A stretch of DNA of 36,170 nucleotides from an uncultured Clostridia bacterium. GTDB lineage: Bacteria > Bacillota > Clostridia > Christensenellales > UBA1750. The position numbers and the translations under genes were made by a program. The notes beneath the pieces were generated by a model. The model did no database searches, was not told the origin of the DNA, and worked only from the letters and a program-made list of their open reading frames with translations. The stretch is from the NCBI GenBank assembly GCA_947625765.1, contig CANQPP010000019.1, forward strand, positions 1-36,170, given 5' to 3'. Positions 1-36,170 of this stretch are shown in pieces; the stretch's first letter is position 1; the number at the start of each line of letters is the position of its first letter.

Positions 1-530
1 TCATGACCATCCACTCCGCCAAGGGGCTGGAGTTCCAGGCCGTGTTCGTCGCGGGCATGGAGGACGGCATCTTCCCCGGCGCGCGTTCCCTGATGGACGA
101 GAGCCGCATGGAGGAGGAAAGGCGGCTCTGCTATGTGGCCATCACGCGCGCCAAGGACGTATTGTATCTTACGCACGTGCAGCGGCGCATGCTCTACGGC
201 ACGCCCCAGTTCAACCGGCCCAGCACCTTCCTATCGGAGATCCCCGAGGAGCTGGTCCGCAAGATCGACAGGACCATGCCCACGCCCCGCAGGCCCCAGC
301 GCAGCTTTGCGCAGAGCCGCAGGCAGGTGTTCAGCGGCGAGCCCAGCGTAACGCACAAGGAGGAGCCGGAGGACCGCTCCGGCGAGTTCCGCTTAGGCGA
401 TGTGGTGGAGCACCGCAAGTTCGGCCAGGGCCGCGTGGTGCAGATCAACGGCCACGTGCTGCATGTGGCCTTCCCGGGCCTTGGCATCAAGGAGCTGGAC
501 GCCCGCTTCGCACCTCTGACCAAGGGCTGA
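1..530 (+). CDS. pcrA: ATP-dependent DNA helicase PcrA/UvrD, C-terminal fragment (5' end outside window)
   Basis: Superfamily 1A 3'-5' helicase that unwinds DNA in repair and rolling-circle replication. Only the last ~175 residues are present; the first full codon is at 3 and the frame is open to the window edge, so the gene starts upstream. The fragment opens with helicase motif V (TIHSAKGLEF) and then has motif VI (YVAITRAK), whose arginine (fragment residue 49) contacts ATP in this family. After a low-complexity basic linker, the end (GDVVEHRKFGQGRVV) matches the Tudor-like C-terminal domain typical of PcrA, which binds RNA polymerase. In Firmicutes pcrA commonly sits directly before ligA; here a serine hydrolase gene lies between them. 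Family assignment is very secure; PcrA rather than UvrD follows from the context and the C-terminal domain. Confidence 0.95.
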   Translation, partial: MTIHSAKGLEFQAVFVAGMEDGIFPGARSLMDESRMEEERRLCYVAITRAKDVLYLTHVQRRMLYGTPQFNRPSTFLSEIPEELVRKIDRTMPTPRRPQRSFAQSRRQVFSGEPSVTHKEEPEDRSGEFRLGDVVEHRKFGQGRVVQINGHVLHVAFPGLGIKELDARFAPLTKG

Positions 531-565
531 CGAACAAAGACAAAAACAACAGGAGGGTTGCCTGT

Positions 566-4076
<3,511 letters not shown>

Positions 4077-4091
4077 GACGAAAAAAAGCCC

Positions 4092-4130
4092 CGCGCCTGT
4101 AAAAACTTCGCGCATTCGGGCACAGGCGCG
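4092..4130. other. Hairpin after ligA, no plus-strand T-run
   Basis: CGCGCCTGT (4092-4100) pairs with ACAGGCGCG (4122-4130), a 9-bp stem with a 21-base loop. The only T-run is on the minus strand (seven A before the stem on the plus strand), so it resembles a terminator only in reverse orientation, where no gene is converging. It lies between ligA and the yicC promoter and may limit read-through, but its role is unclear. Confidence 0.4.
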
Positions 4131-4138
4131 CCGGTGTA

Positions 4139-4147
4139 TGGTATACT
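4139..4147 (+). promoter_or_regulatory. Extended -10 promoter for the yicC-rpe gene run
   Basis: TGgTATACT at 4139-4147 is a perfect extended -10 element, 38 bases before the yicC start. No good -35 is visible at the proper distance, which is normal for extended -10 promoters. This is the only convincing promoter I see before the dense run of genes up to rpe. Confidence 0.6.
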
Positions 4148-4185
4148 GATAAAATATGGACGTTGAATCGCTGGAGGAGAGGCAC

Positions 4186-5061
4186 ATGTACAGCATGACC
4201 GGCTACGGCCGCTGCGATCTGGAAAGGGACGGACGCGCCATCACGTTGGAGATGAAGAGCGTCAACCACCGCTTTTTGGACATTTCCTTCCGCATGCCCC
4301 GCACCTTCGCCTATTTGGAGGACGCTCTGCGCGCCGTGATCGGGGCGCATCTGGCCCGGGGCCATGTGGATGTGTTCGTGAACTACCGCAACCTGCGCAA
4401 GGACGCCAAGGCCGTCCTGGTGGACGAGGGCCTGGCGCAGGGGTACATGCAGGCCGTGCGGAGCCTGGGCGGCAGCTTCGAGCTGCCCGAGGGGATGACG
4501 GCCCTGCAGCTGGCCCGCCTGCCGGACGTTTTGACCGTGGCCGACCAGGCGGAGGACTTAGAAGCCCTGAAGAGCCTGACGCTGGAGGCTGCAGAGGAAG
4601 CCCTGCGGCAGATGAAGGCCATGCGGGCGAGTGAGGGCGAGCGCATGGGGCAGGACGTGAAGGAGCACCTGTCCATCGTGGAGACGATCACGGACGGCGT
4701 GGCCGAGCGCGCGCCTCTTGTGGTGCAGGAGTACCGCGACAGGCTCAACAAGCGCTTAAGCGAGCTGATGGAAAACGTGCCCCTGGATGAGGCGCGCATT
4801 GCCCAGGAGGTCGCCATCTACACCGACCGCGTGGCCGTGGACGAGGAGATCGCCCGCCTGCGCAGCCATGTGAAGGCGATGTACGAGGCCATGGAAAAGC
4901 CCACGTCCATGGGCCGCAGGCTGGACTTCATCGTGCAGGAGATGAACCGCGAGGCCAACACCATCGGCTCCAAGGCCTCCGACGCGCCGCTGGTGCAGCT
5001 GGTGGTCTCCTTAAAGAGCGAGATCGAGAAGATCCGCGAGCAGGTACAGAACATCGAGTAA
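4186..5061 (+). CDS. yicC: YicC/YloC family endoribonuclease
   Basis: A 291-residue member of the YicC/YloC family (YicC_N plus C-terminal DUF1732), conserved in bacteria and described as an endoribonuclease that affects RNA turnover. The N-terminus MYSMTGYGRCDLE and the following SVNHRFLDISFRMPR are family hallmarks, and the C-terminal part has the conserved block GRRLDFIVQEMNREANTIGSKA (about 244-265). I chose the ATG at 4186 because GGAGGAGAG precedes it and the family begins with M-x-SMTG; an in-frame ATG at 4156 would add ten unlikely residues and overlies the ribosome binding site region. yicC-remA-gmk-rpoZ is the standard Firmicutes order. Nothing is unusual in the protein. Confidence 0.95.
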   Translation: MYSMTGYGRCDLERDGRAITLEMKSVNHRFLDISFRMPRTFAYLEDALRAVIGAHLARGHVDVFVNYRNLRKDAKAVLVDEGLAQGYMQAVRSLGGSFELPEGMTALQLARLPDVLTVADQAEDLEALKSLTLEAAEEALRQMKAMRASEGERMGQDVKEHLSIVETITDGVAERAPLVVQEYRDRLNKRLSELMENVPLDEARIAQEVAIYTDRVAVDEEIARLRSHVKAMYEAMEKPTSMGRRLDFIVQEMNREANTIGSKASDAPLVQLVVSLKSEIEKIREQVQNIE

Positions 5062-5088
5062 GCGGCCCCGCCGCAAGGGAGGAAGCCC

Positions 5089-5361
5089 ATGGCCGGCAAC
5101 AAGCTAGTGAACATAGGCTTTGGCAACATCGTGGCCGCAGGCCGCATCATCGCCATCGTGGCCCCGGAATCCGCGCCCATCAAGCGCATCATACAGGAGG
5201 CCCGCGAGCGGGCGATGCTCATCGACGCCACCTACGGCCGCCGCACCCGCGCCGTGGTCATCATGGACTCGGACCACGTGATCCTCTCGGCCGTGCAGCC
5301 GGAGACCGTGGCGCACCGCCTGGACGCCGTCGGAGCGCAGGAGGAGAGCGCCGATGAATAA
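5089..5361 (+). CDS. remA: RemA-like DNA-binding regulator (DUF370 family)
   Basis: A 90-residue protein of the RemA/DUF370 family. In Bacillus subtilis RemA is a ring-forming DNA-binding activator of biofilm matrix and osmoprotection genes. The signature is the start [29 protein letters not shown], with the family-typical N-I-G-F-G-N-x-V-x-A-x-R block at residues 8-19 and the [16 protein letters not shown] block in the middle. A strong GGGAGGAAG ribosome site precedes the ATG. The last codons overlap gmk by 8 bases. The gene is largely restricted to Firmicutes and near relatives and so helps place the organism. What it regulates here cannot be said from the sequence. Confidence 0.93.
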
Positions 5362-5980
5362 CAGACGAGGCAGCCTGCTGGTCATCTCCGGCCCCTCGGG
5401 CATCGGGAAGGGCACGGTCTGCGCGGAGCTGATGAAGCGCTGCGAGAGGCTCTGCTTTTCCATCTCCTGCACCACCAGGCCCATGCGTCCCGGGGACGAG
5501 GAGGGCGTGACCTACTTCTTCAAGACCGAGGAAGAGTTCGACCGCATGATCCGCGAGGACCGCTTTCTGGAATACGCGGGCATGTACGGCAAGCGCTACG
5601 GCACGCCCCGCGCCTTCGTGCAGGAGAAGATGGAGGCGGGCATGGACGTGCTGCTGGACATCGAGACCCAGGGCGCCCTGCAGGTCATGCAGAAGGCCAA
5701 GGGGGACGTGACCAGCGTCTTTCTCCTGCCGCCGTCCATGCAGGAGCTGCACTCCCGCCTGATCGGCCGCGGCACCGAAACGCCGGAGAAGGCGGAAATG
5801 CGCTTTAAAAGTGCCTACAACGAGGTTGATCTGGCCCGGCAGTACGACTTCGTGATCGTCAACGACCGCTTGGAGGAGACCGTAGAGGCGGTGAAAGCCA
5901 TACTCGAGGCCTCCCATTACCGGCCCGAAAGGGCCTATACCCACATCGACGCCCTAAAAAAGGAGGAAACAAACCCATGA
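5354..5980 (+). CDS. gmk: Guanylate kinase
   Basis: Phosphorylates GMP to GDP with ATP, essential for guanine nucleotide supply. The 208-residue length is normal. The Walker A loop is GPSGIGKGT (residues 13-21), followed by the GMP-binding block [21 protein letters not shown], with the conserved arginine and tyrosine contacts, and [13 protein letters not shown] (the usual D-x-x-x-Q-G). One deviation is Ile17, where most family members have Val or Ala. The start overlaps the end of remA, with its ribosome site (GCAGGAGAG) inside remA. The stop overlaps the rpoZ start (ATGA), suggesting translational coupling between nucleotide supply and the polymerase subunit. Confidence 0.97.
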
Positions 5981-6189
5981 TCGTAGATCCCCCGATCACC
6001 GAACTGGAACAGAAGGTCGATTGCCGCTACACGCTGATCGTAGAGGTCGCCAAGCGCGCGCGCCAGCTGGTCGCCGGCGCACAGCCGCTGGTGGACACCC
6101 GCGAGACCAAGCCCGTTTCCATCGCCGTGCACGAGGTCAACGAAGGCGTGATCCACTACACCCGCGAGGAAGAGGAGCAGCAAGGATGA
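5977..6189 (+). CDS. rpoZ: RNA polymerase omega subunit
   Basis: A small 70-residue protein that stabilises the beta-prime subunit in RNA polymerase. The characteristic core is the stretch DCRYTLIVEVAKRARQLV (residues 15-32), equivalent to the R-x-x-L-x-x-x-x-x-x-R-A-R-Q-L helix of omega. It continues with DTRETKPVSIAVHEVNEGVI, the usual N-K-P-V-x-x-A-x-x-E block. Identification also rests on its place between gmk and coaBC, which is nearly universal in Firmicutes. The ATG overlaps the gmk stop by four bases. AGGAGG lies 10 bases before the start. Confidence 0.93.
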   Translation: MIVDPPITELEQKVDCRYTLIVEVAKRARQLVAGAQPLVDTRETKPVSIAVHEVNEGVIHYTREEEEQQG

Positions 6190-7397
6190 AAAAGCCCTGC
6201 GTGGTGCTGGGCGTGACGGGCAGCATCGCGGCCTACCGCGCGGCGGACATCGCCCGCAGGCTGGTCAAGGCCGGCTGCGAGGTGCACTGCATCCTGACCA
6301 AAAGCGCCCAGGAGCTGATCACCGAGCGGACCATGGAGACCATGTCCGGCCAGCCCTGCATCACGGATATGTTCGCGCCCCCGAAGCAGTGGGAAGTGGA
6401 ACACATCGAGCTCGCCCAGAGGGCCGATGTGTTCCTTGTCGCGCCCGCGACCGCCAACTTCGTGGGCAAGATGGCCGCCGGCATCGCCGACGATATGCTC
6501 ACCACCACGGTCCTGGCCACCAAGGCCCCGGTGCTCGTGGCGCTGGCCATGAACACCAACATGTACGAAAACCCGGTGACCCAACGCAACATCGCCTATC
6601 TGCGCTCCATCGGCGTGCGGTTTTTAGAGCCCATCGAGGGCACGCTGGCCACCGGCGCGGTGGGCAAGGGCCACATCCCGGAGACGGACGACATCGTGAA
6701 GGCAGCGCTGCAGGCCATCGCGGAGAAGAACGCCCCCCGCGACCTGGAAGGGCTGCGCGTGGTCGTGACCGCGGGTCCCACCCGTGAACCCATCGACCCG
6801 GTGCGCTACCTGACCAACCGCTCCTCCGGCAAGATGGGCTACGCCATCGCCCGCGCCGCAGAAAGGCGCGGGGCGGATGTTACGCTCATCTCCGGCCCGA
6901 CCACGCTGGAGGCCCCTGCGGGCGTGCATATCCAAAACATACTCACCACGCAGGAGCTGCTGGACATTCTCCTGCCCGCCGCTTCGCAGGCGGACATCGT
7001 GATCCAGGCCGCCGCGCCCGCGGACTACCGCGCGGAGACCGTGGCCGCGCAGAAGATCAAGAAGCAGGACGGCGAGGCGCTTTCCCTGCGCCTGGTCGAA
7101 AACCCGGACGTGGCCCGCGCCGTGGGCGAACAGAAGCGCGAAGGCCAGGTCTTGGTCGGCTTTGCGGCGGAGACGGAAGACGCCCTAGCAAACGCCCAAA
7201 GGAAGCTCAAGAAGAAGAACCTCGACTTCATCGTGGCCAACGACGTGACCCGCCCCGGCGCGGGCTTCGACGTGGACACCAACATCGCCGCCTTCGTGGA
7301 CGAAGCGGGCGTAAAAGAACTGCCGCTCATGCCCAAGGACGAGTTGGCCGACAGGATACTGGACAAGGCGCTGGCCCTCCTCAAGGCAAAAGGATAA
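6186..7397 (+). CDS. coaBC: Bifunctional phosphopantothenoylcysteine decarboxylase/phosphopantothenate-cysteine ligase
   Basis: Carries out two consecutive steps of coenzyme A synthesis. It has 403 residues from the ATG at 6186, which follows AAGG and overlaps the rpoZ stop; the longer frame from 6021 lies inside rpoZ. The N-terminal flavoprotein (CoaC) half shows VTGSIAAYRAAD, the catalytic His73 in VEHIEL and Asn123 in AMNTNMY. These match E. coli His75 and Asn125 with a constant offset of two. At the matching place for E. coli Cys158 this protein has Thr156 (LATGAVGKGHIPE), so the usual proton-donating cysteine is missing. The CoaB half (from about 185) has the expected GPTREPIDPVRYLTNRSSG, AAPADYR and KIKK motifs and looks intact. 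The identification is secure; only the CoaC flap is odd. Confidence 0.95.
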   Translation: MKKPCVVLGVTGSIAAYRAADIARRLVKAGCEVHCILTKSAQELITERTMETMSGQPCITDMFAPPKQWEVEHIELAQRADVFLVAPATANFVGKMAAGIADDMLTTTVLATKAPVLVALAMNTNMYENPVTQRNIAYLRSIGVRFLEPIEGTLATGAVGKGHIPETDDIVKAALQAIAEKNAPRDLEGLRVVVTAGPTREPIDPVRYLTNRSSGKMGYAIARAAERRGADVTLISGPTTLEAPAGVHIQNILTTQELLDILLPAASQADIVIQAAAPADYRAETVAAQKIKKQDGEALSLRLVENPDVARAVGEQKREGQVLVGFAAETEDALANAQRKLKKKNLDFIVANDVTRPGAGFDVDTNIAAFVDEAGVKELPLMPKDELADRILDKALALLKAKG

Positions 7398-7404
7398 AAA
7401 GAGA

Positions 7405-9624
7405 ATGTACGCACAGGTCGTCGTGGACGTGCTCAGCCGCCAGGTGGACAGGCTGTTCACCTATCAGGTGCCGCAGGGCCTTTCCGTCCGCCCGGGCGAG
7501 CGGGTGTATGTGCCCTTCGGCAAGCGGGAACTGCCGGGCCTCGTGGTGCATTTGAGCGAGGACGCGGGCGGCGTGGACGCAGAGAAGCTGCGCCCGCTGC
7601 TGGGCCCCATGGACGAATACCCCCTGCTCACGGACGACCTGCTGGAGCTGGCCGGCTGGATGCGCGCCCACTGCGGCTGTACGCTGGCCCAGGCCGTGCG
7701 GGCGATGCTGCCCGCGCAGCTGCGCTCCGGGAGCGCAAGACCCCTGAGCCGCCTGGCCGTGGAGCGGATCGTCCCTATGGAACAGGCGCTGGATGCCTGC
7801 AAGCGCGCCGCGCGGCAGCGGGCGCTGCTGGAAGCGCTGGGCGACGAGGGGCCAAAGAGGCTGGATGCGCTGGAGGAGCAGGTCCATGGCGCGGCCGCGC
7901 TGGCCCGGGCGCTGGAAAAGAAGGGGATCTGTAAGGTGTTCCCCATGCAGGTGCGCCGCGTCCCCTTTTCCGACAAGGTGGTGGACGAGAGCCACCTGCC
8001 CACGGCGGATCAGGCGCAGGCCATCGTCCGGCTGAACGAGGCGCTGGATAACAAGGGAGGCAGCTTCCTGCTGTGCGGCGTCACCGGCAGCGGCAAGACG
8101 GAGGTCTACATGCACGCCATCCGCCGCTGTTTGAATCAGGGCCGCGGCGCGATCGTGCTGGTGCCGGAGATCGCCCTGACCCCGCAGATGGCCGCCTGGT
8201 TCCGGGCGCGTTTCGGGGACACGGCGGCGATCCTGCACTCGGCCCTCTCCAAGGGAGAGCAGTTCGACGAGTGGCGGCGCATCCGCCTGGGCGAGGCCCG
8301 CGTGGTGGTGGGCGCGCGCTCGGCGGTGTTCGCCCCGGTGGAATCCTTAGGCCTGATCGTCGTGGACGAGGAGCACGAGCAGAGCTACCGCAGCGAGAAC
8401 GCGCCCCAGTACGACGCGCGGGAGGCCGCGGTGGAGCGTGCGCGCCTGGTGGGCGGCGTGGCCGTCCTTGGCAGCGCGACGCCGATGATGCCCAGCTACG
8501 AGAAGGCCCTGCGCGGCGAATACACCCTTTTGGAAATGCCACACCGCGTGCAGGGCAGGCCCATGGCCGAGGTGGAGATCGTGGACATGCGCCGCGAGCT
8601 GTTGGACGGGAACCCCTCCATCTTCTCCCGCAGGCTGCGCCAGGCGTTGAAGGAGACGCTGGACAGGGGCGAGCAGGCGGTGCTGTTCATCAACCGGCGC
8701 GGCTATGCGGGCTTCATCAAGTGCCGCTCCTGCGGATGCACGCCCAAGTGTCCCCACTGCGACGTGTCCCTGACCTACCACCTGACGGACCGCAGCCTCC
8801 GCTGCCATTATTGCGGCCATACGGAGCCGGCCCCGCAGGTCTGCCCCGAATGCGGCTCGCGCTTCATCAAGCCCATGGGCATCGGCACCCAGAAGGTGGA
8901 GCAGGTCTTTTCCCAGGAGTTCCCCGGCGTGCCCTGCGTGCGTCTGGACGCGGACACCACCGCCCGCAAGGACGAGCTGGTGCGCCTGCTGTCCGACTTC
9001 CGCAGGAAAAAGGCGCGGGTGATGATCGGCACGCAGATGGTGGCCAAGGGGCACGACTTCCCCGGTGTGACGCTGGTGGGCGTGCTGATGGCCGACTTAT
9101 CGCTCAACATCCCCGATTACCGCAGCGAGGAGAGGACCTTCCAGCTCCTGACGCAGGTGGAAGGGCGGGCCGGACGCGGCGAGAACCCGGGCCGCGTGGT
9201 CGTGCAGAGCTACGAGCCCGACCATTACGCCATCCGCCTGGCCGCGAACCAGGACTACCGCGCCTTCTTTGAAAACGAGCTCAAGCGCAGGCGGCGCACG
9301 CTGTACCCGCCCTTCACGCTGCCCATGCGCGTGCTTGCCACCTCCGCGGACGAAGCGGAGGCCCGCGCCGCCGCCGAAGGGCTGGCCGAGGCGGTGAAGG
9401 ACTGGTTCGGGGAAACGAAGGAGCGCAGGCGGCAGCTGGTGCAGGTGCGGGCGATGGAAGCGCCCCTTTCCCGCATCAAGGACGTGTACCGCCACCAGGT
9501 CTACATCAAGCTCTACACCTCCGCAGGCGCGGAGGCGCTGGAGCAGATACAGGCGCTTTGCCGCGAATACGAAACGCCCAAGGCCCCGCTGCGGCTGGAG
9601 ATCGACCCTCCGAGCTTCCTGTAA
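7405..9624 (+). CDS. priA: Primosomal replication restart helicase PriA
   Basis: Recognises stalled replication forks and reloads the replisome. It is 739 residues, normal for the family. The N-terminal 3'-DNA-binding domain (MYAQVVVDVLSRQVDRLFTY) is followed by the helicase core, with Walker A GVTGSGKTE near residue 225, Walker B DEEH at 321-324 and the SATP motif near 355. A zinc-binding insertion begins at Cys440 (CRSCGCTPKCPHC, then CHYCG and CPECGS), supplying eight cysteines. GIGTQKVEQ and the later QVEGRAGRG (motif VI) complete the core. The start is seven bases after the coaBC stop with only a weak ribosome site (AAAAGAG), so coupling to coaBC translation is likely. coaBC-priA-def-fmt is a conserved order. 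Confidence 0.97.
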   Translation: MYAQVVVDVLSRQVDRLFTYQVPQGLSVRPGERVYVPFGKRELPGLVVHLSEDAGGVDAEKLRPLLGPMDEYPLLTDDLLELAGWMRAHCGCTLAQAVRAMLPAQLRSGSARPLSRLAVERIVPMEQALDACKRAARQRALLEALGDEGPKRLDALEEQVHGAAALARALEKKGICKVFPMQVRRVPFSDKVVDESHLPTADQAQAIVRLNEALDNKGGSFLLCGVTGSGKTEVYMHAIRRCLNQGRGAIVLVPEIALTPQMAAWFRARFGDTAAILHSALSKGEQFDEWRRIRLGEARVVVGARSAVFAPVESLGLIVVDEEHEQSYRSENAPQYDAREAAVERARLVGGVAVLGSATPMMPSYEKALRGEYTLLEMPHRVQGRPMAEVEIVDMRRELLDGNPSIFSRRLRQALKETLDRGEQAVLFINRRGYAGFIKCRSCGCTPKCPHCDVSLTYHLTDRSLRCHYCGHTEPAPQVCPECGSRFIKPMGIGTQKVEQVFSQEFPGVPCVRLDADTTARKDELVRLLSDFRRKKARVMIGTQMVAKGHDFPGVTLVGVLMADLSLNIPDYRSEERTFQLLTQVEGRAGRGENPGRVVVQSYEPDHYAIRLAANQDYRAFFENELKRRRRTLYPPFTLPMRVLATSADEAEARAAAEGLAEAVKDWFGETKERRRQLVQVRAMEAPLSRIKDVYRHQVYIKLYTSAGAEALEQIQALCREYETPKAPLRLEIDPPSFL

Positions 9625-9686
9625 AAGCGGGGCAGGCGCGATATTTACCGATAAAAGGGTCACATATATGGAAAGGAATGAGGAAC

Positions 9687-10145
9687 TTGGCGATCCGCAA
9701 TATTGTGAAGCTGGGCGATGATACGCTGCGCAAGAAGTGCAAGCCTGTCAACATCATCGACCGCCGCACCCACGAGCTGCTGGACGATATGGCGCAGACC
9801 ATGTACGAGGCGAACGGCGTGGGCCTGGCCGCGCCCCAGGTGGGCGTGCTCAAGCGCATCGTGGTCATGGACGTGGGGCAGGGGCTGATCGAGCTGATCA
9901 ACCCGCAGATCGTAAAGAGCTCCGGCTCGCAGACCGCCGAGGAAGGCTGCCTCTCCTGCGGGGACGTGCGCAAGAGCGTCACCCGCCCGATGAAGGTGGA
10001 GGTGCGCGCGCTGGACCGCTACGGCAAGAGCTTCACCCTGCGGGGCGAGGAGCTGCTGGCCCGCTGCTGCTGCCACGAGATCGACCATCTGGATGGCATC
10101 CTCTTTTTGGACAGGGCCGCCCCCGACCCGGACGAAGGGGAGTAA
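9687..10145 (+). CDS. def: Peptide deformylase
   Basis: Metal-dependent enzyme that removes the formyl group from the N-terminal methionine of new proteins. All three family motifs are present: GVGLAAPQVG, EGCLSC and CCHEIDHLDG (the metal-binding H-E-x-x-H). I prefer a TTG start at 9687: the protein then begins (M)AIRNIVKLGDDTLRKK, which matches the usual family N-terminus, and AAAGGA lies nine bases upstream. An in-frame ATG at 9678 would add three residues (MRN) but has its purine-rich site too close. From 9687 the protein is 152 residues. The extra cysteines before the H-E-x-x-H motif are unusual. It is adjacent to fmt, which adds the formyl group, as in most bacteria. Confidence 0.94.
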   Translation: MAIRNIVKLGDDTLRKKCKPVNIIDRRTHELLDDMAQTMYEANGVGLAAPQVGVLKRIVVMDVGQGLIELINPQIVKSSGSQTAEEGCLSCGDVRKSVTRPMKVEVRALDRYGKSFTLRGEELLARCCCHEIDHLDGILFLDRAAPDPDEGE

Positions 10146-10184
10146 AGCCGCTTAGTATCTTAGGGAACAAAGGAGGCGGGAAAG

Positions 10185-11117
10185 ATGCGCGTTGTGTTCA
10201 TGGGCACGCCGGAGTTTGCGGTCCCCAGTTTCAAAGCGCTGCTGGAAAAAGGCTACGAGGTCGCGGCACTGGTCACGCAGCCGGACAGGCCGGTGGGACG
10301 CAAGCAGACGCTGACCCCGCCGCCCACGAAGCTGCTGGCGCTGGAGAGGAACGTGCCCGTTCTGCAGTTCGAGAAGCTGCGCGTGCGCGCGGGCCGGGAG
10401 GCTCTGGAGGCGCTGAAGCCCGACCTGATGGTGACGGCGGCCTTTGGGCAGATCTTATCCCAGCGCATACTGGACATACCACCCATGGGCGTTGTGAACG
10501 TGCACGCCTCCCTGCTGCCCAAGTACCGCGGCCCCGCGCCCATCAACTGGTGCCTGCTGAACGGGGAGAAGAAGGCGGGTGTCACCACCATGTTCACCGA
10601 GCGGGGCGTGGATACAGGCCCCATGCTGTTGAAAGCCGAGACCGACATACTGCCCGACGAGGACGCCGCGCAGCTGACGGAGCGGCTCTCCCACATGGGC
10701 GCCGAGCTGCTCCTTCAAACGCTGTCCGCGCTGGAGAAGGGCACGCTCAAAGCCGTTCCCCAGAATGAGGAGGACGCAAGCTACTACCCGATGCTGACCC
10801 GCGAGCTGGGGCACCTCGACTTTCACGAGAACTGCGTGCGGCTCCACGACCGCGTGCGCGCGCTGCAGCCCTGGCCCGGCGCGTACTTCGAGCGGGAAGG
10901 CGGCGCGGTGAAGGTGTTCCGCACCCGCGCGCTGCCCGAGAAGAGCGGCACGCCCGGCCAGGTGCTGCCCTCCGGCCCCAAGGACGGGCTGGTGATCGCC
11001 TGCGGCAGGGGCGCTTTGGAGGTCCTGGAGATGCAGGTCCCCGGTGGCAAGCGGATGCGCGCTGCCGATTATCTGCGGGGAAAGCCCATTTTGCCCGGCA
11101 CTTTGCTTGGAGGATAA
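10185..11117 (+). CDS. fmt: Methionyl-tRNA formyltransferase
   Basis: Transfers a formyl group from 10-formyl-tetrahydrofolate to initiator Met-tRNA. The 310-residue length is normal. It begins MRVVFMGTPEFAVPSF, the usual start. The catalytic triad of the formyltransferase fold is visible as Asn105 and His107 in VVNVHASLLPKYRGPAP and Asp143 in GVDTGPML. The C-terminal part (about 205-310) fits the OB-like tRNA-binding domain. The ribosome site AGGAGGCGGG lies just upstream. It uses the same folate cofactor as purN and purH further along the window, but there is no direct link in the sequence. Confidence 0.97.
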   Translation: MRVVFMGTPEFAVPSFKALLEKGYEVAALVTQPDRPVGRKQTLTPPPTKLLALERNVPVLQFEKLRVRAGREALEALKPDLMVTAAFGQILSQRILDIPPMGVVNVHASLLPKYRGPAPINWCLLNGEKKAGVTTMFTERGVDTGPMLLKAETDILPDEDAAQLTERLSHMGAELLLQTLSALEKGTLKAVPQNEEDASYYPMLTRELGHLDFHENCVRLHDRVRALQPWPGAYFEREGGAVKVFRTRALPEKSGTPGQVLPSGPKDGLVIACGRGALEVLEMQVPGGKRMRAADYLRGKPILPGTLLGG

Positions 11118-11120
11118 CGC

Positions 11121-12533
11121 ATGAACGAGAAGGAACGCCGCCCCTACGACCGGGAAAGGCCCGCAAGGCCCGCAAGGCCCGCAAGGCCCGCGCCCAGGAA
11201 GCCGGGCTTCACGCCGGGCCGCATGGCCTGCGCCCAGGCCCTTTTGGACGTGGAGCAGGGCGGCGCGTTCGCGGCCCAGGCGCTCGACCAGCGCCTGCGC
11301 CAGGCCGCGCTGGACCCACAGGACCGGCGCTTTGCCACCGACCTGTTTTACGGCGTGATCGAAAAGCGCCTGCTGCTGGACTACATACTCTCCCGCTACA
11401 TGCAGCGGCCCATGGACGACACCATCGGCCTGCTTTCCCTGCGCATGGGCGTGTACCAGGAGCTGTTCATGAACTCCGTGCCGGACTTCGCCGCCTGCAA
11501 CCAGCAGGTGGAGATGATGCGTTTATTTAAGCGGGACAAGCTCTGCGGCATCGTCAACGGCGTGCTGCGCAGCCTCTCCCGGGACAAGGACAAGCTGGAA
11601 TACCCATCAGACCCCGTGGAGCGGCTGTCCGTCCTGAGCTCCACGCCCCTGTGGCTGACGAGGTTCCTCTGCGAGCAGAGGGGCATGGAAAGGACGGAGG
11701 CCCTGCTAAAGACCGGCGGCCGCGGCGGCGGGCTGTACATCCGCCCGAATCTCATGCGCATGGACGACATAGCCTTCGAGGACTTCCTGCGGTCCGAGGG
11801 CGTCGCCTTTGAGCGCACAGACGTGCCGCACATCTATCACGTGCGCGAAATGCGCGCCGCGGACCCGGCGTTCCGGCGCGGCGATTTCTCCGTGTTGGGC
11901 CAGGCCTCCGCTCTGGCGGCGCTGGCCGTGCAGCCTAAACCCGGCATGCAGGTGCTGGACGCCTGCGCCGCGCCCGGCGGCAAGACCTGCCTGATGGCCG
12001 AGCTCATGCAGGGGACGGGCCGCGTGCACGCCTTCGACCTGCACGAGCACCGGGTGGGCCTCATCAACGCCTACGTGAAGCGCTTGGGGCTGGACAATGT
12101 GCGGCCCCGCATAGCGGACGCGCGAAACGTCGTGGAGACGCTGACCCAGACCATGGACGCCGTTCTGGTGGACGCGCCCTGCTCCGGCCTGGGCGTGCTG
12201 CACGAAAAGCCGGACATCAAGTACCGCCTGCAGGAGGAGAACCTCCGCGAGCTGCCGCAGACGCAGCTGGAGATCCTGCTGGCCTGCGCGGAATACCCCA
12301 AGCCCGGCGGAACGCTGGTGTATTCCACCTGCACCGTCAACCGTGAGGAGAACGAGGACGTGGTCCGCGCCTTCTTGGAGCGCCGCAGGGACTACGCCCT
12401 GCAGGGCCTTTCCGAGGCGCTGCCCGAGGCTTTCCGCGGCCAGGTGAAGGACAGCATGCTGGAGCTGTGGCCCCAGGACGGGACCGAGGGCTTCTTCATC
12501 GCCCGCATGGTCCGCAGGGACGCAAGGCCATGA
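11121..12533 (+). CDS. rsmB: 16S rRNA (cytosine-967-C5)-methyltransferase RsmB
   Basis: Makes m5C967 in 16S rRNA using S-adenosylmethionine. It has 470 residues with an N-terminal NusB-like helical RNA-binding domain (about 30-170) and a C-terminal Rossmann methyltransferase domain. The AdoMet loop is VLDACAAPGGKT (about residue 279), the first active-site cysteine is Cys354 in VDAPCSGLG, and the catalytic cysteine is Cys404 in YSTCTVN. The N-terminal tail has a repeated Arg-Pro-Ala stretch encoded by a 9-base tandem repeat (11156-11191). It starts three bases after the fmt stop, with GGAGG upstream, and its end overlaps rlmN. Confidence 0.95.
   Translation: MNEKERRPYDRERPARPARPARPAPRKPGFTPGRMACAQALLDVEQGGAFAAQALDQRLRQAALDPQDRRFATDLFYGVIEKRLLLDYILSRYMQRPMDDTIGLLSLRMGVYQELFMNSVPDFAACNQQVEMMRLFKRDKLCGIVNGVLRSLSRDKDKLEYPSDPVERLSVLSSTPLWLTRFLCEQRGMERTEALLKTGGRGGGLYIRPNLMRMDDIAFEDFLRSEGVAFERTDVPHIYHVREMRAADPAFRRGDFSVLGQASALAALAVQPKPGMQVLDACAAPGGKTCLMAELMQGTGRVHAFDLHEHRVGLINAYVKRLGLDNVRPRIADARNVVETLTQTMDAVLVDAPCSGLGVLHEKPDIKYRLQEENLRELPQTQLEILLACAEYPKPGGTLVYSTCTVNREENEDVVRAFLERRRDYALQGLSEALPEAFRGQVKDSMLELWPQDGTEGFFIARMVRRDARP
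11156..11191 (+). repeat. Four tandem copies of a 9-bp unit inside rsmB
   Basis: AAGGCCCGC is repeated four times without change (11156-11164, 11165-11173, 11174-11182, 11183-11191). In frame this gives repeated Arg-Pro-Ala near residues 13-24 of RsmB, in a basic disordered-looking tail before the NusB-like domain. A nine-base unit can gain or lose copies without a frameshift. Confidence 0.95.
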
Positions 12534-13588
12534 AGCCGCTGCTGACGGACATGAGCCTGCCGGAGCTCCAGCAGGCGATCAGCACCCTGGGCGAGCCTGC
12601 CTTCCGCGCCAAACAGGTCTACGGCTTTTTGCAGCGCGGCGAGGACTTTTCCGGCATGGGCAACATCGGCAAGGGCCTTAAGGAGAAGCTGGAAGCGGCC
12701 TACGACGCCCAGGGCGTCCGCGTGCTGCGCAGCTTCGTTTCCTCCCTGGACGGGACGGAAAAATACCTCTACGCCCTGCGGGACGGCAACGTGATCGAGG
12801 GCGTGTTCATGCGCTACCATTACGGCAACACGCTCTGCGTCTCCACCCAGGTGGGCTGCAAAATGGGCTGCGCCTTCTGCGCCTCCACCTTAGACGGCTG
12901 TGTGCGGGACCTGACCCCGGGCGAGATGCTCTCCCAGGTGCTGGTCGTGGACAGGCTGCACCGCGAGGGGGAGAAGCGCGGCGTGACCAACGTGGTGCTG
13001 ATGGGCAGCGGCGAGCCGCTGGATAACTACGACAACGTGCTCAAGTTCCTGCGCCTGCTCAACGCGCCGGAGGGCATCTGCATCTCCCAGCGCAACATCT
13101 CCCTTTCCACCTGCGGCCTGGTGGACAAGATGGACAGGCTGAAGGACGAGGGGCTGGGCATCACGTTGTCGGTCTCCCTGCACGCGCCCACCAACGAGCA
13201 GAGGGATGCCCTCATGCCCGTGAACCGCCGCTGGCCGCTGGAAACGCTGCTGCCCGCCTGCCGCCGCTACGAGCGGATGACGGGAAGGCGCATCGTGTTC
13301 GAGTACGCGCTCATCGAGGGAAAGAACACCTCCCTGGCCGACGCGGACCGGCTGGCCGCGCTGGTGAAGGGCCTGCGCTGCCACGTGAACCTGATCCCCG
13401 TCAACGAGGTGAAGGAGCGTGGCCTGCTCCCGCCGCAGCAGAAGGGCATCCTGGCCTTTGAGAAGCGTCTGGCGGAAAGAGGCGTCTCCGTGACGCGGCG
13501 CAGGGAGATGGGCGACGACATCGCCGGGGCCTGCGGCCAGCTGCGCCGCAGCCATCTGGCAGGGGAACAGGATGAGCAGGGCGAATGA
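12530..13588 (+). CDS. rlmN: Dual-specificity RNA methyltransferase RlmN (radical SAM)
   Basis: Methylates C2 of adenosine 2503 in 23S rRNA and adenosine 37 in some tRNAs. It has 352 residues from the ATG at 12530, which overlaps the rsmB stop (ATGA). The radical-SAM iron-sulfur motif is Cys110-x3-Cys114-x2-Cys117 (CKMGCAFC). The methyl-carrying cysteine is Cys335 in DIAGACGQL, and GSGEPLDNYDNV is the AdoMet-binding block. It lacks the features of Cfr, so a resistance role is not suggested. Together with rsmB it forms a ribosomal RNA modification pair in the middle of the run. Confidence 0.96.
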   Translation: MKPLLTDMSLPELQQAISTLGEPAFRAKQVYGFLQRGEDFSGMGNIGKGLKEKLEAAYDAQGVRVLRSFVSSLDGTEKYLYALRDGNVIEGVFMRYHYGNTLCVSTQVGCKMGCAFCASTLDGCVRDLTPGEMLSQVLVVDRLHREGEKRGVTNVVLMGSGEPLDNYDNVLKFLRLLNAPEGICISQRNISLSTCGLVDKMDRLKDEGLGITLSVSLHAPTNEQRDALMPVNRRWPLETLLPACRRYERMTGRRIVFEYALIEGKNTSLADADRLAALVKGLRCHVNLIPVNEVKERGLLPPQQKGILAFEKRLAERGVSVTRRREMGDDIAGACGQLRRSHLAGEQDEQGE

Positions 13589-13675
13589 TGACCTATGGTG
13601 AAAGCAACTGTCCCGGCAAAGGGACGAGCAGATACGATACCCACGGGAACATAAGGAAGGGAGGCGGCGAGTTTT

Positions 13676-14404
13676 ATGCTTATGGCGGCATTGAGCGATA
13701 AGGGGAAGGTACGCCCCATCAACGAGGACAGCTACTGCCTGCCGGAAGAAGGTATGCACCTGGCCCTGGTGGCCGACGGCATGGGCGGGCACCAGGCGGG
13801 CGAGGTCGCAAGCGCCATGGCCGTTCAGATCCTCTCCGACCTGGCGAGGAAGCGCGCGGGCAGGGACATCTCCATCAAGACCGCCGTTTCCTGGGTGCGG
13901 CAGGCCAACGAGGCCATCTACGATGCGGCCCAGGCCAACGCCGCCCAGCGGGGCATGGGCACCACGATCACCTTCCTGTACTGCATGAAAAGGCATGCGA
14001 TGCTGGGCCACGTGGGCGACAGCCGCTGCTACCGCCTGCGTAGGGGAAGCCTGGAACAGCTGAGCCGCGACCATTCCCTGGTGCAGGAGCTGGTGCGCAC
14101 CGGCGCCATCACCAAGGAGGAGGCCCGCGTGCACCCCTATAAGAACATCATCACCCGCGCCTTGGGCGCGGACGCCGAGGTGCAGGTGGACGTGCAGGAG
14201 CTGGACGTGGACGAGGGCGACCTCTACCTGCTCTGCAGCGACGGCCTCACCGACTACCTGAGCGACGAGGAATTGGAAGCCATCCTCAACGAGGACGGCC
14301 CCACATTGGAAGACAAGGCGCAGCGCATGCTGAACACCGCCTTGGACAGGGGCGGCAGGGACAACATCACCCTGCTTCTGCTGGACGGGGAGGTGAGCGA
14401 ATGA
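13676..14404 (+). CDS. stp: PP2C-family Ser/Thr phosphatase (Stp/PrpC)
   Basis: Metal-dependent phosphatase that reverses phosphorylation by the adjacent PASTA kinase. It has 242 residues, normal for the soluble bacterial form. The metal-binding motifs are RPINEDSY (13-20), VADGMGGH (32-39), GHVGDSR, CSDGLTDYL and the final GGRDNIT. A strong AAGGAAGGGAGG precedes the start. The start could be the first ATG (13676) or the third codon (13682). The stop overlaps the kinase start (ATGA), so the two are made together. An 87-base gap separates it from rlmN and may hold an internal promoter, but I see no convincing one. Confidence 0.95.
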   Translation: MLMAALSDKGKVRPINEDSYCLPEEGMHLALVADGMGGHQAGEVASAMAVQILSDLARKRAGRDISIKTAVSWVRQANEAIYDAAQANAAQRGMGTTITFLYCMKRHAMLGHVGDSRCYRLRRGSLEQLSRDHSLVQELVRTGAITKEEARVHPYKNIITRALGADAEVQVDVQELDVDEGDLYLLCSDGLTDYLSDEELEAILNEDGPTLEDKAQRMLNTALDRGGRDNITLLLLDGEVSE

Positions 14405-16332
14405 CGGGTCAGTGCCTCATGGGCCGCTACCTGGTGGGCGAAAAGATCGGCGAGGGCGGCATGGCCGTCGTCTACAAGGCCCACGACCTGCGCACGGGCC
14501 GCGCCGTGGCCATCAAGTGCCTGCGCCAGGAATACAACCAGGACGAGGAGTTTTTGCTGCGCTTTGAGCGGGAGGCCCAGGCTGCGGCGCTCATCAGCCA
14601 CGAGAACCTGATCGACCTCTACGACGTGGGCATGCAGGACAACACCCACTTTATCGTGATGGAGTACGTGGACGGGCTTACCTTAAAATCCCTCATCCGC
14701 GAACAGGGCGCGCTGGACAACTACACCGCCATCTCCATCGCGCGGCAGATGTGTCTGGCTCTAAAGCTCGTCCACGGCGCGAAGATCATCCACAGGGACA
14801 TCAAGTCCCAGAACATACTGCTGGACCGCAAGGGGATCGCCAAACTGGCGGATTTCGGCATCGCCAGGGCAGCCGATTCCAACACGCACACCATCTCCGG
14901 CGACAAGGGCGTTTTGGGCTCCGTCCATTACTTCTCGCCCGAGCAGGCAAGGGGCGAGCGCGCCACGCAGAGCTCCGACCTGTATTCCTTGGGCGTGGTG
15001 CTCTTTGAGATGATCACCGGGCGCGTGCCCTTCGACGGGGACACCGCCGTGAGCATCGCCCTGCACCACCTGCACACGCCCGTGCCCTCCGTTCGCTCCA
15101 TCAATCCCAACGCCACCAAGGCCCTGGACGAGATCATCCACAAGGCCATGGAGAAGGACCCCGCGGCCCGCTACCAGGACGCCAACGCCTTCTACAACGA
15201 CCTGTGCATGGCCCTGGTCTACCCGGAAGGCGGCTTTATCCAGATCACCAGCGCCAGCGAGGAGAAATTCAAGGAAGCCGAGGCCCGTGAGGAGCACGAG
15301 CAGAGCCAGGCCTTGGCGCTCGACAAGGAGAAAAAGGACGAGGCGGAAGGGACGGCCGACCATCCCCAGCGCCGCAGGCGGCGGCGCATCCGCAACCTGC
15401 CCATCGTGCTCACCACCGCTATCCTGCTGGTGGCCGGCATCGCCGTGACCGTGGTGGTGCTCTTCGGCCTGGGCGCTATGCCCGGCTGGACCAACGCGCC
15501 GCAGCTGGTCGGCCTGCAGTTCGAGGACGCCCAGAGAAGGGCGGCGGAGCAGGGACTGACGCTGGGCGTCAACGCCTACGCCTTCGACGACTTCATCCCG
15601 CCGGGAACGGTCATCGATCAGGACCCGCGCACGGGTTCGCCCATCCGGCAGACCCGCGCCCTGCGCGTGACGCTGTGCCGCGGCCCGGAATTCCCCACGA
15701 TGCCCGACCTCCAAGGCCTCACGCTGGAGGAGGCGCAGGGCGAACTGCTACAAAACGGCCTGACCTTAGGCGACGTGCAGAGACGAGAGGACCCGGAGGC
15801 GGGAATGAACGTGGTGCTGGACCAGGGCGTCGCCCCGGGGACGAGCCTTAACAACGGCGACAGCGTTTCCTTGGTGGTCAGCTCCACGCCTGTACTGCGC
15901 ACCGTGCCGGACCTCTCCGGCCGCACGGAGGAGGACGCCCGCCTGCGCCTGGAAGCGGAGGGCCTGACGCTCGCCTCCGTCATGAACGAGCACGTGACCG
16001 GCTATGAGGTGGGCGAGGTGTTCCGCCAGGAGCCCGAGCCGGGCGCGAGCCTGTACGAGGGCGGCGAGGTGACCATCTGGGTGAACATCGCCGTGGCGAC
16101 CTACCATTATCAGTCTGAGATCGAGATCCCCGAGGACGATACGAACGTGCGCATCTATGTGGAAGACGAGGGCGAGATGAAGATGATCTACGAGGAGCTG
16201 CGCCCCAAGGGGACGTTCTCCATCGATCTGGACCTGGAAAGCCCCACGGAGGGCTTCAAGACCATCCTGGTGTACTTCGGCGAAACGGAAAGCAGCCGCG
16301 AGAGCGTGTTCTTCTCGGAGGATGCCCAGTGA
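14401..16332 (+). CDS. prkC: PASTA-domain Ser/Thr protein kinase (PrkC/StkP type)
   Basis: Membrane kinase that senses cell-wall fragments outside and phosphorylates cytoplasmic proteins. In its 643 residues the kinase domain (about 9-270) has GEGGMAVVY, Lys39, HRDIKSQN (Asp133) and DFG (151-153), and the activation segment ends in SVHYFSPEQARG. A charged linker ends in six arginines (324-329), then a single membrane helix at about 334-357. Three PASTA repeats follow, at about 365-428, 431-496 and 500-562. The last 80 residues are an acidic, beta-rich tail of a kind I do not recognise; four PASTA units are common elsewhere. It pairs with the phosphatase upstream and overlaps rsgA downstream, as in other Firmicutes. 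Confidence 0.96.
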   Translation: MTGQCLMGRYLVGEKIGEGGMAVVYKAHDLRTGRAVAIKCLRQEYNQDEEFLLRFEREAQAAALISHENLIDLYDVGMQDNTHFIVMEYVDGLTLKSLIREQGALDNYTAISIARQMCLALKLVHGAKIIHRDIKSQNILLDRKGIAKLADFGIARAADSNTHTISGDKGVLGSVHYFSPEQARGERATQSSDLYSLGVVLFEMITGRVPFDGDTAVSIALHHLHTPVPSVRSINPNATKALDEIIHKAMEKDPAARYQDANAFYNDLCMALVYPEGGFIQITSASEEKFKEAEAREEHEQSQALALDKEKKDEAEGTADHPQRRRRRRIRNLPIVLTTAILLVAGIAVTVVVLFGLGAMPGWTNAPQLVGLQFEDAQRRAAEQGLTLGVNAYAFDDFIPPGTVIDQDPRTGSPIRQTRALRVTLCRGPEFPTMPDLQGLTLEEAQGELLQNGLTLGDVQRREDPEAGMNVVLDQGVAPGTSLNNGDSVSLVVSSTPVLRTVPDLSGRTEEDARLRLEAEGLTLASVMNEHVTGYEVGEVFRQEPEPGASLYEGGEVTIWVNIAVATYHYQSEIEIPEDDTNVRIYVEDEGEMKMIYEELRPKGTFSIDLDLESPTEGFKTILVYFGETESSRESVFFSEDAQ

Positions 16333-17198
16333 TCGGGCGCATCGTGCAGGGCATCGGCGGCTTCTACACCGTGGAATGTGAGGGAGAACCCTACGTCTGC
16401 AAGGCTCGCGGCCGCTTCCGCAGGGAGAAGATGAGCCCGCTGGTGGGCGACCTGGTGGACTTCCTGCCCGGCGCGGAGGGGGACGAGGGCTCGATCGAGC
16501 GCATCCATCCCCGCAAAAACGCGCTGGAGCGGCCCGCCGTGGCCAATCTGGACCTGTTGCTCATCACCATGGCCTGCGGAAAGCCCCAGCCCGACCTGCT
16601 GCTTGCGGACAGGCTCCTCATCCGCGCCCGCCGCGCGGGGATGGAGGCCGCCGTCCTCATCAACAAGGCGGACTTGGGCGGCGGCGAGGACGTGCTTGAG
16701 CAGTACAAAAAGTCGGGCCTTACGACACTGCGCGTCAGCGCCCAGACGGGGCGGGGCAGGGAGGCGCTGCTTCGGCTCATACAGGGAAAGATCGTGGGCT
16801 TTGCCGGGCAGTCCGCCGTGGGGAAGTCCTCGCTCATCAACCTGCTCTGCCCCGGCGCGGGGCAGGAGACGGGGGACTTGAGCCGCATTGAGCGCGGCAG
16901 GCACACCACGAGGCGAGCCCAGCTGCTGCCCCTGCCGGGCGGCGGGTACCTCATGGACACGCCGGGCTTTTCGCTATTGGAGCTGGACCTGTTCGACCCG
17001 GAGGAGCTGAAGGCGAGCTACCCGGAGTTCGGCCCATACGAGGGCAAATGCCGCTTCCTGGGCTGCAACCACATAGGCGAGCCGGGCTGCGCGGTGCGCG
17101 CTGCGGCGGACGAAGGGGAGCTGTCGGGCGAGAGGCTGGAAAGATATGCCGCGCTGTACGCGGAACAAAGGGAAAAGTGGGGGAAAAGATATGGCTAA
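16329..17198 (+). CDS. rsgA: Ribosome small-subunit assembly GTPase RsgA
   Basis: Circularly permuted GTPase that checks late 30S subunit maturation. It has 289 residues from a GTG start at 16329 that overlaps the kinase stop (GTGA). The N-terminal OB fold (IGRIVQGIGGFYTVE) is followed by G4 (NKAD) and then the P-loop GQSAVGKSS at 160-168, confirming the permuted order. G2/G3 are RGRHTTR and DTPGF. The C-terminal zinc site is CRFLGCNHIGEPGC (Cys, Cys, His, Cys). The gene order prkC-rsgA-rpe is conserved in Firmicutes. Confidence 0.96.
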   Translation: MIGRIVQGIGGFYTVECEGEPYVCKARGRFRREKMSPLVGDLVDFLPGAEGDEGSIERIHPRKNALERPAVANLDLLLITMACGKPQPDLLLADRLLIRARRAGMEAAVLINKADLGGGEDVLEQYKKSGLTTLRVSAQTGRGREALLRLIQGKIVGFAGQSAVGKSSLINLLCPGAGQETGDLSRIERGRHTTRRAQLLPLPGGGYLMDTPGFSLLELDLFDPEELKASYPEFGPYEGKCRFLGCNHIGEPGCAVRAAADEGELSGERLERYAALYAEQREKWGKRYG

Positions 17199-17835
17199 GA
17201 TCGCGCCTTCCATGCTCGCGAGCGACTTTGGGCGCTTTGCGGAGCAGGCGCAGGCGGCCGTGGATGCCGGCGCGGAATATCTGCACCTGGACATCATGGA
17301 CGGCTGCTTCGTGCCCAACATCTCCTTTGGCGCGGGCGTCGTGGAGGCAGTGCGCAGGGCCTGCCCGAGCGCGCTGCTGGACGTGCACATGATGGTGAAC
17401 GACCCGCTGCGCTACGCGGAGGACTTTATCCGCGCGGGCGCGAACATCGTGACGCTGCACGAGGAATGCACGCCCCATCTGCAGAGGGCGCTCGCCTTCC
17501 TCCGGCAAAAGGGCGTCAAGGCCGGCGTGGCGCTGAACCCGGCGACGGGGCTGGAAACGCTCAGGTACGTGCTGGACGACATAGACCTGCTGCTCGTGAT
17601 GACGGTGAACCCCGGCTTCGGCGGGCAGAAGCTGATCCCCGCGACGGTCAAGAAGATCCGTGAGGCCAGGGAGCTGATCGGGGAGAGGGACATCCTCCTG
17701 GAGGTGGACGGCGGCGTTTCCCCCGCGACCGGGCCCATGCTCATCCAGGCCGGGGCGCAGCTGCTGGTGGCCGGTTCCGCGGTGTTCGGTGCCCAAGACA
17801 TGGCCGCCGCGATGCGGGCCATCCTCGGGGAATAA
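17191..17835 (+). CDS. rpe: Ribulose-phosphate 3-epimerase
   Basis: Interconverts ribulose 5-phosphate and xylulose 5-phosphate in the pentose phosphate pathway, a source of ribose phosphate for PRPP. It has 214 residues from the ATG at 17191, which overlaps the end of rsgA by 8 bases and gives the family start MAKIAPSMLASDF. The (beta/alpha)8-barrel motifs are present: HLDIMDGCFVPN with the catalytic Asp, DVHMMV, MTVNPGFGGQK and EVDGGVSP with the second catalytic Asp. An in-frame ATG at 17146 would add fifteen residues inside rsgA and is less likely. It is the last gene of the run and is followed by a strong terminator. Confidence 0.97.
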   Translation: MAKIAPSMLASDFGRFAEQAQAAVDAGAEYLHLDIMDGCFVPNISFGAGVVEAVRRACPSALLDVHMMVNDPLRYAEDFIRAGANIVTLHEECTPHLQRALAFLRQKGVKAGVALNPATGLETLRYVLDDIDLLLVMTVNPGFGGQKLIPATVKKIREARELIGERDILLEVDGGVSPATGPMLIQAGAQLLVAGSAVFGAQDMAAAMRAILGE

Positions 17836-17875
17836 AACGCTTTTTACCTCAAATTCAGAGAACCGCATAAAGCAG

Positions 17876-17904
17876 AAGGACCGCCGGAAGTTCCGGCGGT
17901 CCTT
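17876..17904. terminator. Intrinsic terminator between rpe and the aldehyde dehydrogenase gene
   Basis: AAGGACCGCCGGA (17876-17888) pairs perfectly with TCCGGCGGTCCTT (17892-17904) around a three-base loop, and the plus strand continues TTACGTTTT. It lies between convergent genes and probably serves both, although the T-run is better on the plus strand. Confidence 0.88.
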
Positions 17905-17927
17905 TTACGTTTTCCAATATGTGGCCT

Positions 17928-19295
17928 TTACAGGAAGCGGCGGATGAGCCGCTCCTTGGCTTTTGTGAAGGGCATGTAGCGCACGGACAGGTCGGGCTTT
18001 AGGCCCTTATCCAAAATGGACTTATAGTGCGTGAACGTCTCGAAACTCTTTTCCCCGTGATAGCTGCCCATGCCGGAGGCGCCGACGCCGCCGAAGGGCA
18101 GGCGCTCGTTGCTCAGGTGCAGGATCACGTCGTTGACGCAGCCGCCGCCGAAGGGAAGCTCCTCGCGAACACGGAGCTTGGCCTCGTTGTCAGCGGTGAA
18201 CAGGTACAACGCCAGGGGCTGGGGCCGCGCGCGGACGAACTCGACGGCCTGATCCAGACCGTCCACCGTGAGAAAGGGCAGGATGGGCCCGAAGATCTCC
18301 TCCTGCATGGCGGGATGGTCGGCGTCCACGTGGTCGATGACCGTGGGTTCGATGCGCAGCGTGTCCGCGTCCGTCCGTCCGCCAATGGGGATGTCGCCCT
18401 TCAGCAGGGTGGAGAGCCGCTGGAAGTGGCGCTTGTTCACGATGCGCGGGTAGTCCTTGTCGCCAAAGGGATCGGGGCAGAGGAGCTTCGCCTGCCGCGC
18501 CATGGCCTCCAGCAGGGCGTCGTGGACGCCTTTCTGCACCAGGACGTAATCCGGGGCCACGCAGGTCTGCCCGGCGTTTAGGATCTTGCCGAACAGCAGC
18601 CGCTTGGCCGTCAGCTCCACGTCCGCGTCGTCCAGCACGATCACCGGGCTCTTGCCGCCCAGCTCCAGGACGCAGGGGGTCAGGTTCTCCGCTGCGGCGT
18701 GCAGCACCTGCTTGCCCACGAAGCCGCCGCCGGTGAAGAAGATGAAGTCGAAGGGCGTGGACAGGAGCGCCTGGTTCTCGGCGCGGCCGCCCTCGACCAC
18801 CTGTACGAGCCCCGACGGGAAGCAGGCCAGCAGTTTTTTAAGCGCCTTGGACACGTTGGGCGAATAGCTGGACGGCTTGAGCAGCACGCAGTTCCCGGCG
18901 GCCACGGCCCCCACCAGCGGCAGCAGGCTCAGCTGCACGGGATAGTTCCAGGGCGAGAGGACGAGGCAGACGCCGAAGGGCTCGGGATAGATGCAGGAGC
19001 GGGCGGGAAAGAGCGCCAGGGGCGTGGAGACGCGCTTGGGCTTTGTCAAATGCGGCAGCCGCTTCTGCATGAGGACGATCTCCTTCTTGACCAGGCCGAT
19101 CTCCGTCATGTAGCCCTCCGCGGCGCCCTTGCCCAGGTCCTCGTGCAGGGCGCCCAGCAGCTCCTTTTCCATCTGCTCGATGCGCGAGAGCAGCGTGCCC
19201 AGCATGGAGATGCGCACGCGGACGTCCCTGGCCGCGCCGGAGTCAAAATAGGCGCGCATTTCCTCCAAAACGGCGTGGGCTTGTGCTTGGTCCAT
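17928..19295 (-). CDS. Aldehyde dehydrogenase, class 3-like
   Basis: NAD(P)+-dependent oxidation of an aldehyde to an acid. At 455 residues it has the short form typical of the ALDH3/fatty aldehyde dehydrogenase group, which lacks the longer N-terminus of other classes. Conserved residues are Asn117 in SPWNYP, the general base Glu211 in LELGGKSP and the catalytic Cys245 in NAGQTCVAPDY. PFGGVGASGMGSYHG near the end is the usual C-terminal block. The glycine-rich turn after FFTG reads GG rather than the common S-T. The start has AAGGTGG upstream. It lies 27 bases after the P-loop gene on the same strand and probably shares its transcript. The substrate is unknown; medium or long-chain aldehydes are typical for the group. 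Confidence 0.93.
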   Translation of the reverse strand: MDQAQAHAVLEEMRAYFDSGAARDVRVRISMLGTLLSRIEQMEKELLGALHEDLGKGAAEGYMTEIGLVKKEIVLMQKRLPHLTKPKRVSTPLALFPARSCIYPEPFGVCLVLSPWNYPVQLSLLPLVGAVAAGNCVLLKPSSYSPNVSKALKKLLACFPSGLVQVVEGGRAENQALLSTPFDFIFFTGGGFVGKQVLHAAAENLTPCVLELGGKSPVIVLDDADVELTAKRLLFGKILNAGQTCVAPDYVLVQKGVHDALLEAMARQAKLLCPDPFGDKDYPRIVNKRHFQRLSTLLKGDIPIGGRTDADTLRIEPTVIDHVDADHPAMQEEIFGPILPFLTVDGLDQAVEFVRARPQPLALYLFTADNEAKLRVREELPFGGGCVNDVILHLSNERLPFGGVGASGMGSYHGEKSFETFTHYKSILDKGLKPDLSVRYMPFTKAKERLIRRFL

Positions 19296-19322
19296 GGATC
19301 TTATCCACCTTTCTTTCGTGTG

Positions 19323-19811
19323 TCAGGTCTTATCGGCAGGTACGGTCACGTCGATCTCCCCGGGCAGCGGCGGCTCGAACAGGGACGAGAACTTCTTGAG
19401 CAGCCCTTCGTCCACCAAATAGGCCCGCGTTTCCCCGCGCAGGACGGCCTCGTTGCGCCTTTGGATACGCGCTTTCCATTCTTCGCCGTCCACATCCAGC
19501 CAATACAGACGAGTGGGAACGCTCCGCGCGGCGAAGGCTTCCCGAACGGCGCGGCGGCTTTCTCTGGTCCAGAAACCCCAGTCGAGCACGACGGGAACGT
19601 CCGCACAGGAGAGTTCCACCGCCTGCCGGAACAGATACTCCTTGGCCCGCCGGGCGTATTCGTCGTGCAGCTCCCCGGCGTCGGGGCCGAAGAGCGCGAG
19701 CATGAGCTCGTCCACGGAAAGGACGACCGCACCGTTTTCCTCACGCAGGTGGGCGGCATAGTGGCTCTTGCCGCTGCAGAGCCTGCCGCAGAGGAGATGG
19801 ACCGTTTCCAT
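19323..19811 (-). CDS. Small P-loop ATP-binding protein, predicted kinase (AAA_33-like)
   Basis: A 162-residue protein with a Walker A motif GRLCSGKS at residues 9-16. It has the block VVLDWGFWTRESR, which resembles the Walker B region of the AAA_33/COG0645 predicted kinases (related in fold to zeta toxins and chloramphenicol phosphotransferase). A basic lid-like segment RIQRRN follows. The conserved SVDELM after the first strand also fits. The substrate is unknown and no antitoxin partner is seen, so I do not call it a toxin. A good promoter lies 40 bases upstream and AAAGGGG precedes the ATG. It is first in a two-gene unit with the aldehyde dehydrogenase. Confidence 0.8.
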   Translation of the reverse strand: METVHLLCGRLCSGKSHYAAHLREENGAVVLSVDELMLALFGPDAGELHDEYARRAKEYLFRQAVELSCADVPVVLDWGFWTRESRRAVREAFAARSVPTRLYWLDVDGEEWKARIQRRNEAVLRGETRAYLVDEGLLKKFSSLFEPPLPGEIDVTVPADKT

Positions 19812-19850
19812 GGCGATTACGCCCCTTTCCGCTCTGTTTCCTTATCCTGT

Positions 19851-19879
19851 ATGATACGCCGTGAGAGGCGCTTTTTCAA
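19851..19879 (-). promoter_or_regulatory. Promoter for the P-loop kinase/aldehyde dehydrogenase unit
   Basis: On the minus strand, -35 TTGAAA (plus coordinates 19874-19879), a 17-base spacer and -10 TATCAT (19851-19856). An inverted repeat, AGCGCTT and AAGCGCC separated by a few bases, overlaps the -35 and could be an operator. Confidence 0.7.
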
Positions 19880-19909
19880 GCGCTGCCGCCCCAAAATCGG
19901 GTAAAGTTA

Positions 19910-19943
19910 CGCCGGCCGAAGGCGCGTTCGCTTTCGGCCGGCG
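19910..19943 (-). terminator. Hairpin terminator downstream of purB
   Basis: CGCCGGCCGAA (19910-19920) pairs with TTCGGCCGGCG (19933-19943), an 11-bp perfect stem with a 12-base loop. It begins 23 bases after the purB stop. On the minus strand it is followed by AACTTTACC, a weak T-run, so it may act as an imperfect intrinsic terminator. Confidence 0.65.
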
Positions 19944-19966
19944 CTGCGTTTTATGCGGGGGAAGTT

Positions 19967-21388
19967 TTAGACGTTGATCTCGGCGTGGACGCTCTCGGCG
20001 TTCTGCACGATGGGGTAGATCTCCTTCTGCAGGAAGGCGTCCACCTGCTCGGGGCAGCGGCCGATGTAGAGGGATGGATCCAGCACGGCGTAGATCTGCT
20101 CCAGCGTCATGCCGAAGTCGGGGTCGGCGGCCAGGCGGCTGGCCAGGTCGCAGTCCAGCCCTTCCTCCTTCATCAGGCGGGAAGCCTCCATGGAGTGCCT
20201 GCGGATCTTCTCGTGCAGCATCTGCCGGTCGCCGCCACGCTTGACGGCCTCCATCAGTATGTTCTCCGTGGCCAGGAAGGGCAGGAACTCCTTGAGCCTG
20301 CGCTCGATGATCTTCTCGTAGACCACCATGCCGTCGGTCACGTTCAGCATCAGGCACAGCACCGCGTCTGCGGCCAGGAAGCCCTCGGAGATGGCCAGGC
20401 GGCGGTTGGCGGAATCGTCCAGCGTGCGCTCCAGCCACTGCACGGAGGCGGTCATGGAGGGGTTCAGCGACTGCGCGGTCACAAAGCGGGACAGGGAGCA
20501 GATGCGCTCGCAGCGCATGGGGTTGCGCTTGTAGGCCATGGCGGAGGAGCCGACCTGGTTCTTCTCGAAGGGTTCCTCCATCTCGCGCATGTGCTGCAGC
20601 AGGCGCATGTCGTTGCCGAAGCGGTTGCAGGAGACGGCGATGCCGTTGAGCACCGCAAAGACGCGGGCGTCCAGCTTGCGGGGATAGGTCTGGCCGCTGA
20701 CCGGGAACACGGGCAAGCCGAACTTCCTGCTGATCTTCTCATCCAGCGCGTCCACCTTTTCGTGGTCGCCGTCGAACAGGGCCAGGAAGCTGGCCTGGGT
20801 GCCCGTGGTGCCGCGGCTGCCCAGCAGCTTCAAGGTGGAAAGCACATAGTCCAGGTCGTTTAGGTCCATGAGCAGGTCCTGCATCCAGAGGGTGGCGCGC
20901 TTGCCCACGGTCACGGGCTGGGCGGGCTGCAGGTGGGTGTAGCCCAGGCAGGGGAGGGACTTGTACTTCTCCGCGAAGCGGGCCAGGTTCTTGAGCACGC
21001 CCACCAACTTTTCGCGCAGGATGCGCAGGCCCTTCTGCAGGATGAGCACATCCGCGTTGTCGGTGACGTAGCAGGAGGTGGCGCCTAAGTGGATGATGCC
21101 CTTGGCGCTGGGCGCGGCCAGGCCATAGGCGTAGACGTGGGCCATCACGTCGTGGCGGATCTCCTTCTCCTTGGCGGCCACGGCGTCGTAGTCGATGTCG
21201 TCCAGGTGCTGATACAGCTCGTCCACCTGCGCCTGTGTAACGGGCAGGCCCAGCTCCATCTCCGCCTCGGCCAGCGCGGCCCAGAGCCTGCGCCACAGGC
21301 CGTAGCGGGAGTCGTTGGAGAACAGGGAGAGCATCTCGCGGGATGCGTAACGGCCGGAAAGGGCGCTTTCATACCGATCGTTGGCCAT
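19967..21388 (-). CDS. purB: Adenylosuccinate lyase
   Basis: Cleaves SAICAR to AICAR and fumarate in IMP synthesis, and adenylosuccinate to AMP. It has 473 residues from the ATG at 21388, with a perfect AAGGAGG (21398-21404) nine bases upstream; a TTG nine bases earlier lies against that site and is rejected. Catalytic features are THLQPAQ (His152), HDVMAH (79-84) and the mobile signature loop GSSAMAYKRNP (280-290). The length and the RNPMRCERI form resemble the eukaryote-like subgroup rather than the ~430-residue Bacillus type. It is transcribed away from the purE operon, sharing a control region with it, and supplies the one lyase step that operon lacks. Confidence 0.96.
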   Translation of the reverse strand: MANDRYESALSGRYASREMLSLFSNDSRYGLWRRLWAALAEAEMELGLPVTQAQVDELYQHLDDIDYDAVAAKEKEIRHDVMAHVYAYGLAAPSAKGIIHLGATSCYVTDNADVLILQKGLRILREKLVGVLKNLARFAEKYKSLPCLGYTHLQPAQPVTVGKRATLWMQDLLMDLNDLDYVLSTLKLLGSRGTTGTQASFLALFDGDHEKVDALDEKISRKFGLPVFPVSGQTYPRKLDARVFAVLNGIAVSCNRFGNDMRLLQHMREMEEPFEKNQVGSSAMAYKRNPMRCERICSLSRFVTAQSLNPSMTASVQWLERTLDDSANRRLAISEGFLAADAVLCLMLNVTDGMVVYEKIIERRLKEFLPFLATENILMEAVKRGGDRQMLHEKIRRHSMEASRLMKEEGLDCDLASRLAADPDFGMTLEQIYAVLDPSLYIGRCPEQVDAFLQKEIYPIVQNAESVHAEINV

Positions 21389-21460
21389 GGGGAACAACCT
21401 CCTTGAGATCCGTTATATCCGTTGAACAGTTTGGAATCGTACCATTCGGGGAACATCCAT

Positions 21461-21490
21461 AGTATAATTCGGAAATCCTGCTTCAATAAA
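21461..21490 (-). promoter_or_regulatory. Probable purB promoter
   Basis: On the minus strand a good -10 TATACT (plus 21461-21466) with TTTATT (21485-21490) 18 bases upstream as a weak -35; TTGAAG (21481-21486) is a better -35 sequence but only 14 bases away. The predicted start of transcription is near 21454. Confidence 0.5.
21464..21476 (-). promoter_or_regulatory. PurBox-like site, minus orientation, over the purB promoter
   Basis: The plus strand reads ATAATTCGGAAAT; the complement ATTTCCGAATTAT fits AWWWCCGAACWWT with one mismatch (C to T). It overlaps the predicted purB -10 and spacer, a position where a bound regulator would block transcription. Confidence 0.4.
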
Positions 21491-21526
21491 GGTAGAAAAG
21501 GTAAAATTTGTGTGCATCCGAGGATA

Positions 21527-21539
21527 AAATCCGAACATT
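21527..21539 (+). promoter_or_regulatory. PurBox-like site, perfect consensus match
   Basis: AAATCCGAACATT matches the PurR PurBox consensus AWWWCCGAACWWT at all 13 positions. Its central G (21533) lies about 80 bases upstream of the predicted starts of both purE and purB. The regulator itself is not in the window, so function is inferred. Confidence 0.5.
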
Positions 21540-21577
21540 AAATTTGTGATAAATCAACTTTGTACGTGATTTTTGAC

Positions 21578-21606
21578 TTGCAGAATGCAAACGGCTCTTA
21601 TACAAT
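21578..21606 (+). promoter_or_regulatory. Promoter of the purE-purL operon
   Basis: -35 TTGCAG (21578-21583), 17-base spacer, -10 TACAAT (21601-21606). An alternative -35 TTGACT (21573-21578) would be 20-22 bases from the -10. The predicted transcript starts near 21613, leaving about 92 bases of leader. Confidence 0.65.
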
Positions 21607-21612
21607 ACCCAC

Positions 21613-21684
21613 ATGAGCAAAGCTTGCATTTGCAGGCGCGCTCATAAAGGAGAGGCCAAACGGGACTTTAAGACCCGTGCGGCC
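21613..21684 (+). other. Two-hairpin structured leader of the purE operon
   Basis: Hairpin 1 pairs ATGAGC (21613-21618) with GCTCAT (21640-21645), with an inner stem GCTTGC (21622-21627) to GCAGGC (21632-21637). Hairpin 2 pairs GGCC (21654-21657) with GGCC (21681-21684) and ACGGG (21660-21664) with CCCGT (21674-21678). The ribosome site GGGAGGAG (21686-21693) begins one base after hairpin 2. There is no T-run, so control of translation is more likely than termination if this is regulatory. It matches no riboswitch class I know. Confidence 0.45.
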
Positions 21685-21704
21685 AGGGAGGAGACCTTCG
21701 AGGA

Positions 21705-22202
21705 ATGAAAAAGGTAGCCATCATCATGGGAAGCGACTCGGACTTCCCGGCGCTCAAGGGCGCGTTCGCCGTGCTCAAGAGCTACGGCGTGCCCGTGGAG
21801 GCACACGTGTTTTCCGCACACAGGACCCCGGAGCAGGCCTCGGCCTTTGCCCTGAACGCCCGCGAAAACGGTTTTGGCGTTCTCATCGCCGCGGCGGGCA
21901 AGGCGGCGCATCTGGCCGGCGCTCTGGCGGCCAAGACCACGCTGCCCGTGATCGGCATCCCCATCAAGTCTTCCACATTGGACGGGCTGGACGCCCTCCT
22001 TTCCACCGTGCAGATGCCCAAGGGCGTGCCGGTGGCCACCGTCGCCATCGACGGCGCGGACAACGCAGCCCTTTTGGCCGTGCAGATGCTGGCCATCGAG
22101 GATAAGGAACTGGCCGAGAAGCTGCTCGCCGCCAAGCGGGCCATGGCCGAAGAAGTGATCGCAAAGGACCAAAGGATCCAACAGGAGGTCGCAAAGCTAT
22201 GA
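21705..22202 (+). CDS. purE: N5-carboxyaminoimidazole ribonucleotide mutase, class I PurE
   Basis: Moves the carboxyl group of N5-CAIR to give CAIR in purine synthesis. It has 165 residues. Active-site motifs are MGSDSD (8-13), SAHRTP (37-42) and AGKAAHLAG (64-72), then PVIGIP. The SAHRTP and AAHL forms are those of class I enzymes, which normally work with PurK; class II AIR carboxylases have SAHK and SNAL instead. No purK is present in the window. It is the first gene of the purine operon, preceded by GGGAGGAG, and its stop overlaps purC (ATGA). Confidence 0.96.
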
Positions 22203-22906
22203 AAAAGGAACAGCTCTACGAAGGAAAGGCCAAGAAGGTCTACGCCACCGAGGACGAAAACGTGCTCATCGTATCCTACAAGGACGACGCCACCGCCTTT
22301 AACGGCCTGAAGAAGGGCACCATCGTGGGCAAGGGCGCCATCAACAACCGCATGAGCAACTACCTGATGCGCAAGCTGGAGGAAGAGGAGGGCGTTCCCA
22401 CCCACTACATCCGCGAGCTGAACGAGACCGAGACCGAGGTCAAGCGCGTGACCATCGTTCCCCTGGAAGTGATCGTGCGCAACATCGCCGCCGGTTCCCT
22501 TTCCAAGCGCTTGGGCCTTCCCGAGGGGCAGAAGCTCAAGAAGACCGTGCTGGAGTTCAGCTACAAGAACGACGAGCTGGGCGACCCCATGGTCAACGAC
22601 TACCACATCTTCGCCATGGAGCTGGCCACGCCCGAGGAGCTCAAGCAGATCTCGGACTATGCCTTGAAGGTCAACGAATATTTGAGCCGCTTCCTGCTGG
22701 AGTGCGGCATCGTGCTGGTGGACTTCAAGCTCGAGTTCGGCCGCACCGCCGACGGCACCATCATCCTGGCGGATGAGATCTCTCCCGATACCTGCCGCTT
22801 CTGGGACGCCAAGACCGGCGAAAAGCTGGATAAGGACCGCTTCCGCCGCGACCTGGGCAACGTGGAAGGGGCCTACGCCGAGGTGTTCAAGAGGATCATG
22901 GGCTAA
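22199..22906 (+). CDS. purC: SAICAR synthase
   Basis: Joins CAIR and aspartate with ATP to make SAICAR (phosphoribosylaminoimidazole-succinocarboxamide synthase). The 235-residue length is standard. Motifs are YEGKAKKVY at the start (nucleotide loop), GSLSKRLG in the middle, DFKLEFGR and [12 protein letters not shown], which hold the metal and substrate ligands. The ATG overlaps the purE stop, and its ribosome site (CAGGAGG) lies in the end of purE. purF follows after 15 bases. Confidence 0.97.
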
Positions 22907-22921
22907 GGGAGAGCTAAAGAC

Positions 22922-24379
<1,458 letters not shown>

Positions 24380-24380
24380 C

Positions 24381-25418
24381 ATGAACAACAGCCATTCCGA
24401 CAGCTACAAGGCGGCTGGCGTGGACGTGACCGCCGGTTACAAGGCCGTGGAGCTGATGAAGGGCTCCATCGCCCGCACCAACGTGCCGGGCGTGTACAGT
24501 GGCATCGGCGGCTTCGGCGGCCTGTTCGCCCCGGACATTTCCGGCATGAAGAAGCCCATCCTGGTCTCCGGCACGGACGGCGTTGGCACCAAGCTGAAGC
24601 TGGCCTTCCTTGCGGGGAAGCATGACACCGTGGGCATCGACTGCGTGGCCATGTGCGTGAACGACGTTCTCTGCGTGGGCGCAAAGCCCCTGTTCTTCCT
24701 GGATTACATCGCCTGCGGCAAGAACCGCCCGGAGCGCATCGCCTCCATCGTGGAAGGCGTTGCCGAGGGCTGCGTGCAGGCGGGCTGCGCGCTCATCGGC
24801 GGCGAGACCGCCGAGATGCCCGGCTTCTACCCGGAGGACGAGTACGACCTGGCCGGCTTCTGCGTGGGCCTGGTGGACGAGAAAAAGATACTCAACAAGC
24901 AGAACGTGCAGGCCGGGGACGCCGTGATCGGCATCGCCTCCTCGGGGCTGCACTCCAACGGCTTCTCCCTGGTGCGCAAGGTGCTGGGCGTGGGCGAGTG
25001 GGACCTTTCCGTGTTCGATAAGCTGCTGGGCAGCTCCGCGCTGGAAACGCTGCTCACCCCCACGAAGATCTACGTAAAGCCTGTCCTAAAGCTGCTGGAG
25101 CAGGTGAACGTGCGCTCCCTGTCCCACGTGACCGGCGGCGGCTTCTTCGAGAACATACCGCGCGCCCTGCCGGACGGCCTGCAGGCGCGCATCCAGAAGG
25201 ACAGCTATCCCGTGCCCCAGATCTTCCGCGTTTTGCAGTCCGTGGGCGCCATCGACGAGAGGGATATGTACAACACCTTCAACATGGGCATCGGCATGTG
25301 CGCCATCGTGCCCGCGGAGGAGGCATCCAAGGCCATCTCCGTGCTGCACGAGGCGGGCGAGAACGCCTACAAGATCGGCGTGGTCGAACCCGGGGAAGAG
25401 GGTGTGCGGCTGTGGTAA
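24381..25418 (+). CDS. purM: Phosphoribosylformylglycinamidine cyclo-ligase (AIR synthetase)
   Basis: Closes FGAM to AIR with ATP. It has 345 residues from the ATG at 24381, which has AGGAGGAG upstream and gives the family start [18 protein letters not shown]; a longer frame from 24264 lies inside purF. Motifs include [13 protein letters not shown], the block [21 protein letters not shown] (about 92-112), [13 protein letters not shown] and [13 protein letters not shown]. It shares its fold with the central part of PurL, encoded six genes downstream. It starts one base after the purF stop, and its end overlaps purN by seven bases. Confidence 0.97.
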
Positions 25419-26020
25419 AGCTGGCCGTGCTCGTTTCCGGCGGCGGCACCAATCTGCAGGCCCTGCTGGACGCGCAGGCAAGGGGAGAACTGGGCAGCGC
25501 TTCCATTTCGCTGGTGCTCTCCAACCGCAAGGCGGCCTACGCGCTGGAGCGGGCAAGGAACGCGGGCGTGCCCACGGAGGTCCTCTCTAAGGTGATGGAG
25601 CCGGACCCCGTCCGCTACGACGAGAGGATGCTGGGCATCCTGCAAGGATACGGCATCCAGATGATCGCGCTGGCCGGGTTTTTGACCATCCTGGGCGAAA
25701 AGACCGTGGGCGCCTATGAGGACCGCATCATCAACATCCATCCCGCCCTGATCCCCTCCTTCTGCGGCAAGGGCTATTACGGCCTGCGCGTGCATGAGGA
25801 GGCGCTCAAGCGGGGCGTGAAGATCACCGGCGCGACGGCCCACCTGGTGAACCTGGGCGTGGACGAGGGCCCGATCCTCGTGCAGAAGGCCGTGGAGGTG
25901 CAGGAAGGGGACACCCCCGAGATCCTGCAGCGCCGCGTGATGGAGCAGGCCGAATGGAAGATCCTGCCGCAGGCCGTGAAGCTGCTTGCGGACAAACTGG
26001 AAAGAGGAGAAGCGCTATGA
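25412..26020 (+). CDS. purN: Phosphoribosylglycinamide formyltransferase (folate-dependent)
   Basis: Formylates GAR with 10-formyl-tetrahydrofolate. It has 202 residues from a GTG at 25412, giving (M)[20 protein letters not shown], the normal start; GAAGAGGG lies nine bases upstream and the gene overlaps purM by seven bases. The catalytic residues are Asn108 and His110 in [11 protein letters not shown] and Asp151 in GVDEGPI, equivalent to E. coli Asn106, His108 and Asp144. The longer frame from 25298 starts inside purM and is not used. No purT is present, so this step depends on folate. Confidence 0.95.
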
Positions 26021-26727
26021 CCAAGACACTGCACGAGGCCCTTTCCGCGACCAGCTATCCCGGCCGCGGCATCCTGCTGGGCCAGAGCAAGTGCGGCCGC
26101 TACGGCCTGATCGCCTACTTCATCATGGGCCGCAGCGTCAATTCCCGCAACCGCGTGTTCGTGACCGACGGCGACGGCGTGCGCACCAAGGCCTACGACG
26201 AGGCCAAGCTCACCGATCCCTCTTTGGTGATCTACTGGCCCCTGCGGCTGCTGGGGGAGGACACCATCGTCACCAACGGCGACCAGACCGACACCATCTA
26301 CAACGCCCTGCAGGTGGGCGGCAGCTTTGAAGGCGCGCTGCGCACCCGCGAGTTTGAGCCGGACGCGCCCAACTACACACCGCGCATCTCCGGCATACTG
26401 CACGCCCACGACGGAAAAATGTCCTACAAGCTCTCGATCTTAAAGAGCGACAGCGAGGGCAAAAGCTGCGAGCGATATTTCTATGAGTACGCGCAGCCCA
26501 TCCCCGGCGAGGGCCGCCTGATCCACACCTACCTGGGCGATGGAGACCCGCTGCCCTCCTTCGCGGGCGACCCCACGCGGGTAAGCCTCGAGGGGACCTT
26601 GGAGGAAATGGCCCGGACCGCCTGGGAAGCGCTGGATGAGGACAACAAGGTGTCCCTGCTCGTGCGCTCCATCGACCTTACGACCGGCCAGTACAGGCAG
26701 ATCATCTTCAACAAGAACAACGGATAG
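26017..26727 (+). CDS. purO: IMP cyclohydrolase, PurO type
   Basis: Closes FAICAR to IMP, the last step of the pathway. It has 236 residues from the ATG at 26017, overlapping the purN stop (ATGA), with AGAGGAG upstream. It is not related to the N-terminal domain of PurH. It matches the archaeal PurO family (Pfam IMP_cyclohyd): GRGILLGQ near the start, SRNRVFV, NGDQTDTI (87-94) and TPRI (121-124) align with the equivalent blocks of Methanothermobacter PurO, as I recall that sequence. It is about 30 residues longer than the archaeal enzyme. The next gene is an AICAR transformylase lacking its own cyclohydrolase domain, which strongly supports the assignment. Confidence 0.88.
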   Translation: MTKTLHEALSATSYPGRGILLGQSKCGRYGLIAYFIMGRSVNSRNRVFVTDGDGVRTKAYDEAKLTDPSLVIYWPLRLLGEDTIVTNGDQTDTIYNALQVGGSFEGALRTREFEPDAPNYTPRISGILHAHDGKMSYKLSILKSDSEGKSCERYFYEYAQPIPGEGRLIHTYLGDGDPLPSFAGDPTRVSLEGTLEEMARTAWEALDEDNKVSLLVRSIDLTTGQYRQIIFNKNNG

Positions 26728-26746
26728 AAGGAGAGCGTCTTTTACC

Positions 26747-27928
26747 ATGGCTAACGAACTGATGCTCAAATACGGCTGCAACCCCAACCAGAAACCCTCC
26801 CGCGTGTTCATGAAGGACGGCGGGGAGCTGCCCGTGACGGTCCTGTGCGGCAAGCCGGGCTACATCAACCTTCTGGACGCGCTCAACGGCTACCAGCTGG
26901 TGCGCGAGCTCAAGCGGGCGACCGGACTGCCCGCCGCGGCGTCCTTCAAGCACGTGAGCCCCGCCGGCGCGGCCGTGGGCCTGCCCCTGACCGAAACGCT
27001 GCGCAAGATCTACTTCGTGGAGAAGAAGGCGGAGCTCAGCCCCCTCGCCTGTGCCTACGCCAGGGCAAGGGGCGCGGACCGCATGTCCAGCTTCGGCGAC
27101 TTCATCTCCCTCTCCGACGTGTGCGACGTGCCCACCGCCCGCCTCATCTCCAAGGAGGTCTCCGACGGCGTGATCGCCCCGGGCTATGAGGAGGAGGCGC
27201 TTGCCATCCTCAGCCAGAAGCGCAAGGGCGCCTACAACGTGCTGAAGATCGACCCCGACTATGCGCCCGCGCCCGTGGAGCAGAAGGACGTCTACGGCGT
27301 GACCTTCGAGCAGGGCCGCAACGAGCTGAAGATCGACGAGCAGCTGCTTCAAGAGATCGTGACGCAGAACAAGGAGCTGCCCGAAAGCGCCCGCCGCGAC
27401 CTGCTGATCTCGCTCATCACGCTCAAATACACCCAGTCCAACTCCGTGTGCTACGCCTATGACGGCCAGGCCATCGGCATCGGCGCGGGGCAGCAGAGCC
27501 GCATCCACTGCACCCGCCTGGCCGGCAACAAGGCCGACAACTGGTTCCTGCGCCAGCACCCGAAGGTCTTAGGGCTCAAGTTCGTCAAGGGCCTGGGCCG
27601 CGCGGACAGGGACAACGCCATCGATGTGTACATCTCCGAGGATTGGGAGGACGTGCTGGGCGACGACGTTTGGGACAAGACATTCGCCATCCGTCCCGTG
27701 CCCCTGACCCGCGAGGAGAAGAAGGCCTGGCTGGCCCAGCAGGGCGGCGTTTCCTTAGGTTCCGACGCGTTCTTCCCCTTCGGCGACAACATCGAGCGCG
27801 CCCACAAGTCGGGCGTTCAGTACATCGCGCAGCCCTGCGGTTCCATCCGCGACGACAACGTGATCGAGGTCTGCGACAAATACAACATGGTGATGGTCAA
27901 GACGGGCATCCGCCTGTTCCACCACTAA
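26747..27928 (+). CDS. purH: AICAR transformylase, stand-alone (PurH C-terminal domain type)
   Basis: Transfers a formyl group from 10-formyl-tetrahydrofolate to AICAR. It is 393 residues long, whereas the usual bifunctional PurH has over 500. It begins directly with the transformylase domain (MANELMLKYGCNPNQKPSR) and lacks the MGS-like cyclohydrolase domain. The catalytic Lys68-His69 pair is in SFKHVSPAG. Other blocks are SFGDFISLSDVCD, YTQSNSVCYA and the C-terminal FFPFGDNIERAHKSGVQYI (about 342-360). The start at 26747 follows AGAAGGAGAG; the frame from 26636 lies inside purO. With purO it replaces bifunctional PurH. A hairpin separates it from purD. Confidence 0.95.
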   Translation: MANELMLKYGCNPNQKPSRVFMKDGGELPVTVLCGKPGYINLLDALNGYQLVRELKRATGLPAAASFKHVSPAGAAVGLPLTETLRKIYFVEKKAELSPLACAYARARGADRMSSFGDFISLSDVCDVPTARLISKEVSDGVIAPGYEEEALAILSQKRKGAYNVLKIDPDYAPAPVEQKDVYGVTFEQGRNELKIDEQLLQEIVTQNKELPESARRDLLISLITLKYTQSNSVCYAYDGQAIGIGAGQQSRIHCTRLAGNKADNWFLRQHPKVLGLKFVKGLGRADRDNAIDVYISEDWEDVLGDDVWDKTFAIRPVPLTREEKKAWLAQQGGVSLGSDAFFPFGDNIERAHKSGVQYIAQPCGSIRDDNVIEVCDKYNMVMVKTGIRLFHH

Positions 27929-27939
27929 AAACTTTAGAC

Positions 27940-27980
27940 GCATCGTCTCCCGGCCGTATGTTTGGCGCGGGAGACGATGC
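27940..27980 (+). other. Intra-operon hairpin between purH and purD
   Basis: GCATCGTCTCCCG (27940-27952) pairs perfectly with CGGGAGACGATGC (27968-27980), 13 bp. Within the loop GCC (27953-27955) can pair with GGC (27964-27966) after a one-base bulge. A run of five T lies 14 bases further on, too far for a standard terminator. The purD ribosome site AGGAGG follows. It could set relative expression of the two parts of the operon or protect mRNA ends. Confidence 0.7.
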
Positions 27981-28011
27981 CGCGAAAGAAGCACTTTTTC
28001 AGGAGGTTCCG

Positions 28012-29289
28012 ATGGATATTCTGGTCGTTGGCTCCGGCGGGCGCGAACACGCCCTCATCAAGAAGCTCAAGGAAAGCCCGTCCTGCGGGCGCATCATCTG
28101 CGCGCCCGGCAACGGCGGCATCTCCGTGGACGCGGAGATCGCGGACGTGAAGGCCGTGGACATCGAGGGCATGGTGGCCCTGGCCAAGCGCAGCAAGGTC
28201 GGCCTGGCGGTGATCGCGCCGGACGATCCGCTGGTGATGGGCATGGCCGACGCCATGGAGGAGGCCGGGATCCCCGCCTTCGGGCCCTCCCGACTGGCCG
28301 CGCGCCTGGAGGGGAGCAAGCTGTTCGCCAAGAACCTGATGCTTAAAAATAACATCCCCACGGCCGCCTTCGAGAGCTTTGACGACGCGGAAAAGGCGGC
28401 GGACTACATCCGCGCGAACACGAGCTGGCCCATCGTCATCAAGGCGGACGGGCTGGCCCTGGGCAAGGGCGTTCTGATCTGCCAGGACGAGCAGGAGGCG
28501 CTGCAGGCTATCCATGAGATCATGGAGGAGAGGCGCTTTGGCAGCAGCGGGGACAAGATCGTGATCGAGGAGTTCCTGACCGGCCCCGAGGTCTCCGTGC
28601 TGTGCCTGACGGACGGCAGGACCATCCGGCCCTTAGCGTCCTCCATGGACCACAAGCGCGTCCACACCGGCGACATCGGCCCCAACACCGGCGGCATGGG
28701 CACCATCGCGCCCAACCCCTTCTACACCGAGGAAGTGGCCGATGTTTGCATGGAGCGCATCTTCCTGCCCACCCTGCGCGCCATGGAGGCGCTGGGCTGC
28801 CCCTTCAAGGGCTGCCTGTACTTTGGCCTGATGCTCACCGAGAAGGGCCCATATGTGATCGAGTACAACTGCCGCTTCGGCGACCCGGAAACGCAGGTGG
28901 TGCTGCCCCTGCTGGACGGCGACCTGGTGGAGCTGATGCTGGCCTGCCGCAACGGCACGCTGGACCAGGTCTCCATGGCGATCAAGCCCGGCGCGGCGGC
29001 CTGCGTGGTGATGGCCAGCGGCGGCTATCCGGGCAAGTACAATACCGACCTGCCCATCTCCGGCCTGGACGCCAAGGGCGGCTGCCCCGGCGTGACCGTG
29101 ATCCACGCCGGAACCCGGCGGGAGCATGAGCGCTTCTACACCGCGGGAGGCCGCGTGCTGGGCCTGGTGGCCACAGGCGACGACCTGCGCGAGGCGCTTT
29201 TGGCCGCCTACGCGGCCACCACGATGGTCCGCTTCAGCGGCAGGCATTATCGCAAGGATATTGGAAGAAAGGCGGTCGAAGCCCAGTGA
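28012..29289 (+). CDS. purD: Phosphoribosylamine-glycine ligase (GAR synthetase)
   Basis: ATP-grasp enzyme joining phosphoribosylamine and glycine. It has 425 residues from the ATG at 28012, which has a perfect AGGAGG upstream and gives MDILVVGSGGREHAL, the family start. Other marks are KADGLALGKGV (ATP loop), HTGDIGPNTGGMG and YNCRFGDPETQ (metal ligands). The PEAPLV block seen in many homologues reads PDDPLV. The stop overlaps the purL start (GTGA). Confidence 0.97.
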   Translation: MDILVVGSGGREHALIKKLKESPSCGRIICAPGNGGISVDAEIADVKAVDIEGMVALAKRSKVGLAVIAPDDPLVMGMADAMEEAGIPAFGPSRLAARLEGSKLFAKNLMLKNNIPTAAFESFDDAEKAADYIRANTSWPIVIKADGLALGKGVLICQDEQEALQAIHEIMEERRFGSSGDKIVIEEFLTGPEVSVLCLTDGRTIRPLASSMDHKRVHTGDIGPNTGGMGTIAPNPFYTEEVADVCMERIFLPTLRAMEALGCPFKGCLYFGLMLTEKGPYVIEYNCRFGDPETQVVLPLLDGDLVELMLACRNGTLDQVSMAIKPGAAACVVMASGGYPGKYNTDLPISGLDAKGGCPGVTVIHAGTRREHERFYTAGGRVLGLVATGDDLREALLAAYAATTMVRFSGRHYRKDIGRKAVEAQ

Positions 29290-32200
29290 TCCACCGCATT
29301 TACGCCGAAAAGAAGCCACAACACGCCGTGGAGGCGTCCGCCTTGCTGGCGGAACTCAAAAGCGTGCAGGGCATTGCGGGCCTTACGCGCGTGCGCATAC
29401 TCAACCGCTACGACGTGGAAGGCCTGAGCGACGAGGAGTTCGCGGGCGCGGCGCGCACGGTGTTCTCCGAGCCCCAGCTGGACGACGTCTATTATGCGCT
29501 GCCCAAGGAAGCGGAAAAGGCGCGCGTGCTGGCCGTTGAGTACCTGCCCGGACAGTTCGACCAGAGGGCCGATTCCGCCGCCCAGTGCATCCAGTTCCAG
29601 ACCTGCAAGGAGCGCCCGTTGGTGCGCTCGGCCAAGGTGTACCTGTTCGAGGGCGCGATCGACGACGGCGAGATGGAGAAGATCCGCCGCGCGCTCATCA
29701 ACCCCGTGGAGGCGAGGGAGGCCTCCCTGGAGCTGCCGGGGACGCTGCGCATGGAGACCCAGCCCCCGGAGATGGTCAAGACGCTGGACGGCTTTACCCG
29801 CCTGGACGAGCAGGGCCTTTCCGCGATGGTCAGGGACTTAGGGCTTGCCATGGACGAGAGCGACATCGCCTTCTGCCAGGCGTATTTCCGCGACGAGGAG
29901 CACAGAGACCCCACGCTCACGGAGCTGCGCATGATCGACACCTACTGGTCCGATCACTGCCGCCATACCACGTTCCTGACCCACATCAACAACGCGGAGC
30001 TTGAACACGAGGGCGTGAAGGAAGCCTTTGCGGAATACAAGGCGCTGCGTAAGGAGCTGGGCCGGGAGAATAAGCCGATCACCCTCATGGACATCGCCAC
30101 CATCGGCGCGAAAGCGCTCAAGAAGCGCGGCCTGCTGGACGCGCTGGACGAATCCGAGGAGATCAACGCCTGCTCGGTCAAGGTGGAGATCGAGGTGGAC
30201 GGCAAGCCCGAAAAGTGGCTGCTGCAGTTCAAGAACGAGACGCACAACCACCCCACGGAGATCGAGCCCTTCGGCGGCGCGGCGACCTGCCTGGGCGGGG
30301 CCATCCGCGACCCGCTGTCCGGCCGGGCCTACGTGTACCAGGCCATGCGCGTCACCGGCGCGGCCGACCCCACCGTATCGGTGGAGGAAACGCTGACGGG
30401 CAAGCTGCCCCAGCGCAAGATCACCCAGACGGCGGCCGCGGGATACAGCGCCTACGGCAACCAGATCGGCCTGGCGACGGGGCACGTGGCGGAGGTGTAC
30501 CACCCCGGCTATGTGGCCAAGCGCCTGGAGATCGGCGCGGTGGTGGGCGCCTGCCCCGAGGACCACGTGCGCAGGGAGGAACCCAAGCCCGGCGACGTGG
30601 TGATCCTGCTGGGCGGCCGCACGGGCCGCGACGGCTGCGGCGGCGCGACTGGCTCCTCCAAGTCCCACACGCTGGAATCTTTGGAGAGCTGCGGCACGGA
30701 GGTGCAGAAGGGCAATCCCCCGGAGGAGCGCAAGCTGCAGCGCCTGATGCGCGACGGCGAGGCCACCCGCATGATCCTGCGCTGCAACGACTTCGGCGCG
30801 GGTGGCGTGTCCGTGGCCATCGGCGAGCTGGCCGACGGCCTCAAGATAGATCTGGACACCGTTCCTCGCAAATACGAGGGCTTGGACGGCACGGAGCTAG
30901 CCATTTCCGAGTCACAGGAGCGCATGGCCGTGGTGGTGGAGCCCCACAATGTGAAGGCTTTCATCGAGAAGGCCCGCGCGGAGAACCTGGAGGCCACGCA
31001 GGTGGCCCGCGTGACGGAGGAGAAGCGGCTGGTCATGACCTGGCGCGGCGTGCCCATCGTCAACATCGCGCGCAGCTTCCTGAACTCCAACGGCGCGCCG
31101 AAGGCGACGGACGTGCGCGTGGACGCTCCGGCCGTGAAGAAGGATGCACAGGAAAAGACTCCCTGGACGGAGAGGACGGAGGCGCTGTTCCGCGACCTGA
31201 ACGTCTGCTCCCAGAAGGGATTGGTGGAGCGCTTCGACTCCACCATCGGCGCGGGCACGGTGCTGATGCCCTTTGGCGGCAGGCGCCAGCTGACGCCAGC
31301 GCAGGCGATGGCCGCGAAGCTGCCCGTGCTGAACGGGCAGACGATGGACTGCTCCATCATGGCCTACGGCTTCGACCCGGCGCTCTCCAGCGCAGACCCC
31401 TTCGACGGGGCACAGCGCGCGGTGATCGCCTCGGTCGCCAAGGTGATCGCGGCGGGCGGCGACCTGGGCCGCTGCTGGCTCACCTTCCAGGAGTATTTCG
31501 AGCGCACCAAGGAGGACCCGGCCCGCTGGGGCCAGCCGTTCTCGGCGCTGTTGGGCGCTTTGCGCGCGCAGCTCGGCCTGGGGCTGGCGGCGATCGGCGG
31601 GAAGGATTCCATGTCCGGCAGCTTCGAGGACATCGACGTGCCGCCCACGCTGGTCTCCTTCGCGGTGAGCATGGGCAAGGCCGGAAGCCTTGTTTCCGAC
31701 GAGTTCAAGCAGGCGGGCGACGCGCTGTGGCTGCTCAAGACGGAAAAGGACGGCATCGACTACACCGACGTTACGAACACGCTCAAGAAGCTGCAGGCGC
31801 TCATCGAGAAGGGCGTCGTGCGGTCTGCCTATGTGCTCGGGCACGGCGGCCTCGTGGAGGCGCTGGGCAAGATGGGCTTCGGCAACCGCCTGGGCGCTAA
31901 GGTGGAGGATGCGCTCCCGGAAGAGCTGCTCTTTAAACCGCAGGTCTGCGCCGTCGTGCTGGAGACCGAGGCGGGCGCCAAGGTGGAAGGCGCTAGGTAT
32001 TTAGGAGAGGTGCAGGAGGAATACGAGCTTTCGATCGGGGGCAACGGCGTCTGCATGCAGGCGCTGCAGGACGCCTTCGAGGCACCCTTGCAGGATGTGT
32101 TCCCGTATCTAAAGCCCAGCTTTGAGGAGAGGCCCAAGACGTTCGCCTATGCCGCGCCGCAGCTGCGCTCCAAACGCGATTATGCCTCCCCGCGTGTGCT

Positions 32201-32984
32201 GATCCCCGTGTTCCCCGGGACCAACTGCGAATACGACACGGCCCGGGCCTTCGAGCGGGCGGGCATCTCCGCGGACATACTGGTTGTGCGGAATTTGAGC
32301 CCGAAGGACATCGAGGAAGCCGTGCAGGCCTTCGTGCAGAAGGCCAAGCAGGCGCAGATCATCGCGCTGCCGGGCGGCTTCTCCGGCGGTGACGAGCCCG
32401 AGGGTTCGGCCAAGTTCATCCTGTCCTTCCTGCGCAACCCCTACTGCCGCGACGCGGTGCACGAGCTGCTCAAAGCGCGCGACGGGCTGATGCTGGGCAT
32501 CTGCAACGGCTTCCAGGCGCTGGTCAAGCTGGGCCTCGTGCCCTTCGGCGAGATCGTGGATACGGACGAGAACTGCCCGACACTGACGTTCAACGCTATC
32601 GGCAGGCACCAGTCCAACCTGGTGACCACGCGCATCTCCTCCAATAAGTCCCCTTGGCTGATGGGCTTTGAGGTGGGGCAGAAGCACACGGTGGCCATTT
32701 CCCACGGCGAGGGCCGCTTCGTGGCCTCCCCGGAGCTGATCGAGAAGCTGGAGAAAAACGGCCAGATCGCCACGCAGTACGTGGACCTGGACGGCCAGCC
32801 CAGCATGGACATCCGCTTCAACCCCAACGGCAGCACGCAGGCCATCGAGGGCATCTGCTCGCCGGACGGACGGGTGCTGGGCAAGATGGCCCACTCCGAG
32901 AGGATGGGCGAGGGCTTGTACCAGAATGTGCCCGGCGACAAGTTCCAGGACCTGTTCGCCAACGCAGCCAGGTATTTCCGCTAA
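29286..32984 (+). CDS. purL: Phosphoribosylformylglycinamidine synthase, single-chain (PurL with fused glutaminase)
   Basis: Converts FGAR to FGAM using ATP and glutamine. It is a 1232-residue protein carrying both synthetase and glutaminase, so no purS or purQ is needed; Bacillus subtilis has three separate subunits. The start is GTG at 29286, overlapping the purD stop. The synthetase part shows SDHCRHTTF, FKNETHNHPTEIEPFGGAAT and a second PurM-like half (GGKDSMSGSFEDIDVPPT). The glutaminase domain (from about 960) has VFPGTNCEYDTA, the nucleophile Cys1073 in GICNGFQAL and His1140 in HGEGRF. The nucleophile motif is GFQ where GCQ is commoner. It is the last gene of the operon, followed by a terminator. 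Confidence 0.96.
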   Translation: MIHRIYAEKKPQHAVEASALLAELKSVQGIAGLTRVRILNRYDVEGLSDEEFAGAARTVFSEPQLDDVYYALPKEAEKARVLAVEYLPGQFDQRADSAAQCIQFQTCKERPLVRSAKVYLFEGAIDDGEMEKIRRALINPVEAREASLELPGTLRMETQPPEMVKTLDGFTRLDEQGLSAMVRDLGLAMDESDIAFCQAYFRDEEHRDPTLTELRMIDTYWSDHCRHTTFLTHINNAELEHEGVKEAFAEYKALRKELGRENKPITLMDIATIGAKALKKRGLLDALDESEEINACSVKVEIEVDGKPEKWLLQFKNETHNHPTEIEPFGGAATCLGGAIRDPLSGRAYVYQAMRVTGAADPTVSVEETLTGKLPQRKITQTAAAGYSAYGNQIGLATGHVAEVYHPGYVAKRLEIGAVVGACPEDHVRREEPKPGDVVILLGGRTGRDGCGGATGSSKSHTLESLESCGTEVQKGNPPEERKLQRLMRDGEATRMILRCNDFGAGGVSVAIGELADGLKIDLDTVPRKYEGLDGTELAISESQERMAVVVEPHNVKAFIEKARAENLEATQVARVTEEKRLVMTWRGVPIVNIARSFLNSNGAPKATDVRVDAPAVKKDAQEKTPWTERTEALFRDLNVCSQKGLVERFDSTIGAGTVLMPFGGRRQLTPAQAMAAKLPVLNGQTMDCSIMAYGFDPALSSADPFDGAQRAVIASVAKVIAAGGDLGRCWLTFQEYFERTKEDPARWGQPFSALLGALRAQLGLGLAAIGGKDSMSGSFEDIDVPPTLVSFAVSMGKAGSLVSDEFKQAGDALWLLKTEKDGIDYTDVTNTLKKLQALIEKGVVRSAYVLGHGGLVEALGKMGFGNRLGAKVEDALPEELLFKPQVCAVVLETEAGAKVEGARYLGEVQEEYELSIGGNGVCMQALQDAFEAPLQDVFPYLKPSFEERPKTFAYAAPQLRSKRDYASPRVLIPVFPGTNCEYDTARAFERAGISADILVVRNLSPKDIEEAVQAFVQKAKQAQIIALPGGFSGGDEPEGSAKFILSFLRNPYCRDAVHELLKARDGLMLGICNGFQALVKLGLVPFGEIVDTDENCPTLTFNAIGRHQSNLVTTRISSNKSPWLMGFEVGQKHTVAISHGEGRFVASPELIEKLEKNGQIATQYVDLDGQPSMDIRFNPNGSTQAIEGICSPDGRVLGKMAHSERMGEGLYQNVPGDKFQDLFANAARYFR

Positions 32985-32996
32985 AAAAATCCAAAC

Positions 32997-33039
32997 AAAT
33001 AAGCCCCTTTCCACAGAAAATGCGGAAAGGGGCTTATTT
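32997..33039. terminator. Bidirectional terminator after purL
   Basis: AAATAAGCCCCTTTCC (32997-33012) pairs perfectly with GGAAAGGGGCTTATTT (33024-33039), a 16-bp stem with an 11-base loop. The plus strand ends in a T-rich run, and the minus strand has T-rich sequence (complement of the A-run at 32983-32989) beyond the stem, so it can serve purL and the converging icd. Confidence 0.9.
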
Positions 33040-33045
33040 TGACCA

Positions 33046-33092
33046 GGAGGCGGGTGGGCCGCTGCCTTCGGCAGCAAAGCCCACCCGCCTCC
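33046..33092. other. Long hairpin with inner stem in the purL-icd junction
   Basis: GGAGGCGGGTGGGC (33046-33059) pairs perfectly with GCCCACCCGCCTCC (33079-33092). Inside is a second stem, GCTGCC (33061-33066) with GGCAGC (33070-33075). No T-run follows, so it is not a standard terminator. Confidence 0.85.
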
Positions 33093-33094
33093 CT

Positions 33095-33126
33095 CCCGGC
33101 GAACGGCCGAAAGGCCGTTCGCCGGG
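33095..33126. other. 14-bp hairpin with GAAA tetraloop
   Basis: CCCGGCGAACGGCC (33095-33108) pairs perfectly with GGCCGTTCGCCGGG (33113-33126) around GAAA. GNRA loops of this kind are usual in stable RNA stems. It begins two bases after the preceding hairpin. Confidence 0.85.
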
Positions 33127-33132
33127 ACATCG

Positions 33133-33156
33133 GCCCCCGCTGACGCGGGGGCTTTG
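33133..33156 (+). terminator. Second hairpin terminator candidate, plus orientation
   Basis: GCCCCCGC (33133-33140) pairs with GCGGGGGC (33145-33152) around TGAC, followed on the plus strand by TTTGTTTC. It faces into the end of icd and could block read-through from the purine operon. Confidence 0.6.
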
Positions 33157-33170
33157 TTTCGCTTCGCGTA

Positions 33171-34364
33171 TTACAGCCGCTCGGCTACGGCGTTCAGGAA
33201 GCCCTGCGTGTGCACGCTTTGGGCCTGGCCCTGGAACTGGCTGGCCAGGTCGCCGGTCATGACGCCGGATTCGATGGTGTCCATCACGGCCTTATCCAGC
33301 TTATCTGCGAAGGCGGAGAGCTCCGGCAGACCGTCCAGCTGACCGCGCTTGCGCAGGGCGCCCGTCCAGGCGTAGATGGTCGCCACGGGGTTGGTGGAGG
33401 TGGTCTCGCCCTTCAGGTAGCGGTAATAATGGCGGGTCACGGTGCCGTGGGCGGCCTCGTATTCGTAGTTGCCCTCCGGGGAGACCAGGACCGAGGTCAT
33501 CATGGACAGGGAGCCAAACACGGTGGCGACCATGTCGCTCATCACGTCGCCGTCGTAGTTCTTGCAGGCCCAGATGAAGCCGCCTTTGGAGCGGATCACG
33601 CGGGCGACGGCGTCGTCGATGAGCGTGTAGAAGTATTCGATCCCGGCGTCCTCGAAGGCCTGCCTGTACTCCTTCTCGTAGAGCTCCGCGAAGATGTCCT
33701 TGAAGCTATGGTCGTAGGTCTTGGAGATGGTGTCCTTGGTGGAGAACCAGAGGTCCTGCTTGGTGTCCAGGGCGAAGTTAAAGCAGGCGCGGGCAAAGGA
33801 GGTGATGGAGGCGGCGGTGTTGTGCATCCCCTGCAGGATGCCCGCGCCCTGGAAGTCGTGGATCAAGGCGCGCTGCTCGCTGCCGTCCTCGGCGGTGAAG
33901 ACCAGCTCGGCCCTGCCGGGGCCGGGGACCTTCAGCTCCGTGGCCTTGTAGATATCGCCGTAGGCGTGACGGGCGATGGTGATGGGCGCCTGCCAGCCGC
34001 GGATATAGGGCTCGATGCCGCGGACCATGATGGGCGCGCGGAATACCGTGCCGTCCAAAATGGCGCGGATGGTGGCGTTGGGGGACTTCCACATGGAATG
34101 GAGCTTGTATTCCTCCATGCGCTGGCTGTTGGGCGTGATGGTGGCGCACTTGACGCCCACGCCGTATTTCTTGATGGCGTTCGCCGCGTCCACGGTCACC
34201 TGGTCGCCGGTCTCGTCGCGGTGGGGAAGGCCCAGGTCGTAATACTCGGTTTTCAGATCGATATACGGCAGAAGGAGCGTGTCCTTGATCATCTGCCAGA
34301 GGATGCGCGTCATTTCGTCGCCGTCCATTTCGACCAGAGGCGTTTTCATCTGTATCTTTTGCAT
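33171..34364 (-). CDS. icd: NADP-dependent isocitrate dehydrogenase
   Basis: Oxidises isocitrate to 2-oxoglutarate, yielding NADPH. It has 397 residues from the ATG at 34364, which has AGGAGGG nine bases upstream; a frame from 34439 would begin at or before the promoter and is rejected. The protein resembles the eukaryote-like homodimeric subfamily rather than the E. coli form: [20 protein letters not shown] at the start, [17 protein letters not shown] for the substrate loop and [11 protein letters not shown] with [14 protein letters not shown] near the end. It is a single-gene unit converging on the purine operon, and 2-oxoglutarate production for glutamate is its likely role in an anaerobe. 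Confidence 0.96.
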
Positions 34365-34410
34365 GTTCTTGATCCCTCCTGCTGTCAAATACACCATGAA
34401 ATCGGCTTCT

Positions 34411-34439
34411 ATTGTATATAAAATGCGGGATTTTTGCAA
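34411..34439 (-). promoter_or_regulatory. Promoter of icd
   Basis: On the minus strand -35 TTGCAA (plus 34434-34439), a 17-base spacer and -10 TACAAT (34411-34416). The predicted start near 34404 leaves a leader of about 40 bases. The layout is nearly the same as that of the purE promoter. Confidence 0.75.
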
Positions 34440-34532
34440 GAGGGAAAGGTTAAAAATTCAAAATCGGCAAAAACCGTCTGTGAAGGGTCTCTGAACTTTT
34501 TATGAATAGAGCAACAAATACAGTCTCTGCTG

Positions 34533-34541
34533 TGTTAGAAT
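34533..34541 (+). promoter_or_regulatory. Extended -10 promoter of the RelA/SpoT-like gene
   Basis: TGtTAGAAT at 34533-34541, 25 bases before the ATG, with GGGAGGAG as the ribosome site between them. No good -35 is seen. The stretch from here back to the icd promoter is AT-rich and holds nothing else I can name. Confidence 0.5.
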
Positions 34542-34565
34542 AGGAGAAAGGGAGGAGATGGAGCG

Positions 34566-35906
34566 ATGAAGCTGCCCGTATTCGAGCTCGTGGAAGGCAC
34601 GGTGGAGCTGCTCAGGCAGAACAAGGCACAGCTGGAGATGATGGCGTCCCAGCTGGAGGAGATCTTCGCCGTGGTCTTTGAGGACGGAAGCGAGAGTCTG
34701 GTGACCATCACGAGCCGCGTCAAGAGCGAGGACAGCCTGCGGGAAAAGATCCTGCGCAAGAGCCTGTACAAGCGCCACGCCTATCCCCAGGGGATCTATC
34801 AGAACCTGTCGGACCTGATCGGGCTGCGGGTGGAGTGCCGCTTTCTGGAGGATGAAAGGCGGCTGTTCCAGCGGCTGCAGGACCAGTTCACCGCGCAGGC
34901 GGAGGACGGCTATTCCTACTGCCCCGGGAACCACGAGGTGCGCCTGGACCTGCGCGAACCGCAGCCCCAGAGCCAGAACAACGGCTTTTCCATCTACCGT
35001 ATCGATGGGCTGTACGGCGAGCTCGACGACTGCGTGCGCTTTGAATTGCAGATCAAGGCCATGGTGCACGTGTTCTGGACCGAGGTCGAGCACGAGATCA
35101 TCTACAAGAACAATTCCTATATGCTCATGGACTCCTTCATGAAGGAGCTGCTATCCCTGGCCTACGCAAACCTGTCCCTGGTTGACAACCAGATCTACAT
35201 GATCTACCGCCAGACCAAGAGCCAGTCCGAGCCGGTGCAAAACTACGTGCAGGCGGGCGCGATCAGGGCGCTTTTCGCCAAGGCCATTTCGGATACGTTT
35301 TACCACAAGATGCGGCAGAGTTTAGGATTTACCGTGAACTTCCGCCATTCCTGCGACATATTGAGCCGCTACCTTCTGGAAAAGCAGGGGCGCGAGCGGG
35401 GGATGGAGCCTGTGTCCGTGCAGGCGCTGATGGACCGCGTCAACAAGGTGATGAGCCTGGAGATCGACTTTGAGGAGCCGCTGCTGCTGGAAAAGCCCTT
35501 CCGCACCCGCGACCCCTTTGAGAACATACTGGCCGAGCATCTGCTGTCTCAGATGAACAGCGATTACGAGTGGAACATCTTCTTCCGCATGCTGTTCGTT
35601 CTGGAGCCCGGCAACAACGCGGAGGACTTCGCGGAGCTGCTGCGCGTGGTGCGCGCCCGCTTGAGCGACGCGGAGCTGTACGCGCCGATCTTCGAGGCCT
35701 GGCCGGAGCGGGAAGCGGAGGGCTTCCGGCAGTACACGCTGATCGTGGCAGCTCATCAGCTGGCCGCGGACGGCGACGTTCGCATCATTTACGAGAACGC
35801 GCTGGAACAGGTACGCGAAAACATCCGCCGCGAGATCCGCGAGCTGGCCAAGGGAGAGCCGCCCAAGGGAAGGGTGCCCCTGCGCTTGTGGGCGCCGGAG
35901 GAGTGA
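34566..35906 (+). CDS. RelA/SpoT synthetase-domain protein with long C-terminal extension
   Basis: A 446-residue protein whose first half resembles the (p)ppGpp synthetase domain: SRVKSEDSLREKI (50-62), LSDLIGLRVE (81-90) with Asp83 at the catalytic metal position, FELQIKA with Glu160, and WTEVEHEIIYK (171-181). The guanine-binding loop, normally GY-x-S-x-H, reads GFSIYR (140-145), so the usual Tyr is Phe and the His is Tyr. There is no HD hydrolase domain, TGS or ACT domain. Residues from about 200 to 446 are mainly helical and I do not recognise them; small alarmone synthetases normally stop near 210-260. I recall similar long proteins in other Clostridia, so it is a family rather than a local fusion. 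Whether it makes an alarmone is open. Confidence 0.75.
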   Translation: MKLPVFELVEGTVELLRQNKAQLEMMASQLEEIFAVVFEDGSESLVTITSRVKSEDSLREKILRKSLYKRHAYPQGIYQNLSDLIGLRVECRFLEDERRLFQRLQDQFTAQAEDGYSYCPGNHEVRLDLREPQPQSQNNGFSIYRIDGLYGELDDCVRFELQIKAMVHVFWTEVEHEIIYKNNSYMLMDSFMKELLSLAYANLSLVDNQIYMIYRQTKSQSEPVQNYVQAGAIRALFAKAISDTFYHKMRQSLGFTVNFRHSCDILSRYLLEKQGRERGMEPVSVQALMDRVNKVMSLEIDFEEPLLLEKPFRTRDPFENILAEHLLSQMNSDYEWNIFFRMLFVLEPGNNAEDFAELLRVVRARLSDAELYAPIFEAWPEREAEGFRQYTLIVAAHQLAADGDVRIIYENALEQVRENIRREIRELAKGEPPKGRVPLRLWAPEE

Positions 35907-35980
35907 GGCGGAAACCGTATGTATTTCCGACAATGAAGCCGATCGACTGACACAATCGACCGAGGAGAAAGGCAAAGATA

Positions 35981-36029
35981 ACGTCCGAAAGACGTCACTC
36001 GGAAATACCTTGTATTTCCGAGTGACGTC
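35981..36029. repeat. Perfect 18-bp inverted repeat with a competing hairpin
   Basis: GACGTCACTCGGAAATAC (35991-36008) pairs without mismatch with GTATTTCCGAGTGACGTC (36012-36029) around CTT. ACGTC at 35981-35985 can instead pair with GACGT at 35991-35995 around CGAAA, so two exclusive structures are possible. No T-run follows on either strand. The promoter of the next gene begins two bases after the repeat. Confidence 0.9.
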
Positions 36030-36030
36030 G

Positions 36031-36059
36031 CTGACTTTAGGGTCTGCATGTAGTAGAAT
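36031..36059 (+). promoter_or_regulatory. Promoter of the last, partial gene
   Basis: -35 CTGACT (36031-36036), a 17-base spacer and -10 TAGAAT (36054-36059). It starts directly beside the 18-bp inverted repeat, which could act as its operator. Confidence 0.6.
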
Positions 36060-36099
36060 AAGAAGGACGACAAATCGCTGTTTATGGAGGATTCAAATA

Positions 36100-36170
36100 A
36101 TGCCTCAGATGAATAAAGGTGGCAAATTTATATTCGGAAAATCATTGATTCGGAGTGATGGCGTGCTGCA
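36100..36170 (+). CDS. Start of an unidentified gene, cut by the window edge
   Basis: An ATG at 36100 preceded by TATGGAGG (seven bases of spacing) opens a frame that runs to the window edge: 23 complete codons beginning MPQMNKGGKFIFGKSLIRSDG. The promoter and ribosome site support a real gene. The base composition is clearly more AT-rich than in the genes to the left. The fragment is too short to name; the pattern GKSLIRSDG followed by a hydrophobic residue is weakly like the start of small AbrB/SpoVT-type regulators, but I would not rely on that. Confidence 0.6.
   Translation, partial: MPQMNKGGKFIFGKSLIRSDGVL

What the first reader, a model, noticed from the sequence alone, without database searches (positions are those of the whole stretch)
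34566..35906. RelA/SpoT-like protein with altered guanine loop and a 240-residue unknown extension
The metal-binding Asp83 and Glu160 are kept, but the G-loop GY-x-S-x-H is GFSIYR, changing the stacking Tyr and the His. The C-terminal half matches no domain I know. The combination suggests altered nucleotide specificity or a regulatory, non-synthetase role. It has its own promoter and stands alone.
Basis: partly seen in the sequence, partly recalled or inferred. Interest (0 to 1): 0.5.

Follow-up and report, generated by a model that had tools for sequence, protein, structure and literature searches.

The report
Clostridial RelA/SpoT-like enzyme with rebuilt pocket
This is a chromosomal bacterial enzyme related to the makers of the starvation signal ppGpp; it keeps the ATP-handling site but its acceptor pocket has been replaced by a different, strictly conserved set of residues, so it may attach pyrophosphate to something other than a guanine nucleotide.

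Summary
Window 34566-35906 encodes a 446-residue protein with a RelA/SpoT synthetase (SYNTH) domain (PF04607, E 1e-13); its last ~225 residues match nothing convincing in Pfam, NCBIfam or PDB sequences. It belongs to a family with both halves present in 45 of 396 genomes of its order, 33 of 391 of its class and 49 of 61 of one bacterial family. Among 58 distinct members the published ATP-donor and metal residues are kept (nine of eleven positions 58/58), while the acceptor loop is changed from Y-x-S-x-H to x-x-[IVMA]-[YF]-[RK] inside a new motif QPxx[QL]xNGxx[IVMA][YF][RK]xD. Of 62 other RelA/SpoT proteins examined, 61 keep Y-x-S-x-H; the exception, plasmid-borne in Lactococcus, joins this clade with 100% bootstrap. 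The gene is under purifying selection, and no neighbour of 70 aa or more recurs across bacterial families except one cluster in three loci. Best reading: an active ATP 3'-pyrophosphokinase with a changed acceptor. Ordinary (p)ppGpp synthesis, toxin-like activity and a dead enzyme are less likely but not excluded. It may be the 'cloRel' group named in 2011; untestable here.

The parts
34566..35906 (+). CDS, 446 aa: SYNTH-domain protein with private C-terminal extension
   Evidence: relatives with both halves
34550..34557 (+). ribosome-binding-site-like GGGAGGAG, 8 nt before the ATG
   Evidence: read from the sequence
34713..35114 (+). RelA_SpoT (SYNTH) domain, residues 50-183
   Evidence: PF04607; fold match to RSH synthetases
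34716..34757 (+). ATP-donor motif R51-x-K53...S57...K61..R64
   Evidence: 58/58, 58/58, 58/58, 58/58, 56/58; equivalents bind ATP in SaRelP and FaRel2
34812..34829 (+). D83 (Mg), G86, R88 (adenine) motif
   Evidence: 58/58, 58/58, 54/58
34962..35006 (+). rebuilt acceptor loop Q133-P-x-x-Q-x-N-G-x-x-I-Y-R-x-D147 (GFSIYR at 34983-35000)
   Evidence: register set by profile-profile alignment NGF/NGY
35043..35093 (+). E160 (Mg), Q162, F170-W171, H176 (ATP ribose)
   Evidence: 58/58 each; E174/H190 of SaRelP
35229..35903 (+). private C-terminal extension, residues 222-446, predicted mostly helical
   Evidence: no convincing match; apart from two marginal hits found only in genes of this family; secondary structure from a low-confidence model
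34396..34424 (+). weak promoter-like site (ATGAAA-17-TAAAAT)
   Evidence: 9 of 12 matches; not evidence of function

Best explanation
The protein is a catalytically competent RSH-type pyrophosphokinase that binds ATP-Mg in the standard way and transfers its beta-gamma pyrophosphate to a 3'-OH, but its acceptor is not recognised in the standard guanine-stacking way. The loop positions Y, S and H (pocket-facing in known structures, recalled) are replaced by a variable residue (mostly Phe), Ile (53/58) and Arg/Lys (58/58), and a glutamine-rich QPxxQ stretch precedes the loop where other synthetases have DY and PK (my reading of an alignment that is uncertain there). I infer an acceptor other than GDP/GTP, with the basic residue meeting its phosphate. 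The private C-terminal domain would gate activity, oligomerise, or help bring the acceptor. It acts as a chromosomal housekeeping or stress enzyme alongside long Rel. Shown here: conservation pattern, SYNTH fold, phylogeny, distribution, purifying selection. Inferred: activity, acceptor identity, role of the C-terminal domain.
For: Donor and metal residues named in two structural papers are conserved: R51, K53, S57, K61, D83, G86, E160, Q162, H176 in 58/58, R64 in 56/58, R88 in 54/58 (SaRelP residues, FaRel2 residues). Acceptor side: Q133, P134, N139, G140, D147, K164 in 58/58, R/K145 in 58/58, I143 in 53/58, Y144 in 56/58, while position 141 varies F/L/Y/Q/M/I/H. Control: 61 of 62 other RelA/SpoT proteins have Y-x-S-x-H. 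Profile-profile alignment puts NGF on NGY. Family clade UFBoot 95, and 100 with the Lactococcus plasmid protein. Fold: the SYNTH-only model matches B. subtilis RelP (Z 11.2), RelQ (10.9), S. aureus RelP (10.7) and CapRel (10.5). Whole-gene dN/dS 0.02-0.17 in the six of seven pairs that could be computed. In one bacterial family it is in 49 of 61 genomes, all 61 of which have long Rel, while other short SASs (frames of 201-265 aa, not classified further) are in 11.
Against: No activity is measured. Phe at the stacking position in 38 of 58, and Tyr in 5, could still stack a guanine; Arg/Lys could still meet a 5'-phosphate as His may. In the Apk2 study swapping motif residues did not convert specificity, so loop motifs alone do not determine the acceptor. 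The SYNTH model is modest (pLDDT 67, pTM 0.63, four sequences), and I did not examine loop geometry. The register upstream of NG is uncertain: a phmmer alignment placed the loop differently. Across the order and class the family is patchy (45 of 396, 33 of 391), which a core housekeeping enzyme would not be. The dS values are high (0.6-3.0), so the ratios are rough.
Confidence: 0.48

Rival explanations
1. An ordinary (pp)pGpp synthetase with an unusual guanine loop: Phe stacks the guanine and Arg/Lys replaces His at the phosphates; the C-terminal domain only regulates it.
For: Phe or Tyr in 43 of 58 at the stacking position; basic residue in 58/58 at the His position; NG invariant. SYNTH fold closest to RelP/RelQ (CapRel is within 1 Z unit, so tied). 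Occurs alongside long Rel.
Against: 15 of 58 members have Leu, Gln, Met, Ile or His at the stacking position, and the Ser of S-x-H is kept in none of 58. [quoted passage not shown] 61 of 62 other RelA/SpoT proteins keep Y-x-S-x-H.
Confidence: 0.25
2. A toxSAS-like enzyme that modifies tRNA 3' ends or makes (p)ppApp, used in phage defence or conflict.
For: The clade groups (UFBoot 99) with six canonical-loop SASs, among them genes of a mycobacterial prophage and a Vibrio phage, apart from the RelP/RelQ-like SASs; the nodes inside that group are weak (30, 44). Those two phage genes match a candidate defence family. A Lactococcus plasmid relative with the same loop sits beside a DndB-like gene. 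Distribution is patchy across the order and class.
Against: The G-loop Tyr is needed in CapRel (Y155A abolishes defence) and is absent in 53 of 58 members. The Apk2 signature GxN is absent in all 58. In 36 of 39 loci where the gene was called, no neighbour of 70 aa or more within two genes recurs across bacterial families, save one cluster in three loci of two families; shorter antitoxins were not looked for. No PADLOC match for the window protein; 4 of 41 members match PDC-S33 weakly (best E 1.3e-4). Some bacterial families keep it in most genomes with stable neighbours.
Confidence: 0.15
3. A catalytically dead SYNTH domain serving as an ATP- or partner-sensing scaffold for the C-terminal domain.
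For: Acceptor loop residues needed by known enzymes are lost; the private domain comes with it.
Against: Both Mg ligands and nine of eleven donor-site positions are invariant, which loss of catalysis would not require; SYNTH has lower dN/dS than the extension in three of the four pairs where both could be computed with a valid split.
Confidence: 0.12

Closest known systems
RelQ/YjbM and RelP/YwaC small alarmone synthetases
   Same: SYNTH fold, the ATP-donor and metal residues listed for SaRelP, SAS-like helices to about residue 220
   Different: G-loop Y-x-S-x-H replaced; about 225 extra residues; separate place in the tree; NCBIfam RelQ/YjbM model gives 40 of 320 cut-off bits
toxSAS: FaRel2, PhRel2, CapRel
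   Same: SYNTH fold (CapRel Z 10.5), ATP-site residues as listed for FaRel2; like fused CapRel it has a C-terminal extension
   Different: lacks the G-loop Tyr that CapRel needs; no recurring antitoxin-like neighbour of 70 aa or more. No toxSAS of these names was aligned here
adenosine 3'-pyrophosphokinase Apk2
   Same: SYNTH domain with a changed syn3 motif
   Different: its syn3 is G-x-N (passage); here it is [IVMA]-[YF]-[RK]
cloRel subgroup of SASs (Atkinson et al. 2011, PMC3153485)
   Same: SAS group named from Firmicutes; as I read the tab-separated row, marked for Clostridia in their Table 2 (passages)
   Different: cannot be told: the accession table is a supplement I could not read; the only other held paper with the word is unrelated

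Membership tests
RelA/SpoT SYNTH superfamily (PF04607) | scores above the curated domain cut-off | tested here: met
   51.9 bits against 27
RelA/SpoT SYNTH superfamily (PF04607) | SYNTH nucleotidyltransferase fold | tested here: met
   first 24 rows are all RSH proteins, Z 11.2 to 8.6 (row 25, another nucleotidyltransferase, also 8.6); model pLDDT 67
guanosine-specific SAS (RelP/RelQ) | ATP-donor and Mg residues | tested here: met
   equivalents of SaRelP R78, K80, S84, K88, R91, D107, R112, E174, H190, matched by motif and spacing, are present in P0001
guanosine-specific SAS (RelP/RelQ) | G-loop Tyr (Tyr116 RelQ / Tyr151 RelP) and S-x-H | tested here: not met
   F141 and I-Y-R
guanosine-specific SAS (RelP/RelQ) | synthesis of (pp)pGpp | not testable with these tools
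   needs enzyme assay
toxSAS (FaRel2, PhRel2, CapRel) | G-loop Tyr needed for toxicity/defence | tested here: not met
   Tyr in only 5 of 58 members, Phe in the window protein; requirement read for CapRel
toxSAS (FaRel2, PhRel2, CapRel) | antitoxin encoded next door or fused | tested here: inconclusive
   no neighbour of 70 aa or more at a constant place across bacterial families in 36 loci, save one cluster in three loci; shorter genes not examined; a fused antitoxin role of the extension cannot be judged from sequence
toxSAS (FaRel2, PhRel2, CapRel) | toxic on expression; tRNA pyrophosphorylation | not testable with these tools
   needs experiment
adenosine 3'-pyrophosphokinase Apk2 | G-x-N at the syn3 site | tested here: not met
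   I-Y-R here, [IVMA]-[YF]-[RK] in 58 of 58; motif read
cloRel (Atkinson 2011) | falls in the published cloRel clade | not testable with these tools
   member accessions are in a supplementary table not readable here; only passages read
PADLOC PDC-S33 candidate defence family | profile match | tested here: not met
   no match for P0001 at E <= 1; 4 of 41 relatives weakly, best 1.3e-4; two canonical-loop phage SASs match at 1.3e-17 and 2.8e-13

The most novel reading that the evidence does not exclude
A clostridial family of RSH enzymes, kept for a long time by selection, that pyrophosphorylates a new acceptor (a nucleotide other than guanosine or adenosine phosphates, a cofactor, or an RNA end selected by the private C-terminal domain), that is, an unknown alarmone or modification present beside (p)ppGpp in many Clostridia.
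Probability: 0.35. Interest if true: 0.85.

Novelty: new variant of a known kind. Interest (0 to 1): 0.52.

Why it matters
The known (p)ppGpp synthetases share a guanine-binding loop. Here is a family, in one bacterial family commoner than the other short SASs (49 of 61 against 11 of 61 genomes), that keeps the ATP half of the active site intact and has replaced the acceptor half by another conserved set. The passages I saw describe clostridial alarmone synthesis mainly through Rel plus RelP/RelQ. If the acceptor is new, a signalling nucleotide or modification has been missed; if it still makes ppGpp, it breaks the rule that the loop Tyr is essential. One enzyme assay would decide.

Tried and rejected
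Full-length AlphaFold model (four sequences): pLDDT 43, unusable, not searched; nothing is claimed about the fold of the extension beyond a helical prediction. Pfam scan of 41 C-terminal parts: 17 families, each in one member only, best E 0.013. NCBIfam and PADLOC scans of 41 full-length members: the YjbM model in 41 (40 of 320 cut-off bits for the one shown), and single-member matches to Csn2 (1.1e-4, 2.9e-5) and others, taken as chance. PHROGs: phrog_9640, unknown function, E 1.8e-10, best stretch in the SYNTH part. PDB profile search with the C-terminal alignment: best E 0.08, to SART3, taken as chance. Extension against extensions of other SASs by hhalign: no similarity for Lactococcus and five others singly (which then stopped on an error at the next protein), nor for groups of five and two. 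Viral-contig search with the family alignment: 87 pattern stretches, no relative; DNA pattern for QKNGxxIYK: 34 stretches, none encoding a relative at E <= 1. Conserved operon partner: within two genes of the family gene, shared neighbours are confined to one bacterial family each, except one cluster in three loci of two families. Within families synteny exists: a prolyl-isomerase-like gene (my reading) is near it in all five loci of one family, and the isocitrate dehydrogenase gene in loci of the window's own. My gene caller missed the family gene in 3 of 39 loci, and ignored frames under 70 aa. Pseudogene: not supported by dN/dS. Assembly oddity: rejected, relatives in many genomes.

Rows dropped or limited: of the 46 matching genomes, G302 was left out of the 45 because it covers only positions 16-221 at 110 bits; G197 and G571 are counted although split over two contigs; several members cover only to about position 365-400 of 444. 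The 58 sequences are the distinct members among loci handed out up, not all hits, and include fragments. The 62 controls are 30 of the 88 long-frame hits (the best-scoring, given as loci), all 19 short non-family hits (its two family members left out), the own long Rel, and 12 SASs met; L021 was dropped as a partial frame. The motif count is a text match anywhere in the frame; searches show the contexts. In one search the N/C split failed for G040/G062 and is not used, two further pairs had saturated values in a part, and in the fourth valid pair (G003/G006) the extension is the more constrained.

Full report
What was checked. The window is contig C19 of a 2.54-Mb genome in 99 contigs, 94% complete. 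The named near relatives are assemblies titled Christensenellaceae and uncultured Clostridia. The ORF 34566-35906 on the + strand encodes 446 residues. Pfam finds only PF04607 RelA_SpoT, residues 50-183, E 1.1e-13; residues 201-446 alone match nothing in Pfam or NCBIfam at E <= 1. One other RelA_SpoT domain was found in this genome, in a 737-codon long Rel frame; no RelP or RelQ was found.

The family. A search of 61 genomes gave relatives at 31-76% identity (E 1e-50 or better) with a clear gap to ordinary SASs (E 1e-7 or worse). A 12-row profile (A1) at E <= 1e-20 matched 46 of 396 order-level genomes, of which 45 have both halves; 33 of 391 class-level genomes; and 4 of 398 phylum-level genomes, two of them outside the class. 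Each count includes the window's own genome. In two other bacterial families of the class it is in 27 of 60 and 49 of 61 genomes; in the window's own family in 8 of 11. So it is patchy across the class and frequent in some families. No genome in these searches had two copies; G197 and G571 have one gene split over contigs. In the family with 49 of 61, all 61 genomes have a long Rel frame and 11 have another short SAS. A named carrier is Acetoanaerobium noterae (Filifactoraceae).

The active site. I aligned the 58 distinct members for which DNA was handed out. Two papers list ATP-side residues: SaRelP R78, K80, S84, K88, R91, D107, R112, E174, H190 (PMC5794853, passages) and FaRel2 R64, K66, S70, K74, R77, D90, G93, R95, E145, Q147 (PMC11782079, passages). 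The equivalents here, matched by me from motif and spacing, are R51, K53, S57, K61, R64, D83, G86, R88, E160, Q162, H176: 58/58 for nine of the eleven, 56/58 for R64 (two Lys), 54/58 for R88. On the acceptor side, Y-x-S-x-H becomes x-x-[IVMA]-[YF]-[RK] in 58 of 58; the stacking position is Phe 38, Leu 10, Tyr 5, Gln 2, Met 1, Ile 1, His 1; Q133, P134, N139, G140, D147 and K164 are invariant. An hhalign comparison of the family profile with eight ordinary SASs aligns NG-F with NG-Y (probability 98.3, E 1e-14). A single-sequence phmmer alignment placed the loop differently, so the register upstream of NG is less sure. Atkinson et al. note a conserved DY in the pocket of SASs (PMC3153485, passage); near that place the family has the QP-rich stretch. 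As a control, 61 of 62 other RelA/SpoT proteins have Y-x-S-x-H.

Relations. A tree of 63 SYNTH domains (157 columns, LG+G4) gives the 27 family members a split with UFBoot 95 and, with a 382-residue protein found on two Lactococcus plasmids that carries QKNGHKIYK, UFBoot 100. Together with six canonical-loop SASs (five with frames of 344-367 aa, among them genes of a mycobacterial prophage and a Vibrio phage, and one of 229 aa) they form a group with UFBoot 99, apart from 24 RelP/RelQ-like and other short SASs (85) and five long Rels (100); branching inside the group is weak (30 and 44).

Structure. The full-length model failed (pLDDT 43). The SYNTH-only model is modest (pLDDT 67, pTM 0.63). 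Foldseek's best match is S. aureus RelP (E 2e-8, TM 0.45). VIA-align gives Z 11.2 to B. subtilis RelP over 137 residues at 3.2 A, 10.9 to RelQ and 10.5 to CapRel (tied, being within 1); the first 24 rows are all RSH proteins.

The C-terminal part. Similarity to SASs ends near residue 220. A 41-row profile of the rest matches no PDB sequence below E 0.08 and no Pfam family in more than one member. In 382 class-level genomes it matched 34; in 32 of these the match lies in the family's own gene, and two are marginal (E 6.5e-4 and 9.7e-4). So in that sample it is convincingly seen only fused to this SYNTH domain. It is not detectably related to the extensions of other SASs tested, Lactococcus included (the Lactococcus extension scored i-E 380 against the family profile).

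Selection and context. Whole-gene dN/dS is 0.17, 0.16, 0.17, 0.06, 0.02 and 0.05 in six pairs, with high dS; a seventh was saturated. In the 36 of 39 loci where my gene caller found the gene, neighbours within two genes that recur belong to single bacterial families, except one cluster in three loci of two families; an ATPase cluster seen in 11 loci lies at varying distances. Frames under 70 aa were not considered, so a tiny antitoxin is not excluded. PADLOC gives nothing for the window protein.

How it most likely works. Shown: conserved donor site and Mg ligands, SYNTH fold, rebuilt and conserved acceptor loop, a private fused domain, purifying selection. Inferred: it transfers pyrophosphate from ATP to a 3'-OH of an acceptor not read by guanine stacking. 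In RelP/RelQ work the loop Tyr is described as critical in all (p)ppGpp synthetases. In CapRel its loss abolishes defence (PMC9712102, passages), and in FaRel2 it coordinates adenine in the acceptor site. The (p)ppApp toxin Apk2 has G-x-N at the same site, and swapping motifs did not change its specificity (PMC12226406, passages), which warns against reading the acceptor from the motif. So the acceptor stays unknown, and the toxSAS-like and ppGpp readings stay open.

Known or new. Atkinson et al. 2011 name a cloRel SAS subgroup from Firmicutes (passages). Its members are in a supplement I could not read; a search for 'cloRel' found one other held paper, unrelated. A review and a study of C. 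difficile alarmones, searched for passages, name RSH/Rel and RelQ only. I therefore call it a new variant of a known kind: possibly already drawn as a branch. I saw no description of its function or loop in the listings or in the passages read; most of those papers I did not open.

Noticed in passing
window 35991-36029: A perfect 18-bp inverted repeat with a 3-nt loop just downstream of the gene (fold -33.4 kcal/mol with flanks, z -6.35); a 17-base part of its arm occurs nowhere else in the genome with up to 1 mismatch, and no run of T follows it.
   Followed up: partly
L084 3845-6032 and L222 6001-8188 (Lactococcus plasmids pUCCL630B, pLLNCDO702C): A plasmid-borne SAS with the same QKNGxxIYK loop is followed at once by a DGQHR/DndB-like gene (PF14072, E 1.6e-12); on one plasmid an 'abortive infection protein' and cytosine methyltransferases lie close by. 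Looks like a two-gene defence or conflict cassette using the same altered loop.
   Followed up: partly
L085 6571-7581 (Vibrio filamentous phage record PQ189320.1): A small filamentous phage carries a SAS with canonical loop GYTSNH; it matches the PADLOC candidate family PDC-S33 at 1.3e-17.
   Followed up: partly
L156 1420-2439 (Mycobacterium abscessus prophage): Prophage 'GTP pyrophosphokinase' also matches PDC-S33 (2.8e-13), suggesting that this unnamed candidate family is a SAS-type effector.
   Followed up: no
window 33171-34439: Isocitrate dehydrogenase-like gene divergent from the SAS gene; it lies beside it also in L023 and L133, and is present in L121 where the SAS gene was not called.
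   Followed up: partly
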